A stretch of 64,000 nucleotides of DNA. Origin: Agreia sp. PsM10 (GTDB lineage: Bacteria; Actinomycetota; Actinomycetes; Actinomycetales; Microbacteriaceae). How positions within the stretch are numbered: position 1 is the first letter of the stretch; every line of letters begins with the position of its first letter. Under the pieces are notes generated by a model that saw only the letters and a list, made by a program, of their open reading frames with translations, was not told the origin of the DNA and made no database searches. Made by a program: the position numbers and the translations under genes. Positions 1 to 64,000 of the stretch are shown in pieces. The stretch lies in the NCBI RefSeq assembly GCF_030433855.1, contig NZ_JARUXC010000017.1, positions 1 through 64,000 of the forward strand. The letters are read 5' to 3'.

Positions 1-135
1 CGCGCGGGGGGGCCGCCGCCAGCAGGGGTCGGTTGGGGGGGGGGCGGGCGGCCGGTCAGTTTTGGTTGGGTGTGGTGGGGTGGGCGGAGCGCGGCGGGGG
101 GGGGGGGGGGGGGGCGGGGGGGGGGCCCCCCCCAC
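1..135. other. G-rich low-complexity window end
   Basis: The first 135 bases are dominated by runs of G, including a run of about 19 G, a single C, about 10 more G and then 8 C. No convincing gene lies here. Long open frames exist only because G-rich DNA lacks stop codons. The stretch abuts a truncated copy of a hairpin repeat whose left arm is missing. It looks like poor-quality sequence at a contig end rather than biology, though a true G-tract cannot be excluded. Confidence 0.6.
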
Positions 136-175
136 CGCGGTGGCGAAACCACCGCGCCGCGCGCGAACACCCGCG
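136..175. repeat. Dispersed hairpin repeat A, copy 1 (left arm lost)
   Basis: An inner hairpin CGCGGTGG / CCACCGCG (136-143 and 149-156) is followed by the arm GCGAACACCCGCG (163-175). The same inner hairpin and outer arm occur at 7941-8009. The matching left outer arm is absent here and replaced by G/C runs. It lies just past the 3' end of dctA, as expected of a terminator-like or REP-like element. Confidence 0.6.
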
Positions 176-190
176 TCGGGCGCACCCGAC

Positions 191-1618
191 TCAGCGGCGC
201 GGCGCCGCCTTCGTGGGCTCGACCCCGGTGAGGGCGTGCAGCGAGGCGGTCGACGGAACCGCCGGGTCGGCGTTCGACGCCGTCGTGGCCTCGATCGGCG
301 CATCCGCCGCGTGCGCATCCGGGTTCATGCTCGACTCCTGGAACGGGTCGTTGCCGCCCAGAACGTTGCGCACCTGGCCCTTGTCTACCTCGCCGGTCCA
401 CGTTCCGACCAGGAGCGTCGCCACCGCGTTGCCGGTGAAGTTCGTCACGGCGCGGGCCTCCGACATGAAGCGGTCGATTCCCACGATCACGCCCACGCCG
501 TCGACCAGGTCGGGGCGGAACGACTGCAGCCCGCCGGCGAGCGTCGCGAGACCGGCACCGGTGACCCCGGCGGCCCCCTTCGAGGCGATCATCATGAACA
601 GCAGCAGGCCGATCTGCTCCCCGATCGTCATCGGGGTGCCCATGGCGCTGGCGATGAACAGCGACGCCATCGTCAGGTAGATGGCGGTGCCGTCGAGGTT
701 GAACGAGTACCCGGTGGGAACGGTGATGCCCACGACCGGCTTCGAGACGCCGAGGTGCTCCATCTTCGCGATGAGGCGGGGAAGCGCGGCCTCCGACGAC
801 GAGGTTCCGACGATGAGGAGGTACTCGCGGGCCAGGTACTTCATGAGCGAGAAGATGTTCACGCCCGTGACGAGCTTGAGCAGGGTGCCGAGCACGACGA
901 TCACGAAGATCGCGCAGGTCACGTAGAAGCCGATCATCAGGGTGGCCAGCGCGACGACGGCACCCCAGCCGGTGGAGCCGACCACACCCGCGATGGCGCC
1001 GAACGCGCCGAGCGGCGCGACCCACAGCACCATCGACAGGATGCGGAAGACCAGCGCCTGCAGCGACTTGATCGCACCGAGGATGGGCGCGCCCTTGTCG
1101 CCCATCTTCTGCAGGGCGAAGCCCACGAGCAGCGCCACGAACAGGGTCTGCAGGATGCTGCCGTCGACGAGCGACGAGAACAGCGACACGGGGATGATGC
1201 CGAGGAAGAAGTCCTCCGTCGACTCGGCGACGATGTTGCTCGTGTCGTAGCTGGCCGCCGAGATGTCGAGGCCCTCTCCCGGATGCAGCAGGTTGCCCAC
1301 CACGAGGCCGATCGCCAGGGCGAAGGTCGACATGACGATGAAGTAGCCCAGCGCCAGGCCGCCGACCTTGCCGACGGTCGCCGCCTTCGCGATGGAGCCG
1401 ACGCCGATCACGATCGTGCAGAAGATGATCGGGGCGATCATCATCTTGATCAGTCCGACGAACGCGGTGCCGATCGGGGCCAGCGTCTTGGCGAACTCTG
1501 GAACGACGAGCCCGACGATGACGCCGGCCACCACGGCGACGATCACCGCGATGTAGAGATAGTGGTTCTTGTCGAGCTTCTTGCGGGTCTCACGGCCCGA
1601 TGCCGATGTGGTGCTCAT
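191..1618 (-). CDS. dctA: C4-dicarboxylate:cation symporter (DctA family)
   Basis: Secondary transporter of the DAACS family, which takes up succinate, fumarate and malate with Na+ or H+. The 475-residue protein has the family hallmarks: the serine-rich hairpin motif SSSEAALPRL, the substrate/cation motif NLDGTAIYLT, and about eight hydrophobic segments plus two re-entrant hairpins. I start at the ATG at 1618 (MSTTSASGR), which has an AAGGCAGG-type ribosome site; a start 30 nt upstream is open but less likely. The last ~50 residues are a hydrophilic Ala/Pro-rich tail beyond the usual family length. It faces a CitA/DcuS-type two-component pair across a 190-bp gap, the usual arrangement for dicarboxylate-induced uptake. 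That regulatory link is inferred. Confidence 0.93.
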   Translation of the reverse strand: MSTTSASGRETRKKLDKNHYLYIAVIVAVVAGVIVGLVVPEFAKTLAPIGTAFVGLIKMMIAPIIFCTIVIGVGSIAKAATVGKVGGLALGYFIVMSTFALAIGLVVGNLLHPGEGLDISAASYDTSNIVAESTEDFFLGIIPVSLFSSLVDGSILQTLFVALLVGFALQKMGDKGAPILGAIKSLQALVFRILSMVLWVAPLGAFGAIAGVVGSTGWGAVVALATLMIGFYVTCAIFVIVVLGTLLKLVTGVNIFSLMKYLAREYLLIVGTSSSEAALPRLIAKMEHLGVSKPVVGITVPTGYSFNLDGTAIYLTMASLFIASAMGTPMTIGEQIGLLLFMMIASKGAAGVTGAGLATLAGGLQSFRPDLVDGVGVIVGIDRFMSEARAVTNFTGNAVATLLVGTWTGEVDKGQVRNVLGGNDPFQESSMNPDAHAADAPIEATTASNADPAVPSTASLHALTGVEPTKAAPRR

Positions 1619-1808
1619 GGAATGCCTGCCTTCGTGAGGGGCCGCCACAACACCGTGGCGACTCTGCCTGAACTACTGAGGTCATCCTGTGCGCGGCGAC
1701 CACACAGAGAGCTGTTGTGTTCATACTGTTCGCGAATCGGTCGACGCAGGGGCCCGCGACGCGTAGCGTAGGGCGGCAGAGGCGCGACGGAGCGCGAAGG
1801 AGCTGCAG

Positions 1809-3440
1809 ATGAACGGTCGACGACGACGGGTCAGCATCGCCGCCCGTCTGTTCGCCGTGCAGGCCGTGTTCGTGATCGTGGCCGTCGGCCTCGCCGTCGC
1901 GCTGCTGGCTCTGGATGCCCGTGGCCGGGCCACCGACGACGCGTCGGCGCGCAGCATGGTCACCGCCCAGGCCGTCGCCCACAACCCGTTCGTGATCGAC
2001 GCCGTGCAGCAGCCGGATCCCTCCGCCGTGCTGCAGCCCTATGCCGTGACCCTGATGGACGACACCGACGTCGACTTCATCACCGTGATGGCGCCGGATC
2101 GTACGCGCTACACGCACCGCGACCCCGAGCAGATCGGCAAGAAGTTCCTCGGCACGATCGCCCCCGCGCTCGCGGGTGAGAGCTTCACCGAGACGTACAC
2201 CGGCACGCTGGGGCCGTCGGTGCGCGCGGTCGCGCCCATCCTCGCATCCGACGGCAGCGTCGTGGCGCTCGTCTCGGCCGGCATCACCCTGAGCCAGGTC
2301 GACGAGGAGTTCTGGCCGCGGGTGCACCTGCTGCTCGGAGCCGGCGCCGCGATGATCGCGGTGGGCGCGCTCGTGTCGTGGCTGTTCAGCCGCTACCTTC
2401 GCCGGGTCACGGCGGGCCGCGGTGCCGAGGAGCTCGGCCAGGTGTTCGCCTACTACGAGTCGGTGCTGCACTCCGTGCGCGAGGGCCTGGTGCTCGTCGA
2501 CGCCCGGGGCGTGCTCGTGCTCTACAACGACCACGCGGCCGACCTGCTCGGCCTCACCCCGGGCGGCCCCGAGCGGCCGGTCGACGAGCTCGACATCCCG
2601 GGGTCTCTCAAGTCCCTGCTGCTGAGCGAGGGCGAGGCGCGCGACGAGGTCTTCGTGACCCGCGACCACGTGCTCGTCGTGAACCATCAGCCGGCCCTGC
2701 CACCCGATGCCCAGGGCGGCTCGGGCCGCATCCGGTCTCTTGGAACCGTCACCACCCTGCGCGACCGAACCGAACTGCTGAGGGTCACCGGCGAACTCGA
2801 GTCGATGCGCACCATGAGTGACGCGCTGCGCTCGCAGACCCACGAGTTCGCCAATCGCCTGCACACCATCGCGTCGCTGCTCGAGCTGGGCCGCTCCGAC
2901 GAGGCGCTGCGCTTCGCCGCCGACGAGCTCAACCTCAGCCAGCGGCTCGCCGACCGCGTGCTGGTCTCGATCGACGAGCCCGTGATCGCCGCCCTGATGC
3001 TCGGCAAGGCGGCGCAGGCGCGCGAGCGCGGGGTGGCGCTCAACCTCGAGACCCACCTCGAGCCGGGAACGCAGGGCTTCGAGCCGGCCGACGTCGTGAC
3101 GATCCTCGGCAATCTCGTCGACAACGCGCTCGACGCGGCCGCATCCGGAACCGCCCCGGGCACCGAGCCGTGGGTCGAGGTCTACCTCGGGCTGGGCGAC
3201 GGCGAGGACGACCTCGTCGTGCAGGTGTCGGACTCGGGCCCGGGCATCGATTACGAGGCGCGCGAGCGGGTGTTCGGGCGCGGGTTCTCGACGAAAGAGT
3301 CGGATGCCTTCGGCCGGGGCCTCGGGCTGGCCCTCGTTCGGCAGACGGTCGCCCGACTCGGCGGCGTCATCGAGCTGAGCGAGCACGTGGGCGCCGTGTT
3401 CACCGTGACTCTGCCGATGCCCGCGCGGGTCGAGTCGTGA
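1809..3440 (+). CDS. Sensor histidine kinase, CitA/DcuS family
   Basis: Membrane sensor kinase of 543 residues. A first transmembrane helix (about 10-31) and a second (about 172-192) bracket an extracellular PAS/Cache-like domain of about 140 residues, which in this family binds citrate, malate or related acids. A cytoplasmic PAS domain follows (about 205-310). The H-box THEFANRLHTIASLLELG puts the phosphorylated His near residue 345. The ATPase domain has NLVDNALDAA (N box), DSGPGI and GRGLGLALV (G boxes). The response regulator starts 13 bp downstream. Divergence from dctA suggests it controls dicarboxylate uptake. The exact ligand cannot be read from the sequence. Confidence 0.92.
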   Translation: MNGRRRRVSIAARLFAVQAVFVIVAVGLAVALLALDARGRATDDASARSMVTAQAVAHNPFVIDAVQQPDPSAVLQPYAVTLMDDTDVDFITVMAPDRTRYTHRDPEQIGKKFLGTIAPALAGESFTETYTGTLGPSVRAVAPILASDGSVVALVSAGITLSQVDEEFWPRVHLLLGAGAAMIAVGALVSWLFSRYLRRVTAGRGAEELGQVFAYYESVLHSVREGLVLVDARGVLVLYNDHAADLLGLTPGGPERPVDELDIPGSLKSLLLSEGEARDEVFVTRDHVLVVNHQPALPPDAQGGSGRIRSLGTVTTLRDRTELLRVTGELESMRTMSDALRSQTHEFANRLHTIASLLELGRSDEALRFAADELNLSQRLADRVLVSIDEPVIAALMLGKAAQARERGVALNLETHLEPGTQGFEPADVVTILGNLVDNALDAAASGTAPGTEPWVEVYLGLGDGEDDLVVQVSDSGPGIDYEARERVFGRGFSTKESDAFGRGLGLALVRQTVARLGGVIELSEHVGAVFTVTLPMPARVES

Positions 3441-3453
3441 TGGGCGGGGCGTC

Positions 3454-4146
3454 GTGATCAGGGTGCTGATCGTCGAGGACGAAGTGCTGACGGCCGAGGC
3501 GCACGCCCTCTACGTGGGCAGGCTCGACGGCTTCGAGGTCGGCGGGATCGCGCACACCGGTGCCGAGGCGGTTCGGCTGCTCAAGGCGTCGCTGGGCGAG
3601 GCGGCCGAGCGCATCGACCTGATCCTGCTCGACATGAACCTGCCCGACATCGACGGACTCGAGCTGTGCCGGCGCATCCGCGCGGGCGGTGTCGACGTCG
3701 ATGTGATCGCGATCACGGCGGTGCGCAGCGCCGAGGTGGTGCGGGCATCGATCGCGGCGGGCATCGTGCAGTACCTCATCAAGCCGTTCACCTTCGGGGT
3801 GTTCACCGACAAGCTCACGAGCTACCGCGACTTCCGCAGCCTGTTCGCGCAGTCGCCGACCGTGGCGAGCCAGCGGGATGTCGACGGCGCGTTCGCGGCG
3901 CTGCGCACGTCGAACGATCCCGGCCTCGGCAAGGGCCTGAGCCCGGAGACGCTCAGCGCGGTGTCGGCCCTGCTGCTGGAATCGGGCGGGGGAGTGTCGG
4001 CGCGGGAGCTGGCCGAGGAGATCAGCGCGTCGCGGGTGACGGCCCGGCGCTACCTGGAGTACCTGGCCGACTCGGGTCGTGCCGACAGGGCGCCGCGCTA
4101 CGGAACGCCGGGGCGCCCCGAGGTGGAGTATCGCTGGCGCGCGTGA
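3454..4146 (+). CDS. Response regulator, CitB/DcuR family
   Basis: Partner of the preceding kinase, 230 residues, GTG start. The receiver domain (about 1-120) has the acidic pair E8/D9, the phosphoacceptor D60 in LLDMNLPDIDG, and K110 in YLIKPF. A C-terminal helix-turn-helix (about 165-215, SARELAEEISASRVTARRYL) is typical of the CitB/DcuR/DctR type rather than OmpR or NarL. It forms a two-gene operon with the kinase and probably activates dctA, which is transcribed the other way. That regulatory link is inferred from context. Confidence 0.92.
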   Translation: MIRVLIVEDEVLTAEAHALYVGRLDGFEVGGIAHTGAEAVRLLKASLGEAAERIDLILLDMNLPDIDGLELCRRIRAGGVDVDVIAITAVRSAEVVRASIAAGIVQYLIKPFTFGVFTDKLTSYRDFRSLFAQSPTVASQRDVDGAFAALRTSNDPGLGKGLSPETLSAVSALLLESGGGVSARELAEEISASRVTARRYLEYLADSGRADRAPRYGTPGRPEVEYRWRA

Positions 4147-4150
4147 CCAG

Positions 4151-4753
4151 CTACTCCCGGATGGTCGTCACGACGTCGACGATCGAGGGCGCGGGCGGGG
4201 CCGATCCGAAGCCGAAGGTCACCGGCGGATCGAGCGGAGTCATCGCGCCGAGGCTCTCGCCCGAACGGGTCGCGACGACATCGTCGAGAGCCCGGATGAG
4301 CGTCACCCCGTAGAACTCCTGCCTGCCGTTGCCCGCCGTGCCGGCCGTGTGCACTCCCGCCACGAGGCGGCTCGCGACGGGATCGATGACCCGGAGCCAC
4401 GCCGGATGCGTCGCGACCAGCGACGGCACCACGCGCAGCAGCCGGCCGAGCGTCGAGAGGCCGCCCACGCGCATCCGCACCGACAGGTCGCCGGCGGTCA
4501 CGGCCAGGCCGCCGTCGACGCGCCGGGTGGTCACCGGCACCACCCTCACCTCGTCGAACGAGTACGTCGACGACACGAATTCGGCGATCTCGTCGCTCGG
4601 GGCCAGCAGCGTGCGGTGGCCCGACGCATCCTGGAGCATCACGTCGGTGAAGGCGCCGAGCGGCGACTCCGCCCAGATGCCCACGACGATCCGTGTGCCC
4701 GAGGCCGTGCCGAAGCCGGCTATGCGACCGGTGAAGCGGTGTTCGGTGACCAT
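4151..4753 (-). CDS. Hypothetical protein
   Basis: An unrecognised 200-residue soluble protein, starting at the ATG at 4753 (MVTEHRFTGRIAGFG). The composition is mixed beta/alpha with no signal peptide or membrane helix. The segment TRIVVGIWAESPLGAFTDVMLQDASGHRTLL and the C-terminal PVTFGFGSAPP are its most distinctive parts. Coding is supported by a frame that fills the gap between its neighbours and by codon use like theirs. It ends 4 bp from the converging response-regulator gene. A large inverted repeat lies upstream, between it and the GntR gene. No function is assigned. Confidence 0.7.
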   Translation of the reverse strand: MVTEHRFTGRIAGFGTASGTRIVVGIWAESPLGAFTDVMLQDASGHRTLLAPSDEIAEFVSSTYSFDEVRVVPVTTRRVDGGLAVTAGDLSVRMRVGGLSTLGRLLRVVPSLVATHPAWLRVIDPVASRLVAGVHTAGTAGNGRQEFYGVTLIRALDDVVATRSGESLGAMTPLDPPVTFGFGSAPPAPSIVDVVTTIRE

Positions 4754-4778
4754 CGGGCCAGCATAGGCGGCGTGGCTT

Positions 4779-4851
4779 GTGATCAATTCAGGAGGAGAGC
4801 TCAGCCGTGTGGATAGTGGCGTCGGCGACGCGCTCCTCCTGAATTGGTCAC
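4779..4851. repeat. 19-bp inverted repeat (family D)
   Basis: GTGATCAATTCAGGAGGAG (4779-4797) is matched by its reverse complement with one mismatch at 4833-4851, with 35 nt between. The right arm overlaps the stop codon of the GntR gene (4848-4850). It may end GntR transcription, but there is no T tract. It may instead be a small dispersed element. Confidence 0.75.
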
Positions 4852-5531
4852 GCATGAGCCGTTGACGGCAGCAGCTGTGCCCGGCGCCAATCGTTCGAGG
4901 CGAGGGCCTCGAGCAGGCGCTCGTGAGTTCCGCGGATGTGCTCGGCGATCAGCTGCTCCGCGGCATCGGCGTCGCGCCCGCGCACGGCCTGCAGGATGCG
5001 CAGGTGCTCGTCGCGCGCGTGGCTGCGGGCCTCGGGCGAGCGGGCCTCGAGCCAGCGGGTTCTTTCGAGGCGGCGCAGCGAGGTGGCGACCGCCGTGCCG
5101 AAGAACGGATTGCCGGCGAGCTCTGCGAGGCGGGCGTGGAAGTCGCCGCCCGCCTGCACGCTGTCTCCCGCGGCGTTCGCGTCTGCGGCGTCGTTCAGCT
5201 CGTCTGCCAGCGCATCGAGCTGCTCGTCGGATGCCCTCTGCACGGCCAGTCGCGCCGCCGCGGTCTCGATGGCCTCGCGGTATTCGGCGAGCTGCTCGAT
5301 CTCGTCGAGGTCGATGGGTGCGACCGCGTAGCTGCGGCCGTCGCGGCGCACGAGCCCTTCGTCTTCGAGGCGCACGAGAGCGGCGCGCACGGGGGTTCTG
5401 GATGCCTGGAATCGCGACTCGAGGCCGCGCTCAGACAGGCTCTGGCCGGGGAGCAGCTCGAGCGTGAGTATCGCTGCCCGGAGCCTGTCGTACAGCTGCG
5501 CCGTCTGGGTGGGGCGTTCGTCGTCGGCCAC
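4848..5531 (-). CDS. GntR-family transcriptional regulator (FCD type)
   Basis: 227-residue one-component regulator. The N-terminal winged helix (about 8-75) has the GntR signature LSERGLESRFQASRTPVRAAL. The C-terminal FCD domain (about 85-205) includes the metal-site helices around DFHARLAELAGNPFF and EHLRILQAVRGRD. I chose the GTG at 5531 (VADDERPTQ) because AGAAGGA sits just upstream and the residues before it are Arg/Thr-rich and unlike the family. It is divergent from an MFS transporter with a perfect operator-like palindrome between them, so it probably represses that exporter and itself. The ligand is unknown; FCD proteins usually sense organic acids. Confidence 0.9.
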   Translation of the reverse strand: MADDERPTQTAQLYDRLRAAILTLELLPGQSLSERGLESRFQASRTPVRAALVRLEDEGLVRRDGRSYAVAPIDLDEIEQLAEYREAIETAAARLAVQRASDEQLDALADELNDAADANAAGDSVQAGGDFHARLAELAGNPFFGTAVATSLRRLERTRWLEARSPEARSHARDEHLRILQAVRGRDADAAEQLIAEHIRGTHERLLEALASNDWRRAQLLPSTAHA

Positions 5532-5544
5532 GGGTGTCCTTCTC

Positions 5545-5596
5545 GTGCGGTTGCGTCGCGTGGTGAGGTCGTGCAGTTGCGTCGTGCAGTTGCGTC
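5545..5596. repeat. Short direct repeats near the GntR/MFS promoter
   Basis: The 13-bp unit GTGCAGTTGCGTC occurs twice in perfect tandem (5571-5583 and 5584-5596). A one-mismatch third copy is at 5545-5557. They lie immediately beside the palindromic operator. They may be extra regulator contacts or simple slippage products. Confidence 0.6.
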
Positions 5597-5604
5597 GTGC
5601 ATCA

Positions 5605-5631
5605 ATTGGTATACCGTAATGGTATACCAAT
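5605..5631. promoter_or_regulatory. Palindromic operator between gntR and MFS gene
   Basis: ATTGGTATACC (5605-5615) and GGTATACCAAT (5621-5631) form a perfect inverted repeat around GTAAT. Each half also contains the self-palindrome GGTATACC, so two dimers could sit 16 bp apart. GntR/FCD operators are typically such TNGTNNNACNA-like palindromes. It lies 40 bp before the MFS start and about 75 bp before the GntR start. Confidence 0.8.
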
Positions 5632-5671
5632 ACGGCCTCACCTCGGGTGCCGTGAACGAAGGAACGGCCCC

Positions 5672-6919
5672 ATGACCTCCACGGCGACAGCCTCCGCCCG
5701 CGCGACCGCGCGCATCCCCGCTCGCGCCTGGATCAACCTGGGTCTCGGGCTCGGGGCGCAGTCCGCGGGGACGGTGTTCATCAACACGCCCGCGTTCCTC
5801 ATCCTGCTGCTGCACACGCAGCGCGGACTCACGTTGGCCGAGGCGGGGCTGCTCGCGGCGGCGCCCACGGTGGGAATGGTGCTCACCTTGTTCGCCTGGG
5901 GTGCGCTCGTCGACCGGATCGGGGAGCGCGGCGTGATCGCCGTCGGCCTCGCGCTCACCTCGGCGGCCGCGTTCCTGGCGATGACCGTCGACGGATACGT
6001 CGCGATCGGAGCCTTCCTGCTGCTCGGGGGCATGGCCTCCGCCAGCACGAACTCGGCGAGCGGCTCGCTCGTGGTGCGCTGGTTCCCGAGCTCGCGTCGC
6101 GGACTCGCCATGGGCATCCGGCAGATGGCCGTGCCGCTCGGGGTCACGATCGCGGCGGTGTCGGTGCCCGTCGCCGCCGAGGCCGGGGGAGTGCCGCTCG
6201 CCCTGCTCGTTCCCGCCGTGATCGCCGGCGTGTTCGCGGTGGCCTGCGGGGTCGGCATCCGAAATGCGCCCGCGGGCGCCCGAGCGGCGGACGCGCCCGC
6301 GGCGCCCGCAGTCCCCGCCGTTTCTGCGGCGCGACCCGCCAACCCCTACCGGGGCAGTGGGTTCCTGTGGCGCATCCACGCGGTGTCGATTCTGCTCGTC
6401 GTGCCGCAGTTCACCGTGTCGACGTTCGGACTGGTGTGGCTGGTCACCGAGCTCGGCTGGGCCCCGCTCGCCGCCGGTGTGCTCGTGGGCGCCGCGCAGT
6501 TCGTGGGCGCGATCGGGCGGATCCTCGTGGGGGTGTGGAGCGACAGGCTCGGCAGCCGCGTGCGCCCGCTGCGCTGGGTCGCGATGTCGGCGGGCGCCGT
6601 GATGCTGCTGCTCGCTCTGTCGGACGCCGCGACCTGGGGTGCCGCCGCCGTCGTCTTCGTGGTCGCCACGGTCGTGGTCGTGGCCGACAACGGGCTCGCC
6701 TTCACCTCGGTGGCCGAGACGGCGGGGCCGGCCTGGAGCGGTCGAGCACTCGGCGTGCAGAACACGGGACAGTACGTGGCCGCCTCGATCGTGGGTCCCG
6801 CCGTCGGAGCGTTGATCGGGCTCGTCGGCTACCCGCTCGCCTTCGTGGTGGTCGCCCTGTTCCCCGTGGCCGCGATCCCGTTAGTGCCGCGCATGCGCGA
6901 GGAGCGCGACCGCCTCTGA
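5672..6919 (+). CDS. MFS transporter
   Basis: 415-residue major facilitator with 12 predicted membrane helices and a central loop (about 205-225) rich in Ala/Pro. The helix 2-3 loop carries the MFS-type motif WGALVDRIGERGVI, repeated in the second half as VGVWSDRLGSRVRPLR. The ATG at 5672 is preceded by GAAGGAAC. A frame open further upstream runs through the operator and is rejected as the start. It resembles CynX/NimT-type or oxalate/formate-like carriers, but the substrate cannot be named. The divergent GntR regulator and the shared palindrome suggest ligand-induced expression. Confidence 0.88.
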   Translation: MTSTATASARATARIPARAWINLGLGLGAQSAGTVFINTPAFLILLLHTQRGLTLAEAGLLAAAPTVGMVLTLFAWGALVDRIGERGVIAVGLALTSAAAFLAMTVDGYVAIGAFLLLGGMASASTNSASGSLVVRWFPSSRRGLAMGIRQMAVPLGVTIAAVSVPVAAEAGGVPLALLVPAVIAGVFAVACGVGIRNAPAGARAADAPAAPAVPAVSAARPANPYRGSGFLWRIHAVSILLVVPQFTVSTFGLVWLVTELGWAPLAAGVLVGAAQFVGAIGRILVGVWSDRLGSRVRPLRWVAMSAGAVMLLLALSDAATWGAAAVVFVVATVVVVADNGLAFTSVAETAGPAWSGRALGVQNTGQYVAASIVGPAVGALIGLVGYPLAFVVVALFPVAAIPLVPRMREERDRL

Positions 6920-6928
6920 GTGCCGCGG

Positions 6929-7885
6929 CTAGGCGCCGACGGGTGACCGACGGGGCCAGCGGAGTCTGCGCTGCGCCAGCAGGATGCCGAGGAACACGAG
7001 CACCGCGCCCAGCGGCTCGTTCCACGAGAGGGTCTCGCCGAGAACCAGGATGCCCAGGGCGACTCCCACGATCGGCGTCAGGTAGGTGACGGTGGAGGTC
7101 ACGGTCGGGCCCCAGGTGAGGAGCACGTTGATGTTCCAGAGGTAGGCGAAGCCGGTGCCCACGATTCCGAGGACGAGCAGGCTGGCGACGATCGCGGGCG
7201 TGAGCTGCACGGCGCCGATCGCGACGACGGGGGTGAGCAGCAGCATGATGGCGCCGCCGAGGCCGATCTGCAGAAAGGCCGTGGTGACGCCACTGACGCC
7301 CCGGCCGGTGATGAAGCGGCGCAGGTAGCCGAAGGTGAACCCGTAGCAGACGGCCGACCCGAGGCAGGCGAGCTGGCCCGCGAGTTCGGTCACGGGCGAG
7401 CCTGCCGCGGCGGCCGTGGGCACGAAGCGCCAGGGGCCGATGATCACGACGACTCCGACGATTCCCACGGCGACACCGAGGATCTGGGCGCGCGACAGCT
7501 TCTCGACGCGGAACACCAGCGTGGCCATGAGGGCGGTGGTGATCGGGGTGACGGCGTTGTAGATGCTCGCGAGCCCGCTCGAGACGTACTGCTCGGCCCA
7601 CGCGAAGAGCAGATAGGGCAGAACCGAGCCGGAGACGGCGACGACGACGAAGTGGGCCCAGACCTTCGGCGAGCGGGGCAGCGAGTTGCGGGTGATGAGC
7701 ATCACCACGCCGAGGGCGAGACCGCCGAGCACCAGGCGGCTCCAGGCGACCTGGCCGAACGAGGTGCCCTCGAGGGCCACCTTCATGAAGAGGAAGCTGG
7801 CACCCCACACGATTCCCATCGAGGCGAACTGGATGGCCGCCGAGACGTTCGTGGTGCCCTCGGCGGTGCGGTGCGTGGTGCTCAT
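6929..7885 (-). CDS. EamA/DMT-family transporter
   Basis: 318-residue drug/metabolite transporter with two EamA repeats (about 12-150 and 165-305) and ten predicted helices. Typical family segments are GIVWGASFLFMKVALE at the start and VLGETLSWNEPLGAVLVFLGI near the end, where the conserved Glu of helix 9 sits. The ATG at 7885 gives a natural N-terminus; an upstream extension is Arg/Pro-rich and unlikely. It converges with the MFS gene 9 bp away. Such proteins export amino acids or metabolites. The substrate is unknown. Confidence 0.9.
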   Translation of the reverse strand: MSTTHRTAEGTTNVSAAIQFASMGIVWGASFLFMKVALEGTSFGQVAWSRLVLGGLALGVVMLITRNSLPRSPKVWAHFVVVAVSGSVLPYLLFAWAEQYVSSGLASIYNAVTPITTALMATLVFRVEKLSRAQILGVAVGIVGVVVIIGPWRFVPTAAAAGSPVTELAGQLACLGSAVCYGFTFGYLRRFITGRGVSGVTTAFLQIGLGGAIMLLLTPVVAIGAVQLTPAIVASLLVLGIVGTGFAYLWNINVLLTWGPTVTSTVTYLTPIVGVALGILVLGETLSWNEPLGAVLVFLGILLAQRRLRWPRRSPVGA

Positions 7886-7940
7886 GTGTTCACGGTATCG
7901 GTAGCGGCGGACACTGCCATGCCACCCGGGGCGGCATGGG

Positions 7941-8009
7941 TCGAGCGCGGGTGTCCGCACCGTGCGCGGTGGCTGAACCACCGCGTTCGACGCGAACACC
8001 CGCGCTCGA
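7941..8009. repeat. Dispersed hairpin repeat A, copy 2 (complete)
   Basis: Outer arms TCGAGCGCGGGTGT (7941-7954) and ACACCCGCGCTCGA (7996-8009) are perfectly complementary. Inside them is a second hairpin CGCGGTGG / CCACCGCG (7965-7972 and 7978-7985). It lies 9 bp beyond the flotillin stop codon, so the nested hairpin could terminate or stabilise that transcript. It is the best-preserved copy of the family in this window. Confidence 0.85.
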
Positions 8010-8017
8010 AGGAGGTG

Positions 8018-9496
8018 CTAGATGACGGGCGACTCGGTGTCGGCCGCGGCGGCGGGCGCCGCCGTGGTGCGCGCACCAGCGCCCTGGGTGCCAGCGCCCT
8101 GGGTGCCCGTGCCCTGGGTCGAGCGGGCGACCATGCCGCCGCCGAGCCCCGCGAGCAGTGCGCTGAGGTCGAGGCCCGTGGCCTGCTTGATGACCTCGGG
8201 CAGCTCGGTCATGTTCTGCGCGACGGACTTCGTGAGCGCGCTCGCGCCGTCGGTCGAGATGATCGAGATGTTGTCGACGTTCGACAGCGGCTCGGCCATG
8301 CGGCGGGCGACCTCAGGAAGGGCATCGATGGCGCGCGATGCGAGGGCCTCGCGGCTGAGCAGGTTCTGCGCCTCGGCGAGAGCCTTGACCGCGGCGGCCT
8401 CGGCCTCACCCTTGGCCCGCGTGGCGGCGGCGTTGGCGGTACCGAGGGCGGTGATCGACTCCGCCTCGTTGACGGCGGCCGTGCGGGCCGCTTCTGCCGT
8501 CTGCTGACGACGGTAGACCTCGACGTCGACGGATGCCTTCTCGGTATCGCGATCGGCCTGGGCCTTCTGCACCGCGGCGTAGGCCGCGGCCTCGGCGGGC
8601 TGGCGGACCTCGATGTTGAGTCGCTGCTCGGCGACCTTGGCCTGCTCGGCCACGGCCTCGCGCTCCTTGCCGGCGACGAAGGTGGCCTGCTCGGCGCGGG
8701 CCAGCTCACCCGCGGCGTCGGCCTCGGCGTTGGCGCGCTCGGTGTCGGCCTTGATGGCGGCGACGCGCAGGTCGAGCTCGCGCTGGCGCTCGGCCGTGAG
8801 CTGCTCGTTCTCGATGCGGGAGAGGGCCGCGGCTCGCACGGTCTCGGCCTCGCGCACCTCGGCGATCTGACGGGCCTGGGCGGCCTCGGCGCGACCACGG
8901 TCGGCGAGGTAGGTCGAGCCGGGCGTCTCGATCTCGCGGATGTTCAGGGTCTCGATCTGCAGGCCCAGCTCGGCGAGCTCGCCCTTGGTCTCGGTGACCG
9001 CGTCCTGCGCCAGCTGAGCGAAGCTCTTGACGAGCTCGTCGACGGCCCGGCCGCCGATGAGGCCACGCAACGAACCTTCGAGCGACTGCTGCACGATCTC
9101 GGGAAGCTTCGCCTGCTGCAGCAGGTAGCGCTGGGCGGCGCGACGAACGCCGTCCTCGCTGCCGGTGACCTTGAAGTTGACCGTGGCCTTCACCGAGGTG
9201 CGGATGAAGTTGCTGTCGATCGCTGTGACATCGACCGAGGTCTGGTACTGCTCGAGCGAGAGCTTGAAGCCCTCCTGGAAGATGGGCCAGATGAACGTGC
9301 GGCCGCCGATGATGACCTTCTGCGGCGACGTGATGCCTTCTGCGGCACCCTTGGCGGCGCCGCGGCCGACCACGATGAGCGCCTGGTTCGGCGGAACGCG
9401 GCGGATGCGGCTGGCGATGAAGCCGAGCAACGCCACGATGATGACGATGACGACGACCACCGAGACGATGGACGTGTTGCTGCTGATGAAGTCCAT
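8018..9496 (-). CDS. floT: Flotillin family protein (SPFH domain)
   Basis: 492-residue flotillin. An N-terminal membrane segment (about 9-28) is followed by the SPFH/band 7 domain (about 30-190) and a long Ala/Glu-rich coiled coil (about 200-360) with EAE-type repeats, the usual flotillin plan. Flotillins scaffold membrane microdomains and affect signalling, secretion and cell shape. The C-terminus is a Gly/Thr/Gln/Ala tail with near-identical TQGAG units coded by short direct DNA repeats. The NfeD-like partner gene lies just upstream in the same direction (34 bp), as in the yuaF-floT pair of Bacillus. Confidence 0.92.
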   Translation of the reverse strand: MDFISSNTSIVSVVVVIVIIVALLGFIASRIRRVPPNQALIVVGRGAAKGAAEGITSPQKVIIGGRTFIWPIFQEGFKLSLEQYQTSVDVTAIDSNFIRTSVKATVNFKVTGSEDGVRRAAQRYLLQQAKLPEIVQQSLEGSLRGLIGGRAVDELVKSFAQLAQDAVTETKGELAELGLQIETLNIREIETPGSTYLADRGRAEAAQARQIAEVREAETVRAAALSRIENEQLTAERQRELDLRVAAIKADTERANAEADAAGELARAEQATFVAGKEREAVAEQAKVAEQRLNIEVRQPAEAAAYAAVQKAQADRDTEKASVDVEVYRRQQTAEAARTAAVNEAESITALGTANAAATRAKGEAEAAAVKALAEAQNLLSREALASRAIDALPEVARRMAEPLSNVDNISIISTDGASALTKSVAQNMTELPEVIKQATGLDLSALLAGLGGGMVARSTQGTGTQGAGTQGAGARTTAAPAAAADTESPVI

Positions 9497-9530
9497 GTAC
9501 TGGGCTTCCTCTCTGTAGGGGACTGTGGCT

Positions 9531-10019
9531 CTAGGGGGCGGCGCCGTCTTCGACGACGGCCACGACCCTGACGCGGTAGCCGTCTTCTTCGACGACCCGG
9601 ATGCGCGTCTGCGCCGCGAGGGTCGCGTCGCTGACGGCGGGTCGCCGTTCGAGCTCGCGCACGTCGTCGAGGTTCACCTCTCCGCCGGCGGGGCCGGTGG
9701 TCACGGTGGTGACGCCGACGAGGCCGACGGGAGAGTAGTGACCGCCGCTCTCCTGCTTGGCGATGTGGCTGACGAACAGCTGGATGGCCACGAGGGCGAC
9801 GAGAGCGAGCGCCACGGCGATGACGTACGTGAGCCAGGTGGGCAGGTCGTTCGAGACGGTGATGATGCCGGCGACCCCGAAGATCGACAGTGCTGCGCCG
9901 ATCGCGATGCCGGAGACGAGGCCGTCGCCCGCCCCGATGAGATCGAGCAGATCGCCGACGATGATGCTCGAGAGCAGCAGAAGCAGGCCGACAGCGCCGA
10001 CGATGAGAAACGGGAGCAT
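9531..10019 (-). CDS. NfeD/YuaF-like membrane protein
   Basis: 162-residue protein with about three membrane helices (about 3-25, 35-52, 63-85) and a C-terminal soluble beta-barrel (about 95-155, OB-like) beginning SPVGLVGVTTVTTGPAGG, which matches the NfeD fold. NfeD proteins accompany SPFH proteins and probably help place them in membrane domains. The ATG at 10019 has AAAGGTG upstream. It is followed after 34 bp by the flotillin gene, so the two are very likely one operon. Confidence 0.85.
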   Translation of the reverse strand: MLPFLIVGAVGLLLLLSSIIVGDLLDLIGAGDGLVSGIAIGAALSIFGVAGIITVSNDLPTWLTYVIAVALALVALVAIQLFVSHIAKQESGGHYSPVGLVGVTTVTTGPAGGEVNLDDVRELERRPAVSDATLAAQTRIRVVEEDGYRVRVVAVVEDGAAP

Positions 10020-10113
10020 GCGGCACCTTTCGTGTCGAAAGCTCTTCTAGCATGCCCTAACGAGGGGTGCCCTGTCAGGTCTCACGTGCTGCGAGCGAGC
10101 CGACGCCACCGTC

Positions 10114-10380
10114 TCAGTCGTAGACGCGCACCAGCGACCACTCGCGATCGGAGACCGACCAGACCACGTCGAACACGAAGCTCACGCCGAGCTCGTTGGT
10201 GGCCTGGAATCGCCAGCCGCGAACGATCGGAGGGTGCGTGACGCGTGACCACGCGAGGTCTTCGAGGGGGGTGGGCATGTCGCTGACACGCCAGCGCCGC
10301 CCATTCCACACCATGCGGGAGGGCACGTCGTCGTCGACCCAGAGGGTGACCGCTTCGGCCGTGTACGAGATGCTCATCAT
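10114..10380 (-). CDS. Small protein resembling DUF6504, SOS-controlled
   Basis: 88-residue soluble protein. The pattern RMVWNGRRWRVSDM followed by WRFQATNELGVSFVFDV and a C-terminal REWSLVRVYD resembles the DUF6504 family of actinobacteria, whose members I recall near Y-family polymerase genes. The similarity is from memory and was not searched. A LexA-type SOS box sits 12 bp upstream of the start, supporting a role in DNA-damage tolerance. No polymerase gene is nearby, so this copy is an orphan. ATG codons at 10380 and 10377 are both possible starts. Confidence 0.7.
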   Translation of the reverse strand: MMSISYTAEAVTLWVDDDVPSRMVWNGRRWRVSDMPTPLEDLAWSRVTHPPIVRGWRFQATNELGVSFVFDVVWSVSDREWSLVRVYD

Positions 10381-10391
10381 GCTCCGATCGT

Positions 10392-10407
10392 TCGAATATA
10401 TGTTCGA
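10392..10407. promoter_or_regulatory. LexA SOS box
   Basis: TCGAATATATGTTCGA matches the actinobacterial LexA consensus TCGAAC-N4-GTTCGA at 11 of 12 fixed positions. It lies immediately upstream of the small gene starting at 10380 on the minus strand, where it would block its promoter. Confidence 0.75.
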
Positions 10408-10561
10408 TAGTGACGAGCATATGCGTGCGTCCGCGACACGCCAAAGATTCGAACGATCCGAATCGAGGCCGTCTTTGTCAAGTCCCAGAATGCCGATTCA
10501 CGATCTTCCCTACAGTTGTCCGGTCTCGCTTCATGGAGGCGCGCGCACCAAGAGAAGAGCA

Positions 10562-10894
10562 ATGGGAAAACTGATCTACGCACGGTCCGAACTCGAGATC
10601 GACATCGCCGACCGGGCGCTCCTGCATCTGCAGCTCGTCATCGGAGCGAAGCTCCGCCGGGGAGAGAGCTTCTTCTTCTCGTGGAAAGAGGACGTCGCGG
10701 TGGGAAGCGGGCGCTCCAGCATCTGGCTCACGCCCGCCCTTCCCCTCTACTTCCGCTTTCACGAGTCGAAGCTCGGCCCGGTGAACAGGGAGTGGATCGA
10801 CCTGCTGGCGGCGTCGTCGAACAGTGGACAGGGCCTCGTCTACACCGAGGAGCCGGGCACGCCGCCGTCGTGGAACCCTCGCGGACACGTGTGA
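10562..10894 (+). CDS. Small conserved Microbacteriaceae-type protein
   Basis: 110-residue protein starting at the ATG at 10562 behind AGAGAAG. The sequence MGKLIYARSELEIDIADRAL, then LHLQLVIGAKLRRGESF and GRSSIWLTPALPLYF, follows a pattern I recognise from small proteins common in Microbacteriaceae, often mislabelled as DNA ligase fragments and now grouped in a DUF family (DUF7882, from memory). There are no catalytic ligase motifs, so the ligase label should not be used. The function is unknown. The basic, compact beta-rich sequence could suit nucleic-acid or protein binding, but that is speculation. Confidence 0.75.
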   Translation: MGKLIYARSELEIDIADRALLHLQLVIGAKLRRGESFFFSWKEDVAVGSGRSSIWLTPALPLYFRFHESKLGPVNREWIDLLAASSNSGQGLVYTEEPGTPPSWNPRGHV

Positions 10895-10994
10895 GCGCAT
10901 TCTCTCTCACGAGACCCGTGCTGCCTAGACCTATTGCGCCCGGCATCGACGACGTAACCTATCCGCGGAGAACGAGCGACAGGAGGTGAGCCGG

Positions 10995-11168
10995 ATGGGT
11001 GCCACGAACGACGACGACGACGTAACGCCGCCGCAGCCCGCGCGACCTCGCCGCTCCCTCAACTCGAAGGCCATTCCTTACGGAACCGAGGAGATGGGGA
11101 CGTTCTTCTCGGACGAGGAGTGGGACTCCGGCTGGGAGATCAACCACACGGTGACCCCGCCTCTCTGA
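10995..11168 (+). CDS. Very small acidic hypothetical protein
   Basis: 57 residues. The ATG at 10995 is preceded by a perfect AGGAGGTGA ribosome site, which supports translation and fixes the start over the GTG at 10986 that lies within that site. The protein begins with an Asp run (NDDDD), has a Pro/Arg-rich middle and ends with FFSDEEWDSGWEINHTV. It has no membrane helix or signal peptide. It is unrecognised. The strong ribosome site suggests abundant expression. Confidence 0.6.
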   Translation: MGATNDDDDVTPPQPARPRRSLNSKAIPYGTEEMGTFFSDEEWDSGWEINHTVTPPL

Positions 11169-11189
11169 CCTGCGTCGGCCCGAGCGGCG

Positions 11190-12242
11190 TCAGATCGAAC
11201 GGGGAGGCGCCGTGCTCTGCCGTTCGATGAGCACGGTGGGAACGATCGTCGCTCCACCGGACGGCCGCGACCCGTCTATCTGGGTGAGGAGCCGCTCGAT
11301 GCACAGTCGCCCTACGGCGCTGAAGTCCTGATGCACCGTCGTCAGCGGCGGCCAGAACGAGCTCGACTCCTCCATGTCGTCGAATCCCACGACGCTGATG
11401 TGCTCGGGAACGGCGAGATCGTTCTCGTGGAACGCGCGCATGAGTCCGAGCGCCATCTGGTCGTTCGCGGCGAACACGGCCGTGACGTCTCGGTTCTCGG
11501 CCAGGGCGAGGCCGTGCTGGTAGCCCGAGTTGGTCGTCCAGTCGCCGACGAGAACGGGCGGTGCCTCGACGCCGGCCTCGGTGAGAGTGCGCAGCCATGA
11601 ATCCCTGCGTCGCGCGGCGGAGTACGACGCCTCGGGTCCGGACACGTGCCAGACCGTGCGATGGCCGAGGTCGAGGAGCAGTCGGGTCGCGTCGCGCGCG
11701 CCGGCCGTCTGATCGGTGTCGACGACGGCATACGTGTCGTCGGCGTCGGAGTCCACGATGACGACCGGCATGCCCGTGGGCAGTGAGATGTCGGCGCGGT
11801 CGAGGATGTGCGATTCGACGATGACGACCACGCCGTCGACGGCCTGTTCGCTCAGCCGGGTGAATGCTCCCAGCAGCTGACCCTGGGTCGGCAGGGCGAT
11901 CGGGATCAGCGTGATGGAGTACCCGGCCTGCGTCGCTGCGGTCGCGATCGCGTCGAGCGTGCGCATGTTGCCGAACGTCGACAGCGTGAACATGATGACG
12001 CCGATCGAATTGAACCGACCTGTCTTAAGCGCGCGGGCGGCGCTGTTCGGCCGATAGCCGATCTGGCTCATCGCCGCGAGGACCCTCTCCTTCGTCGAGG
12101 GCTCGACGTTGTTCAGCCCGTTCGCGACTCTCGATACCGTCTGCGCCGAGACGCCGGCCACGGCTGCGACGTCGGCCATCGAGGGCCCCCGTTGCGGGCG
12201 GGGAAGCTGTTCGGTGACATCGTCGTCGTCTCGAGCGCTCAC
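11190..12242 (-). CDS. LacI-family transcriptional regulator
   Basis: 350-residue sugar-responsive repressor. The N-terminal LacI helix-turn-helix (about 22-70) includes VAGVSAQTVSRVANG and the hinge IGYRPNSAARALKTG. The rest is a periplasmic-binding-protein-like effector domain (about 80-345). I start at the GTG at 12242, which has CGGAG upstream; frames open further upstream pass through the operators. It is divergent from the ABC importer and glycosidase operon. Two identical palindromes lie between, so it almost certainly represses that operon and releases it on binding an arabinose- or galactose-containing saccharide. Confidence 0.92.
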   Translation of the reverse strand: MSARDDDDVTEQLPRPQRGPSMADVAAVAGVSAQTVSRVANGLNNVEPSTKERVLAAMSQIGYRPNSAARALKTGRFNSIGVIMFTLSTFGNMRTLDAIATAATQAGYSITLIPIALPTQGQLLGAFTRLSEQAVDGVVVIVESHILDRADISLPTGMPVVIVDSDADDTYAVVDTDQTAGARDATRLLLDLGHRTVWHVSGPEASYSAARRRDSWLRTLTEAGVEAPPVLVGDWTTNSGYQHGLALAENRDVTAVFAANDQMALGLMRAFHENDLAVPEHISVVGFDDMEESSSFWPPLTTVHQDFSAVGRLCIERLLTQIDGSRPSGGATIVPTVLIERQSTAPPRSI

Positions 12243-12291
12243 TGTTCTCCGATTGTCTGCACGCGACCGGATCACACATCCGCGTGGCATT

Positions 12292-12305
12292 TGTTTACGT
12301 AAACA
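12292..12305. promoter_or_regulatory. LacI-type operator O1
   Basis: TGTTTACGTAAACA, a perfect 14-bp palindrome with the central CG typical of LacI-family operators. An identical site lies 33 bp away. Confidence 0.9.
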
Positions 12306-12324
12306 TGCTAGCGTCATCCCATCG

Positions 12325-12338
12325 TGTTTACGTAAACA
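12325..12338. promoter_or_regulatory. LacI-type operator O2
   Basis: Second perfect copy of TGTTTACGTAAACA, centred 33 bp (about three helical turns) from the first. Both repressor dimers would bind the same DNA face. It lies 65 bp before the first permease start. Confidence 0.9.
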
Positions 12339-12402
12339 TCCGCGCGACGGATGTCAGCGTCTCTCACGCAGAGACTCTCTCTTAGAAGAATGAGAATGTG
12401 AA

Positions 12403-13338
12403 ATGACGACGGTGTCACAGGATCCGACCGCTGCGGTCGCACCACGCCTGGGCAGGCGTCCCGCGCCGCACAAGGCGAAGCGGGACTGGACAGGCTGGAA
12501 GTTCATCGGCCCGTTCATGCTGATCTTCGCCTTCGTGCTGATCGCCCCGGTGGTCTACTCGATCTATCTGAGCTTCTTCAAAGACCAGCTCGTCGGCGGC
12601 AACTCCTTCGTCGGACTCGCCAACTACATCCAGGTGCTGGGAGACCAGAAGTTCTGGGAGTCGCTCGGCCGTGTGTCGATCTTCCTCGTCGTGCAGGTGC
12701 CGATCATGCTGCTGCTCGCACTGTTCGCGGCACTCGCGATCGACAGTGCCCGGCTGCACTTCCCGGCGTTCTTCCGCATCGGCATCTTCCTGCCCTACGC
12801 CGTGCCGGCGGTGGTCGCGACGCTCATGTGGGGGTTCATGTACGGCGTGCGCTTCGGCCTCGTCGCCAACATCAACGACTTCTTCGGCATCTCGCTGCCC
12901 GACCCGCTCTCGAACGCGTGGGTCCTGGCCTCGATCGGCAACATCGTCACGTGGGAGTTCGTCGGCTACAACATGCTGCTCTTCTACGCGGCCCTCCGCG
13001 TCATCCCCACCGACCTCTACGAGGCGGCCGAGCTCGACGGGGCCAACCACTTCCGCGTCATCCGCAGCATCAAACTCCCGGCTCTGCGCCCCGCCATCGT
13101 GATCGGAACCATCTTCTCGATCATCGGCAGCTTCCAGCTGTTCAACGAGCCGAACATCCTGAAGCCCCTGGCGAAGAACACCATCGTCACGTCGTTCACG
13201 CCGAATATGTACGCCTACAACCTGTCGTTCTCAGGTCAGCAGTACAACTACGCGGCCACGATCGCCATCGTCATGGGTGTCGCCACCGCGGTGATCGCCC
13301 TCATCGTGCAAAACCGCGGCTCGCGAAAGGAGGTCTGA
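12403..13338 (+). CDS. ABC sugar transporter permease 1 (MalF/UgpA type)
   Basis: 311-residue inner-membrane permease of a CUT1-type carbohydrate importer, with six predicted helices after a ~35-residue cytoplasmic N-terminus. The EAA loop YEAAELDGANHFRVIRSIKL, which contacts the ATPase, is at about 205-225. It is the first gene of the operon and lies just downstream of the two LacI operators. The second permease follows after 1 bp. No ATPase gene is in the operon, so a shared MsmK-type ATPase encoded elsewhere is likely. Confidence 0.92.
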   Translation: MTTVSQDPTAAVAPRLGRRPAPHKAKRDWTGWKFIGPFMLIFAFVLIAPVVYSIYLSFFKDQLVGGNSFVGLANYIQVLGDQKFWESLGRVSIFLVVQVPIMLLLALFAALAIDSARLHFPAFFRIGIFLPYAVPAVVATLMWGFMYGVRFGLVANINDFFGISLPDPLSNAWVLASIGNIVTWEFVGYNMLLFYAALRVIPTDLYEAAELDGANHFRVIRSIKLPALRPAIVIGTIFSIIGSFQLFNEPNILKPLAKNTIVTSFTPNMYAYNLSFSGQQYNYAATIAIVMGVATAVIALIVQNRGSRKEV

Positions 13339-13339
13339 G

Positions 13340-14290
13340 ATGACCCAGGCCACTGTTACCGCCCCCTCCGCCGCGGCCTCGGCACGCGGCACGCGTTCCA
13401 CGTCGCGAGCGACGAGGCACACCCGCTCCCTCGGGGGCCGAGGCGTGCACCAGCGCCGATCGATCCTGCTCACGATCGTCATGTCCGTGATGGTCGTCTA
13501 CGCCCTCTTCCCCCTGTTCTGGCTGTTCGTCAGCTCCACGAAGACCCAGTCCGAGCTGCTCAGCTCGTTCGGTCTCTGGTTCAGCGGCGACTTCTCGCTG
13601 TTCGACAACATCGCCCAGACGCTCAGCTACGGAAACGGTGAATTCGTTCGCTGGTTCGGCAACACGCTGCTGTACGTCGTCGTCGGCGCCGGCGGTGCGA
13701 CGCTTCTGGCGGCCCTTGGCGGCTACGGGCTGGCCAAGTTCAACTTCCCCGGAAAGAAGGGCGTCTTCGCCGTCGTGCTCGGCGCGGTCGCCATCCCGGG
13801 CACGGCCCTCGCCGTGCCGACCTTCCTGATGTTCAGCCAGCTGGGCCTGACGAACACGCCGTGGTCGATCATCCTGCCGTCGCTGATCAGCCCGTTCGGC
13901 CTGTACCTGATCTGGACCTACGCCCTCGACGCCGTGCCGACCGAGGTGCTCGAGGCCGCGCGCATGGACGGCGCCGGCGAGATGCGCACCTTCTTCACCA
14001 TCTCGCTGCGTCTGCTGACGCCCGGCATCGTCACCGTGCTGCTGTTCACCGTGGTCGCGACGTGGAACAACTACTTCCTGCCCCTGATCATGCTCTCGGA
14101 GCCGACCTGGTATCCCCTCACGGTGGGCCTGAACCAGTGGAACGCACAGTCCCAGACCGTGGGCGGCGACGCGATCTACAACCTGGTCGTCACCGGTTCG
14201 CTGCTCACGATCGTCCCGATCATCGTCGCGTTCCTGTTCCTGCAGAAGTACTGGCAGTCCGGCCTCTCCGCCGGAAGCGTCAAGGCCTGA
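13340..14290 (+). CDS. ABC sugar transporter permease 2 (MalG/UgpE type)
   Basis: 316-residue partner permease with six predicted helices after a ~40-residue basic, Ser/Thr/Ala-rich N-terminus. The EAA loop LEAARMDGAGEMRTFFTISL is at about 210-230. The ATG at 13340 has a strong AAAGGAGG ribosome site inside the end of the preceding gene. With permease 1 it would form the heterodimeric channel for the substrate delivered by the downstream lipoprotein. Confidence 0.92.
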   Translation: MTQATVTAPSAAASARGTRSTSRATRHTRSLGGRGVHQRRSILLTIVMSVMVVYALFPLFWLFVSSTKTQSELLSSFGLWFSGDFSLFDNIAQTLSYGNGEFVRWFGNTLLYVVVGAGGATLLAALGGYGLAKFNFPGKKGVFAVVLGAVAIPGTALAVPTFLMFSQLGLTNTPWSIILPSLISPFGLYLIWTYALDAVPTEVLEAARMDGAGEMRTFFTISLRLLTPGIVTVLLFTVVATWNNYFLPLIMLSEPTWYPLTVGLNQWNAQSQTVGGDAIYNLVVTGSLLTIVPIIVAFLFLQKYWQSGLSAGSVKA

Positions 14291-14370
14291 CCGGCCGGCG
14301 CACCCGCCCCTCGAACCCATCCTCCATCGCACCATCAGTTCAACACCACAAGGAAGTGAAAGGCACACTC

Positions 14371-15723
14371 ATGAAGATTCGCAGCAATAAGGGCCTCCGC
14401 AGAGGCGCGGCGGCGCTCACCGGGGCTCTGGCCCTGGGCCTCGCCCTCTCAGCCTGCTCCTCCGCCGGCGGCGGCGCCGAGACGGGCAACGCAGACGACA
14501 TCGCCAAGGCGCTCGACACCGAGACCACGCTCACGGTGTGGGCCTGGGCTCCCGCCGTCGAGCAGATCGCCAAGGACTTCGAGAAGGAGCACCCGAAGGT
14601 CACCGTCAACGTCGTGAACGCCGGTACCGGCAACGACCAGTACGTGAAGCTGCAGAACGCGATCAAGGCCGGATCGGGCGCGCCCGACGTCGCCCAGATC
14701 GAGTACTACGCGCTGCCGCAGTTCGCGCTCAGCGACTCGCTCGTCGACCTGAAGGACTTCGGCTTCGACTCCTTCGCCGACGAGTACACCGACAGCACCT
14801 GGAACTCGGTCAGCCTCGACGGCGGTGTCTACGCCCTTCCGCAGGACTCCGGCCCCATGGCCCTGTTCTACAACAAGGCGGTCTTCGACCAGTACGGCAT
14901 CGCCGTGCCCACAACCTGGGACGAGTACGTCGCCGCAGCGAAGCAGCTGCACGCCGCAGACCCGACCAAGTACATCACCAACGACACGGGCGACGCCGGC
15001 TTCACGACCAGCATGATCTGGCAGGCAGGCGGCCAGCCCTACAAGACCGAGAACTCCACCGATGTCTCGATCGACCTGCAGGACGAGGGCTCGAAGAAGT
15101 TCGCCGACACCTGGAACCAGCTGGTCGAGGGCGACCTCGTCTCGCCGATCTCGTCGTGGAGCGACGAGTGGTACAAGGGCCTCGCCGACGGCAGCATCGC
15201 CACGCTGACCATCGGTGCCTGGATGCCGGGCAACCTGGAATCCGGAGTCGCGGACGCGGCCGGAGACTGGCGCGTCGCCCCCATGCCGACGTGGGAGCCC
15301 GGAGTGGCCGCCAGCGCCGAGAACGGCGGCGGTGGTGACGCGATCATGAAGCAGAGCAAGAACAAGCTGGCCGCGGCCGGATTCCTGCAGTACATGAACG
15401 AGGGCGAAGGAACCCAGACCTCGATCGACGCCGGCGGATTCCCGTCGACCGTCGCCGACCTCAACAGCGACGAGTTCCTGAACTACGAGAGCGACTACTT
15501 CGGTGGACAGAAGATCAACCAGGTCCTCGTGCAGTCGTCGAAGGACGTCGTGAAGGGATGGCAGTACCTGCCCTTCCAGGTGTACTCGAACAGCATCTTC
15601 AACGACACCGTGGGCAAGGCGTACTCGAGCAAGTCCGACCTCAACGCCGGACTCGAGGCGTGGCAGAAGGCCACGGCCGACTACGGAAACGAGCAGGGCT
15701 TCACCGTCAAGGCGGGCAGCTAG
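14371..15723 (+). CDS. ABC sugar-binding lipoprotein
   Basis: 450-residue extracellular solute-binding protein, family 1. The signal peptide ends in a lipobox LALSAC with the lipidated Cys at residue 29. Mature-protein features such as TTLTVWAWAPAVEQIAKDFEKE and AGSGAPDVAQIEYYALPQF are typical of oligosaccharide-binding proteins. It lies third in the operon, after both permeases and an 80-bp gap, and a strong hairpin follows it. Both features would let it be made in excess over its neighbours. The neighbouring glycosidases suggest arabino- or galacto-oligosaccharides as ligand. Confidence 0.92.
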   Translation: MKIRSNKGLRRGAAALTGALALGLALSACSSAGGGAETGNADDIAKALDTETTLTVWAWAPAVEQIAKDFEKEHPKVTVNVVNAGTGNDQYVKLQNAIKAGSGAPDVAQIEYYALPQFALSDSLVDLKDFGFDSFADEYTDSTWNSVSLDGGVYALPQDSGPMALFYNKAVFDQYGIAVPTTWDEYVAAAKQLHAADPTKYITNDTGDAGFTTSMIWQAGGQPYKTENSTDVSIDLQDEGSKKFADTWNQLVEGDLVSPISSWSDEWYKGLADGSIATLTIGAWMPGNLESGVADAAGDWRVAPMPTWEPGVAASAENGGGGDAIMKQSKNKLAAAGFLQYMNEGEGTQTSIDAGGFPSTVADLNSDEFLNYESDYFGGQKINQVLVQSSKDVVKGWQYLPFQVYSNSIFNDTVGKAYSSKSDLNAGLEAWQKATADYGNEQGFTVKAGS

Positions 15724-15738
15724 CCTCCTGCACCCTCG

Positions 15739-15768
15739 CGGCCCCCGTCAGCCTGCTGGCGGGGGCCG
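15739..15768 (+). terminator. Intra-operon hairpin after binding-protein gene
   Basis: CGGCCCCCGTCA (15739-15750) pairs with TGGCGGGGGCCG (15757-15768) around a 6-nt loop, with one G-U pair, followed by TCTTC. It lies 16 bp after the binding-protein stop and 30 bp before the GH51 gene. It probably causes partial termination or 3'-end protection. Confidence 0.75.
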
Positions 15769-15798
15769 TCTTCACGCACACCTGAAAGAGAAGCTTCC

Positions 15799-17373
15799 GT
15801 GGCCCACGCCCGCCTCACCGTCACCCCGTCCGACATCATCGCCCCGGTCTCGCCGCGCCTGTTCGGCTCCTTCGTCGAGCACATGGGCCGCGCCGTCTAC
15901 ACCGGCATCTACGAGCCGGGCCACGCCACGGCGGATGAGCGGGGATTCCGTCGCGACGTGCTCGAGCTGGTCAGGGAGCTCGGAGCGAGCGTCATCCGGT
16001 ACCCCGGCGGCAATTTCGTGTCGGGCTTCCGCTGGGAGGACAGCGTCGGGCCGGTGGCCGAGCGCCCCACCCGCCTCGAGGTCGCCTGGCACAGCATCGA
16101 GACGAACGAGGTGGGCCTGCACGAGTTCGCCGACTGGGCCGAGACGGCCGGCGTCGAGATCATGAACGCGGTCAACCTGGGCACGCGCGGCATCGAGGAG
16201 GCGGCCTCGCTACTCGAATACAGCAATCACCCCAGGAACACCGCCCTCTCAGAGCAGCGCCGCGGCAACGGTCGCGACGAGCCCTTCGGCATCACCCTGT
16301 GGTGCCTCGGCAACGAGATGGACGGCCCGTGGCAGATCGGCCACAAGACGGCGGATGAATACGGTCGGCTCGCCGCCGAGACCGGCAGGGTCATGAAATG
16401 GATCGACCCCGGCATCGAGCTCGTCGCCGCCGGAAGCTCCAACGCCGACATGCCCACCTTCGGCACGTGGGAGAAGACGGTTCTCGAGCACGGCATCGAC
16501 GTGTTCGACCACATCTCGCTGCACGCCTACTACGAGGAGACGAACGGCGACGTCGACAGCTTCCTCGCGTCGGGCGTCGGCCTCGACCGCTACATCCGCC
16601 GGGTGGCCGACATCATCCGCGAGACCCTCGACGCCCACGGCTCCGATCGCACGATCGGCATCAGCGTCGACGAGTGGAACGTCTGGAACCAGACCCGTTT
16701 CAACGACGTCGACAAGCCGCCGCTCTTCGCCGGCGAGTGGAACGAGCACCCGCGCATCATCGAAGACGAGTACACCGTGACCGACGCGGTGGTCGTGGGA
16801 TCACTCCTGATGTCGCTCCTCCGCAACGCCGACGTGGTGAGCATGGCCAACCTCGCCCAGCTGGTGAACGTCATCGCCCCGATCCGCTCCGAGCCCGACG
16901 GCCCGGCGTGGCGGCAGACCACATTCCACCCCTTCGCCCTGACGGCGCGCTTCGCCCGGGGCTCCGTCGTGCGCTCCACGGTCGAGGCCGACGAGCAGCG
17001 CACGGCCGACTACGGGGACGTGCCCCTGCTCGACGCGGTCGCCCTGGCCGACGGCGACGAGACGACGCTCCTGCTGGTGAACCGCTCGACGACCGACCCC
17101 CTCGAGGTCGCGGTCGATGTCGACGGCGCACCCGTCGCATCCGTTCTGCACCAGCGCACGCTCGGCGTGCCCAACGGTGGCAGCCGGCACACGAGCAACA
17201 GCCGGGGCGAGCCGGATGCCGTGCTGCCGCGCGACCTCGGCATCGTCACGGTCGACGACGGCGCCGCGCGGGTCGTGCTGCCGGCCCTGTCGTGGTCGAT
17301 CGTCCGCCTGGCGACCCCCCGAACCACCTCGACCATCACGACCTCCTCGACTCCTGGGACCGACAATGTCTGA
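15799..17373 (+). CDS. abfA: Alpha-L-arabinofuranosidase, GH51
   Basis: 524-residue retaining glycosidase that releases terminal arabinofuranose from arabinan, arabinogalactan or arabinoxylan fragments. The catalytic acid/base is E173 in LGNEMDG and the nucleophile is E292 in ISVDEWNVW, both at normal GH51 spacing. A beta-sandwich follows the barrel (about 380-510). There is no signal peptide, so it acts in the cytoplasm on imported oligosaccharides. It starts with GTG. The last ~15 residues are an unusual Thr/Ser-rich tail. Its stop overlaps the start of the GH35 gene by 8 bp, implying coupled translation. Confidence 0.93.
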   Translation: MAHARLTVTPSDIIAPVSPRLFGSFVEHMGRAVYTGIYEPGHATADERGFRRDVLELVRELGASVIRYPGGNFVSGFRWEDSVGPVAERPTRLEVAWHSIETNEVGLHEFADWAETAGVEIMNAVNLGTRGIEEAASLLEYSNHPRNTALSEQRRGNGRDEPFGITLWCLGNEMDGPWQIGHKTADEYGRLAAETGRVMKWIDPGIELVAAGSSNADMPTFGTWEKTVLEHGIDVFDHISLHAYYEETNGDVDSFLASGVGLDRYIRRVADIIRETLDAHGSDRTIGISVDEWNVWNQTRFNDVDKPPLFAGEWNEHPRIIEDEYTVTDAVVVGSLLMSLLRNADVVSMANLAQLVNVIAPIRSEPDGPAWRQTTFHPFALTARFARGSVVRSTVEADEQRTADYGDVPLLDAVALADGDETTLLLVNRSTTDPLEVAVDVDGAPVASVLHQRTLGVPNGGSRHTSNSRGEPDAVLPRDLGIVTVDDGAARVVLPALSWSIVRLATPRTTSTITTSSTPGTDNV

Positions 17374-19138
17374 CTTCCGCATCGGCGACACCGACTTCCT
17401 GCTCGACGGGCAGCCTTTCCGCATCCTGTCGGGAGCCCTGCACTACTTCCGGGTGCATCCCGATCACTGGGCCGATCGCATCCACAAGGCGAAGCTGATG
17501 GGGCTCAACACCATCGAGACCTACGTGGCGTGGAACGAGCATTCGCCCGAGCCCGGCCGCTTCGACACCGAGGGCGGCCTCGATCTCGGTCGCTTCCTCG
17601 ACCTGGTGGCCGCCGAGGGCATGTACGCCATCGTGCGACCAGGGCCGTTCATCTGCGCGGAGTGGGACAACGGCGGGTTCCCCGGCTGGCTGTTCAGCGA
17701 TCCGGCCGTGGGGGTGCGACGCAACGAGCCCGTGTACATGCGCGCCGTCGCGGACTACTTCGCGGCCCTGCTGCCGATCGTGGCCTCGCGCCAGATCGAC
17801 AGGGGCGGTCCTGTGATCCTCATGCAGATCGAGAACGAGTACGGGGCGTACGGCTCCGACAAGGACTACCTGCGCGCTCTGATCGAGCTCACCCGCGCGG
17901 GCGGCATCACGGTCGACTTCACCACCATCGACCAGCCCACCGACCAGATGCTCGACGACGGCAGCCTGCCCGAACTGCACAAGACGGGCTCGTTCGGATC
18001 GCGGGCCGCCGAACGGCTCGCCACCCTGCGCGCGCACCAGAAGACCGGGCCGCTCATGTGCGCCGAGTTCTGGGACGGCTGGTTCGACCACTGGGGCGCC
18101 CACCACCATGTGACCGACGCGGCGGAGTCGGCTCGCGAGCTCGACGCGCTCCTGGCCGCCGGCGCCTCCGTGAACATCTACATGTTCCACGGCGGGACGA
18201 ACTTCGGCTTCACGAACGGCGCCAACGACAAGGGCGTCTACCAGCCGACCGTCACGTCGTACGACTACGACGCTCCGCTCACGGAGTCGGGCGACCCCGG
18301 GCCCAAGTACTGGGCGTTCCGCGACGTCATCGCGCGCTACGCGCCGGTTCCGGAGGAGACGCCGGCCGAGGCCGCCGCCGCGCCCGAGATCGAGGTCGCA
18401 TTCGGCGAGCGCGTGGCGCTGTCGGATGCCCTGGGCGCGTTGGGCGAGGCCGTGACGGTCGACGGTCTTCCGACCATGGACCAGCAGGGCCAGTTCCGGG
18501 GCTTCGCGTTCTACCGCAGCCGGATCGAGGCGGGCGGCCCGCGCGTGCTGACGGTCGACGAGGTGAGGGACAGGGCGCAGGTCTTCGTCGGCGGCGCCGC
18601 CGTGGGCGTGCTGCAGCGCGACCACCACGACACCGCCCTCGGCCTTCCTGCCGTGGCAGAGGGCGGCGCGATGCTCGAGATCCTCGTGGAAGACCAGGGG
18701 CGCGTGAACTACGGCCCGCGCATCGGCGAGCACAAGGGTCTGATCGGAGGCCTTCGCCTCGACGGGGTCGAACACGACGCCTGGTCCGTCACCGAGCTGG
18801 CCTTCACCGGCGTGACCACGGGGCGGGCATCCGGCGTCTACTCGGCAGTGCCGGCCGAGCGGGCCGTCGCCGGTCCGTCGTTCCTGCGGGCGCGGTTCGA
18901 GGCCGAGGCGGGCCGTGACCTGTTCCTCAGCACGGAAGGCTGGGGCAAGGGCCAGGCCTGGGTCAACGGGTTCAACCTCGGGCGGTACTGGAGTCGCGGC
19001 CCGGCCACCACGCTGTACGTGCCCGGCCCGCTTCTCGTCGGCGGCGCCAACGAGCTCGTGCTGTTCGAGCTGCACGGTGCGGAGAAGGCGGTCGTGCGCT
19101 TCGTGTCAAACCCGTCGCTGGGGCACACCGACTTCTAG
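17366..19138 (+). CDS. Beta-galactosidase, GH35
   Basis: 590-residue GH35 enzyme that removes beta-linked galactose. The barrel (about 8-330) carries the acid/base E158 in IENEYG and the nucleophile E234 in MCAEFWDGW. Beta-rich jelly-roll domains follow, ending WGKGQAWVNGFNLGRYW, a conserved GH35 C-terminal segment. No signal peptide is present. The ATG at 17366 lies inside the end of abfA. Together the importer, arabinofuranosidase and beta-galactosidase suit degradation of arabinogalactan-type oligosaccharides. It is the last gene of the operon and converges with the next gene 4 bp away. Confidence 0.93.
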   Translation: MSDFRIGDTDFLLDGQPFRILSGALHYFRVHPDHWADRIHKAKLMGLNTIETYVAWNEHSPEPGRFDTEGGLDLGRFLDLVAAEGMYAIVRPGPFICAEWDNGGFPGWLFSDPAVGVRRNEPVYMRAVADYFAALLPIVASRQIDRGGPVILMQIENEYGAYGSDKDYLRALIELTRAGGITVDFTTIDQPTDQMLDDGSLPELHKTGSFGSRAAERLATLRAHQKTGPLMCAEFWDGWFDHWGAHHHVTDAAESARELDALLAAGASVNIYMFHGGTNFGFTNGANDKGVYQPTVTSYDYDAPLTESGDPGPKYWAFRDVIARYAPVPEETPAEAAAAPEIEVAFGERVALSDALGALGEAVTVDGLPTMDQQGQFRGFAFYRSRIEAGGPRVLTVDEVRDRAQVFVGGAAVGVLQRDHHDTALGLPAVAEGGAMLEILVEDQGRVNYGPRIGEHKGLIGGLRLDGVEHDAWSVTELAFTGVTTGRASGVYSAVPAERAVAGPSFLRARFEAEAGRDLFLSTEGWGKGQAWVNGFNLGRYWSRGPATTLYVPGPLLVGGANELVLFELHGAEKAVVRFVSNPSLGHTDF

Positions 19139-19142
19139 AGGC

Positions 19143-19544
19143 TCAGTCCGACGTCGCCCGCAGGCCGCTCGAGGAGAGCAGGTCGTCGACGTCGACCCTG
19201 ATCACGACGCGTTGGGGGTTGACCCGCGGCTGCCGGTACCTGACCGCGTACCGGGCCACGGCATCCGCAACCGCATCGGGTTCGCGCTCGATGCGGGCCG
19301 GGCCCGACAGGGTGAGCCAACGGATTCCGTCGACCTGGCTGACGGTGGCGTGCCCGGCGCGCTCGATGTTGCGCACCTTCTGCGTGCCGTCGCCCGTGAT
19401 GATGCGCAGCACACCGTCGGCGAACGTGAAGCCCACGGGCACCGAGTGGATGCGGCCGCTCGGCGAGATGGTCGACAGGATGGCGAGGTGCCGGTCCGTC
19501 ACGAACTGCTGGCCCTCGTCGGTCAGGGCGGCTGAATTGCTCAT
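19143..19544 (-). CDS. PPOX-class flavin/F420-binding protein
   Basis: 133-residue split-barrel protein of the pyridoxamine-5'-phosphate oxidase superfamily, resembling actinobacterial F420-dependent reductases. Typical motifs are FVTDRHLAILSTISPSGRIHSVPVGF, the strand VLRIITGDGTQKVRNIER and WLTLSGPARIER. Members bind FMN, heme or F420 and reduce small molecules. Cofactor choice cannot be settled from sequence alone. It is a single gene, divergent from acetolactate decarboxylase with a 40-bp gap. Confidence 0.82.
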   Translation of the reverse strand: MSNSAALTDEGQQFVTDRHLAILSTISPSGRIHSVPVGFTFADGVLRIITGDGTQKVRNIERAGHATVSQVDGIRWLTLSGPARIEREPDAVADAVARYAVRYRQPRVNPQRVVIRVDVDDLLSSSGLRATSD

Positions 19545-19584
19545 GTTCGACAGGCTACGGCAGGTGCTGGCGCATACTGGACGG

Positions 19585-20319
19585 GTGGACAGCCGACGCC
19601 GAACCGTCTTTCAGACCAGCCTCATGAGTGCCCTCCTCGATGGCGTGTACGACGGGGATCTGACCGTGGGGGAGCTGCTCGAGCACGGCGACTTCGGACT
19701 CGGAACGTTCAACGCGCTCGACGGCGAGATGCTCGTGCTCGACGGGGTGTGCCACCGGCTGCGTGCAGACGGAACGGCGGAGCGCGCATCCCTCGACGAC
19801 CGCACGCCGTTCGCCGTCGTGACGCCGTTCGAGCCGACCGTCGGATTCGACGTGACGACGCGCACGTCGCGCGCCGACGTGGTGGCGCAGATCATCGAGC
19901 GCGAGGACTCGCAGAACTACCTGTTCGCGGTGCGGGTGCGCGGGCGCTTCGAGTCGGTCACGACGCGCACGGTGAGAAAGCAGCAGAAGCCGTATCCGCC
20001 GATGCGCGAGGCGGTGAAGGACGAGGCCATCGTGACCTTCGAGGCGGTCGACGGCACGGTGGCGGGCTTCCGCACGCCCCTGTACGAACGCGGCATCGGC
20101 GTTCCCGGCGGGCACGTGCACTTCATCGACGACGAGTTCACGGCGGGTGGCCACGTGCTCGACTTCGTGCTCGAGCGCGGGCGGGTCGACATCTGCAAGG
20201 GCACCGACCTGCAGCTGCGCCTGCCGCTCGACGAGAGCTTCGGAGAGGCGGACCTCGATCCGGAGGACCTGGACACCCAGGTGCGCAACGCGGAGAACAG
20301 CAGGCCGCCCAGCCAGTAG
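19585..20319 (+). CDS. budA: Alpha-acetolactate decarboxylase
   Basis: 244-residue enzyme converting 2-acetolactate to acetoin. The metal-binding His residues are H177 and H179 in GGHVHFID and H190 in GGHVLDF, with the 2- and 11-residue spacing of the characterised Bacillus enzyme. The N-terminal segment VYDGDLTVGELLEHGDFGLGTFNALDGE is diagnostic. I use the GTG at 19585; the ATG at 19624 would cut into the conserved N-terminus. No acetolactate synthase or butanediol dehydrogenase gene is adjacent, so it probably draws acetolactate from the branched-chain amino-acid pathway. Confidence 0.92.
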   Translation: MDSRRRTVFQTSLMSALLDGVYDGDLTVGELLEHGDFGLGTFNALDGEMLVLDGVCHRLRADGTAERASLDDRTPFAVVTPFEPTVGFDVTTRTSRADVVAQIIEREDSQNYLFAVRVRGRFESVTTRTVRKQQKPYPPMREAVKDEAIVTFEAVDGTVAGFRTPLYERGIGVPGGHVHFIDDEFTAGGHVLDFVLERGRVDICKGTDLQLRLPLDESFGEADLDPEDLDTQVRNAENSRPPSQ

Positions 20320-20326
20320 TTCCCGC

Positions 20327-20368
20327 TGCGGACGACAGGTACCGGTGTGCCGGTCCCTATAGTCCGCA
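20327..20368. terminator. Compound hairpin between budA and luxR
   Basis: TGCGGAC (20327-20333) pairs with GTCCGCA (20362-20368). Inside them ACCGG (20341-20345) pairs with CCGGT (20350-20354). It lies between convergent genes and is a likely two-way terminator, but it has no clear T tract. Confidence 0.55.
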
Positions 20369-20385
20369 CGGGGCACTACTGGGCG

Positions 20386-21054
20386 TCAGGGGCCGCCGCG
20401 CCAGTGGTCGATGCGGTGCTTGTCGGGGGTGAAGCCGTGGTCGACGCCCCAGAGCACCGCCTGGGTGCGGCTGGATGCCCCGATCTTGCGGTAGATGCTG
20501 CGGATGTAGCTCTTCACCGTGTTGGGGCTGAGATAGGTGAGCTGCGCGACCTCGGCGTTGCTCTTGCCCTGGGTGATGAGCGCGAGGATCTCGGATTCGC
20601 GGTCGGTGATGCCCTCGTTCCGCCCTGGCCAGTCGAGGCCGGATGCCGGGCTCGCGCGACGGGGAGGGTCGCTGATGACCATCTCGCCCGCGTGGATGCG
20701 CTCGAGCGACGCCACCAGCTCGCGGGCGGGAAGCGTCTTCGACAGGTACCCGTGCACACCCTGCTGCTGCGCACCTTCGACGAGGTCGGGGTGGAAGTTC
20801 CAGGTGTACATGACGACCTTGCCGGCCCGGGGGCTGGCGACGAGTGCGCTGATCTCGTCGTGGTCGGACTCGGGCTGGGCGAACGAGTCGTACATGACGA
20901 TGTCGACGGTGTCGCTGAGCTCTGTCGTGGCGTCGATCTCGGCGACGACCACCCGGTCGGAGTAGGAGTCGAACATGTGGGCGAGGCCGACAAGCACCAC
21001 GTCGTAGTCGTCGACGAGGGCGACGGTGAGGGGTCGCGTGCTCGTGGCTGCCAT
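20386..21054 (-). CDS. Orphan LuxR/NarL-type response regulator
   Basis: 222-residue regulator. The receiver domain (about 8-125) keeps the acidic pair D15/D16, the candidate phosphoacceptor D56 in VMYDSFAQ and K105 in GYLSKTL. The LuxR helix-turn-helix (about 148-205) includes ITDRESEILALITQGKSNAEVAQLTYLS and NTVKSYIRSIYRKIG. No kinase gene is adjacent. The loop after D56 is atypical for a phosphoacceptor pocket, so it may work without phosphorylation; that is inference. An 18-bp palindrome starts 12 bp before its ATG, suggesting autoregulation, and a GlsB-like membrane protein gene diverges from it. Confidence 0.88.
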   Translation of the reverse strand: MAATSTRPLTVALVDDYDVVLVGLAHMFDSYSDRVVVAEIDATTELSDTVDIVMYDSFAQPESDHDEISALVASPRAGKVVMYTWNFHPDLVEGAQQQGVHGYLSKTLPARELVASLERIHAGEMVISDPPRRASPASGLDWPGRNEGITDRESEILALITQGKSNAEVAQLTYLSPNTVKSYIRSIYRKIGASSRTQAVLWGVDHGFTPDKHRIDHWRGGP

Positions 21055-21065
21055 GGGGTAGAACT

Positions 21066-21083
21066 TACACCCCTAGGGGTGTA
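21066..21083. promoter_or_regulatory. CCCCTAGGGG palindrome upstream of luxR
   Basis: TACACCCCTAGGGGTGTA is a perfect 18-bp palindrome 12 bp before the luxR start and 100 bp before the divergent glsB-like gene. NarL-type dimers bind sites of this size, so it is the best candidate for the regulator's own operator. Confidence 0.65.
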
Positions 21084-21182
21084 TTTCCCAGCCTGCGAAG
21101 GTGATTGATTGGGTACACCGTTCGACACCCGGACGGAGAAACCGTGCATTCACAACGCACTTCACCTGAAGAGGTCATCATC

Positions 21183-21461
21183 ATGCTCGGACTCATCATC
21201 AGCATCCTCGTCGTCGGCATCATCGCCGGCGCCATCGCCCGCCTCGTCGTGCCCGGCAAGCAGAACCTGTCGATCGGCATGACCATCGTGCTGGGGGTCG
21301 TCGGCTCCTTCGTCGGCGGATTCCTCGGCTTCCTGATCTTCGGCGCCGACGCCCAGGAGGGCTTCTTCCAGCCTGCCGGCATCATCGGATCGATCATCGG
21401 CGCGATCATCGTGCTCATCATCTGGATCCAGGTGCGCGGCCGCAGCGCTGCCCGCCGCTAG
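21183..21461 (+). CDS. GlsB/YeaQ/YmgE-family membrane protein
   Basis: 92-residue protein with three hydrophobic segments (about 3-22, 30-50, 58-82). The motif IAGAIARLVVPGKQNLSIGMTIVLG, followed by GSFVGGFLGFLIFG, is diagnostic of the transglycosylase-associated (GlsB) family, linked to envelope stress. The ATG at 21183 has GAAGAGGTC upstream. It faces the luxR-type regulator across a palindrome and may be controlled by it. A strong terminator follows. Confidence 0.85.
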   Translation: MLGLIISILVVGIIAGAIARLVVPGKQNLSIGMTIVLGVVGSFVGGFLGFLIFGADAQEGFFQPAGIIGSIIGAIIVLIIWIQVRGRSAARR

Positions 21462-21481
21462 TCGGTCTCTTGCGCAACGCG

Positions 21482-21519
21482 AAACGCCCGTCGGAACTCT
21501 CAGTTCTGACGGGCGTTTT
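21482..21519 (+). terminator. Rho-independent terminator
   Basis: AAACGCCCGTCGGAACT (21482-21498) pairs with AGTTCTGACGGGCGTTT (21502-21518) around a 3-nt loop, with one G-U pair and a T run after it. It ends the glsB-like gene. The A run on the left means it can also work on the other strand for tRNA-Gly. Confidence 0.92.
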
Positions 21520-21530
21520 CTGTGAAGGCG

Positions 21531-21559
21531 TGTGAGAGCGGATGACGGGAATCGAACCC
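21531..21559. repeat. Duplicate of tRNA-Gly 3' end
   Basis: 29 bp identical to 21617-21645, which is the 3' acceptor/T-arm part of the tRNA-Gly gene and its flank. The copies are direct repeats 86 bp apart. This resembles an attachment-site scar or a remnant of a second tRNA gene. Confidence 0.8.
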
Positions 21560-21622
21560 CACGACGCGGAGCGTTGTGCGTCGCTCAGGATGACGGCCCA
21601 CGTGGTTAGGGCGGTCTGTGAG

Positions 21623-21693
21623 AGCGGATGACGGGAATCGAACCCGCGCTATCAGCTTGGGAAGCTGAAGTTCTACCATTGAACTACATCCGC
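21623..21693 (-). tRNA. tRNA-Gly (anticodon CCC)
   Basis: Read on the minus strand the sequence folds as a cloverleaf: acceptor GCGGATG / CATCCGC, D arm GTTCAATGGTAGAAC, anticodon stem TCAGC / GCTGA around TTCCCAA (anticodon CCC) and T loop TTCGATT. The 3' CCA is not encoded. It reads the GGG glycine codon. The terminator at 21482-21519 lies downstream. Confidence 0.95.
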
Positions 21694-21758
21694 GTGGCCT
21701 GCAGTCGTGCCGCAGGCATCCATAGCCTAACCGACGATCGGCGCGGAGTCGCGACGTG

Positions 21759-23117
21759 TCAGAGGGTCGCGAGCTCCACCACGATGTCGTCGACGGCCTT
21801 GTCGTGCCAGCCGCGCAGCTGCTTCGATGAGTCCCAGAAGACGGATGCGTAGGGCAGCCAGGCGGTGAACAGGCTGCCGATCGCGAATGCGGCGACGATC
21901 AGCCCGCGCAGCAGCGCCCGCCCGAAGCCGATCGGTCCGGGCGACGAGAACCCGACCACCTCGATGCGCATGATCCGCTTGCCGGGTGAGGCGCCGCGCC
22001 CGCCGACGAGCCAGGCGACGACGAGGAACCAGCCGAGGCTCACCGCGACCACGCCGACGAGGGCCAGAGCCACGACGAGCGTGCCCGCCTCGGGGCGAGG
22101 CGTCGAGGAGGCGTAGACCCCCGCCGGCCACACGAAGAGCAGCGCCGCGGCGGTCACGATGAGGGTCGTGATCGCCCGATCGATCAGGTGGGCAGCGGCA
22201 CGCTTTCCGAACGATGCGGGAGTGCGCGTCGAAGGCGTCGTCGGGAGCGGCCGCCATCCCGGAGCGCCGGGCGGCGTCTCGGGATGCCGCGCGACGGTGT
22301 GCTCTGCAGGGGTCTGAGGCGCGGCGGGCTGCGGGGCCGCGGGCTGCGCAGCTGCGGCGTTTTCAGATCGCGCGGCGACCGGATGCCCGGGGTCGGGCTC
22401 CCAGTCGAACACCGGCAGGGTCGCCGGTCGGGCGGGCGGCTGCGCCAGCGCCGGGGGCAGAGCCACGACGATCCCCGCATCGGCGGGAGCCACGGGGACT
22501 GGCGTGACGAAGCCCGATGCCTGCGGCGGCTGCTCGGGCGGCGCAGGCGGGTTCGAGACGGGCTGCGCAACGGGAGCGGGCGCGGGCCCCGCATCCGACA
22601 GCGAGAATTCGACCGCGCCGGCTCGCGACTCGTCGGCGAGTACTCCGAAGCGATCGGAGAGCTGGGCGTCGACGACCTCGCCGAGCAGTTCGAGCAGGTC
22701 GACGATGCGCTCCTGCACCCCGGGGTCGGCGCTGGTCACGGCTTGCCGGCCCATCGCATCCGGATCGACCCCGGCCGCGCCGCCGGCACCCGGCGAGCCG
22801 GCGCCGCCCTGGCCCGTCGCGCGCATGGCGGACGCCCAGAGTTCGTCGACCGTGCCCACCGTGAGCTCGTCGACGATCTCGCGCCCGATGCGCACGCGCG
22901 CATCGTGCCCGAGCCGGTCGAGGAGCGCCGGCCACGCCGAGCGCCGCGTCTCGTCGGCGAGCTCGGGGTGGCGGCCGCGGCGGATCTCGCCGAGCACCAC
23001 GTTCTGCACGCTCGTGAGCAGGGCCGCCCAGAGGGGGTCGGCGTCGAGTCCGGCGAGCTCCGAGGGAAGAGTCGAGGGGGCGGAGAGAGCCCGGGCGAAC
23101 GGGTCTGAGGCGTCCAT
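21759..23117 (-). CDS. RDD family membrane protein with long N-terminal region
   Basis: 452-residue protein. The N-terminal ~170 residues are soluble and helical, with no family recognised. A Pro/Ala-rich linker (about 175-300) follows, then an RDD domain (about 300-445) with three membrane helices and the motif FGKRAAAHLIDRAITTL. RDD proteins are membrane proteins of mostly unknown role, some linked to ion transport. The joining of an unknown N-terminal module through a disordered linker is typical of actinobacterial versions. It is divergent from dcd with a 75-bp gap. Confidence 0.85.
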   Translation of the reverse strand: MDASDPFARALSAPSTLPSELAGLDADPLWAALLTSVQNVVLGEIRRGRHPELADETRRSAWPALLDRLGHDARVRIGREIVDELTVGTVDELWASAMRATGQGGAGSPGAGGAAGVDPDAMGRQAVTSADPGVQERIVDLLELLGEVVDAQLSDRFGVLADESRAGAVEFSLSDAGPAPAPVAQPVSNPPAPPEQPPQASGFVTPVPVAPADAGIVVALPPALAQPPARPATLPVFDWEPDPGHPVAARSENAAAAQPAAPQPAAPQTPAEHTVARHPETPPGAPGWRPLPTTPSTRTPASFGKRAAAHLIDRAITTLIVTAAALLFVWPAGVYASSTPRPEAGTLVVALALVGVVAVSLGWFLVVAWLVGGRGASPGKRIMRIEVVGFSSPGPIGFGRALLRGLIVAAFAIGSLFTAWLPYASVFWDSSKQLRGWHDKAVDDIVVELATL

Positions 23118-23192
23118 CCGACCACCCTAGTGCGAGGCCCGATCCGCCCTGCAGGGCTACGCATGTGGCCAGGCCCGTCACTTGGCTAGGCT

Positions 23193-23786
23193 ATGGCCGT
23201 GCTGCTATCCGATCGTGACATCAAAGCCGAACTCGACGAGGGCCGCATCGGCCTCGATCCCTACCAGCCCGAGCTGATCCAGCCCTCGAGCATCGACGTG
23301 CGCCTCGACCGCTTCTTCAGGCTGTTCGACAACCACAAGTACCCGTTCATCGACCCCGCCGAGGACCAGCCCGAACTCACGAGGCTGATCGAGGCCAAGC
23401 CCGACGAGCCGTTCATCCTGCACCCGGGGGAGTTCGTGCTCGGGTCGACCTTCGAGCTCGTCACCCTTCCCGACGACATCGCCGCGCGGCTCGAGGGCAA
23501 GAGCTCGCTCGGCCGCCTCGGCCTCCTCACGCACTCCACGGCCGGTTTCATCGACCCCGGCTTCTCGGGCCACGTCACCCTCGAGCTGTCGAACGTGGCA
23601 ACCCTGCCGATCAAGCTCTGGCCCGGCATGAAGATCGGCCAGCTCTGCTTCTTCCGCCTGTCGAGCCCGGCCGAGAAGCCCTACGGTTCAACGGAGTACG
23701 GCTCCCGCTACCAGGGCCAGCGCGGCCCGACGGCCTCGCGCTCGCACCTGAACTTCCACAGAACAGACGTCTCCCAGGCCGACTGA
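23193..23786 (+). CDS. dcd: dCTP deaminase
   Basis: 197-residue enzyme of the dCTP deaminase/dUTPase fold. Conserved motifs are [42 protein letters not shown] (containing the catalytic Glu) and the C-terminal [13 protein letters not shown] that closes over the triphosphate. Actinobacterial homologues, as in Mycobacterium, are bifunctional and convert dCTP directly to dUMP. This one may do so, but the sequence alone does not prove it. It starts at the ATG at 23193. Confidence 0.95.
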
Positions 23787-23808
23787 TCGGCCGCGGGTGT
23801 TGCTCTGC

Positions 23809-23856
23809 GCGACGGATGTTGCCGGTCGCCCGGGCACATCCGTCGCCACCGGCAAC
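23809..23856. repeat. Interleaved inverted repeats (pseudoknot-like)
   Basis: GCGACGGATGT (23809-23819) pairs with ACATCCGTCGC (23836-23846), and GTTGCCGGT (23818-23826) pairs with ACCGGCAAC (23848-23856). Both are perfect, and they cross rather than nest. The element lies in the 103-bp gap between the convergent dcd and mrpG genes and may be a two-way terminator. Confidence 0.7.
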
Positions 23857-23889
23857 AGGCGGGCCGGATGCGCGCGGGCGCCGCGCCGG

Positions 23890-24276
23890 CTACTTCGGGC
23901 GGGTCGCCGGGTCCGTCGCCAGGTCGTGGCTGGCGCGGTCGACGACATCGGCGAGCTCGTCGGTGAGCAGCAGCTCTCGGCGCAGGTGGCGCGTGCGGTA
24001 GGCGGCACGGCCGATCATGTGCGCGGCGACCGGGGCCGTGAGCATCTGGAACAGCATCACCAGGAACAGCGTGGAGACCGTGGCCCAGTTGCGCTGCTCG
24101 AGAGCGACGGCGAGCAGGATGAACGCCAGCCCCGCGATCTGCGGCTTGGTGGCCGCGTGCATGCGTGAGAGGGCGTCGGGAAAACGCAGGAGCCCGATGC
24201 CGGCCGCGAGGCTCAGCAGCGCGCCGATGAGCAGGCAGACCGACGAGGCGACCTCGAACCAGATGTCGGCGGTCAT
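23890..24276 (-). CDS. mrpG: Mrp antiporter subunit G
   Basis: 128-residue small membrane subunit of the Mrp/Mnh cation:proton antiporter, with three predicted helices. The signature LLIGALLSLAAGIGLLRFPDALSRMHAATKP is typical of MnhG/PhaG. It is the last gene of the operon and overlaps mrpF by ATGA. The C-terminal ~35 residues are hydrophilic. Mrp complexes exchange Na+ (or K+) for H+ and support alkali and salt tolerance. Confidence 0.93.
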   Translation of the reverse strand: MTADIWFEVASSVCLLIGALLSLAAGIGLLRFPDALSRMHAATKPQIAGLAFILLAVALEQRNWATVSTLFLVMLFQMLTAPVAAHMIGRAAYRTRHLRRELLLTDELADVVDRASHDLATDPATRPK

Positions 24277-24608
24277 TTCTCGCCCCCTGCCAGCTCGTCG
24301 AGCGAGGGATCGAGGGGCGATGCTCCGTCGTCCGCGTGCTTCGCCTCCGCGTCTTTCTGCTTGGTCGCGAAGCGGGCCACGCTGACCGAACCGACGAAGG
24401 CGAACATGGCGAGAACGAGGGCGACGGGGAGGGTGCGCGTGTGGTGGTTGTAGACCATCTCCGCCCCCAGAACGCAGATGAGAGTCGAGAGCAGCATGTC
24501 TGCGGCGACCATGCGGTCGAGGATCGAGGGTCCGCGCCAGATGCGCACGACGGCGAACAGGGCGGCGACGGCGAAGAGAGCCCCGGCGATGTAGACGACG
24601 ATGTTCAT
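24273..24608 (-). CDS. mrpF: Mrp antiporter subunit F
   Basis: 111-residue subunit with three predicted helices. The conserved segment FAVVRIWRGPSILDRMVAADML identifies MnhF/PhaF. The ATG at 24608 overlaps the mrpE stop by ATGA, and the stop overlaps mrpG the same way. The C-terminal ~30 residues are charged and cytoplasmic. Confidence 0.93.
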   Translation of the reverse strand: MNIVVYIAGALFAVAALFAVVRIWRGPSILDRMVAADMLLSTLICVLGAEMVYNHHTRTLPVALVLAMFAFVGSVSVARFATKQKDAEAKHADDGASPLDPSLDELAGGEK

Positions 24609-25255
24609 TCCGGGTATCCCCCTTCGGGCGTGTACTGCTCGGCGGGAACCATCGGATGCCTCGACTCCCAGGCGCTCTGCCGTCGCCCGGTGATGAGCGG
24701 GGGAAGCGACCGCTCGGCCCGCGACAGGTTGACGCGGCGCACGTCGTCGCGCGAGCCGATGGCCCGCACGATGCGCTCCTCGACCGCGAGCACGCCCGCG
24801 CGGACCTGCTCGACGTCCTCCGGGGTCTCGGTTCCCAGGGCGTGCAGATACAGGATGTCGTCCTGCCGGTCTGCCTCGACGATCAGCGAGCCGGGAACCA
24901 GCGACACGGCCAGGGCCGTGAGGGTGAGGCTGAGATCGGACTTCGTCGACAGCTGCACGGCGATGATGGAACTCGTCGGCACGCGTCGCGGGTCGATGGC
25001 CATCCACGCGACCTGGAACGACGCGCGCACGAGATCGACGATGAACCTCACGATGAACAGCAGCACGCCGAGCGGGTTCACCCTGTCGGGCAGCTCGACG
25101 GGCGGCAGGTAGAACACCCGGGTGACGAGTAGGGCGAGCACCAGTCCCGTGACGATGCTGAGCACCGAGACCTGGTCCCAGAGGAACAGCCAGAGCACCA
25201 CGAGCCAGACGAGAAGCGGCACCTGGCGCCAGATCGACCCTCTCACGCCGCTCAC
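24605..25255 (-). CDS. mrpE: Mrp antiporter subunit E
   Basis: 216-residue subunit with two or three N-terminal helices (about 10-50 and 62-80) and a conserved cytoplasmic domain including LTALAVSLVPGSLIVEAD and ILYLHALG, characteristic of MnhE. It is somewhat longer than typical MnhE (~160 residues) because of a C-terminal hydrophilic tail. The GTG start at 25255 overlaps the mrpD stop as GTGA. Confidence 0.92.
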   Translation of the reverse strand: MSGVRGSIWRQVPLLVWLVVLWLFLWDQVSVLSIVTGLVLALLVTRVFYLPPVELPDRVNPLGVLLFIVRFIVDLVRASFQVAWMAIDPRRVPTSSIIAVQLSTKSDLSLTLTALAVSLVPGSLIVEADRQDDILYLHALGTETPEDVEQVRAGVLAVEERIVRAIGSRDDVRRVNLSRAERSLPPLITGRRQSAWESRHPMVPAEQYTPEGGYPE

Positions 25256-26829
25256 GAGACGCCTCCGTCGGGGAAGACGAGCGAGATGTAGTCGGCGGGC
25301 TGCTCGAGGTTCTGCGCCGCGCGGGTGGCCATGGAGTAGAGCGGCCCGGCGAAGACTGTGAGGGCCAGACTCACCGTGACCATCGCCACGGTGGCGCCGA
25401 TCATGATGCGCGGCGACGCCTTCGTCTCTTGCACGTCGGACGCCTCCTCCGGGGCCTCCTCGATGCGGTCGAGCGCGGGCGACTCCTCTTCGTGCGCTTC
25501 GCGCTTGGGGCGCCAGAATGCGAGGCTCCACGCGCGCATGAGCGCGTAGAGGGTGAGCAGCGAGGTGAGCGCTCCCGCCCCGATGAGCACCCAGATGAGC
25601 GGCGACGGCGCCTCGGCTCCGGCCTCGAACAGGCCCAGCTTGCCGATGAAGCCCGAGAACGGCGGGATGCCGCCGAGGTTGAGCGCGGGCACGAAGAACA
25701 GCACTGCGATCACGGGCGAGGCCTTGAGCAGGCCGCCGAGTCGGTTGAGCGCCGTCGTGCCGCCCTGTCGCTCGACGAGTCCTGTGGCGAGGAACAGCGT
25801 GGTCTGCACGGTGATGTGGTGGATCACGTAGTAGATCGTTGCACCGAGACCCGCCACCGTTCCGATCGCGATGCCGAAGATCATGTAACCGATGTGGCTG
25901 ACCAGCGTGAACGACAGCATCCGCTTGATGTCGGATTGCGCGACGGCGCCCAGGATGCCGATCACCAGGGTGAGCAGCGCCACGACGAGCAGCACCGTCT
26001 GCAGGGTGTTGCCCGGGAACAGGATGGTCTCGGTGCGGATGATCGCGTAGACGCCGACCTTGGTGAGCAGGCCGGCGAACACCGCGGTGACCGGCGCCGG
26101 CGCGGTCGGATAGGAGTCGGGCAGCCAGAACGAGAGCGGGAAGACGGCCGCCTTGATGCCGAACGCCACCAGCAGCATGAGCTGCAGCACGAGCTGGATG
26201 TCGGCGGGCAGCTCGCCGAGGCGCACCGACAGCTGGGCGATGTTCACGGTTCCGGTGGCGCCGTAGATCATGGCGATCGACGCCAGGAAGAGCATCGACG
26301 ACACGAGGCTCACGATGATGTACGTGATGCCGGCCTTGATGCGCGCCTGGGTTCCGCCGAGGGTGAGCAGCACGTAGCTCGCCACGAGCAGGATCTCGAA
26401 GCTCACGTAGAGGTTGAAGAGGTCGCCCGCGATGAAGGCGTTGAAGACGCCGGCGGCCAGGATGAGGTAGCTGGGGTGGTAGATCGACACGGGGGTCTCG
26501 CGGTCGCCGTCGGCCATGCCCTGGCCGACGGAGAAGACGAGAACGCACAGCAGCACGATCGACGAGATCAGCAGCATCAGCGCCGAGAGCCTGTCGACGA
26601 CCAGCACGATGCCGAAGGGCGCCGACCATCCGCCTACCGTCACGGCGTGGCCGCCGGTCTGGTCGGTGAGGTAGACGAGGGCCGCGCTTGTGAGCACGAC
26701 CAGAGACAGCACGGTGATGGAGAACGTGACCTGCAGCCTCGGTCGGCGACCCGCGACGAGGGCGCCCGCAGCGCCGATGAGCGGCAGCAGCACGACGAGG
26801 GGGATGAGCGAGTTCATCAGGGCGGTCAC
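25252..26829 (-). CDS. mrpD: Mrp antiporter subunit D
   Basis: 525-residue channel-like subunit related to the NuoM/NuoN proton pumps, with about 14 helices. Conserved parts include SFEILLVASYVLLTLGG, FGIKAAVFPLSFWLPDSYPTAPAPV (with the functional Lys) and ALNLGGIPPFSGFIGKLGLF. It starts at the GTG at 26829, overlapping the mrpC stop. A charged loop (about 455-490, Glu-rich) is an addition between late helices. It conducts the proton part of the exchange together with MrpA. Confidence 0.94.
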   Translation of the reverse strand: MTALMNSLIPLVVLLPLIGAAGALVAGRRPRLQVTFSITVLSLVVLTSAALVYLTDQTGGHAVTVGGWSAPFGIVLVVDRLSALMLLISSIVLLCVLVFSVGQGMADGDRETPVSIYHPSYLILAAGVFNAFIAGDLFNLYVSFEILLVASYVLLTLGGTQARIKAGITYIIVSLVSSMLFLASIAMIYGATGTVNIAQLSVRLGELPADIQLVLQLMLLVAFGIKAAVFPLSFWLPDSYPTAPAPVTAVFAGLLTKVGVYAIIRTETILFPGNTLQTVLLVVALLTLVIGILGAVAQSDIKRMLSFTLVSHIGYMIFGIAIGTVAGLGATIYYVIHHITVQTTLFLATGLVERQGGTTALNRLGGLLKASPVIAVLFFVPALNLGGIPPFSGFIGKLGLFEAGAEAPSPLIWVLIGAGALTSLLTLYALMRAWSLAFWRPKREAHEEESPALDRIEEAPEEASDVQETKASPRIMIGATVAMVTVSLALTVFAGPLYSMATRAAQNLEQPADYISLVFPDGGVS

Positions 26830-27275
26830 GATGTCTTCGCCTCCGCCCGGCCTTCGAATTCGGTGTCTTCGCCCGAGCCGTCCTCGGCCTCGGTGCTCTC
26901 CTCGTCGTCGATGGAGCTGCCGGCGCCGCCCACGGCCACGTCGGCCTCGTCGCTCGTCACCACGTCGGCGCGGGCGATGCGCCACGAGCGGTAGATGAGG
27001 GCGAGCAGGAACGCCGAGACGCCGAAGGTGATGACGATGGCGGTGAGGATGAGCGCCTCGGGCAGCGGGTCGTGCATCTCGGACGGCTCGACGCCGTCGG
27101 CCACGATCGGGGCGAGGCCGGCCGGCCCCGCGATGATCAGGATGAGCAGGTTGGTGGCATTGCCGACGAGCAGGAAGCCCAGGAGCATGCGGGTCATGCT
27201 GCGTCCGAGCAGAAGGTAGACCCCGCCCGCATACAGCACGGCCATCAGCAGGATCAGAACAAGGGAGGCGCTCAT
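26826..27275 (-). CDS. mrpC: Mrp antiporter subunit C
   Basis: 149-residue NuoK-like subunit with three helices. The motif LGFLLVGNATNLLIL and DPLPEALILTAIVITFGVSAF are conserved in MnhC. The last ~40 residues form an acidic Glu/Asp/Ser/Gly tail not present in most homologues. It overlaps mrpA and mrpD by 4 bp on each side. Confidence 0.93.
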   Translation of the reverse strand: MSASLVLILLMAVLYAGGVYLLLGRSMTRMLLGFLLVGNATNLLILIIAGPAGLAPIVADGVEPSEMHDPLPEALILTAIVITFGVSAFLLALIYRSWRIARADVVTSDEADVAVGGAGSSIDDEESTEAEDGSGEDTEFEGRAEAKTS

Positions 27276-30200
27276 CGGGGGCTCCTCTCGGGAGATGTCT
27301 GCTCGTCGGTGGCGGGAGCGTCGGCGGAGGGAGCCTCGGGTGCGCTGCTCAGCGAGTTCACCTCGTGGGCGCCGGGAAGGTCGTCGTCGCCATTGCTCTC
27401 GTCGTCGTGGTCCTCCTCCTGCTGCCGGTCGATCTCGGCCCCGAGGCTGCGCAGGATGTCGAGGGCGAGACCGACGACGACCAGGTAGACGCCGATGTCG
27501 AACAACGTCGAGGTGACGAACTCGATGTGGCCGATCACGGGGATCTCGGCCTCGAACCACGTGGAGGTGAGCGCGTCGACTCCGAAGAAGATGGGCACGA
27601 GGGCGGTGCCGCCTGCGAAGAGCACGCCGAAGCCGAGCAGCTTGCCGGCGTCGATCGGCGCGGCCTCTCCGAGCTCGAAGCGCCCGGCAGCGAGATAGCG
27701 GGCGACGAAGGCGAGCCCTGCCACGAGCCCACCGGCGAATCCTCCGCCGGGAACGTTGTGACCGGCGAAGAGCAGGTAGACCGACACGACGATGGCCGAA
27801 TGGAACAGCAGCCGCACGACGACCTCGAGGATGATCGAGCGGTTCTCGGGAGCGAGAGTCTTGCCGGCCAGCAGCCAGGGCGTGCGCTGCGTGGCGTCCT
27901 CCTGCGACGGCGCTGCGCCGTCGGGGGTGGCCCCGGCGCTCGCGGTCGCCTCGATCGGGGCCTCGGCCAGACGCGTGCGGCGGGCGAACCAGCGGGGTCG
28001 TTCGGTCTCGGGGCCGAGCCTCGGCATGTCTCCGCTGCGTCGGGAGAGGAACACGAGGCTGGCGACACCGGTGGCGGCGACGACGAGCACGCTCATCTCG
28101 CCGAGGGTGTCCCAGCCGCGGATGTCGACGAGCAGCACGTTCACCACGTTGCGTCCGTGTCCGCCCTCGTAGGCGAGCTGGGGGAACTGCAGCGAAATGG
28201 GCTCGGCGATGCGGGAGCCGAGGGCGACGACGGCCACGACCGACATCAGGATGCCGACACCCACGCCGATGACGGCCCGAACGACGCGGTGGCGCCGGCC
28301 GTGATCCTGCCCGATGGCCGACGGCAGCCGTCGCAGAACGAGCACGAAGGTCACGAGCGTGACGGTCTCGACGAGTGCCTGGGTGAGCGCGAGGTCGGCG
28401 GCGCCCTGCAGGGCGAAGAGCGCGGCCATGCCGTAGCCGGTCACGCCCACGAGCACCACGGCCATGAAGCGCTTGTGTGCCCGGGCGGCGGCGATGGTGG
28501 CGACGCCCATGACGATCGCGATGGGCAGCTGCGCCGGCGAATCCCAGATTCGGAACGAGCCGGGCAGCTCGCCGACGAGCACGAGTGCGGTGCCGACCGC
28601 CGCCACGAGGACCACGAGGATGGTCGCGACGTAGATCGGCAGCGATCCGGTCTGGGTCACCCGGGTGAGGCGCACGGCGCCGCGGTCGACGAGGTGCACG
28701 ATGCGGCTGTATCCGCGGGCCGAGTCGATCAGCGACGGAACACGGCCCTGGATGGCGGACACCCGGGTGCGTGCGGCGAAGAGTGCGAGTCCGAGAACGA
28801 GGGTGACCGCAGAGATGCCGAGGGCCGGCTCGAGACCGTGCCACAGGGCGAGGTGGGCCGCATCCGGAGGGGTTAGCTGGTCGCCTGCGGCGCTGGCGCC
28901 CGAGACGGCCGACGCCTCGCCGCTGAGCGGCGGCACGGTGTCGGCGTAGAGACCGAAGAGGGGGTCGAGCAGCGGGGAGGCGATGCCGAGGCCGAGGCTC
29001 GTGATGGCGAGGATCGCGGGCGAGATGAGGAAGTCGACGTGCTCGTGCACGAACTCCGCGGGCTCGACGCCCGGCTTCGAGGCGAAGGCTCCCCAGAGGA
29101 ATCGCGCGGTGTAGGCCACGGTCAGAACAGAGCCGAGGGAGACGCCGACGAGGGCGACGAGGCCGAGCGGAGCCCCGTGCTCGGCGTCTTCGAGCAGGGC
29201 CGTGAACGTGGCCTCCTTCGCCACGAAGCCGAGCAGGGGAGGCAGGCCCGCCATCGACGCCGCGGCGAGGGTGGCGACGATCGCCAGCAGGGGCGCCTGG
29301 CGCCCGAGGCCGCTGATCTTGCGCAGGTCGCGGGTGCCGAGGCGGTTGTCGATGATGCCGACCACCAGGAACAGGGTGGCCTTGAAGAGCGCGTGGCCGG
29401 TGATGAGCGTGATGCCGGCGAGCGCGGCGTTGCGCGTGCCGTAGCCCACGACCACGGTGAGGAAGCCGAGCTGGCTGACGGTTCCGTAGGCGAGCAGCAG
29501 CTTGAGGTCGTGCTGGCGGAGGGCCCGCCATCCGCCCACCAGCATGGTCAGAACGCCGACGGCCACGAGCAGAGGCCGCCATCCCGGGGTGTCGCCGAAC
29601 GCCGGAACCAGCAGGGCGATCAGGAAGATGCCGGCCTTCACCATCGCCGCCGCGTGCAGGTAGGCGCTCACGGGGGTCGGTGCGGCCATGGCGGAGGGCA
29701 GCCAGAAGTGCAGGGGAACCTGGGCCGATTTCGACAGGGCTCCGACGAGGACGAGGATCACGGCGACCGTGACGAGACCGGATGCCTGCGGCGGGTCGGC
29801 CACGATCTGCGACACCCGCGTGGTGCCCGATTCGACGGCCAGGATGACGACGCCCACCAGCATGGCCAGTCCGCCCGCCGTGGTCACCAGCAGCGCCTGG
29901 AGCGCGGCGCCCCGGCTCTTGCGCTTCGCGGTGTACTGGCCGATGAGCAGGTAGGAGAAGACGGTGGTCGCCTCCCAGAACATGAAGAGCACGTAGATGT
30001 CGTCGCTGACGACGAGGCCGAACATGGCTCCGGCGAAGGCGAGGAGCACGCCGCTGAAGCGACCCAGTCCGTCTTCGCCTCGGCGGAAGTAACGGGCGCA
30101 GTAGAGCACGACGAGAGTTCCGACTCCCGTGACGATGAGCGCCATCGTGAGCGAGAGGGCGTCGAGTCGGAATGCCAGGGCGAGGTCGAGCTGCGGCACC

Positions 30201-30379
30201 CACGGGTGGACCTCTGTGGGGGTCTCGCCGCGAGTCACAGCGGGGATCTGGGCGAGCAGCCCGACGAACACGGCGGCGGGAACGAGCGCGGCGAACACGA
30301 ACATGCGGGGGCCGAAACGGGCCGTGAGCGAGGGAAGAACGAGCCCGGCGAGGGCGAAGCCGACGAGAGAGATGATCAT
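27272..30379 (-). CDS. mrpA: Mrp antiporter subunit A (A-B fusion)
   Basis: 1035-residue largest subunit and first gene of the mrp operon. The N-terminal part (about 1-500) is a NuoL-like proton pump with FMFWEATTVFSYLLIG and KSAQVPLHFWLPSAMAAPTPVSAYLHAA. A NuoJ-like region follows (about 560-750). The C-terminal part (about 825-985) is an MnhB domain with HNVPGGGFAGGLVAGLAF. There is no separate mrpB, as in other actinobacterial mrpACDEFG operons. The tail is Glu/Asp/Ser-rich. The upstream gap (30380-30470) presumably holds the operon promoter, but no clear site is seen. Confidence 0.95.
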   Translation of the reverse strand: MIISLVGFALAGLVLPSLTARFGPRMFVFAALVPAAVFVGLLAQIPAVTRGETPTEVHPWVPQLDLALAFRLDALSLTMALIVTGVGTLVVLYCARYFRRGEDGLGRFSGVLLAFAGAMFGLVVSDDIYVLFMFWEATTVFSYLLIGQYTAKRKSRGAALQALLVTTAGGLAMLVGVVILAVESGTTRVSQIVADPPQASGLVTVAVILVLVGALSKSAQVPLHFWLPSAMAAPTPVSAYLHAAAMVKAGIFLIALLVPAFGDTPGWRPLLVAVGVLTMLVGGWRALRQHDLKLLLAYGTVSQLGFLTVVVGYGTRNAALAGITLITGHALFKATLFLVVGIIDNRLGTRDLRKISGLGRQAPLLAIVATLAAASMAGLPPLLGFVAKEATFTALLEDAEHGAPLGLVALVGVSLGSVLTVAYTARFLWGAFASKPGVEPAEFVHEHVDFLISPAILAITSLGLGIASPLLDPLFGLYADTVPPLSGEASAVSGASAAGDQLTPPDAAHLALWHGLEPALGISAVTLVLGLALFAARTRVSAIQGRVPSLIDSARGYSRIVHLVDRGAVRLTRVTQTGSLPIYVATILVVLVAAVGTALVLVGELPGSFRIWDSPAQLPIAIVMGVATIAAARAHKRFMAVVLVGVTGYGMAALFALQGAADLALTQALVETVTLVTFVLVLRRLPSAIGQDHGRRHRVVRAVIGVGVGILMSVVAVVALGSRIAEPISLQFPQLAYEGGHGRNVVNVLLVDIRGWDTLGEMSVLVVAATGVASLVFLSRRSGDMPRLGPETERPRWFARRTRLAEAPIEATASAGATPDGAAPSQEDATQRTPWLLAGKTLAPENRSIILEVVVRLLFHSAIVVSVYLLFAGHNVPGGGFAGGLVAGLAFVARYLAAGRFELGEAAPIDAGKLLGFGVLFAGGTALVPIFFGVDALTSTWFEAEIPVIGHIEFVTSTLFDIGVYLVVVGLALDILRSLGAEIDRQQEEDHDDESNGDDDLPGAHEVNSLSSAPEAPSADAPATDEQTSPERSPR

Positions 30380-30470
30380 TTCGGCTCCCTCAGATAGTCA
30401 GCCGGGGAACGGTTCGCGCCCGGTCGCAAGCGGCCGTGTGGAGCTCCAGTCTACCGGGACGAGACAGGTG

Positions 30471-30505
30471 GATGCCCCGAACGGCATAAGTCCGTCCGGG
30501 GCATC
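30471..30505 (-). terminator. Hairpin after SDR gene
   Basis: GATGCCCCG-A-ACGG (30471-30484) pairs with CCGT-C-CGGGGCATC (30492-30505) around CATAAGT, with one internal mismatch. It lies 17 bp beyond the SDR stop. There is no T tract, but the GC-rich stem is strong. Confidence 0.65.
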
Positions 30506-30522
30506 GGGAGCGCTCGGTGCGA

Positions 30523-31239
30523 TCAGGCCGTGCGCACCGCTGAGACGAGCTGCGGATACAGCGCCTCCAGTGGCGCGGAGAGACCCGCCTTCACCTGGAC
30601 GCTCGTCTCGTCGGCGAGCACCTCGAACTCGCCCGCCTCGAGGCCGTCGTAGGCACGGGCGACGATGTCGGCCGGGTCGCTCTTGAACTCGGTGACGCCC
30701 TCGGTCATGGGAGTGTCCGCGTAGCCGAGGTGCAGGCCGACCACATGCGTGCCCTGGGGTGCGAGCTCGAGCCGAAGCGAGTTCGTCGCCGACCAGAAGG
30801 CGGCCTTGGTCGCGCTGTACCCGCCGGCGACGCCGAGCCAGCTCAGCGCGGAGTGCACGTCGAGGAGTGCGCCGCCGCCGTTGCGGGCGAGTACGGGGGC
30901 GAATTCCCGGGCGACCGAGACCGCTCCGAAGAAGTTGGTCTCGAACATGCGGCGCAGCGCCCCGGAGTCGCCGAGCATGGGAACGTCGCCGCCGACGCCG
31001 GCGTTGTTGATCACGATGGTGGTGTCGGCCGCGATGGCAGCCGCTTGCTTGACGGAGGACTCGTCCGTCACGTCGAGCGCGATCGTCTGCACTCGTGCGT
31101 CGTTCCATTCGCGCGGCGTCCTGGCCGTGGCGTAGACCTTCGCCGCTCCGCGCTCGAGCGCCTGGGTCACGAATTCGCGTCCCAGTCCTCCGTTGGCTCC
31201 GGTGACGAGAACGACGGCGCCGCTGATGGTTGATGGCAT
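30523..31239 (-). CDS. Short-chain dehydrogenase/reductase
   Basis: 238-residue SDR. The NAD(P) motif is TGANGGLG (about 12-19), the structural motif is NNAG (about 86-89), and the catalytic residues are Ser in VHSALSW and Tyr-Lys in YSATKAA. The second-strand Arg in YATARTPREW suggests NADPH preference. The ATG at 31239 is chosen; an extension upstream would run into the operator. It is divergent from an HxlR regulator with a 23-bp palindrome between, so it is probably induced by an electrophile or redox signal. The substrate is unknown. Confidence 0.9.
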   Translation of the reverse strand: MPSTISGAVVLVTGANGGLGREFVTQALERGAAKVYATARTPREWNDARVQTIALDVTDESSVKQAAAIAADTTIVINNAGVGGDVPMLGDSGALRRMFETNFFGAVSVAREFAPVLARNGGGALLDVHSALSWLGVAGGYSATKAAFWSATNSLRLELAPQGTHVVGLHLGYADTPMTEGVTEFKSDPADIVARAYDGLEAGEFEVLADETSVQVKAGLSAPLEALYPQLVSAVRTA

Positions 31240-31255
31240 GGTGATCTTCTTCCTT

Positions 31256-31278
31256 CTAGGTTGTGATTCACAACCTAG
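31256..31278. promoter_or_regulatory. 23-bp palindromic operator between SDR and hxlR genes
   Basis: A perfect palindrome with half-site CTAGGTTGTGA (31256-31266), central T, and TCACAACCTAG (31268-31278). It lies 17 bp before the SDR start and 44 bp before the hxlR start, a good position for repression of both genes by the HxlR-type protein. Confidence 0.85.
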
Positions 31279-31321
31279 CACCCTGGGTTGCGGAATCAAA
31301 CTCAGGTGCTATCGTCGAGGA

Positions 31322-31807
31322 ATGGCGACATCTGTTCTGGGAAGAGACCCTCGGTGCCCCGTGGCGCGCAGCCTCGAGGTGCTCGGAGAGAAGTGGACGA
31401 TCCTCGTCGTGCGCGAGGCCCTGGCCGGCGTCACCAGATTCTCTGATTTTCAGCAGAGGCTCGGAGTGGCGAAAGACGTGCTCGCGGCGCGCCTGTCGAC
31501 GCTCGTCGAATTCGACGTGCTCGAGCGACGCTCCTACCGCGCCGAAGGCGAGCGCGAGCGCTCGGAGTACCTGCTCACCGCCGCGGGTCGCGACCTCGGC
31601 GTCGTGCTCGCGAGCCTGGCCCAATGGGGTGACACGCATCGACCGACAGGATTCGGCCCCGTCGTCGAGCATCGCGAGCGCGGCACGACCGAGCCTCTCC
31701 GCGTGGCCTTCGTCACGTCGAGCGGGCGCGAGGTCGCACTCGAGGACGTCGAGAGCGTCAGTGGGCCAGGAGCTACTGTCACCGTGCCGACGCGGTCGCC
31801 TCGCTGA
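31322..31807 (+). CDS. HxlR-family transcriptional regulator
   Basis: 161-residue winged-helix regulator. The HxlR signature CPVARSLEVLGEKWTILVVREAL starts at about residue 12, with the Cys often used for electrophile sensing, and FSDFQQRLGVAKDVLAARLSTL is the recognition region. The ATG at 31322 gives a normal N-terminus. A ~55-residue C-terminal extension follows the usual domain. It is divergent from an SDR gene, with a large palindrome between. Its 3' end overlaps the convergent idi gene by 29 bp. Confidence 0.9.
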   Translation: MATSVLGRDPRCPVARSLEVLGEKWTILVVREALAGVTRFSDFQQRLGVAKDVLAARLSTLVEFDVLERRSYRAEGERERSEYLLTAAGRDLGVVLASLAQWGDTHRPTGFGPVVEHRERGTTEPLRVAFVTSSGREVALEDVESVSGPGATVTVPTRSPR

Positions 31808-32315
31808 GCAGCGGCAGCTGCAGGGTCAGCCACGGGCTGAACGCCCACGGCGTGCTGTCGACGGCCGAATGCAGGGCGCCGGGGTCGACCCAGTTCCACT
31901 CGGCGACCTCGTCGGGGTTGCCGACGACCTCGTCGGTCGTCGTGGCCGTGAACACCGGGCAGATCTCGTATTCGACGATTCCGGATGCGTCGGTCGCCCG
32001 GTAGCGGAAGTCGGGGAGAACGAGGGTCACCTCGTCGAGCGTGATTCCCAGCTCACGCTGCGCGCGGCGAGCCACGGCGTCGGTCATCGCCTCTCCGGGC
32101 GCCGGGTGGCCGCAGAACGAGTTCGTCCACACCCCGGGCCAGGCGACCTTGCCGAGCGAGCGGCGGGTGACCAGGATCCGGCCCTGCGAGTCGTAGACGT
32201 GGCACGAGAAGGCGAGGTGCAGGGCCGTGTCGGCGGTGTGAACCGTGGCCTTGTCTGCCGTTCCGATCGGCTGTCCGTCGTCGGAAAGCAGAACCACCTG
32301 TTCATGAGAGGACAT
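31779..32315 (-). CDS. idi: Isopentenyl-diphosphate isomerase, type I
   Basis: 178-residue Nudix-fold enzyme interconverting IPP and DMAPP, the substrates for carotenoid chains. Conserved motifs are WTNSFCGHPAPGE with the catalytic Cys, REL in RRAQRELG and the Glu-containing DASGIVEYEICPVF. It is divergent from crtE by 140 bp and supplies precursors to that cluster, a common actinobacterial arrangement. The start is the ATG at 32315. Its end overlaps the hxlR gene by 29 bp tail to tail. Confidence 0.94.
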   Translation of the reverse strand: MSSHEQVVLLSDDGQPIGTADKATVHTADTALHLAFSCHVYDSQGRILVTRRSLGKVAWPGVWTNSFCGHPAPGEAMTDAVARRAQRELGITLDEVTLVLPDFRYRATDASGIVEYEICPVFTATTTDEVVGNPDEVAEWNWVDPGALHSAVDSTPWAFSPWLTLQLPLLSEATASAR

Positions 32316-32342
32316 GCACTTATTGTGCCAGAACGGGCGAAT

Positions 32343-32358
32343 AGTCAGCCGACTGACT
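32343..32358. promoter_or_regulatory. Imperfect palindrome between idi and crtE
   Basis: AGTCAG-CCGA-CTGACT lies in the 140-bp divergent promoter region of the carotenoid locus. In Corynebacterium a MarR-type repressor (CrtR) acts at this place. No such regulator gene is adjacent here, so the binding protein is unknown and the site is only a candidate. Confidence 0.4.
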
Positions 32359-32454
32359 GATGGGGTCGGGATTCTTCGAGCAGGCAGCCCACCATTGTGC
32401 AATCCCCTCGACGAGGCGCGGTACTTAGACAGTCTCGTAAGTTAGCCTCGAATC

Positions 32455-33525
32455 GTGGATACGCATGATCTCGTGGTGGTGACCCGCCGGCGGCAGCAGC
32501 ACGTCGATGCGGTTCTCGACCGCTTCTTCGGGCTCGCGAAGGCGCGGGCGTCGGGCATCGGCCCTCGATACGTGACTCTCTGGGAGACGCTCGAGAAGAA
32601 CTCCGCCGGCGGCAAGCGCTTCCGTCCGGCCATGGTTCTCGCCGCCTACGAGGCTCTGGGGGGAACCGACTCCGAGACGGCCGCCTACGTCGGCGCGGCC
32701 TTCGAGCTGCTGCACACCGCACTGATCGTGCACGACGACGTGATCGATCGGGACTTCATCCGTCGCGGCGGCCCCAACGTGTCGGGCAGCTACCGCGACC
32801 TCGCCCAGACCGCGGGCATCCCCATTCCCACCGCAGAGCACCGCGGCCTCTCGGTCGCCGTCATCGCGGGAGACCTCGCCCTCTTCAATGCCTTCCGCCT
32901 GCTCGACCGCAGCGGTGTGAGCGGAGAGCTGCGGGAGCGGCTCCACGAGATCCTCGACGAGGCCATGTTCGCCTCGGCGGCCGGAGAGCTGCTCGACGTG
33001 GACTTCTCGCTGCACCCCGATCCGCCCTCGGTCGAGGACATCGTCGACATGGAGCGTCTGAAGACGGCCGTCTACTCGTTCGAGACCCCCCTCCAGGCAG
33101 GGGCAGTGCTCGCGGGTGCGGGCGAGGCGGCGGTCGAGGCCCTGGGCTCGTTCGGGCGCAACCTCGGCATCGCCTACCAGATCGTCGACGACCTCCTCGG
33201 CGTCTTCGGCGACGAAGGAGACACCGGCAAGTCCACCCTCGGCGACCTGCGCGAGGGCAAGCGCACGGTGCTCATCGCCTACGCCGCGACCACCGCGCAG
33301 TGGCCCGAGATCGAGCCGTCTTTCGGTGATCCCGATCTCGACGAAGACGGAGCCCGGCGCATCCGGGACCTGCTCGAAGACAGCGGCGCCCGCCGCTATG
33401 CGGAGGCCCTGGCCCGCGACTTCGCCAACAGGGCGTGGGAGCACCTCGCCTCGAGCGCGCTTCCCGACGCCGTGCGCACGGAGTTCCGCGGCTTCGTGGC
33501 CACGGTCCTGGAACGGGTCAAATGA
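32455..33525 (+). CDS. crtE: Geranylgeranyl diphosphate synthase
   Basis: 356-residue trans-prenyltransferase making the C20 precursor of carotenoids. The two Asp-rich motifs are DDVID (94-98) and DDLLG (about 245-249), with GGKRFRPAM near 52-60. It starts at GTG 32455 with no clear ribosome site and only a short distance after TAAGTT, so the transcript may be leaderless. It is the first gene of a six-gene operon in which every junction overlaps, here ATGA with crtB. Confidence 0.94.
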   Translation: MDTHDLVVVTRRRQQHVDAVLDRFFGLAKARASGIGPRYVTLWETLEKNSAGGKRFRPAMVLAAYEALGGTDSETAAYVGAAFELLHTALIVHDDVIDRDFIRRGGPNVSGSYRDLAQTAGIPIPTAEHRGLSVAVIAGDLALFNAFRLLDRSGVSGELRERLHEILDEAMFASAAGELLDVDFSLHPDPPSVEDIVDMERLKTAVYSFETPLQAGAVLAGAGEAAVEALGSFGRNLGIAYQIVDDLLGVFGDEGDTGKSTLGDLREGKRTVLIAYAATTAQWPEIEPSFGDPDLDEDGARRIRDLLEDSGARRYAEALARDFANRAWEHLASSALPDAVRTEFRGFVATVLERVK

Positions 33526-34397
33526 TCCGGCCCGAATCGCTGTACGACCGCGTGGCCATGGAGGCATCGGCCGTCGTCATCCGGAGATACTCGACCTCGT
33601 TCGGTCTCGCGTCGAAGCTGCTGTCTCCCGACGTGCGGCAGCATGTCGAGAACATCTACGCCCTCGTGCGGCTCGCCGACGAGGTCGTCGACGGGGTCGC
33701 CGCAGAGGCTCGCCTCGGCGCCGACGCCATACGAGCCCAGCTCGATGCGCTCGAGAGCGAGACGAACGAGGCGATGCGCTGCGGCTTCAGCACCAACCTG
33801 GTGGTGCACGCGTTCGCGCTCACGGCCCGCGAGACCGGATTCGGCGAAGAGCTCTCGGCCCCGTTCTACGCGTCGATGCGCGCAGACCTGAGCCAGACCG
33901 AGCACACGCCCGAGTCGTTCGACCTCTACGTCTACGGATCCGCCGAGGTCGTCGGTCTGATGTGCCTCAAAGCATTCCTCGTCGGCCACCGCTATTCCGA
34001 CGAAGACGAGGCGCGCCTCGTCGACGGCGCCCGGCACCTCGGCGCGGCCTTTCAGAAGATCAACTTCCTGCGCGACCTCGCGGCCGACTTCACGGCCCTC
34101 GGCCGCAGCTACTTTCCCGGGGTCGACGTGGACTCGTTCACCGAGGCGCAGAAGGCCGTCATCATCGACGACATCCAGAACGACCTCGACATCGCCTGCT
34201 CGACCCTGACGCTGCTGCCGAGCTCGTCGCGGCGCGCCGTGGTGCTCGCGCAGGGGCTCTTCGCCGAGCTGACCCGCCGTCTGCGCGAAACGCCGGCCTC
34301 CGTGCTGGTGACCACCCGCATCCGTGTGCCCAACCCCGTTAAGATGCGAATCGCGGCCCTCGCTGCCGCGGGTCGTCTACCGAAGGAGCACGAGTGA
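33522..34397 (+). CDS. crtB: Phytoene synthase
   Basis: 291-residue enzyme joining two GGPP molecules into phytoene. The Asp-rich motifs are DEVVD (53-57) and the region QKINFLRDLAADF, with YVYGSAEVVGLMCL between. The ATG at 33522 overlaps the crtE stop (ATGA), and the GTG start of crtI overlaps its own stop (GTGA). It acts at the membrane surface. Confidence 0.95.
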   Translation: MIRPESLYDRVAMEASAVVIRRYSTSFGLASKLLSPDVRQHVENIYALVRLADEVVDGVAAEARLGADAIRAQLDALESETNEAMRCGFSTNLVVHAFALTARETGFGEELSAPFYASMRADLSQTEHTPESFDLYVYGSAEVVGLMCLKAFLVGHRYSDEDEARLVDGARHLGAAFQKINFLRDLAADFTALGRSYFPGVDVDSFTEAQKAVIIDDIQNDLDIACSTLTLLPSSSRRAVVLAQGLFAELTRRLRETPASVLVTTRIRVPNPVKMRIAALAAAGRLPKEHE

Positions 34398-36229
34398 CAG
34401 CCAGCATCCCCACCGGTGACAGCACCGACTTGCAGGGAGAGGCCCGGCGGGCCATCGTCATCGGAGCCGGAATCAGCGGGCTTGCCAGCGCCGCCCTGCT
34501 CGCCCGCGAGGGATACGAGGTGACCCTGCTCGAGAAGCAGGGTGCGGTCGGAGGCCGCGCGGGCGTCTGGAGGAAAGACGGCTTCACGTTCGACACGGGC
34601 CCCTCCTGGTACCTGATGCCCGAGGTCTTCGACCACTTCTACAAGCTCATGGGCACCTCGGCCGCAGAGCAGCTCGACCTCACCCGCCTCGACCCGGGCT
34701 ACCGCGTGTTCTTCGAGGGGGAGGAGACGACGGTCGACATCCGCAGCGACCTCGAGTCGAACCTCGAGCTGTTCGAATCGATCGAGCCCGGCGCCGGGGT
34801 GAAGATGGCCGGCTACCTCGACTCCGCCGCCGAGACCTACGACCTCGCCAAGAAGTACTTCCTCTACTCCACGTTCCAAGACCTCAAACCGCTCGCCGTC
34901 GGGCCCGTCGTCACGCGCACACCCCGCCTCGTGCGCCTGCTCACCGAGACGCTGGCCAGCTTCGCCGGTCGCACCGTGCGCGATCCGCGACTGCAGCAGA
35001 TCCTCGGCTATCCCGCCGTCTTCCTGGGTTCGTCGCCGTATGCCGCTCCGAGCATGTACCACCTCATGAGCCACCTCGACATGAACGACGGCGTGCTCTA
35101 CCCCCAGGGCGGCTTCGGCCAGGTGATCGCCAGCATCGAGAACATCGCTCGAGACGCGGGCGTCGACATCCACACCGGCGCGACCGTGACCCGCATCGTG
35201 CTCGAACTCGACCCCACGCTGAAGGCTCCCGAGCCCGAGAAGAGCGTCTACGACTACGAGACCACCGAGTTCGACACGAACGTCATCGACCGCGACGAGC
35301 TGCGGCGCATGCTCGCGGGCGAGGCGGATGCGCAGGGCTCCACGGCGCCGGCACCCGCGGTGGCGACCGACGTCGTGGCCGGGCCACCGGCATCCGATCG
35401 CAGCCGTGTCGGCGGCGTGCACTACGTCGACGACGAGGGGCGCGCCCACGAGCTGGAGGCGGAACTGGTCGTCGCCACGGCAGACCTGCGTCACGTCGAG
35501 ACCACCATGCTGCTGCCCGAGCTGCAGACCTACCCCGAGTCGTACTGGCAGAAGAAGACCGCCGGGCCCAGCGCCGTGCTGGTGTACCTGGGCGTCTCGG
35601 GCGAGCTGCCGGAGCTCGCGCACCATTCGCTGTTCTTCACGAAGGACTGGAAGGGCGACTTCGGCAAGATCTTCGGAGCGAGCCGCTTCGGGCGCTTCGG
35701 GCCGAAGGGGGCCACGTCGGTTCCCGAGCCCGCGTCGATCTACGTCTGCCGGCCCAGCGCCACCGACGATACGGTCGCGCCCGAAGGCCACGAGAACATC
35801 TTCATCCTCGTTCCGATTCCGGCCGACCCCGGCATCGGCCACGGCGGCGAGAACGGCCAGGGGGATGCCCGGGTCGAGAGGATCGCCGACGCCGCGATCG
35901 CGCAGGTGGCCGAGTGGGCCGGCATCCCCGACCTCGCCGACCGCATCGTGGTGCGGCGCACCGTGGGGCCCGCCGACTTCGTCGACGACCTCAACTCGTG
36001 GAAGGGCACCGCACTCGGCCCGGCGCACACCCTGGGCCAGAGCGCGTTCTTCCGAGCCGGCAACGTGTCGAAGAAGGTCGACGGGCTCGTCTACGCCGGA
36101 GGATCCACGATTCCCGGTATCGGCCTGCCCATGTGCCTGATCAGCGCGGAGCTCGTGATCAAGCGGCTGCGCGGCGACACCAGCACGGGAGCACTGGCGG
36201 AGCCGGTTGTGGCGGAGCCCGGCGACTGA
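34394..36229 (+). CDS. crtI: Phytoene desaturase
   Basis: 611-residue FAD enzyme converting phytoene to lycopene. The dinucleotide motif GAGISGLASAALLAREGYE begins at residue 24, and the C-terminal YAGGSTIPGIGLPMCLISAE is the CrtI signature. It is longer than most CrtI (~500-550) because of an insertion at about residues 277-340, with acidic YDYETTEFDTN and an Ala/Pro-rich stretch. Whether the insertion has a function is unknown. It starts with GTG and ends TGATG into crtYe. Confidence 0.94.
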   Translation: MTASIPTGDSTDLQGEARRAIVIGAGISGLASAALLAREGYEVTLLEKQGAVGGRAGVWRKDGFTFDTGPSWYLMPEVFDHFYKLMGTSAAEQLDLTRLDPGYRVFFEGEETTVDIRSDLESNLELFESIEPGAGVKMAGYLDSAAETYDLAKKYFLYSTFQDLKPLAVGPVVTRTPRLVRLLTETLASFAGRTVRDPRLQQILGYPAVFLGSSPYAAPSMYHLMSHLDMNDGVLYPQGGFGQVIASIENIARDAGVDIHTGATVTRIVLELDPTLKAPEPEKSVYDYETTEFDTNVIDRDELRRMLAGEADAQGSTAPAPAVATDVVAGPPASDRSRVGGVHYVDDEGRAHELEAELVVATADLRHVETTMLLPELQTYPESYWQKKTAGPSAVLVYLGVSGELPELAHHSLFFTKDWKGDFGKIFGASRFGRFGPKGATSVPEPASIYVCRPSATDDTVAPEGHENIFILVPIPADPGIGHGGENGQGDARVERIADAAIAQVAEWAGIPDLADRIVVRRTVGPADFVDDLNSWKGTALGPAHTLGQSAFFRAGNVSKKVDGLVYAGGSTIPGIGLPMCLISAELVIKRLRGDTSTGALAEPVVAEPGD

Positions 36230-36591
36230 TGGGTCTGCTGTACCTGCTCGCGCTCCTCGTCTCGATCACGGGCATGGTGGTGCTCGACCGTCGATTCGGG
36301 CTGTTCTTCTTCCGCGACGCGCGGCGGGCATCCATCGTTCTCGTCGCGGGGCTCGTGTTCTTCGTCGGCTGGGATCTGGCCGGCATCGGGCTCGGCATCT
36401 TCTTCCGCGGAGAGACCTCGTTCATGACCGGTCTTCAGCTGGCGCCCGAGCTGCCGGTCGAGGAGATCTTCTTCCTCACCCTGCTCTGCTATCTGACGAT
36501 GAACCTGTTCGGGTTCCTGACGCGGGCATCCGCCGGTCGCGCGGCCGGCGGTCGCGCGGGCGCTGCCCGTCGCGACGAGGTGCGCCCGTGA
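36229..36591 (+). CDS. crtYe: C50 carotenoid cyclase subunit Ye
   Basis: 120-residue membrane protein of the heterodimeric lycopene-cyclase family, with three helices and the conserved ELPVEEIFF motif. Together with CrtYf it cyclises the ends of C50 flavuxanthin-type carotenoids. The pair's ring type (beta, epsilon or gamma) cannot be told from sequence here. The C-terminal ~20 residues are Arg/Ala/Gly-rich. The ATG shares one base with the crtI stop. Confidence 0.9.
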   Translation: MGLLYLLALLVSITGMVVLDRRFGLFFFRDARRASIVLVAGLVFFVGWDLAGIGLGIFFRGETSFMTGLQLAPELPVEEIFFLTLLCYLTMNLFGFLTRASAGRAAGGRAGAARRDEVRP

Positions 36592-36902
36592 CCTACTGGA
36601 CGCTCAACGCGATCTTCCTCGCGGTCGTCGCGCTGGTCGCGATCGTCGCGGCCGTGCGCATCCGGAGCACCCGGCCGTGGGTCGCGGTCGCCATCGCCCT
36701 CGGTGTTCTGCTGGTGATGACCGCGGTCTTCGACAACGTGATGATCGGAATCGGGCTGGTCGGATACGAGCCCTCCCTCATCTCGGGGGCCTTCATCGGA
36801 ATCGCACCGCTCGAGGACTTCGCCTACGCGATCGCCGCCGCCGTTCTGCTGCCGTCGCTGTGGATGCTGCTGGGCGCGACAGAGCGTGAGGAGCGCGCAT
36901 GA
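36588..36902 (+). CDS. crtYf: C50 carotenoid cyclase subunit Yf
   Basis: 104-residue partner cyclase subunit with three helices and the motif APLEDFAYAI, equivalent to the PxE(E/D) motif of CrtYe. GTG start at 36588 overlapping the crtYe stop. The end overlaps crtEb by ATGA, so stoichiometric coupled translation is likely. Confidence 0.9.
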   Translation: MTYWTLNAIFLAVVALVAIVAAVRIRSTRPWVAVAIALGVLLVMTAVFDNVMIGIGLVGYEPSLISGAFIGIAPLEDFAYAIAAAVLLPSLWMLLGATEREERA

Positions 36903-37759
36903 TCCGCCAGCTGCTGCTGTCGTCGCGGCCCCTCTCGTGGGTCAACACCGCGTTTCCGTTCGCCGCCGGATACCTGCTGGTCACGCGCGAGGTCGACCTC
37001 GTGTTCGTGCTGGGCACCCTGTACTTCCTGATCCCCTACAACCTCGCGATGTACGGGATCAACGACGTCTTCGACTACGAGTCCGACATGCGCAATCCGC
37101 GCAAGGGCGGGGTCGAGGGTGCCGTGCTCGACAAGTCTCTGCATCGGCCGACCCTCTGGGCGGTGGTCATCACGAATGTGCCGTTCATCGTGTACCTGGT
37201 GCTGGTCGGATCGCCCCTGTCGTGGCTCGTGCTCGCCGTGAGCCTCTTCGCCGTGCTCGCCTACAGTGCGCCGAAGCTGCGGTTCAAGGAGCGCCCGTTC
37301 ATCGACTCGCTCACCTCGAGCACCCACTTCGTGAGTCCGGCGGTCTACGGGCTGGTGCTGGCCGGGGCGGCGTTCACGCCGGCGCTCTGGGCCGTGCTGG
37401 CCGCGTTCTTCCTCTGGGGCGTCGCCAGCCACGCGTTCGGTGCGGTGCAGGACATCGTGGCCGACAGGGAGGGCGGCATCGCGTCGATCGCCACCGTCAT
37501 CGGGGGCGCCGCCACCGTGCGCTTCGCCTTCGTGGCCTACCTGCTCGGCGGAGTGCTGATGCTCTTCACCACGTGGCCGGGTCCGCTGGGAGGACTGCTC
37601 GTGCTGCCATACGCGCTGAGCGTGCTGCCGTACTGGTCGATCGCCGACGCCGACGCCGAGCGGGCCAACAACGGGTGGCGACGCTTCCTGCTGTTCAACT
37701 TCGTGTGCGGATTCGTGGTGACCATGCTGCTGATCTGGCTGTGGGTGCTGGTTCCCTGA
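36899..37759 (+). CDS. crtEb: Lycopene elongase (UbiA prenyltransferase)
   Basis: 286-residue membrane prenyltransferase that adds C5 units to lycopene to give C50 carotenoids. The first Asp-rich motif is GINDVFDYESD with N55, D56, D59 and D63; the second is DIVADREGG. About eight helices are predicted. It is the last gene of the operon. Its presence with crtYe/crtYf means the end product is a cyclic C50 carotenoid of the decaprenoxanthin, sarcinaxanthin or C.p.450 type. It converges with the next gene 9 bp away. Confidence 0.93.
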   Translation: MIRQLLLSSRPLSWVNTAFPFAAGYLLVTREVDLVFVLGTLYFLIPYNLAMYGINDVFDYESDMRNPRKGGVEGAVLDKSLHRPTLWAVVITNVPFIVYLVLVGSPLSWLVLAVSLFAVLAYSAPKLRFKERPFIDSLTSSTHFVSPAVYGLVLAGAAFTPALWAVLAAFFLWGVASHAFGAVQDIVADREGGIASIATVIGGAATVRFAFVAYLLGGVLMLFTTWPGPLGGLLVLPYALSVLPYWSIADADAERANNGWRRFLLFNFVCGFVVTMLLIWLWVLVP

Positions 37760-37768
37760 GTCGAGCTC

Positions 37769-38737
37769 TCAGCCATCGGGCTCGTAGTGCAGGTTCGGCC
37801 ACGTCGAGCGGCCCGTCCATCCTCTTTTCTGCAACTCGCTCTCGATCAGCAGCAGGATGTGGTGCGGCTGCCGCAGGTCTGATCGCATGACATCGACGGT
37901 CTTCCAGTCGATCGCGTCGAGCTTGCGCTGACGTCGGATGTCGTTCTCCCAGGCGTCGTGGCTCGTGGCGTGCACGAATCCCTTGTACTCGATGCCGAGG
38001 GTGAAGCCGCGCACGCGCAGGTCGGGTGTCGCCAGAATGCGGCCGTTCTCGTCGCGCACCGGTTCGTTGACGATGAGTTCGGGGAAGCCGGCCCTCTGCA
38101 GCAGAAGCCGGAGTTCCGTCTCCTTCGGGGAGTCCACGCGTTCCCGGACCGCATCGAGCGCCTCGGCGATGAGGCTTCGGTGGCGTCGGCCGGGGTGCAT
38201 GGATGCCGCCGTGCGCAGCCGCTGCGGTGTGGTGAACGGGCGGCGCGTGCCGTCGGCCTCGCGGAATCCGCGCAGCAGGTAGTCTCCCGCCGCCACGAGT
38301 TCGAGGAGGTCGAGCTGGGTCGCGAGGTCGAGCCAGGTCTGCTCGGCGGTGGACATCCGGAGCCCGCGGGAATCGAGCCACAGGGTCGGGCGCGGTGCCG
38401 TCGAGTGGCCGGTGACCCCGCGTGCTCGGGGCGGCCGGAGTGGGCGCATGGCCGTCACGTGGATGTCGGCGGCTCTCTCGAGTCGCCGCGGCAGGGGGCA
38501 TCCGAACAGGAGCGCGGCAGTGGAGTGGCTGATGTACGATTCGGGTGGAGCGACGGACTGCCAGGCCAGGCAGCGCTGCCTCAGGGTCGGCGCGGTCGAG
38601 GCGAGACGGGTTCCGTAGAACGGGGCGGCCAGATCGGATGCGCGGAGCCGGCCGCGGCTCACTCCGCGATCGCGGGCTGCGCGCACCGAAAAGGATGCGC
38701 CGCGAAGGCCCTCGGGCAGTGGGGAGGGATGCGGCAT
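37769..38737 (-). CDS. Endonuclease-fold hypothetical protein
   Basis: 322-residue soluble protein of a kind common in actinobacteria. The C-terminal domain (about 200-315) has a Vsr/DUF559-like PD-(D/E)xK pattern: TPDLRVRGFTLGIEYKG gives the Asp and Glu-x-Lys, and a conserved DAWENDIRRQRKLDAIDW follows. The N-terminal part (about 1-180) resembles AbiEi-like antitoxin or winged-helix regions in such proteins. The ATG at 38737 is preferred. It may be a DNA-processing or defence protein. No toxin or methylase partner is adjacent, so its role stays open. Confidence 0.7.
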   Translation of the reverse strand: MPHPSPLPEGLRGASFSVRAARDRGVSRGRLRASDLAAPFYGTRLASTAPTLRQRCLAWQSVAPPESYISHSTAALLFGCPLPRRLERAADIHVTAMRPLRPPRARGVTGHSTAPRPTLWLDSRGLRMSTAEQTWLDLATQLDLLELVAAGDYLLRGFREADGTRRPFTTPQRLRTAASMHPGRRHRSLIAEALDAVRERVDSPKETELRLLLQRAGFPELIVNEPVRDENGRILATPDLRVRGFTLGIEYKGFVHATSHDAWENDIRRQRKLDAIDWKTVDVMRSDLRQPHHILLLIESELQKRGWTGRSTWPNLHYEPDG

Positions 38738-38809
38738 CCGCTCAGTGTCGCCGAGGCCGTGGATCCGCGTCGGCAATTCTCCACAGGGCGAGACCCGCCG
38801 CCTGCCGAC

Positions 38810-38866
38810 TGAGATGTCACAGATGGCGGCTTCTAGACGGATCGGACGACCATCTGCGACACCTCA
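38810..38866. repeat. Inverted-repeat element C, copy 1
   Basis: The left arm GAGATGTCACAGATGG and right arm CCATCTGCGACACCTC form an imperfect palindrome around ~24 nt. A close relative follows at 38893-38951 in the same orientation. It lies in the 277-bp space before the UMF1 transporter. Confidence 0.75.
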
Positions 38867-38892
38867 CCCGGAGATCCGGAGGCCGCGAGGGG

Positions 38893-38951
38893 TTGATGTG
38901 GCACAGATGGTGGGTTCTTCGCGAATCAGGCAGCCATCTGCGACATCTCAA
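38893..38951. repeat. Inverted-repeat element C, copy 2
   Basis: The left arm TTGATGTGGCACAGATGG and right arm CCATCTGCGACATCTCAA resemble copy 1 at both ends, while the centre differs. No gene is seen between 38738 and 39014; this pair is the only structure there. Confidence 0.75.
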
Positions 38952-39014
38952 CGGCCGGGCGACGGGCACCGGGGGCAAAGGCGCAGGGCGCGGGGCAGCG
39001 GATGCCCGGGGCGG

Positions 39015-40460
39015 CTAGGGCGCGTCGGCGGCGGCGCGCAGGTCGGGGAGTTTCACGAGCAGCATCAGCACCAGGCCCACCGCCACCACGAGCACGATGC
39101 CGAGGATGCCCCAGTACTGCGCTCCCGCCACGGCGATGAACAGCGCCCAGAGGCCGGGGGAGATGAAGCTGGCCGCGCGACCCGTCGTGGCGTAGAGGCC
39201 GAAGATCTCGCCCTCGCGCCCCGCGGGCGACACCCGCGCCAGCAGCGAACGCGACGCCGTCTGGGCGGGGCCGACGAAGAGGCAGAGGGCGAGGCCGCCG
39301 ATCCAGAACACGACCTTGCCCGCGTCGTGCAGGGCGAAGACGGCGGTGCCGGCGACGACGAGGCCGACGAGCGAGAACAGGATGACGGCGCGCGGCCCGA
39401 AGCGGTCGTCGAAGCGCCCGGAGATGATCGTGCTCACTCCGGCCACGAGGTTGGCGGCGATTCCGAAGGCGACGACCTCGAGGAACTCGAATCCGAAGGT
39501 GCCGGAGGCGATGATCGCCCCGAACGCGAACACCCCCGCCAGTCCGTCGCGGTACACGGCGCTGGCCACGAGGAACCAGAACGTGTGCCGGCTCTCGCGG
39601 TAGAGGCGCGCGATGTCTTTCACCAGAACCGCGTAGCTCGCGAAGAACCCGACCTTGGGGCCGACCGAGGGTGCCGGCGGAAGCTCCGGCACGAACACGA
39701 AGATGGGAATGGCGAAGATCACGGTCCAGACGGCACAGCCGACGGCGACGACACGGAACGGCAGACCGTTCTCCTGCGACAGCCCGAACCAGTCGGCGCT
39801 GTAGGCCACGACCACGACGACGAGGGCGACGATGCCGCCGATGTAGCCGAGGCCCCAGCCCAGCCCGCTGACCCGCCCGATCGTCTTCTTCGTCGACACC
39901 TGCACGAGCATCGCGTTGTAGTTCACTCCGGCGAGCTCGCTGAAGACGCTTCCGATCGCCACGAGAGACGCCCCGAGAACGAAGTAGCTCGGCTGCCCCT
40001 GCACGAAGAACAGGCCGCCCATGCACAGCACCAGCAGCACCGTGTAGACCAGCAGGCCGCCCTTGCGGCTGCCCGTGCGGTCGGCGCGCTGGCCGAGCAC
40101 CGGCGCGAGCACCAGGATGACCAGCCCGGCCAGGAAGATCGCGAAGCCGAACCCGCTGGCCAGCTCGGCGAGGCCTGCGACCTTCACAGGATCATTCTTG
40201 GGCAGCGCGGCCACGTCGGCAGGCAGGAAGACGTCGGTGGTGAGGTAGAGGGCCGTGAAGATGAAGGTGAGGATGACCGAATTGAAGGGCTGGGTTGCCC
40301 AGTCCCACAGCGCCCACGACCGAACCTGCCTCGCCGGAACGGGCTCCACTTGCAGGTCGAGCCCCACGGCCAATGCGGCGCCGGTGTTGGCGACAAGCGG
40401 CATCGCGGCCGGCGTCGAGGCGTCGTCTGGGCCGGCTGCGTCGCCGGAATTCTGGGTCAT
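39015..40460 (-). CDS. MFS transporter, UMF1 (Atg22-like) family
   Basis: 481-residue membrane protein with about 12 helices. The N-terminal segment WALWDWATQPFNSVILTFIF is the hallmark of the UMF1 group, related to yeast Atg22 amino-acid effluxers; GQRADRTGSRKGGL and SGRFDDRFGPRAVI are MFS loops. The ATG at 40460 (MTQNSGDAAG) starts an acidic cytoplasmic N-terminus of about 50 residues. Bacterial members are presumed exporters of small molecules. The substrate is unknown. It is divergent from the ROK regulator. Confidence 0.88.
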   Translation of the reverse strand: MTQNSGDAAGPDDASTPAAMPLVANTGAALAVGLDLQVEPVPARQVRSWALWDWATQPFNSVILTFIFTALYLTTDVFLPADVAALPKNDPVKVAGLAELASGFGFAIFLAGLVILVLAPVLGQRADRTGSRKGGLLVYTVLLVLCMGGLFFVQGQPSYFVLGASLVAIGSVFSELAGVNYNAMLVQVSTKKTIGRVSGLGWGLGYIGGIVALVVVVVAYSADWFGLSQENGLPFRVVAVGCAVWTVIFAIPIFVFVPELPPAPSVGPKVGFFASYAVLVKDIARLYRESRHTFWFLVASAVYRDGLAGVFAFGAIIASGTFGFEFLEVVAFGIAANLVAGVSTIISGRFDDRFGPRAVILFSLVGLVVAGTAVFALHDAGKVVFWIGGLALCLFVGPAQTASRSLLARVSPAGREGEIFGLYATTGRAASFISPGLWALFIAVAGAQYWGILGIVLVVAVGLVLMLLVKLPDLRAAADAP

Positions 40461-40562
40461 GGTCACACAGTAGCCGTGCGCCGAGACGAGGCAGCGGACA
40501 ACGCGTGCACACGAGGTGAAATCGCCAGTGCCGCCGTGATCTTCCGGGCTAGGGTTAGACGC

Positions 40563-41774
40563 ATGAATCGGCACCCGGGGGGCCTCTTCGTGCGGGGGCG
40601 CGGAGGAGACACAGCAGATCTTCGGGAGCACAATCTCGCCCTGGTGCTGCGCCACCTGCGAGACCACGGCCCCTCGTCGAGGGCCCAGATCGCCGACTCG
40701 TCGACGCTCGGCCTGTCGACGCTGACGGGCATGATCGGCGAGCTGAAGGCTCTCGATCTCGTGACAGAGGGGCTCGCCGACACGCAGTCACGTCTCGGAC
40801 GTCCCACGCACGCCGTGTCGCTGTCGGGTGACGGCTGGGTCGTCGCGGGGCTCCGGGTGGATGTCGATGGCGTTCGGGCGAAGACGGCCACCGTCCGTGG
40901 CGATCACCTCGGCAGCTACGCCGATCGCGCCGACCTGCGCGGCGGCGATCCCGCACAGGCGATCCGGATGCTCGCGTCGGCGATCGATTGGATCGTCGAG
41001 TCGGTGGATCCCCCGCGAGTCCTGACGGCCGTGAGCATCGCTGTTGCGGGTCGCGTATCGCCCTGGGGCGACGTCGTCGTCCGATCCGACGCCCTCGAGT
41101 GGGCCGCCGTCGATCTCGCGAGCGGAGTGCGCGCCGAGCTGGCCGAGCGCGGCCGCGGAGGGGCCGTGGTGCAGGTCGTGAGCGACAGCGCCGCGGCCGC
41201 CCTCGGGCTCGTGCGCGGCGAATTGCGCGAGCGCATCGGAGAACGCACCATGCTGTACTTCGGCGGGGAGCGCACAGTGGCGGGCGGCGTGCTCGTCGCC
41301 GGTGAGCCGGCGATCCCCGGCGGCCTCGGCGAGTCGGACTTCGCGCGGATACCCGTGACCATCGAGGATGGCTCGTCGCGGCGACTCGGAGACGTGGTCG
41401 CCCTGGCAGGAGTGCTGACGACGGCGGGTGTGCGGTCCGTCCGGGAGGCCGCTCAACTCGTCGACCGTTCTCCCCGCGAGGCCCTGTCGATGCTGCTGGC
41501 GGCCGTGGCCGAAGGAGACGAGGCCGCAGCGGGCGCTGTGGCCGCCGTCATGGCCGCGTTGTCGCAGGCGATCGAGGCCGCCGTCGCGGTGGTCGGGGCC
41601 GAGGTCGTGGTGCTCGACGGCTACCTCGGCGTGCTCGGCACCCTCATCACCCCCTCCGTCGATGCGGAGGTCGAGGTGATCGCACTGCCCTCGCATCCGT
41701 CGAGGGTCGTCGACGGGGCCGTCTTCGCGGCGCGAGATGCCAGGCTGTCGCACCCGTCTCGCATCCGGGACTGA
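40563..41774 (+). CDS. ROK-family transcriptional regulator
   Basis: 403-residue protein with an N-terminal winged helix (about 15-75, LREHNLALVLRHLRDHGPSSRAQIADSSTLG) and a ROK domain (about 80-395). The usual ROK zinc motif CGxCGxxGC is absent and the kinase residues are poorly kept, so it is a regulator rather than a sugar kinase. ATG at 40563. It may control the divergent UMF1 transporter or distant sugar genes. No palindrome was noted in the 102-bp gap. Confidence 0.85.
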   Translation: MNRHPGGLFVRGRGGDTADLREHNLALVLRHLRDHGPSSRAQIADSSTLGLSTLTGMIGELKALDLVTEGLADTQSRLGRPTHAVSLSGDGWVVAGLRVDVDGVRAKTATVRGDHLGSYADRADLRGGDPAQAIRMLASAIDWIVESVDPPRVLTAVSIAVAGRVSPWGDVVVRSDALEWAAVDLASGVRAELAERGRGGAVVQVVSDSAAAALGLVRGELRERIGERTMLYFGGERTVAGGVLVAGEPAIPGGLGESDFARIPVTIEDGSSRRLGDVVALAGVLTTAGVRSVREAAQLVDRSPREALSMLLAAVAEGDEAAAGAVAAVMAALSQAIEAAVAVVGAEVVVLDGYLGVLGTLITPSVDAEVEVIALPSHPSRVVDGAVFAARDARLSHPSRIRD

Positions 41775-41796
41775 CCCTACCGGCGAGCCGTCGTTC

Positions 41797-41823
41797 AAAG
41801 TTGAGTCGTGCTAGCTCAACTTT
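41797..41823. promoter_or_regulatory. HAIR-like inverted repeat 1 upstream of dnaK
   Basis: AAAGTTGAG (41797-41805) and CTCAACTTT (41815-41823) are perfectly complementary around 9 bp. It resembles the HspR-bound HAIR element (CTTGAGT-N7-ACTCAAG) with T-to-G changes. It lies upstream of a TTGACA hexamer at 41836. Confidence 0.75.
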
Positions 41824-41862
41824 AGCTGTGAGGACTTGACAGGGATTTCGCTCGCTGGCAAG

Positions 41863-41883
41863 CTTGAGTCAACAAGGCTCAAC
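41863..41883. promoter_or_regulatory. HAIR element 2 upstream of dnaK
   Basis: CTTGAGT-N7-GCTCAAC matches the HAIR consensus CTTGAGT-N7-ACTCAAG at 12 of 14 positions. It lies 73 bp before dnaK and just downstream of the TTGACA at 41836-41841, so HspR bound here would block the operon promoter. Confidence 0.85.
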
Positions 41884-41955
41884 CCTTGTGAGAACTTAGA
41901 CATTCTTGAAGTGAGAACGTCGGTCCCGCCAGCAAAACAAGGAGATATCACTCAC

Positions 41956-43827
<1,872 letters not shown>

Positions 43828-43829
43828 CC

Positions 43830-44480
43830 ATGACCGACCAGAACTCGTTCCCTGAGCCTGTCGAAGGGGAGGAACCGGCTTCGGCGACAGACCCCTCGAC
43901 AGGCTCGGGGAGCGACTCCGGCCAGCCCGTCGATGGTGCCACCGAGGACGCGACCTTCATCGAGGCCGAAGGCCCCGATGTCGAGACCTCTCTGAGCGAC
44001 GCCGACCTGAGCTTTCTCGAAGACGCCTCCAGTGCGTCGTCGTCGACTGCCTCAGACGAGGTGCTCGCCGCAGAACGGCTCGCCGATCTGCAGCGCGTCA
44101 CCGCGGAATACGCGAACTACCGCAAGCGCACCGAGGCGAACCGCGAGGTCGAGCGGGAGCGCACCGTCGGCGAGGTCGTGAAGGTTCTGCTGCCGGTGCT
44201 CGACGATCTCGACCGCGCTGAGAAGCACGGCGACCTCGGAGACGGCCCGTTCGCATCCATCGCGCAGAAGCTGCGCGGCGGCACCGAGCGTCTGGGACTG
44301 AAGCCGTTCGGAGCCGCGGGCGATGCATTCGACCCGCAGCTGCACGAGGCGATCTTCCAGCAGCCGTCGGCCGATGTCGAGGTCGAGACGGTCGCCGACG
44401 TCGTCGAGACGGGCTACTACCTCGGCTCCACGCTTCTGCGTGCGGCCAAGGTCGTCGTCTCGACTCCGGTCAGCGCTTAA
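43830..44480 (+). CDS. grpE: Nucleotide exchange factor GrpE
   Basis: 216-residue DnaK exchange factor, starting 2 bp after dnaK. The conserved core (about 75-215) has the coiled coil LADLQRVTAEYANYRKRTE, then VLPVLDDLDRAEKHGD and the beta domain with FDPQLHEAIF. Residues 6-27 (SFPEPVEG through PSTGSG) are coded by two inverted copies of a dispersed palindromic repeat inside the reading frame. This is an unusual insertion in the disordered N-terminus that does not touch the functional core. Confidence 0.95.
   Translation: MTDQNSFPEPVEGEEPASATDPSTGSGSDSGQPVDGATEDATFIEAEGPDVETSLSDADLSFLEDASSASSSTASDEVLAAERLADLQRVTAEYANYRKRTEANREVERERTVGEVVKVLLPVLDDLDRAEKHGDLGDGPFASIAQKLRGGTERLGLKPFGAAGDAFDPQLHEAIFQQPSADVEVETVADVVETGYYLGSTLLRAAKVVVSTPVSA
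43847..43912. repeat. Dispersed repeat B inside grpE
   Basis: GTTCCCTGAGCCTGTCGAAG begins at 43847 and runs to 43869. Its inverted partner CCCCTCGACAGGCTCGGGGA lies at 43893-43912. The pair is in frame and is translated as FPEPVEG and DPSTGSG. The same element occurs at 44495-44548, 54101-54149 and 55072-55125. Confidence 0.9.
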
Positions 44481-44494
44481 GACACAACCTGGTA

Positions 44495-44548
44495 GAGCCC
44501 CTTTGACAGGCTCGGGGAACGAACCGTTCGCCGAGCCTGTCGAGGGGC
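44495..44548. repeat. Dispersed repeat B between grpE and dnaJ
   Basis: The unit CCCCTTTGACAGGCTCGGGG (44498-44517) faces CCGAGCCTGTCGAGGGG (44531-44547), forming a strong hairpin in the 90-bp grpE-dnaJ gap. It could attenuate or stabilise the mRNA between the two genes. Confidence 0.9.
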
Positions 44549-44570
44549 ACCACTGATCAACAAGGAAAAA

Positions 44571-45557
44571 ATGGCCAGCCAGGATTGGTTCGACAAGGAC
44601 TTCTACAAGGTGCTTGGCGTCTCGAAGGACATCTCCGAGGCCGAGCTCAAGAAGACGTATCGCAAGCTCGCGCGTCAGTACCACCCCGACTCCAACCCCG
44701 GCGATCCCAAAGCCGAGGCCAAGTTCAAAGAGATCTCCGAGGCCAACTCGGTGCTGTCCGACCCTGAACAGCGCAAGGAGTACGACCAGATCCGCGCCAT
44801 GGGCTCAGGGGCCCGATTCCAGGCTCCCGGCCAGCAGGGCGGCGGCTTCGAAGACGTCTTCGGCGGCATGTTCGGCGGCGGCGGGGGCGGCCGCGGAGGC
44901 CAGCAGTACACCTACACCCAGCCCGGTGCCGGCAGCCAGTACGACGACCTCCTGGGAGGCCTCTTCGGCGGCTCGTCCGGAGGCTTCCGCGGGTTCGGCG
45001 GACCGACTCGTGGCCGCGACGTCACGGCCCGCGCCACCATCGACTTCCTCACGGCCACCAAGGGCGACACGATCAAGCTGCAGACCGCAGACGGTCGCCC
45101 GATCACCGTGAAGATTCCGGCCGGCGTCTCCGACGGTCAGAAGATCAAATTGCGCGGCAAGGGTGAGGCCAGTCCCGATGGGGGCGAGCCAGGCGATATC
45201 GTCTTGACCGTGACCGTGCGCAAACACCCCGTATTCGAACGCGACGGGTTGAACCTGCGCGTGAACGTTCCCGTGACCTTCGTCGAGGCGACGCTCGGAG
45301 CGACGATCGAGGTTCCGACCCTCGGCGGCGATCCCGTCAAGCTCAAGGTCGCTCCCGGCACACCCTCTGGGCGCGTGCTGCGGGTCAAGGGCCGCGGCGT
45401 CGAGACGTCGAAGGGCACCGGCGACCTGCTCGCCGTGGTGCAGGTCGCGGTTCCCGCGCACCTCAGCCCCGAGGCCCGCGAGGCGCTCGAGGCGTTCCAC
45501 GCGGTCGAGCCGCAGGAGAACCCGCGCCTCGAGCTGCTCTCCAAGGCGCACGAGTAG
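44571..45557 (+). CDS. dnaJ: DnaJ-type co-chaperone without zinc fingers
   Basis: 328-residue J protein. The J domain (about 9-75) has HPD at 38-40. A Gly/Phe-rich region (about 80-150) follows, then two beta-barrel substrate domains (about 155-310). There are no CxxCxGxG repeats, so it is a class B (CbpA-like) protein although it sits in the dnaK operon, where class A DnaJ is common. ATG at 44571 behind AAGGAAAA. It stimulates DnaK ATPase. Confidence 0.93.
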   Translation: MASQDWFDKDFYKVLGVSKDISEAELKKTYRKLARQYHPDSNPGDPKAEAKFKEISEANSVLSDPEQRKEYDQIRAMGSGARFQAPGQQGGGFEDVFGGMFGGGGGGRGGQQYTYTQPGAGSQYDDLLGGLFGGSSGGFRGFGGPTRGRDVTARATIDFLTATKGDTIKLQTADGRPITVKIPAGVSDGQKIKLRGKGEASPDGGEPGDIVLTVTVRKHPVFERDGLNLRVNVPVTFVEATLGATIEVPTLGGDPVKLKVAPGTPSGRVLRVKGRGVETSKGTGDLLAVVQVAVPAHLSPEAREALEAFHAVEPQENPRLELLSKAHE

Positions 45558-45606
45558 CCCTCCCGCACCCTGATTACTCCGCACGAGCCAGACAGAAAGG
45601 CAGGCC

Positions 45607-46017
45607 ATGGACGAGAACTCACCGATGTTCGCGATCGCCATGGCCGCCGAACTGGCCGGCATGCATCCGCAGACCCTGCGCCAGTACGACCGCATCGGGC
45701 TCGTGAGTCCCACCCGCACGGCGGGCAAGTCGCGTCGTTACTCGATGCGCAACGTGGTGCAGCTGCGCGAGGTCGCACGTCTCTCGGCGGAGGGCGTGAG
45801 CCTCGAGGGCATCGCCCGCATCCTGACCCTCGAGAATCAGGTGAGCGCCCTCACCGGCCGCGTTCGCGAGCTCGAGAGCGCACTCGCCGACGAACTGCTC
45901 AACCGCCCGAACCGCCGCGTCTTCGCGGCTGACGTGCAGGGCGACGTGGTGTCGCTCAAGCATGGAACGCGCACGGCCCGCCGCACCGAGGTCGTGATCT
46001 GGCGCCCCACCGACTGA
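45607..46017 (+). CDS. hspR: Heat-shock repressor HspR (MerR family)
   Basis: 136-residue MerR-type regulator. The helix-turn-helix and wing (about 8-75) include AAELAGMHPQTLRQYDRIGLVSPTRTAGKSRRYS, typical of HspR. A coiled coil (about 78-98) and a short tail follow. It represses its own operon at the HAIR sites upstream of dnaK. ATG at 45607 with GAAAGGCAGG upstream, 49 bp after dnaJ. Confidence 0.95.
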   Translation: MDENSPMFAIAMAAELAGMHPQTLRQYDRIGLVSPTRTAGKSRRYSMRNVVQLREVARLSAEGVSLEGIARILTLENQVSALTGRVRELESALADELLNRPNRRVFAADVQGDVVSLKHGTRTARRTEVVIWRPTD

Positions 46018-46087
46018 CCAGTGGGTACCCCTGCGGTCAGTAGTGCCCGGTGCGTCGGTACCCCTTGTCCGCGCGGGTACCTGCTGT

Positions 46088-46966
46088 TCAGGTGACAGGC
46101 GTCGACACGAAGAGAACGCGGTCGCTCGCGACCAGCTCGTCGAGGGTGAAGACCCGGTTCAGGTCGTGGCCCGCCGCGATCGCGGCCGCCCGCTGCGACT
46201 CCGACCGCGGATCCATGCGCCCCTGCATGAACCCGCCCAACGAGCGCACGGCGCACGCCGCGATGATCCCCTCCGGAGTGCCGCCCGTTCCCATGACGGC
46301 GTCGACGCCCGAGCCGGGCGTGGCCGCCGCGATCGCGATCGACACGTCGCCCTCACCCACCAGGTGCACGCGCACGCCGAGCCCGCGCAGCTCGGCGACG
46401 AGGGATGCGTGCCGCGGCTTGTCGAGAACCCCGACGACGAGCTCGCCGATCGGCTTGCCGAGAGCGCCGGCGAGCCGCGTCGCGTTCTGCGTGGGCGGCG
46501 CGAGCACGTCGAGCCCCCCGACCCCCGCCGCCCCGGCGATGAGCTTCTGCATGTAGAACACGTCGCGCGGGTCGAACATGCTTCCGCGCGGTGCGAGCGC
46601 GATCACGGCCACCGCCCCCGGAAGGTTCTCCGCCGCGAGTCGCGTTCCGTCGAGCGGGTCGACGGCGACATCGCACGCGGGCCCCGAGCCCGTGCCCAGC
46701 CGCTCGCCGTTCGCGAGCATCGGCGCCTCGTCCTTCTCTCCCTCGCCGATCACGACCGTGCCGTCGAACGGGGCCCGGCCCAGGGCATCCCGCATCGCCG
46801 CGACGGCCAGCTCGTCGGCGCCGTTCTTGTCGCCCGACCCCACGAGGGGCAGGCACGCGGATGCCGCGGCCTCGGTCGCGCGCACGATGGCGGCCACGAG
46901 ATCGGCCGGATAGTTGTGGGCCCCCACGACCGTGGTCGGAGCGAGGGGCGGCGTCGGGAGGGGCAT
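46088..46966 (-). CDS. glpX: Class II fructose-1,6-bisphosphatase, short form
   Basis: 292-residue GlpX-type phosphatase of gluconeogenesis. Metal and substrate motifs are present: VGSGDKNGAD, GEGEKDEAPML, VDPLDGT, FDPRDVFYMQK and GGTPEGIIAA. Relative to the mycobacterial enzyme (as I recall it) the C-terminus is about 40-55 residues short, ending LFVSTPVT where the family continues with a conserved DGDLLRGVR-type segment. No remnant is seen downstream. The active-site residues known from E. coli lie before the truncation. It may be a paralogue with altered function. Its start is only 17 bp from the divergent acetyltransferase. Confidence 0.85.
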   Translation of the reverse strand: MPLPTPPLAPTTVVGAHNYPADLVAAIVRATEAAASACLPLVGSGDKNGADELAVAAMRDALGRAPFDGTVVIGEGEKDEAPMLANGERLGTGSGPACDVAVDPLDGTRLAAENLPGAVAVIALAPRGSMFDPRDVFYMQKLIAGAAGVGGLDVLAPPTQNATRLAGALGKPIGELVVGVLDKPRHASLVAELRGLGVRVHLVGEGDVSIAIAAATPGSGVDAVMGTGGTPEGIIAACAVRSLGGFMQGRMDPRSESQRAAAIAAGHDLNRVFTLDELVASDRVLFVSTPVT

Positions 46967-46983
46967 GACTGAAAAGGGTAGCG

Positions 46984-47454
46984 TTGTCGCCCGTGAGCAC
47001 TGCATCGATCGAGATCCGAGACACAGCATTCGACCACCCCGATTCCGAGGCGTTGCGGGCCGCGCAGCGCGTCGAGATCGACGCGCGCTACGGCGGTGAC
47101 ACCGAGCCGGGAACCAAGCCGTCGGCATCCGATGTGCCGGTCTTCGTCGTCGCTTACGACGACGCGGGAAGACCCGTGGGATGCGGCGGCCTGCGACAGC
47201 TCGACGACGCCAGCGCCGAGATCAAGCGCATGTTCGTGACTCCGGATGCGCGCGGCACGGGTGTGTCGGTCGCGGTGCTGCACGCGCTCGAAGAGCGGGC
47301 TCGCAGCCGCGGCTGGAGCACCCTGCGGCTCGAGACGGGAACGGCGCAGCCGGACGCCGTTCGCTTCTACGAACGCGAGGGGTACACGCTCATTCCGAAC
47401 TTCGGCGCCTACGCGGGAGCCGCAGAGTCGCTCTGCTACGAGCGCCGCATCTAG
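46984..47454 (+). CDS. GNAT-family N-acetyltransferase
   Basis: 156-residue acetyltransferase. The acetyl-CoA motif A is IKRMFVTPDARGTGVSVAVLHALEERA, with RGTG the P-loop-like core, and motif B is GWSTLRLETGTAQPDAVRFYEREGY. The start is uncertain: the TTG at 46984 has AAAGGG at good spacing, and the GTG at 46993 is the alternative. The substrate is unknown. Divergence from glpX by 17 bp means the promoters must overlap coding sequence. Confidence 0.85.
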   Translation: MSPVSTASIEIRDTAFDHPDSEALRAAQRVEIDARYGGDTEPGTKPSASDVPVFVVAYDDAGRPVGCGGLRQLDDASAEIKRMFVTPDARGTGVSVAVLHALEERARSRGWSTLRLETGTAQPDAVRFYEREGYTLIPNFGAYAGAAESLCYERRI

Positions 47455-47469
47455 GCGCTCCGGCGCCGT

Positions 47470-48816
47470 CTATGCGACGAGGCCCGCCCGGCGCTGCTCG
47501 CGCTCGCGGGCCCGTCGCTCGAAGCGGGGCTCCGCGCCGGCCGCGCGTGCACCGAGCGACACGAGTTCGCGCACGGCCCAGCCGAGCAGCACCACGAGCA
47601 GCACGTTCCGGGCCGTGAGCAGCAGCGCCACTCCGGGATCTCCCGCGATGAGCGGCATGTAGAGGATAGGGAACACGAACGTGGTGAGCACCGAGATGGC
47701 CACCATGAGCAGCGCGGGTGTTCTCCAGGCGCGCCATCCGTGCGTGATTCCCACGGCGATGATCGGGGCCAGCCAGAGCATGTACTGGGGGGAGCCCACC
47801 TTGTTGAACACGACCACCGTGGTGGCGAGCGCGAGTGAGGCGACGAGCAGCAGCCTCTGGGTCTGCGCACCACGGTGCTTGGCCCACACCACGAGCGCCA
47901 GCACGCCGACGACGGCCAGGGCCATGACCGGTGTCATCAGCGAGACGGCGATGTGGTCGTAGGGGCCGACGACCTCGCGGGTGGCGATCTCGGTGTTGTT
48001 GATGATGTGGCTGCCCGGCCTGTTGAGAATAGCGAGCCAGAGCCACGGCGTGGTGACGGGCGCCTCGAGCTGAAGGCCGCGCGAGGTCTGCATCTGCGCG
48101 AAGCCGAGAAGGTAGTGCAGCCCGCCGAGGGCCCACACGATGGCGGCGACCCCCACCGAGAACATGGCACCGGTCGCGACCGCGATGCGGCGGCGTGGGA
48201 ACGCACCGACGATGGCCAGGAAGATCGCGGCGGGCCACACCTTGATCCAGGTGGCGAGGGCCAGAAGAACGGATGCGACGATCGGCCGTCGCGCGATCAG
48301 AACGAGGGCGATGATCACCAGGGGAGCGGTGATGCCCTCGAGACGAAGCAGCGCCACCGGGCTCAGGAGTGTGAGGATTCCGAGCCACCACCACGAGGCC
48401 AGGACTCCGCGGCGGGAGCGACCGCGGTTGGAGAGAACCAGGATCGATGCCGCATTCAGCGAGGCGATGAGCACGAACCAGAGCAGCTGGTAGAACTGGG
48501 GGCCCGCGATGTTCGAGATGGCGATCGGCAGGATCGCCCCGATCGGGTAGACCCACTCGAAGTGGATGCCCGGCCATTGACCGAAGCTCTCGGCGGCGAT
48601 GGCCCAGCGGCGGTACAGCGGCAGGTCGCCCTCGACGGTTCCGGCGACGATGTTGGGCAGCAGGCCGAGCAGGTAGACGACATGGATTCCGACGAAGCCC
48701 CAGAGCAGGTTGCGCGGCTTCTCGAAGACCTCAGGTTCTGGCAGTGCGGGTCGGATGAATCGGTCGTAGATGCCCTGCGGTGCCAGGCCTTGGATCGCTG
48801 TATCGGTTGTCGCCAC
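47470..48816 (-). CDS. GT87/DUF2029-type membrane glycosyltransferase
   Basis: 448-residue polytopic protein with about 11 helices, like polyprenol-phosphate-mannose mannosyltransferases. The first extracytoplasmic loop has GDLPLYRRWA, where the family's catalytic acidic residue lies, and LALATWIKVWPAAIFLA is a conserved GT87 segment. The C-terminus is a basic Arg/Glu-rich tail. The GTG at 48816 is the start. It probably adds mannose to a cell-envelope glycolipid or glycan. The acceptor is unknown. Confidence 0.8.
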   Translation of the reverse strand: MATTDTAIQGLAPQGIYDRFIRPALPEPEVFEKPRNLLWGFVGIHVVYLLGLLPNIVAGTVEGDLPLYRRWAIAAESFGQWPGIHFEWVYPIGAILPIAISNIAGPQFYQLLWFVLIASLNAASILVLSNRGRSRRGVLASWWWLGILTLLSPVALLRLEGITAPLVIIALVLIARRPIVASVLLALATWIKVWPAAIFLAIVGAFPRRRIAVATGAMFSVGVAAIVWALGGLHYLLGFAQMQTSRGLQLEAPVTTPWLWLAILNRPGSHIINNTEIATREVVGPYDHIAVSLMTPVMALAVVGVLALVVWAKHRGAQTQRLLLVASLALATTVVVFNKVGSPQYMLWLAPIIAVGITHGWRAWRTPALLMVAISVLTTFVFPILYMPLIAGDPGVALLLTARNVLLVVLLGWAVRELVSLGARAAGAEPRFERRAREREQRRAGLVA

Positions 48817-48942
48817 TCTTGCGACCGTAGTGTCGAATGCCTGCGAGCGAGCAGGGATTCACCTTGCCGTTACCTGACCGTCGATTCGCGGACACCGGAA
48901 TCCCGCCGGATGTCGTGTGAGGCGCACGACGTGATTCACGAC

Positions 48943-49776
48943 TCACGCTGTCGGTCTGACCGCCTGGATCGTGTAGCTGAGCGGCGCCACGCCCGCGAGG
49001 GCATCGAGGGCGAACTCGCCGTTCGGACGCAGCAGCATCTGGCCCGGCAACGCTCGCCACGGCACGCTGTCGTGTTCGACGAGCATCGTGAGCCTGAGCC
49101 CGGCGTCGAGGAGGGCGGTGACGATCTCGCCGACGCCGTGGTTCCACTCGTAGGTCGTGGTCGCGGTGATGGGCTGGTCGGTCTCGACATAGCTGGCATC
49201 GTCGTTCCACTCGAGTGGATCCTTCTGCTCGAAGTAGGGGAAGCGCAGGTGCAGGTCGTCTGTGAGGCGCTCGTCCATGGTCCACAGGATGGGGTGGCCC
49301 TCGCGGATGAAGAGTCGGCCGCCCGGTTTCAGCAGGCCCGCGACGACCGCCGCCCAGCGCTCCACACTGGGCAGCCAGCACAGAGCGCCGATCCCCGTGT
49401 AGACGAGGTCGAAGCTCTGCGGTTCGAGTACCGACAGCGCCGAGAAGACATCCGCCTCGACGAACTCGACGTCGTCGCCGGTCTCGGCCACGAGCCGGCG
49501 TGCCTCGTCGAGCGCGACGGGCGAGAAGTCGAGCCCCGTGACACGGGCGCCGAGGCGGGCGAGCGAGAGCGTGTCGGTGCCGATGTGGCACTGCAGGTGC
49601 ACGGTGCGCAGCCCCTCGACGGGCCCGAGTCGGTCGAGGTCGAACCTCACGACGTCGGAGATGAGCTTCCGATCGTCGATGTACCGCTGAACCTGGTAGC
49701 CCACTCCGGTGCGGGTGGCGTGCGCGGACGCCCTGTCGTTCCAGTTGTCGCGGTTCGCGTTCAGATAGTCGGTCAT
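48943..49776 (-). CDS. SAM-dependent methyltransferase (class I)
   Basis: 277-residue methyltransferase. The SAM motif is VHLQCHIGTDTLSLARLGARVTGLDFS (about 59-85), motif II is VEFVEADV, and a post-motif LLKPGGRLFIREGHP lies near 150. The glycine-poor motif I (HLQCHIGTDT) is typical of a subgroup with the N-terminal NRDNWNDRA signature. The substrate is unknown. It is a single gene divergent from another methyltransferase. Confidence 0.88.
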   Translation of the reverse strand: MTDYLNANRDNWNDRASAHATRTGVGYQVQRYIDDRKLISDVVRFDLDRLGPVEGLRTVHLQCHIGTDTLSLARLGARVTGLDFSPVALDEARRLVAETGDDVEFVEADVFSALSVLEPQSFDLVYTGIGALCWLPSVERWAAVVAGLLKPGGRLFIREGHPILWTMDERLTDDLHLRFPYFEQKDPLEWNDDASYVETDQPITATTTYEWNHGVGEIVTALLDAGLRLTMLVEHDSVPWRALPGQMLLRPNGEFALDALAGVAPLSYTIQAVRPTA

Positions 49777-49852
49777 CGTCGGCCTCTTCCTGCCGCCCTC
49801 CGGGCAGCCCGCCAGAATATCAGTCGGGGCGCATCCCTGTCAGGATGGGGGG

Positions 49853-50989
49853 ATGCCCGATTTCTCGTTCGACGACCTCCGCCGCTTTCCCGACGTCGAG
49901 GCCCCCAATCTGTTCGCGGTCGATGCCAGCGACAGGCTGATCCTCGATGAGGCGGCGGATGCGCTGGCCGCGGCCGCTCCCGGGGAGGTCGCCGTGCTGG
50001 GCGATCGCTACGGGGCGCTGACGCTCGGCGCGGCCGGGCTGCACGGGGCCACGCGCATCCGGGTTCAGCAGGACGCCCTGACGGGCGAGCGGGCCCTGGC
50101 CCGCAATGCCGACCGCACAGGGCTCGCCGACTCGTACGAGTCGATGCCGTTCGAGGCCTCGCTCGTCGAGGGGGCGACCGTGGTGCTCATGCAGCTGCCG
50201 CGTACACTCGCCGCGCTCGAGCAGGCGGCCGCGCTCATCGCCCGCCACGCGCATCCGTCGGTCGTGGTGTTCGCGGGCGGACGCATCAAGCACCTCTCGA
50301 CGAGCATGAACGACGTGCTCACCGCGCACTTCTCCGAGCTGCGCGTGAGCCTGGCGCGGCAGAAGTCGCGCGTGCTCGTGGCCTCCGCGCCGCGGGCCGA
50401 CGCCCAGTCCGACTCCGACGCCGCCGCGATGCGCACCGAGTTCCACGACGATATCCAGCTCTGGGTCGCCGCCCAGGGCACCGCCTTCGCGGGCACGAAG
50501 CTCGACATCGGCACCCGCTTTCTGCTGTCGTTCATTCCGCAGATGGCGGCGCACCCCGATGCGGCCATCGATCTCGGATGCGGCACCGGCGTTCTCGCCG
50601 CCGAGATCGCCCGGGCCCGGCCCGAGGCACGCGTGATCGCGAGCGACCAATCGTCGTCGGCCATCGCATCCGCGCGCGAGACGATGCGGCTCAATGGTCT
50701 CGAGGACCGAGTCGAGGTCGTTCGCGACGACGCGCTGCGCTCGCAGCCGGATGCGTCGGCCGGGCTGATCCTGTGCAACCCGCCGTTCCACGTGGGCGCG
50801 GCCGTGCATGCGGACGCCGCCCTCGGGCTGTTCCGCGACGCGGCGCGTGTGCTGGAGTCGGGCGGCGAGCTCTGGACCGTGTTCAACAGCTCGCTCTCGC
50901 ACGCAGCGACCCTGCGCAAGATCGTGGGACCGACCGACGTGGTCGGGCAGAACGCGAAGTTCACGGTGACGCGCAGCACGAGGCGCTGA
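49853..50989 (+). CDS. RsmC/RlmG-type methyltransferase
   Basis: 378-residue protein with two Rossmann-like halves, as in RsmC and RlmG. The active C-terminal half has AIDLGCGTGVLAAEIARARPEARVIASD and the NPPFH motif, which places guanine N2 methylation of rRNA as the likely reaction. The degenerate N-terminal half is a helper domain. ATG at 49853. The exact rRNA target cannot be told from sequence. Confidence 0.87.
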   Translation: MPDFSFDDLRRFPDVEAPNLFAVDASDRLILDEAADALAAAAPGEVAVLGDRYGALTLGAAGLHGATRIRVQQDALTGERALARNADRTGLADSYESMPFEASLVEGATVVLMQLPRTLAALEQAAALIARHAHPSVVVFAGGRIKHLSTSMNDVLTAHFSELRVSLARQKSRVLVASAPRADAQSDSDAAAMRTEFHDDIQLWVAAQGTAFAGTKLDIGTRFLLSFIPQMAAHPDAAIDLGCGTGVLAAEIARARPEARVIASDQSSSAIASARETMRLNGLEDRVEVVRDDALRSQPDASAGLILCNPPFHVGAAVHADAALGLFRDAARVLESGGELWTVFNSSLSHAATLRKIVGPTDVVGQNAKFTVTRSTRR

Positions 50990-51024
50990 CCCGCCCGCAG
51001 GCAAGGCTCAGGGAACCTTGCGCC

Positions 51025-51060
51025 GGTCGAGTAGCGAGGAACGAGCGCGTCGAGACCACC
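51025..51060. repeat. Dispersed palindromic repeat, family E
   Basis: The stretch GGTCGAGTAGCGAGGAACGA followed by GCGCGTCGAGACCACC is like a sequence I recall as very common between genes in Micrococcales genomes. It is imperfectly palindromic at its ends (GGTCGAG / GTCGAGACC). Only one copy is in this window. It lies just upstream of the GntR-Cache gene. Confidence 0.5.
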
Positions 51061-51095
51061 GGGTGATAGCGTCGAATCCAGCTCCGGGAGGCCAG

Positions 51096-52568
51096 ATGTC
51101 GCGTTCGCTCGGCCTCACCGCAGAGGCCCGCTCGGCCGTGTTCGCGCCGCTCGCCGGCCCCGGCCGCAGCGAGCAGGTCGAGCAGCGGATGCGCGAGGCC
51201 ATCGTGCTCGGTCTCGTCGGGCACGGCGAGCGTCTGCCCCGGGAGACGGAGCTGGCGCGGCAGTTCGGCGTGGCCGTGTCGACCGTGCGCGAGGCCCTCG
51301 ATGCGCTGCGCGGCCAGGGGCTCGTGCGCACGACCCGCGGACGGGACGGCGGCAGTTTCATCACCTCGAGCGCGGAGGGTCAGCGCGAGCTCCTCGCGGC
51401 CCGCCTCTCGCGCTTCTCGAGGGCTCAGCTGCACGACCTCGCCCTGCAGCTCGGTGCGATCAGCGGCTCCGTCGCGGCCACGGCGGCCACCCGTGCCACG
51501 AGCTCGGACCTCGCCAGCCTGCGCTCCATCACCGAGTCGATCGACTTCGGCGACGAGGTGTCCGCCCGTCGGGGCGAGGCCCTCTTCCGCGTCGAGGTCG
51601 CAGCGGCCGCCCAGTCGCCCCGGCTCGTGGCCGAGGAGCTGCGTCTGCAGGCCGAGTTCGGTCCTCTCCTGTGGTTCGGCATACGCGAGCAGGCCCTGCG
51701 CGACACGGTTCGCGACGCGCAGCTCGCGCTGGTCGACGCGCTCGCCCGGCGTGATGGCGCTCGGGCGCGGGCGATCGTCGACGAGCAGCTCTCGGCACTG
51801 GCCGCCGGCGCGATCTCCATCTCCGACGCGCACGCGCACGCGGTATCCACCGATGCCGCCCCTCGCGCGATCCTCACGCTCGACGACTGCGCATCCCTCG
51901 TCGTCGACACGCTCGACACCGTCTTCGAGGCGCTCGGCCGGGCCCGCGACGCGTTCGCGACCACCCTGGCGGGCCTCGCGCATCCGATCACCCGGGCCGC
52001 CCTCGACGACAGCGTGCGCGCCCTCGCGGAGGCCGAGCTGAGCGCCGGCGCCCAGCTCGTGATCGGGGCAGGCTTCGTCGCGACGCCGGGGTTCGTCGAC
52101 GACGCGGCCTGGCACCTCGCCTGGTGGGTGCGCCAGGCGGGAGACCCGCTCGTGCAGCGGCTCCCGCCCCGCCAGCTGGCCGTGGTCGAAGACCCGGAGT
52201 CCGAGTTCTTCCGTGACTACACCCGGCTCGAGTGGTGGCGCGGTGTGGCGTCGGGCGAGGCGAGCCACGTGACCGGCCCCTACGTCGACTACCTCTGCAC
52301 CGACGAGTTCATCCTGACCCTCACGATGCCCGTGCTCGACGCGTCGGGCGCGCAGCCCGGCGTCGCGGGGGTGGATGTGACGGTGTCGGCCCTCGAGGCC
52401 CGGTTCCTGCCGGCATTCGCCCGGCTCGGCGAGCGCGTCACGCTGGTGAACGCGGCATCGAGGGTCGTGCTGTCGACCGACCCGACGATCGCGGCGGGCA
52501 CGTTGCTTGCCGACGGCGGGGAGCGCGTCGCCTGCGGAACGCTGCCCCTCGCACTCGTGCGGCACTGA
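51096..52568 (+). CDS. GntR/FCD regulator with C-terminal Cache-like domain
   Basis: 490-residue one-component regulator, about twice the normal length. The winged helix (about 20-90) has LPRETELARQFGVAVSTVREAL. An FCD-like helical domain spans about 100-235. A third domain (about 290-490) resembles dCache sensors: EDPESEFFRDYTRLEWWRG, YVDYLCTDEFILTLTMPVLD and GVAGVDVTVSALE. No membrane helix or signal peptide is present, so this Cache-like domain is cytoplasmic, which is unusual. ATG at 51096 behind GGGAGG. It converges, with no gap, on the amine-catabolism operon and very likely regulates it, perhaps sensing an amine. Function is inferred. Confidence 0.82.
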   Translation: MSRSLGLTAEARSAVFAPLAGPGRSEQVEQRMREAIVLGLVGHGERLPRETELARQFGVAVSTVREALDALRGQGLVRTTRGRDGGSFITSSAEGQRELLAARLSRFSRAQLHDLALQLGAISGSVAATAATRATSSDLASLRSITESIDFGDEVSARRGEALFRVEVAAAAQSPRLVAEELRLQAEFGPLLWFGIREQALRDTVRDAQLALVDALARRDGARARAIVDEQLSALAAGAISISDAHAHAVSTDAAPRAILTLDDCASLVVDTLDTVFEALGRARDAFATTLAGLAHPITRAALDDSVRALAEAELSAGAQLVIGAGFVATPGFVDDAAWHLAWWVRQAGDPLVQRLPPRQLAVVEDPESEFFRDYTRLEWWRGVASGEASHVTGPYVDYLCTDEFILTLTMPVLDASGAQPGVAGVDVTVSALEARFLPAFARLGERVTLVNAASRVVLSTDPTIAAGTLLADGGERVACGTLPLALVRH

Positions 52569-54167
52569 TCAGTCGGTCGAGGTTCCGCGCTTCAGGGTCT
52601 GTCCGGTGAAGAACGCGGGGTTCACCGCGCGCATCACGAACATGAGCACGACGCCCGCGAGCAGCAGGAACGCGCCCAGGATGAAGACGAGTCCGAGGCC
52701 GCCGATGTTCGATCCGCTGCCGTAGTCGGGGTTCATCGAGTCGATGAGGGTGGTCACGAAGATGACCGCGAGGATGATGCCGCCGACGAGCGGGGCGAGG
52801 AACTTGAAGAAGAACGACCGCGCGCTCGAGAAGGCCTCTTTGCGGAAGTACCAGACGCAGGCCAGCGCGGTGACCCCGTAGTAGAAGCAGATCATCATGC
52901 CGAGGGTGAGGATCGTGTCGGTGAGCACGTCGTTCGACAGCACCCGCATCACCGCGTAGAAGCCCCATGCCACGACGCCGGCGATGATCGTGGCGAAGCC
53001 CGGCGACTTGAAGCGCGGGCTGATCGACGCGAAGCGCTTGGGGAACGCCTGGTAGTGGCCCATGGCGAGCATCGTTCGCGCCGGGCCCACGAAGGTCGAC
53101 TGCAGCGACGCGGCCGAGCTCGAGAGCACGGCCAGAGACAGCAGGATGGCGAAGGGTCCCATGATCGGGCCGGCCAGCGCCGCGAAGACGTTGCCCGAGA
53201 TGTCCTCGTTGCCGAGTCCGAGCTCGCCCGTTCCGATGCCCGAGAACATCAGCGACGCGACGGCGACGAGGATGTAGAGCACGAAGATGATCGCCACGGT
53301 CAGGGTGGCGGCCCGCCCGGGCGTGGTCTTCGGGTTCTTGGTCTCCTCGTTCATCGTGAGGGTCACGTCCCAGCCCCAGAAGATGAAGATCGAGAGCGAG
53401 ACGCCCGCGGCGAAGGCCGAGAACGAGGGAACGCCGAACGGGTTGAACCAGTCGAGGCTGAAGGGCGTGGCGTCGAAGGCCGAGCCGTCGGCGAAGTGCA
53501 CGATGGCGGCGATGGCGAACCAGACGAGCACCACGAGCTGGAATCCCACGAGCCAGTACTGCAGGGACTTCGTCGTCTCCATGCCCCGGTACGACACGTA
53601 ACAGGCGCCCACCATGAAGACCAGACAGGTGAGGATGTTGATGGGGATGTTGCCCGCCAGATCGGCGATGTCGGGGTTCTGGGTGATCTGAGCGATCGCC
53701 AGATACAGGAAGTCGACCGCGACCCCGGCGAGATTCGAGAGCACCACCACCGTGGCGACGATCAGACCCCATCCCCCCAGCCAGCCGAGCCAGGGCCCGA
53801 ATGCGCGGGTGGCCCAGGTGAACGACGTGCCGCTGTCGGGCATGGCGTTGTTCAGCTCGCGGTAGCCGAGGGCCACGAGCAGCATGGGCAGGAAGCCCAC
53901 GAGGAAGATGCCGGGCATCTGCGTTCCCACCGCGGCGGCCGTGGGGCCGAGCGACGCCGTGAGCGTGTACGCGGGCGCGATGCAGGAGATGCCGATGACG
54001 GTGGCTCCGAGCAGGCCGATCGAGCCCGCCGAGAGGCCCTTCGACGACAGGCCGGTCTTCGCATCCGCCGCGTCGATGAAGTCGACTCCCGCGTCGCCCG
54101 GGTTCCCTGAGCCTGTCCCACTCCCGTTCCCCGAGCCTGTCGAAGGGGCTGTGTTCTTGCGTGCCAT
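52569..54167 (-). CDS. APC-superfamily amino acid/amine permease
   Basis: 532-residue permease with 12 predicted helices. Helix 1 has the substrate-binding GATVIGISCIAPAYTLTASLG, and helix 6 has FIFWGWDVTLTMNEET. The N-terminal ~25 residues (APSTGSGNGSGTGSGNPGD) are coded by two copies of the dispersed repeat B. It is the last gene of the amine operon and probably imports the amine. The exact substrate (putrescine or another) is inferred. It begins 27 bp after the universal stress gene. Confidence 0.9.
   Translation of the reverse strand: MARKNTAPSTGSGNGSGTGSGNPGDAGVDFIDAADAKTGLSSKGLSAGSIGLLGATVIGISCIAPAYTLTASLGPTAAAVGTQMPGIFLVGFLPMLLVALGYRELNNAMPDSGTSFTWATRAFGPWLGWLGGWGLIVATVVVLSNLAGVAVDFLYLAIAQITQNPDIADLAGNIPINILTCLVFMVGACYVSYRGMETTKSLQYWLVGFQLVVLVWFAIAAIVHFADGSAFDATPFSLDWFNPFGVPSFSAFAAGVSLSIFIFWGWDVTLTMNEETKNPKTTPGRAATLTVAIIFVLYILVAVASLMFSGIGTGELGLGNEDISGNVFAALAGPIMGPFAILLSLAVLSSSAASLQSTFVGPARTMLAMGHYQAFPKRFASISPRFKSPGFATIIAGVVAWGFYAVMRVLSNDVLTDTILTLGMMICFYYGVTALACVWYFRKEAFSSARSFFFKFLAPLVGGIILAVIFVTTLIDSMNPDYGSGSNIGGLGLVFILGAFLLLAGVVLMFVMRAVNPAFFTGQTLKRGTSTD
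54101..54149. repeat. Dispersed repeat B inside APC permease gene
   Basis: Two direct copies, GGTTCCCTGAGCCTGTCC from 54101 and GTTCCCCGAGCCTGTCGAAG from 54126, lie in frame in the start of the permease gene. On the coding strand they read PSTGSGNGSGTGSGN. Confidence 0.9.
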
Positions 54168-54194
54168 GGTGTCGATCCTTCTGGTGAGGAGGCG

Positions 54195-55052
54195 CTAGTC
54201 GGCGTCGTTGGGAACGACGATGAGGGGAACGGGAAGGGAGTGCAGCATGCGGTTCGCGGTGGCGCCGAGGAAGATGCGACTGGGCGAGGCGAGCCTCGAC
54301 GATCCGACGAAGGCGATCTCGTCGTCTCGCCATCCGAGCGCCTCGACCGCGGCCTCGACGCTCGGGCCCTCGGCGACCTCGGTAGACAGAATGCCCTCCG
54401 TCCTCTCCCGCTCGGAGAAGTAGTCGAGCACGGTCAGCAGGTGCTCGTCGCTCGAGATCGGGCGGGAGTCTCCCGCTCCGACCTCGACCAGGGTCACGAA
54501 GCGCAGCTCCACGTCGAGGCCCTCGGAGATCGCCACCATCGAGTCGAGCAGGGCCTCCCAGCCCGGACGGGTGCCGATGGCGCAGGTGATGCGGCTGATG
54601 CGCTCCGGTGCTCGGTAGCCCCGGGGTGCGAGCGCCACCGGAACGGGCGAGGCGTGCAGCAGGGCGTTCGCGACGCTGCCGATCGAGAAGCGCTTGAGGA
54701 TTCCCGTTCGGGCGGCGCCGACGACGATGCGGTCGGAGTCGAACGCCTCGGCTGCCTCGATCAGGCCCTCCGACGTCGACTCGGCCCACAGCACGTGGAT
54801 GGTGGCCGTCACGTCGGCGGGCACATTCTGGATGGCCTCATCCAGCCACAACTGCGCCTGCTGGGCTATGATGCCCTCGTAGTCGGCCGCCGATGCCGGC
54901 ACCTTCGCGGGTACCGCCGTGCTCTGCGGCAGCACGAGGCAGATGCGCAGCTCGGCCTCCGTGAGCCGCGCGAGCGCGATGCCGAGCTCGACGGCCTCGC
55001 GGCCTCGCTCGGTGGCCTCGTATGCCACGACGTAGTTCGCTGTGCGGGTCAC
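54195..55052 (-). CDS. Universal stress protein, tandem UspA domains
   Basis: 285 residues with two UspA domains (about 1-145 and 150-283). Both have an ATP-type glycine motif: VGAARTGILKRFSIGSVANALLH and VGSSRLASPSRIFLGATANRMLH. The GTG at 55052 starts the protein. It lies inside the amine operon between the oxidase and the permease. Co-transcription suggests a role in handling oxidase by-products or in controlling the permease, as proposed for other transporter-linked Usp proteins. That is inference. Confidence 0.9.
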   Translation of the reverse strand: MTRTANYVVAYEATERGREAVELGIALARLTEAELRICLVLPQSTAVPAKVPASAADYEGIIAQQAQLWLDEAIQNVPADVTATIHVLWAESTSEGLIEAAEAFDSDRIVVGAARTGILKRFSIGSVANALLHASPVPVALAPRGYRAPERISRITCAIGTRPGWEALLDSMVAISEGLDVELRFVTLVEVGAGDSRPISSDEHLLTVLDYFSERERTEGILSTEVAEGPSVEAAVEALGWRDDEIAFVGSSRLASPSRIFLGATANRMLHSLPVPLIVVPNDAD

Positions 55053-55071
55053 TTCGGTGCTCCTTCCTTTT

Positions 55072-55125
55072 CGTTCCCTGAGCTTGTCGAAGGGAATCTC
55101 TCCCCTTCGACACGCTCAGGGAACG
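55072..55125. repeat. Dispersed repeat B between tynA and usp gene
   Basis: Arms CGTTCCCTGAGCTTGTCGAA (from 55072) and TTCGACACGCTCAGGGAACG (55106-55125) form a long, nearly perfect hairpin in the 79-bp gap. It splits the amine operon and could set different mRNA levels on each side. Confidence 0.9.
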
Positions 55126-55131
55126 GGTGGA

Positions 55132-57108
55132 TCAGTGGTCGTGGGTCAGGCCGCCGTCGGTGCTCGGCGCGTGGTGGTCGTGTGCGGCGTGGTCGTGCCC
55201 GGGTGCGCAGTGCGCGCCGGTGCTCGGCTCCACGTCGATCGACGGGTTGCGGTCGAAGAACGAGACCGGCTTCATCCAGAACGACACGGTGTCGCTCGGC
55301 ATGATCGGCCAGTCCTCCTGGCGGGTGATGTGGTGGATTCCGAAGACGTACCAGAGCACGACGTCGGTGTTGCGCACGGGGCGTTCCGCCTCGATCCATT
55401 CGGGCAGGCCGTGGTCGATCGAGCTCTGGTTCACGAACTCGCCGGCCGGCCAGCGCTCGTTCTCGTCGTTCGGCGTCACCCACACCGTGTGGCCGATCAC
55501 CTGGGCGCGCTCGAGCACGGCCGAGCCGGGCGCGAAGAACGAGGGGATGGCTCCGCCCGGAACCAGCTTGTACGCCACCTGGTTTCCGATGGTGTTGCGC
55601 TTGTTCTCGTTCACGACCTTCCAGGCGCGCTGCGTGTTCCAGTCGAAGTCGTCGTGGCCCTCGACCTCGATCGGCGTGTTCGCCTGCACGAGCGCGAGGC
55701 CGTGCGGGTTCTCGTCGGAGATCGGCACGATCTGCGTCTCGGAGCGGTACACCGTGTTCTCGGTGCCGTCGATGTCGAGGTCCATGCGGGCCACGATGAA
55801 GTGCTGGTGGAACGGCGCGTAGGTGCGGTTGTCGACGAGGGTTCCGTTGGGGTGCGCCTGGCCCTCGTCGATGTGGGTGACCACCATGATGCCGGTGGCG
55901 CGCACCTCGCACTCGATGTTGCCGTCTTGATAGAAGCGCCAGTAGACGAGGTACTCGTAGTTGGCGACCGTCACATGGAACGAGACGACGAGCCGGCGCA
56001 TGCGGCGCACCTCGGCGCCGGCGTCGTGGTCGACGTGCTTCCACAGAACCGCGTTGTCCTCCTCGTGGATGCAGAACGCGTTCGGGATCGCGTAGGGCTC
56101 GCCTTTCGAGTCGTGCATCACGGCGTCGATGTAGCGGATCTCACCCAGGCAGTCGCATCCGAGTTCGAGCGATGTGGTCATGAAGCCGAGGCCCCACTCG
56201 CCGATGTCGAAGGCCGTGCGGCGGAAGTGGTCGACGCTGGGGTCGCGGTAGGGCACGACCATCTCGGAGAACGAGAGGCGGTTCGCGATGGAGCGCACCT
56301 CGTCGCCGTCTTTGTACGAGATGGAGTGCAGGGTCATGCCCTCGCGGTAGTTGAAGCCCACCCGCAGCGACCAGTTCTGCCACTCGATGAGGTTGCCGTC
56401 GACTGAGAAACTGGGACCTTCGGGCTGCACGATGTCGAGGGGCTTGAGCGGCGGGCGCTTGTAGTGCTCGCGGATGCGCTCGGGAATGAGGTGCGGCACG
56501 TACTCGCCCATGATCTGCGGCGTCTCGACCGTGAACGTGTCCTCGATCTCGAGCAGCTCCATGGTGTTCACGTCGATCACGCAGTGGAAGCCGTTGACCG
56601 GGCCGGCGTAGGGGTTGGCGCCGGGCTGCGACTTCACCCAGGTGTCGCTCCAGCCGAGGCGTCGGCCCTTGTACTTCTCGGGGATCACGGCTGCGCCGTA
56701 CGTCCACGTGTCCATGAAGACGAGTTCGAGGTCGGTGATGCCGCGGTTCGCGAGGGCGGCGATGACCTGGGGGTTCGCGCGCAGCGCCGCGTCGGCCTCT
56801 TCCCACTCGTCGACGGTGAAGTTGGCCTGCACGTCGGGCACGTGCGTCCATTCCAGCAGAGCGTCGGATGCGAGCGACACGACCGCGATGTACGTCGCGT
56901 TCTCGCTGCGGTTCAGCACCACGAGGCGCGCACGGCGCTCGGGAACCGTGCCGTCGGCCTCGAACTGCTTCACGGCCGCCTTCGACGGCTCGACCATCTC
57001 GATCGAGGCGAAGCGCCAGCCGGGGCCGACGCCCTTCTCGCGTTTCAGAATCGCGGATGCGGCGCGGAACTCGTCGGCGTTCAGCGGGTCGAGCGGATGG
57101 AATGTCAT
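55132..57108 (-). CDS. tynA: Copper-containing primary-amine oxidase
   Basis: 658-residue oxidase that converts a primary amine to the aldehyde, H2O2 and ammonia. The topaquinone precursor is Y384 in TVANYEY and the catalytic base is D301 in FDIGEWGLG. The copper ligands are H434 and H436 in FHQHF and H592 in GIHH. These positions are close to those of the Arthrobacter globiformis enzyme. The C-terminus carries a His-rich tail (CAPGHDHAAHDHHAP and GGLTHDH). No signal peptide is seen, so it is cytoplasmic. Its substrate may be putrescine, tyramine or another amine. Confidence 0.95.
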   Translation of the reverse strand: MTFHPLDPLNADEFRAASAILKREKGVGPGWRFASIEMVEPSKAAVKQFEADGTVPERRARLVVLNRSENATYIAVVSLASDALLEWTHVPDVQANFTVDEWEEADAALRANPQVIAALANRGITDLELVFMDTWTYGAAVIPEKYKGRRLGWSDTWVKSQPGANPYAGPVNGFHCVIDVNTMELLEIEDTFTVETPQIMGEYVPHLIPERIREHYKRPPLKPLDIVQPEGPSFSVDGNLIEWQNWSLRVGFNYREGMTLHSISYKDGDEVRSIANRLSFSEMVVPYRDPSVDHFRRTAFDIGEWGLGFMTTSLELGCDCLGEIRYIDAVMHDSKGEPYAIPNAFCIHEEDNAVLWKHVDHDAGAEVRRMRRLVVSFHVTVANYEYLVYWRFYQDGNIECEVRATGIMVVTHIDEGQAHPNGTLVDNRTYAPFHQHFIVARMDLDIDGTENTVYRSETQIVPISDENPHGLALVQANTPIEVEGHDDFDWNTQRAWKVVNENKRNTIGNQVAYKLVPGGAIPSFFAPGSAVLERAQVIGHTVWVTPNDENERWPAGEFVNQSSIDHGLPEWIEAERPVRNTDVVLWYVFGIHHITRQEDWPIMPSDTVSFWMKPVSFFDRNPSIDVEPSTGAHCAPGHDHAAHDHHAPSTDGGLTHDH

Positions 57109-57121
57109 GCGGAGTTTCCTT

Positions 57122-58462
57122 CTATCGGACCTGTGAGCGGACGGCGTCTTCGAGCACGCCGATCCCCTCGAGCAGGAGGGCGTCGTCGATGACGAGCGAG
57201 GGGAGCAGGCGGATCACGTTTCCGTAGGTTCCGCAGGTGAGGATGATGACGCCCGCCTCGAGGGCCGCAGCGGCCACGCGTTTCGTGATGTCGGCATCCG
57301 GTTCTGTGGTGCCCGGCCGCACGAATTCGATGGCGAGCATCGCGCCGCGGCCCCGCACGTCGCCGATCACGCCGGTGGCGTCGGCCAGCGCCCGCAGCCG
57401 CGGCACCACGATGTCTTCGATGTGGCGCGCGCGGCCGGCCAGGTCGTGCTCGCGAATCTGGGCGATGGATGCGACGGCCGCGGCACACGCGATCGGGTTG
57501 CCCCCGTAGGTGCCTCCCAGGCCGCCGGCGTGCACGGCATCCATCAGCTCGGCGCGACCGACGACGGCCGCCAGGGGAAGCCCGCCCGCGATGCCCTTGG
57601 CGAGGGTCATGAGGTCGGGCACGATGCCCTCGTCGTCGCTGGCGAACCAGGAGCCGGTGCGGGCGAAGCCCGTCTGCACCTCGTCGGCGATGAAGACCAC
57701 GCCGTTGGCCGTGGCCCAGGCGCTCAGCGTGGGGAGGAAGCCCGGAGCGGGCACGATGAAGCCGCCCTCGCCCTGGATGGGCTCGATGATCAGGGCAGCG
57801 ACCTGGTCGCCGCCCAGCTGCTTCTCGATGGCCAGGATGGCGCGGTTCGCAGCGTCGACCCCCGAGAGGCCCGCCTCGTCGCGGAACGGGTACGACATGG
57901 GCATGCGGTAGACCTCGGGCGCGAACGGGCCGAAGTTGGTCTTGTAGGGCATGGCCTTGGCGGTGAGCGCCATCGTGAGGTTCGTGCGGCCGTGGTAGGC
58001 GTGGTCGAAGGCGACGACCGCGTCGCGACCCGTGGCGAGGCGGGCGACCTTGATGGCGTTCTCGACCGCCTCGGCACCGGAGTTGAACAGTGCGGAGCGC
58101 TTCTCGTGGTCGCCCGGCGTGAGCTCGGCCAGCAGCTCGGCGACCTCGACGTAGCCCTCGTAGGGCGTGATCGTGAAGCATGTGTGCGCGAAGTGCGTGG
58201 ACTGCTCGGTGACCGCCGCCGCGACTGCCGGGTTGGACGCTCCGACGCTGGTGACCGCGATGCCGGCGCCCAGGTCGATGAACGAGTTGCCGTCGACATC
58301 GACGACGACCCCGCCATCGGCATCCGCCGCGTAGACCGGAACGAGAGACGAGACGCCCGCCGAGACGGCCTTGCGGCGGCGCTCGGTGAGGGCGGCCGAC
58401 TTCGGTCCCGGGAAGGTGCCCGTGATGCGCCGCTCCTGCGGCAGGCGATGCGTGATGGTCAT
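57122..58462 (-). CDS. gabT: 4-aminobutyrate (class III) aminotransferase
   Basis: 446-residue PLP enzyme. The cofactor residues are D260 in FIADEVQTGFARTG and K289 in LAKGIAGGLPL, with NSGAEAVENAIKVAR binding the phosphate. It most resembles GabT, which moves the amino group of GABA to 2-oxoglutarate and gives succinate semialdehyde. The ATG at 58462 follows the aldehyde dehydrogenase stop by 8 bp. In this operon it would take the GABA made from putrescine. Other omega-amino acids are possible substrates. Confidence 0.92.
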   Translation of the reverse strand: MTITHRLPQERRITGTFPGPKSAALTERRRKAVSAGVSSLVPVYAADADGGVVVDVDGNSFIDLGAGIAVTSVGASNPAVAAAVTEQSTHFAHTCFTITPYEGYVEVAELLAELTPGDHEKRSALFNSGAEAVENAIKVARLATGRDAVVAFDHAYHGRTNLTMALTAKAMPYKTNFGPFAPEVYRMPMSYPFRDEAGLSGVDAANRAILAIEKQLGGDQVAALIIEPIQGEGGFIVPAPGFLPTLSAWATANGVVFIADEVQTGFARTGSWFASDDEGIVPDLMTLAKGIAGGLPLAAVVGRAELMDAVHAGGLGGTYGGNPIACAAAVASIAQIREHDLAGRARHIEDIVVPRLRALADATGVIGDVRGRGAMLAIEFVRPGTTEPDADITKRVAAAALEAGVIILTCGTYGNVIRLLPSLVIDDALLLEGIGVLEDAVRSQVR

Positions 58463-58470
58463 GGGAGTTC

Positions 58471-59910
58471 CTATTCCAGCGACGACATCACGTGCTTGAT
58501 GCGCGTGTAGTCCTCGACGCCGTACATCGACAGGTCCTTGCCGTAGCCCGAGTACTTGAATCCGCCGTGCGGCATCTCTGCCGTCAGCAGGATGTGGGTG
58601 TTGATCCACACGGCCCCGAAGTCGAGGTCGCGCGAGACGCGCATCGCGGTGGCGTGGTCCTTCGTCCAGACGCTCGAGGCCAGGGCGTAGCGAACGTCGT
58701 TGGCGAGCTCGACGGCCTCGTCTTCGGTCGCGAACTTCTGCACCGTGATGACGGGGCCGAAGGTCTCCTCCTGAACGATGTCGTCGCTCTGCAGCACGTT
58801 CGTGACGACGGTCGGCTCGAAGAAGAAGCCGGTGTCGCCCACCCGGTGGCCGCCCGTGGTGATGACGGCGTGGTCGGGAAGCGACTCCACTTTTGTCACC
58901 ACGTCGGTGAAGTGGTTGATGTTGTTCAGCGGGCCGAAATAGTTCTCGCTGTCGTCGGCGCTGCCGGTCTTGCGCTCTTTGGCTTCGCTCGACAGTGCGT
59001 CTACGAGCTCGTCGTGGATGGACTCGTGCACCAGCACGCGGGTGATCGCCGTGCAGTCCTGGCCGGCGTTGTAGAACGAGAAGTCGGCGATCGCCGCGGC
59101 GGTCTTGGCCACGTCGACGTCGCCGAAGACCACGGCGGGCGCCTTGCCGCCGAGCTCGAGGTGGGCACGCTTGAGGGTCTTCGCGGCTCCGGATGCGACG
59201 GCCATGCCCGCGCGCACCGATCCGGTGATCGAGACCAGGCCGGGGGTGGGGTGATCGACGATCGCCGCGCCCGTGGCCCCGTTGCCGAGCACGATGTTGA
59301 GCACGCCGTCGGGCAGGATGCCCTGGCTGATGCGGGCGAGCTCGAGGGTGGACTCCGGGGTTGTGTCGCTGGGCTTCAGCACGATGGTGTTGCCGGTGGC
59401 GAGGGCGGGTCCGATCTTCCAGATCGCCATGAGGAAGGGGAAGTTCCACGGGGTGACCTGGCCGACCACGCCGATGGGCTCGCGGCGAACATAGGAGGTC
59501 GTGCCCTCGATGTACTCGCCGGCGCTCTTGCCCTCGAGCAGGCGGGCGGCTCCGGCGAAGAAGCGGATCTGATCGGCGCCGGCCTCGACCTCGTCGGTGC
59601 GGATCGTGTCGCGGGGCTGGCCGGTGTTGCGGTGCTGCGCTTCGACGAGGGAGTCGGCGTTCGCCTCGATGGCGTCGGCGAGCTTCAGCAGCGCGAGCTG
59701 CCGGGCGCCCGGCGTGAGTCGTGCCCAGGGCTTGAATGCGGCTTTCGCGGCCTTCATGGCGACATCGACATCGTCTGCAGTGGAGACGGGCGCCTGCGCC
59801 ACGGTCTCGCCTGTGGCCGGATTCACGATGTCGAGCAGCTCTGAGCCCTCGGGAGTGACGAACTGGCCGTTGATGAAGTTCTGGAGCGTGGGCGTGGACA
59901 CGGATCTCAT
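58471..59910 (-). CDS. Aldehyde dehydrogenase, aminobutyraldehyde type
   Basis: 479-residue NAD(P) aldehyde dehydrogenase. The catalytic Glu is in LELGGKAP and the catalytic Cys is in FYNAGQDCTA, a form typical of gamma-aminobutyraldehyde dehydrogenases (PatD). ATG at 59910; a GTG at 59901 has better spacing from AGAGG and may be the true start. It is the first gene of the operon and would oxidise the aldehyde made by the amine oxidase. A palindrome lies about 70 bp upstream. Confidence 0.92.
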   Translation of the reverse strand: MRSVSTPTLQNFINGQFVTPEGSELLDIVNPATGETVAQAPVSTADDVDVAMKAAKAAFKPWARLTPGARQLALLKLADAIEANADSLVEAQHRNTGQPRDTIRTDEVEAGADQIRFFAGAARLLEGKSAGEYIEGTTSYVRREPIGVVGQVTPWNFPFLMAIWKIGPALATGNTIVLKPSDTTPESTLELARISQGILPDGVLNIVLGNGATGAAIVDHPTPGLVSITGSVRAGMAVASGAAKTLKRAHLELGGKAPAVVFGDVDVAKTAAAIADFSFYNAGQDCTAITRVLVHESIHDELVDALSSEAKERKTGSADDSENYFGPLNNINHFTDVVTKVESLPDHAVITTGGHRVGDTGFFFEPTVVTNVLQSDDIVQEETFGPVITVQKFATEDEAVELANDVRYALASSVWTKDHATAMRVSRDLDFGAVWINTHILLTAEMPHGGFKYSGYGKDLSMYGVEDYTRIKHVMSSLE

Positions 59911-59980
59911 CCTCTGCGTCGAGTGGCGGAACAACCTGATCGGCTGGGGCCAGTCTGGCACTGCCCGCGCCGTCGCGGCG

Positions 59981-60002
59981 ATCGAATCGGTAAAGATTCG
60001 AT
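59981..60002. promoter_or_regulatory. Candidate operator upstream of amine operon
   Basis: ATCGAATC (59981-59988) and GATTCGAT (59995-60002) form a perfect inverted repeat around 6 bp. It lies 71 bp before the aldehyde dehydrogenase start. Size and place suit a GntR-type operator, but no binding data exist. Confidence 0.5.
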
Positions 60003-60013
60003 TCCGAATGTTA

Positions 60014-60310
60014 TCACCGCTCGGCGACGGGAATCCATCGATTTCCGACCCTGCGGCTGAGTTCCGGCGAGCCGAGCTCTGCCAGTTCGCCCGCCAGCCC
60101 GAAGATGCCGAGCGCGATGCTGCGCGCATCCGGGTCGTCGTCGCCGGTGAAGCGGATGACGACCCGCGCCTCGCCGCGCACCACCGCGATGCTGGACGCC
60201 TCGACGATCGCCAGCGTGCGCGCGTCGTCGGTGAGCTCGGGCAGCAGTCGCGCCGCGGCGACGCCGGGGCGGAGCACGCCGATGGCGGCGGAGAACCGGT
60301 AGGAGGGCAC
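60014..60310 (-). CDS. Small hypothetical protein
   Basis: 98 residues from the GTG at 60310 (VPSYRFSAAIGVLRPG). The sequence has an alternating pattern with IRFTGDDDPDARSIALGIFGLAGELAELGS and ends RWIPVAER. No domain is recognised and no membrane helix is seen. Coding is supported by codon pattern and by its fit between its neighbours. A longer TTG-started form would run into a repeat hairpin and is rejected. Confidence 0.55.
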   Translation of the reverse strand: MPSYRFSAAIGVLRPGVAAARLLPELTDDARTLAIVEASSIAVVRGEARVVIRFTGDDDPDARSIALGIFGLAGELAELGSPELSRRVGNRWIPVAER

Positions 60311-60350
60311 GCAGCGAGTATGCCACCCGCGCCGCTCGTCGCCCCTTGAA

Positions 60351-60434
60351 CGCCGCAAGCGCCGAACGCGGGTGTTCGTGCCGAGCGCGTGGATGCCGCC
60401 GCCGCGTTGGGCGGGAACACACGCGTTCGCCGCT
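60351..60434. repeat. Dispersed hairpin repeat A, copy 3
   Basis: Arms CGAACGCGGGTGTTC (60363-60377) and GAACACACGCGTTCG (60415-60429) pair with one mismatch. The preceding CGCCGCAAGC is shared with copy 4. It fills the gap between two small minus-strand genes, ending 3 bp from the stop of the upstream gene. Confidence 0.8.
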
Positions 60435-60436
60435 GA

Positions 60437-60811
60437 TCAGGAGACGGTTGTTCCCCGGGAGCGCCGCTGGAGCCTCGCGACCGTGTCCTCCGCGAGGTCT
60501 GCGTAGGCGGCGGTCATGGCCGCCGATCGGCGGAGAGGACCCTCGTCGCTCGCCATGCTCAGTTCCACGAGGGTGGGGTGGCCGTCCTCGAGCGTGACGA
60601 CGACATCGAGGTTCATGGGCAACGAGGAAGGAAGGGCGGTCGTGTAGCCGCCCGAGCCCAGTTGCACCTGAATGACGCGGTCGGTTCGGTTGAACACGTG
60701 GGCTCGGCGGTCGTATGCGTATGCGGCGACGACGTCGAGTGCCTCGATCGGATCGAGCGGGGTCTCGTAGGACGCAGAGAAGCGAAGGGGTGCATCCTCG
60801 GGATTCGTCAC
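60437..60811 (-). CDS. Small hypothetical protein
   Basis: 124 residues from the GTG at 60811 (VTNPEDAPLRFSASYE). The plan FSASYETPLDPIEALDVVAAYAYDRRAHVFNRTDRVIQVQLG, then VVVTLEDGHPTLVELSMA, looks like a compact alpha/beta domain. No family is recognised and no signal peptide is present. It is flanked on both sides by copies of hairpin repeat A. Confidence 0.6.
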   Translation of the reverse strand: MTNPEDAPLRFSASYETPLDPIEALDVVAAYAYDRRAHVFNRTDRVIQVQLGSGGYTTALPSSLPMNLDVVVTLEDGHPTLVELSMASDEGPLRRSAAMTAAYADLAEDTVARLQRRSRGTTVS

Positions 60812-60840
60812 GTCACCACGATGCCCGCGCCGTCGCGCCG

Positions 60841-60920
60841 CCGCAAGCACCGAACGCGGGACTTCGCCTCGAGCGCGCGGACTCAGCCGGCGCGCCGAGC
60901 GGGAACACCCGCGCTCGACG
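60841..60920. repeat. Dispersed hairpin repeat A, copy 4
   Basis: The left part CCGCAAGC then CGAACGCGGGACTTC (60851-60865) and the right arm GAACACCCGCGCTCG (60903-60917) belong to the same family as copies 1-3, with three mismatches between arms. It lies 15 bp beyond the NlpC/P60 stop. Confidence 0.75.
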
Positions 60921-60934
60921 GCGGCCGGACGCGG

Positions 60935-61819
60935 TTACAGGCGGTAGAAGACCGGGCTGCCCCAGAGGCTGTGGGCGTGCTCGACGTAGCGACCGAAGTC
61001 GGGGGAGTGGATCACTCCTCCGGCACCGTCGTAGATTCCGATGTGCTCGCCGGGCCAGACCACGAGGTCTCCGGCGACGGCTTCGCTCTGCGAGATCTGC
61101 GTGGCGAGCGCCGCCTGGTGGTCGACGCCGCGGGGCAAGGAGATGCCGAACTGGCCGTAGACGTACTGGGTCAGCCCGTCGCATCCGAAGCTGTCGTTCG
61201 GGTCCGCGCCCCAGCCGTAGGGGACGACGCCCACGAACTGCTCGGCGTAGGCGACGACGGCCTCGCCGCTGTAACCGCCCTGGGGTGCGGCGAAGGTCTT
61301 GGGCGTCGACGTGGTGGAGGAGCTCGACGAGGTCGATGCGGTCTCGACGGCCGCCGCTGCGGCGGCGAGCGCGTCTGCGGCGGCCTGGGCCGCGGCGGCT
61401 TCGGCGTCGCGCTGGGCTTGCAGCACCGACATGTCGGTGGAGTTGTAGGAGTCGCGGGTCGCGGACAGCGCGGTGACCTGGCTGTCGGCATCGACATCGA
61501 TGGTCTGCGTGGCGGGCGCCGCCTCGTCGACGAAGGTCTGACCGGCGTTGACCGTGGTGGCCACGGGGTTGGTGCCCGTGGGCATCATCGCGTAGGCCGG
61601 CAGGGCGGTGACGCTGGCCATGCCCGCCGCGACGACGAAGACGCCGGCTCGCGCGAGATTGCGGATGCCGCGGCTCTTCGGTTTGGCGGCCGACGGCTTG
61701 TAGGTGCGCGACTCCCGGGCAGCAGCCGCGAGGGCAGCGCGAGTGGGGGCCTGGAATGTCGAGCGGTGCTGCCCGGCGAGTGCCAGGGCTGCGGATTCTG
61801 CTGAGTGACGTCCACTCAT
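60935..61819 (-). CDS. NlpC/P60 cell-wall hydrolase
   Basis: 294-residue peptidoglycan hydrolase. The catalytic domain (about 180-294) has C213 in FGCDGLTQYVYG and H259 in HIGIYDG. The usual motif is DCSGL, so the GCDGL form is a variant. The N-terminus is unusual: ~53 basic residues before the export helix (about 54-77, ending ALPAYA). An Ala-rich coiled region (about 130-160) and a Ser/Thr linker follow. It cleaves stem peptides, probably D-Glu to diaminoacid links, outside the cell. A long untranslated leader precedes it. Confidence 0.9.
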   Translation of the reverse strand: MSGRHSAESAALALAGQHRSTFQAPTRAALAAAARESRTYKPSAAKPKSRGIRNLARAGVFVVAAGMASVTALPAYAMMPTGTNPVATTVNAGQTFVDEAAPATQTIDVDADSQVTALSATRDSYNSTDMSVLQAQRDAEAAAAQAAADALAAAAAAVETASTSSSSSTTSTPKTFAAPQGGYSGEAVVAYAEQFVGVVPYGWGADPNDSFGCDGLTQYVYGQFGISLPRGVDHQAALATQISQSEAVAGDLVVWPGEHIGIYDGAGGVIHSPDFGRYVEHAHSLWGSPVFYRL

Positions 61820-61985
61820 GCTTTAGTACCTCAGGGATCTGTAGAGCGTCGGGCAGGTATTCGGGTTCCCCCCGTGCGGATGGCCCTGCACGGATCGACG
61901 GTGCGATCGGCGGGGTGCATTCCAACCCGGGCGACGGTACAGGGGTGCCCTGAACGAAAGCTGGCAAATGTGAGGCGCGCTCACA
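61820..61985 (-). promoter_or_regulatory. Long structured leader of NlpC/P60 gene
   Basis: The 178-bp gap upstream of the hydrolase has no gene. Its transcript would contain GC-rich pairs such as CCGTGCAGGGCC facing the CCGCACGGGG region, and a conserved-looking GGGGGAACCCGAATACCTG block before the start. In actinobacteria c-di-AMP (ydaO/yuaA) riboswitches often precede wall hydrolases. The resemblance is partial and unproven. Confidence 0.3.
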
Positions 61986-61997
61986 CGGGCGCGCGCA

Positions 61998-64000
61998 TCA
62001 GGCCTCGAGCAGGCCCCGGATGTCGTCGGCCGTGAGGGCCTGGCTGAACGCGGCCTCGTCGTCGAGCACAGCGTCGGTGAGCTCGGCCTTCTTGGCCTTG
62101 AGCGCCATGACCTTCTCTTCGATCGTGCCCTCGGCGACCAGCCGGTAGACCATCACGTTCTTGGTCTGACCGATGCGGTGAGTGCGGTCGATCGCCTGCG
62201 ACTCGGATGCGGGATTCCACCAGGGGTCGAGCAGGAAGACGTAGTCGGCCTCGGTGAGGTTGAGCCCGAATCCGCCGGCCTTGAGGCTGATCAGGAAGAC
62301 CGGAGCCTCGCCCTGCTTGAACCGGTCGATGATGTCTTTTCGCCGGCGCGACGAGCCGTCGAGGTATTCGTAGGGCACCCCGAGCGCGTCGAGCCTGGCG
62401 GCCGCCTTCTGCAGGAAGGTCGTGAACTGGCTGAAGACGAGCGCGCGATGCCCCTCGGCCACCACGTCGTCGAGCTGCTCCATCAGCGAGTCGAGCTTCG
62501 ACGACGGGATGTTCGCGTACTTCTCGTCGATGAGCGAGGCGTCGAGGCTGAGCATGCGCAGCAGGGTGATCGAGCGGAACACGATGAAGCGGTTCTTGTC
62601 GAGGTCGTCGATGAGACCCAGCAGCTTCTGCCGCTCGCGCTGCAGTACCACGTCGTAGAGCTTGCGGTGACTCGGAGCGAGCTCGATCTGCAGCTCCTGC
62701 TCCTGCTTCTCGGGCAGTTCGGGTGCGACGAGCTGCTTGGTGCGTCTCATCATGAGGGGCCGGATGCGACGGCGCAGCCGGGCGATCAGTTGCGGGTTCT
62801 CGCCGCGATCGATCGGCCGCACGTAGTCCTCGGTGAACCGGCGCGACGACGGGAAGAGCCCGGGCGCCGTGATGGCGAAGAGAGACCACAGCTCGAGGAG
62901 GTTGTTCTCCATCGGCGTGCCGGTGATCGCCAGCTTGAACGGAGCCCTGAGGTCGCGGGCGCACTGGTGGATGCGCGAGGTGTGGTTCTTGGCGAACTGC
63001 GCCTCGTCGAGAATGAGCCCGGCCCAGGCTCCCGAGTTGTAGGCCGCGAAGTCGAGCCGGAACAGGGCGTACGACGTGACCACGATGTCGGCGCCGGCCG
63101 AGATCGCGGCCACCTTCTTCTTGCTCTTCGCCTCAGTGGCGCTGATGGAGCGCACGACGAGGTGGGGTGTGAACCGTTGCGCCTCGGCGACCCAGTTCGA
63201 CACGACCGACGTCGGCGCCACCACGAGGAACGGGGCGCGCGCCTCTCCGGAGTCGGCTGCGACCGGATGCTGCCGGGCGTGCGCGACGAGCGCGAGCGTC
63301 TGCAGCGTCTTGCCGAGCCCCATGTCGTCGGCGAGGATGCCGCCCAGCGAGTGCGCGTGCAGAAAGACCAGCCACGAGAACCCATCGACCTGGTAGGGCC
63401 GCAACTCGGCCTTCACCGTTGCGGGAACCGCCACGGTGTCGACGCCGTCTGCCGCGTTGAGCCCCGACACGGCCGCGCGCCAGCTCGTGGCCTCGACGGT
63501 CTCTTCGGCCAGGTCTTCGAAGTCGGCCCAGAGACTGGCCTGGTAGCGGCTGATGCGCGGGGCGTCGGTCTCCCACTCGGCGATGCTGCGCGCCTCTTCG
63601 ATGAGTTCGAGCAGCCTCTCGAACACCGGCTGCTCGAGCGAGAGGTAGCTGTTGTCGACCAGCTTCAGCTTCTTCCTGCCCTTCGACAGGGCGGTGAAGA
63701 GCGGCCCGAACGGGATCGTGCGCCCTTCGACGGTGACCATGATGCCGAGGTCGAACCAATCGCGCTTGTCGGTCTCGACCGTGGTGACGGTGAGCTCGGG
63801 CGCCTCGGTGAGCTCGACGTAGTCGGGCCGTGTGCCCACGGTCTCGACCACCACGTCGTCGCGGCCGTCGATCTGGTCGATGACCTCGACCACGAACTGG
63901 GCGGCGTCGACGCCGTCGAACACGTTCTTCGATGCGAAGGCCACGCTCGGGTCGGCCCCTCCCCACCCGCGCGCCGTGAGGGTGTGCGACAGAAGAGACA
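61998..64000 (-). CDS. SNF2-family DNA helicase (5' end outside window)
   Basis: The last ~667 residues of a SWI2/SNF2 ATPase. Motifs in order are ILADDMGLGKT (Walker A), VVAPTSVVSNW, LDEAQFAKNH (motif II), ITGTPMENN (III), SQFTTFLQKAAARLDALG (IV), SLKAGGFGLNLTEADYVFLLDPWWNPASE (V) and QAIDRTHRIGQ (VI). The frame stays open to position 64000, so the true start lies beyond the window; an internal GTG at 63944 is not the start. Such proteins remodel protein-DNA complexes or assist RNA polymerase recycling. The missing N-terminus may carry a SWIM zinc domain. Confidence 0.93.
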   Translation of the reverse strand, partial: SLLSHTLTARGWGGADPSVAFASKNVFDGVDAAQFVVEVIDQIDGRDDVVVETVGTRPDYVELTEAPELTVTTVETDKRDWFDLGIMVTVEGRTIPFGPLFTALSKGRKKLKLVDNSYLSLEQPVFERLLELIEEARSIAEWETDAPRISRYQASLWADFEDLAEETVEATSWRAAVSGLNAADGVDTVAVPATVKAELRPYQVDGFSWLVFLHAHSLGGILADDMGLGKTLQTLALVAHARQHPVAADSGEARAPFLVVAPTSVVSNWVAEAQRFTPHLVVRSISATEAKSKKKVAAISAGADIVVTSYALFRLDFAAYNSGAWAGLILDEAQFAKNHTSRIHQCARDLRAPFKLAITGTPMENNLLELWSLFAITAPGLFPSSRRFTEDYVRPIDRGENPQLIARLRRRIRPLMMRRTKQLVAPELPEKQEQELQIELAPSHRKLYDVVLQRERQKLLGLIDDLDKNRFIVFRSITLLRMLSLDASLIDEKYANIPSSKLDSLMEQLDDVVAEGHRALVFSQFTTFLQKAAARLDALGVPYEYLDGSSRRRKDIIDRFKQGEAPVFLISLKAGGFGLNLTEADYVFLLDPWWNPASESQAIDRTHRIGQTKNVMVYRLVAEGTIEEKVMALKAKKAELTDAVLDDEAAFSQALTADDIRGLLEA

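Follow-up and report, generated by a model that had tools for sequence, protein, structure and literature searches.

Introduction

Cache domains are known mainly as outside sensors of membrane receptors. In Actinobacteria, a Cache protein encoded beside a transcription factor (a GntR in the legend of Fig. 4) has been described as an intracellular amine-sensor operon, and amine sensing by such an intracellular Cache protein was proposed in this preprint (PMC10104139); the portion of that text at hand names no fusion, operator or target genes for the Cache/GntR pair, and states neither the ligand nor the targets of this inside version. Oxidase-first degradation of putrescine is also on record in the available parts of two sources, one of which gives Arthrobacter Rue61a a route of putrescine oxidase, aminobutyraldehyde dehydrogenase (ABALDH), GABA transaminase and succinate semialdehyde dehydrogenase (SSADH) (PMC3534580), while the other, a review, names a 'direct oxidation pathway' for putrescine (PMC9397018).

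Here we analysed an amine gene block of Agreia sp. PsM10, a soil-type bacterium, at 51096-59910 of the window (the whole 64 kb stretch of DNA under study). The chemical steps predicted for its operon are shared with direct oxidation as described for Rue61a. In contrast to the actinobacterial sensor described so far, in which Cache protein and transcription factor are adjacent, as in the split pairs reported below, Agreia has one polypeptide. What is new is the fused switch, together with the DNA site it is predicted to bind; the enzymes belong to known kinds. We consider it probable that the block is a direct-oxidation operon for putrescine-like diamines, repressed at the operator of Table 1 by an amine-releasable GntR-FCD-Cache protein; within this reading four points are inferred: that the genes are co-transcribed, that the regulator represses and does not activate them, what the oxidase acts on, and which ligand is sensed.

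Organization and conservation of the gene block

All six reading frames are open, and all six products match their assigned families (Table 1). The regulator on the plus strand is followed by a minus-strand run of permease, Usp, CuAO, GabT and ABALDH genes with intergenic gaps of 8, 13, 79 and 27 nt, and the stop codons of permease and regulator abut with 0 nt between them in the window genome alone, this distance being 31-96 nt in five other Agreia loci (L033-L037). The block and its regulator are present in 6/6 Agreia genomes examined, the full gene order is kept in L033-L037, and the five minus-strand proteins are 93-99% identical between the window and these loci. A preliminary description of this DNA had given the same gene positions, order and closely spaced run, had noted a regulator of unusual build converging with no gap, and had proposed a search for the six-gene block in relatives; the layout agrees for all six genes, the absence of a gap applies to the window genome, and the whole order was recovered in L033-L037. 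A sigma-70 scan of 50900-60500 gave no promoter-like site (0.3 expected from shuffles), so that it is only spacing and conservation that suggest co-transcription of the five minus-strand genes.

Table 1. Features of the Agreia sp. PsM10 amine locus (window positions).
Feature	Position	Strand	Basis
GntR-FCD-Cache regulator	51096-52568	+	Pfam
Cache sensor domain	51873-52565	+	88-sequence column counts; TlpQ ligand residues (PMC6234866)
APC-superfamily permease, probable amine/amino acid uptake	52569-54167	-	PF13520, PF00324
Tandem universal stress protein (Usp)	54195-55052	-	PF00582, two stretches
Copper amine oxidase (CuAO)	55132-57108	-	PRK11504; alignment to 1rjo
4-aminobutyrate transaminase GabT	about 57122-58462	-	PRK06058, TIGR00700
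Aminobutyraldehyde dehydrogenase (ABALDH), which heads the run	58471-59910	-	PRK13473
Predicted operator of the GntR-Cache regulator	59991-60014	.	Palindrome and matrix; 81-104 nt upstream of ABALDH start

Enzymes and the proposed amine route

CuAO scores 895.4 bits with PRK11504 (cut-off 651). Alignment to its nearest solved structure, the phenylethylamine oxidase 1rjo, which we take to be the enzyme of A. globiformis, places Tyr384, Asp301, His434, His436 and one of His592/593 at positions that we presume to be those of the cofactor (Tyr384), the base (Asp301) and the copper ligands (the histidines). Being a copper/quinone enzyme, it differs from the Rhodococcus-type putrescine oxidase proposed in the available account of Rue61a, which is presumably a flavin enzyme. 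No hydrophobic signal stretch was found in the CuAO sequence, and this absence is the sole basis on which the enzyme may be called cytoplasmic. GabT exceeds both curated cut-offs (PRK06058, 765.1 bits; TIGR00700, 576.6 bits), and ABALDH exceeds that of the subfamily model PRK13473 (648.8 bits, cut-off 615) and falls below that of the equivalog TIGR03374 (527.5 bits, cut-off 909.3). The Usp protein has no match to G-2x-G-9x-G(S/T), the pattern we assumed for the search.

On these assignments the APC permease would import the amine, CuAO would convert a putrescine-like diamine to 4-aminobutyraldehyde, ammonia and H2O2, ABALDH would form GABA, and GabT would yield succinate semialdehyde. Succinate would then be produced by a candidate SSADH encoded apart from the block, on contig C31 (561.7 bits, below the cut-off of 646.35). 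Gene content and comparison with relatives support a putative putrescine-type direct-oxidation route, as the preliminary description had proposed from amine through aminoaldehyde and GABA-type acid to succinate semialdehyde, with GabT above two cut-offs, ABALDH above the subfamily cut-off only, and an SSADH-like enzyme added in relatives. Its further claim, that an oxidase-first route here replaces the usual glutamylated one, is not supported, since a glutamylation-type cluster sits in the same genome, on C31. In the sources available, an oxidase-first route for putrescine was already known (PMC3534580, PMC9397018). Searches of the own genome found no AguA and, for a YdcS-type binding protein, weak matches only (27.9 bits) and no close partner.

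Related oxidase loci

Degradation of monoamines, whether aromatic or not (phenethylamine, tyramine, histamine, ethanolamine), in which the aldehyde would be oxidized to the acid and GabT would serve a different co-regulated substrate, is in our judgement unlikely. It would suit the phenylethylamine oxidase that is the closest solved CuAO, and also L081, the closest locus outside Agreia (76-78% identity), which has ABALDH-CuAO-Usp-APC and no GabT within its 19.5 kb stretch. Moreover, related CuAO genes often occur without ABALDH or GabT: in a non-random set of 22 loci, those whose oxidases are closest, ABALDH of at least 55% identity is missing beside the oxidase in 12, nine of them with oxidases 60-71% identical and one (L103) on a contig that starts at the oxidase, and beside more distant oxidases it was found in 0/18 further loci. 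The oxidase may therefore have a wider or other substrate. Against the monoamine reading, CuAO is accompanied by a second dehydrogenase as well as by ABALDH and GabT in six loci (L105, L106, L109, L111, L112, L115), three of which (L105, L106 and L109, of the same class) also have Usp and APC genes. The second dehydrogenase is SSADH-like in the three loci scored (L105, L109, L111), at 533-547 bits, below the SSADH cut-off of 646.35. The L105 block, further, runs on into AguB-like and AguA-like genes, which would convert agmatine to putrescine, and the split pairs face polyamine-type transporters. A diamine substrate is preferred here.

The fused regulator and its split relatives

The regulator consists of a GntR HTH (residues 25-83; 57.3 bits) and an FCD domain (122-231; 32.8 bits), both above Pfam gathering cut-offs, and a C-terminal Cache domain at about 260-490, whose PDC/Cache match is weak (24.4 bits against the 27 set by Pfam); no hydrophobic stretch was found in the regulator. 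It is a DNA-binding protein fused in one chain to a Cache domain, the probable amine sensor. R165, Q209 and Q231 occupy the three FCD His positions of the FadR subfamily, where we presume these positions to be placed correctly. HTH and FCD are common to FadR-subfamily GntR proteins as presented in the available part of PMC4494728.

Among 47 family loci, the fused form occurs in Agreia only, where the regulators of the window and L033-L037 form one clade in the tree, and 42 have the split form, a GntR-FCD gene adjoining a stand-alone Cache gene, which bears out the unusual build noted earlier; L038, from Leucobacter, is one of the split pairs. Split pairs lie opposite a PotA/YdcS/PotB/PotC-type ABC transporter in 53/87 loci, with transporter types assigned from one representative of each part; L040-L079 are the top of a ranking and not a random sample, and the fractions hold for these samples (40 of 59 listed places were added, the remainder being already in the set, partial or left out). 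L165 was rejected as a fusion, its Cache frame holding only part of a GntR; L150 has no GntR adjoining Cache on its 6.5 kb stretch, and in L162 the GntR lies on the opposite flank of Cache.

The Cache sensor domain

A profile of 24 Cache domains matched the dCache chemoreceptors PctA (1.2e-9, best), TlpQ (1.2e-8), McpX (3.6e-7), McpU (7.6e-6) and PctD (0.002) in the PDB, some of these entries carrying receptor names that we assumed. The likely pocket residues are W343, W380, Y396, D398 and D427 (regulator numbering): D398 and D427 each occur in 88/88 sequences, Y or F at 396 in 85/88, W at 380 in 85/88 (else F or Y), and an aromatic residue at 381 in 87/88. By the present alignment, the C-terminal pocket Asp of dCache_1AM (PctD D235) and the aromatic pair are present, the former as D427 in all 88. 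The equivalent of PctD M215, provided the alignment through PctA holds, is T408 in 88/88 and not hydrophobic; therefore we do not class the domain as a dCache_1AM member, only as working like one. AlphaFold2 models were of low confidence, with a mean pLDDT of 60.0 for the whole regulator (10 sequences) and 49.8 for Cache alone (8 sequences), and the pocket region was mostly below 50.

For this domain, a ligand of the amino acid or omega-amino acid type, such as GABA, in place of an amine seems somewhat unlikely to us. The best PDB match is indeed the amino-acid receptor PctA, and the Asp at the D398 position is found in amino-acid and polyamine receptors alike. At the position that we take to hold the carboxylate-binding Arg of PctA, however, the regulator has Leu, and Arg occurs in 3/88. 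By our own mapping of the residue numbers in the available part of PMC10104139, the D398 position is Tyr in PctD and Ala in McpX, which favours the amino-acid reading. The Tyr-Asp-Asp set that holds the primary amino group in TlpQ and McpU, as given in the accessible part of PMC6234866, is matched by Y396/D398/D427, in keeping with the amine ligand that we prefer. Both of those proteins are chemoreceptors of the membrane whose sensor domains lie outside, whereas the Agreia protein drives a DNA-binding domain.

A predicted operator at the operon promoter

Promoters opposite the transporter share the palindrome AACAT-N10-ATGTT, with 24 of the 50 divergent regions (obtained from 53 transporter-type, or ABC4, loci) within one mismatch of it against 0.2 expected from shuffles. 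The predicted operator, with the halves AACAT and ATCTT, the latter carrying a mismatch, is the only such place in the 64 kb. A matrix built from the divergent promoters, none from Agreia and many from close relatives and hence not independent, was scored on the window, the collected loci and 44 genome near-matches. It gave 59991 as the window top (16.4; runner-up -2.5), below the training sites (25-37, 5th to 95th percentile), and a matrix from 19 regions outside the family gave the same top place. Column-permuted matrices had their top in the same AT-rich gap in 9/200 runs and reached the observed lead in 0/200. The site is also present and the matrix top in L033-L037, and six CuAO-containing loci without the regulator have no comparable matrix site. 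Genome-wide it ranks first of the 44 near-matches (11.2 vs 8.9, a lead of 2.3 bits).

With the family operator at the operon promoter, the fused protein most likely controls the operon, sensing amine via its Cache domain; control had earlier been proposed from adjacency only, and the promoter site now links regulator and operon. A regulator dimer on the palindrome would block the promoter, and an amine entering the Cache pocket via Y396/D398/D427 and the aromatic residues would make it leave the DNA. Action elsewhere in the genome, with the convergence a chance of gene order, appears very unlikely: the regulator is indeed placed convergent and not divergent, L081 lacks it in the examined stretch, and in other families a regulator with weak resemblance to PmfR stands next to the block, but the family pattern lies in the operon promoter as the best of the genome near-matches, and linkage holds throughout the single Agreia clade.

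An overlapping perfect repeat, ATCGAATC-N6-GATTCGAT, was rejected as operator; it is matched at only 7 of 8 in L033, L034 and L037, and split-pair promoters never have more than one GATTCG/CGAATC, so the AACAT-type palindrome was preferred. The latter does not fit the FadR consensus GTM-N0-1-KAC given in the part of PMC4494728 available, and the FadR-type T-N-GT-N(1-4)-AC-N-A has no match upstream of the window operon or regulator, its one match being in L037.

We give an even chance to a broader proposal, in which the cytoplasmic Cache of Actinobacteria would be a polyamine sensor and detachable subunit of a GntR repressor governing polyamine uptake via a conserved non-canonical operator, and Agreia would have fused both and re-aimed them from transporter to oxidase operon. 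If this is true, the Agreia fusion would show that separate GntR and Cache proteins act as one complex; the fusion itself argues that such neighbours work together. The shared palindrome is a DNA target ready for testing, and the neighbours, polyamine-type transporters and in Agreia the amine-oxidase operon, point to a first ligand class.

Two other near-matches have fair scores: C18:30303 is intergenic and adjoins a dehydratase-like gene (named by eye), and C20:152559 lies inside an open frame, in surroundings that in neither case appear to be those of amine metabolism.

The amine block in Agreia and its fused regulator

The window is part of contig C17 in a genome of 4.01 Mb, and its regulator is 95-96% identical to the homologue of Agreia sp. 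Leaf283, Agreia being the closest named relatives. All six genes of the amine block outlined in the preliminary description were recovered, each with a match to its own family (table), and a comparative search found the block complete in all five further Agreia loci found (L033-L037), where permease and regulator are separated by 31-96 nt. The copper amine oxidase (CuAO) aligns with phenylethylamine oxidase 1rjo across nearly its whole length and keeps all the residues that we take to be the cofactor Tyr, the catalytic Asp and the copper His. A cytoplasmic location would fit this enzyme, because no signal-like hydrophobic stretch was found along the protein.

Coordinates of the amine block, its predicted operator and related features
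Feature	Location	Remarks
GntR-Cache regulator	51096-52568 (+)	GntR HTH, FCD and C-terminal Cache in one chain
APC permease	52569-54167 (-)	
Tandem universal stress protein (Usp)	54195-55052 (-)	
CuAO	55132-57108 (-)	
4-aminobutyrate transaminase (GabT)	about 57122-58462 (-)	
Aminobutyraldehyde dehydrogenase (ABALDH)	58471-59910 (-)	first gene of the minus-strand run
Palindrome with at most one mismatch	59993-60012	in the 103-nt gap before ABALDH
Predicted operator (matrix)	59991-60014	overlaps the palindrome
Small open frame	60014-60358 (-)	114 codons
Weakly PmfR-like regulators	L105:5549-7102; L109:12499-14034	another family; 104 and 75 bits (cut-off 800)
Glutamylation-type amine cluster	L172:7979-13035 = C31 about 368978-374034	order: glutamine-synthetase-like, gamma-glutamyl-GABA-hydrolase-like (PuuD-like), aldehyde dehydrogenase, short-chain dehydrogenase, GntR
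Second CuAO	L091 = C20:421634-423562	39% identical; different neighbourhood, APC-type permease nearby
Flavin amine-oxidase-like protein	L126:1665-3152 = C20 about 386164-387651	lipoprotein-type N terminus (by eye)

The regulator is indeed of unusual build: among 47 Microbacteriaceae loci it is fused only in five Agreia loci, and 42 carry a split pair, in which the second gene encodes a stand-alone Cache protein. With starts placed by script, 13 of these 42 pairs show a 4-nt overlap between the stop of the first gene and the start codon of the second. No hydrophobic stretch was found in the fused Agreia regulator. Across the class as a whole, matches to the Cache profile occurred in 50 of 394 genomes, and 37 of the 40 loci read were split (including L162, with GntR on the far side); L170 (genome G260, another family) clearly has a fusion of its own, an open frame of 501 codons near an aldehyde dehydrogenase, in L165 the Cache frame takes in GntR only in part, and no neighbouring GntR was found at the Cache gene of L150. 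When 88 Cache domains were placed on a tree, the Agreia fusions grouped together inside the Microbacteriaceae as a single clade with 100/100 support; support for the exact sister of this clade is weak (88/27). PMC10104139 proposes that a Cache protein encoded next to a transcription factor in Actinobacteria senses amines inside the cell, and the legend of its Fig. 4 names GntR; its text passages, Fig. 4B and Dataset S2 apart, say nothing of a fusion, an operator or target genes. The word GntR is absent from passages of a further Cache paper (PMC11245519), and the titles and abstract starts found, mostly outside subscription journals, name neither a GntR-Cache fusion nor an AACAT-N10-ATGTT-type operator.

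Predicted operator and proposed mode of regulation

The regulator pair stands opposite a four-gene ABC transporter in 53 of 87 loci; in the rest the neighbours are other aldehyde dehydrogenases (14), the CuAO block (5, all Agreia) or none of these (15). The best models for the transporter parts, from one representative each, were PotA, YdcS, PotB and PotC, mostly below equivalog cut-offs. Eight split pairs (L050, L052, L053, L056, L058, L060, L062, L137) are accompanied by a class III CoA-transferase and an acyl-CoA dehydrogenase, and most of them also by an aldehyde dehydrogenase (SSADH-like, i.e. resembling succinate semialdehyde dehydrogenase, in L053, the sole one tested) and an APC permease, a gene set which suggests a C5 (glutarate/aminovalerate) route.

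The divergent promoters (n=50, some near-copies) share a palindrome near AACAT-N10-ATGTT, the best site being within one mismatch in 24 (0.2 in shuffles) and within two in 37 (1.75 in shuffles). This palindrome does not fit the FadR-subfamily consensus in the published passages of PMC4494728. Only one place in the window is within one mismatch (0.15 expected; 15 of 100 shuffles have one), and a site of this type precedes ABALDH in the window and in all of L033-L037. Built from these 50 promoters, which include no Agreia sequence, a matrix placed its top score at the predicted operator (16.4, next place -2.5; best in 20 random 64 kb sequences, 13.7), as did matrices from 19 regions outside the family (18.9, next -1.3) and 31 inside it (12.5, next 1.9). 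Nine of 200 column-permuted matrices had their top in the same AT-rich gap, and none reached the observed lead (largest 15.7 vs 18.9). Among 44 places genome-wide within one mismatch, the operon-promoter site ranked first (11.2 vs 8.9 over 20 core columns), and six CuAO-containing loci without the regulator had no comparable site (best score 4.1). A small open frame ends right at the predicted operator, and a frame at this position, likened by position only, was called in 4 of the 5 other Agreia loci (cluster c33).

Most likely, the GntR-Cache protein is a repressor that would sit on this operator and leave it when an amine enters the Cache pocket; we infer repression rather than activation from the general practice of GntR regulators.

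The Cache sensor

A profile of 24 Cache domains matched dCache chemoreceptors of solved structure, with PctA in first place (1.2e-9) and TlpQ, McpX and McpU among those that followed. According to passages of PMC6234866, Tyr208, Asp210 and Asp239 of TlpQ hold the primary amine, and in the profile alignment this set is matched by Y396, D398 and D427 of the Agreia regulator. Among 88 Cache domains, 85 have Y or F at position 396, and all 88 have both Asp residues. Arg occupies what we take to be the carboxylate-holding position of amino-acid receptors in only 3 of 88. The domain thus probably works like a polyamine-sensing dCache; we would not class it as dCache_1AM, because, if our position mapping holds, all 88 have Thr where that family is exclusively hydrophobic. 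At what are presumably the three FCD His positions, the window protein has R165, Q209 and Q231, and His occurs at each of them in 30-36 of 87 rows; its replacement here would fit a shift of the sensor role to the Cache domain in Agreia.

Proposed amine pathway

Oxidase matches occurred in 120 of 394 genomes of the class and 37 of 150 of the family. Among the 22 loci with the closest oxidases, ABALDH (at least 55% identity) lies near the oxidase in 10 (L081, L105, L106, L109, L111, L112, L113, L115, L117, L120). L105, L106 and L109 hold ABALDH, CuAO, Usp, GabT, APC permease and a second aldehyde dehydrogenase together, and L111, L112 and L115 hold GabT, a second aldehyde dehydrogenase, ABALDH and CuAO; the second dehydrogenases of L105 and L109 matched SSADH models best, and that of L111 is SSADH-like. 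The L105 run extends into AguB-like (172.6 bits) and AguA-like (281.9 bits) genes, both below equivalog cut-offs, which would jointly convert agmatine to putrescine; of all the evidence, this extension speaks most strongly for a role of the block in putrescine use. Beside the enzyme block of L105 and L109, a weakly PmfR-like regulator takes the place of the GntR-Cache protein.

The proposed route from amine through GABA to succinate semialdehyde is supported by the recurrence of its enzymes with CuAO, but 12 of the 22 loci lack an ABALDH of at least 55% identity beside the oxidase, which counts against the putrescine reading. Nine of the 12 have 60-71% identical oxidases (L102-L104, L107, L108, L110, L114, L116, L121), although the L121 oxidase is in two pieces and L103 starts at a contig end. 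Another 18 loci, whose oxidases share 37-45% identity (L083-L100), yielded no ABALDH at this threshold, and the stretch read of L081, the closest block outside Agreia, contained no GabT. The SSADH candidate of the window's genome (contig C31, 561.7 bits) is unlinked to the block, and a search of this genome found no agmatine deiminase.

Other amine routes

That the block replaces the glutamylated route could not be upheld, since the same genome carries a glutamylation-type cluster and a second CuAO (table). The C31 glutamine-synthetase-like gene matched type III glutamate-ammonia ligase best (238.9 bits; gamma-glutamylputrescine synthetase 189.7, cut-off 650), and the cluster genes, like the ethanolamine-permease-like gene that adjoins them, score below the cut-offs of their models, the short-chain dehydrogenase excepted. 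Putrescine oxidases of the Rhodococcus type are flavin enzymes. Oxidase-first putrescine breakdown, as proposed for the Agreia block, is already known: passages on Arthrobacter Rue61a describe a route that starts with a putrescine oxidase sharing 76% identity with that of Rhodococcus and continues through ABALDH and a transamination to SSADH (PMC3534580), and a "direct oxidation pathway" is named in a passage of a review (PMC9397018). The flavin amine-oxidase-like protein on contig C20 matches PF01593 in permuted order: its N terminus corresponds to the C-terminal part of the profile, and the nucleotide-binding motif falls mid-protein.
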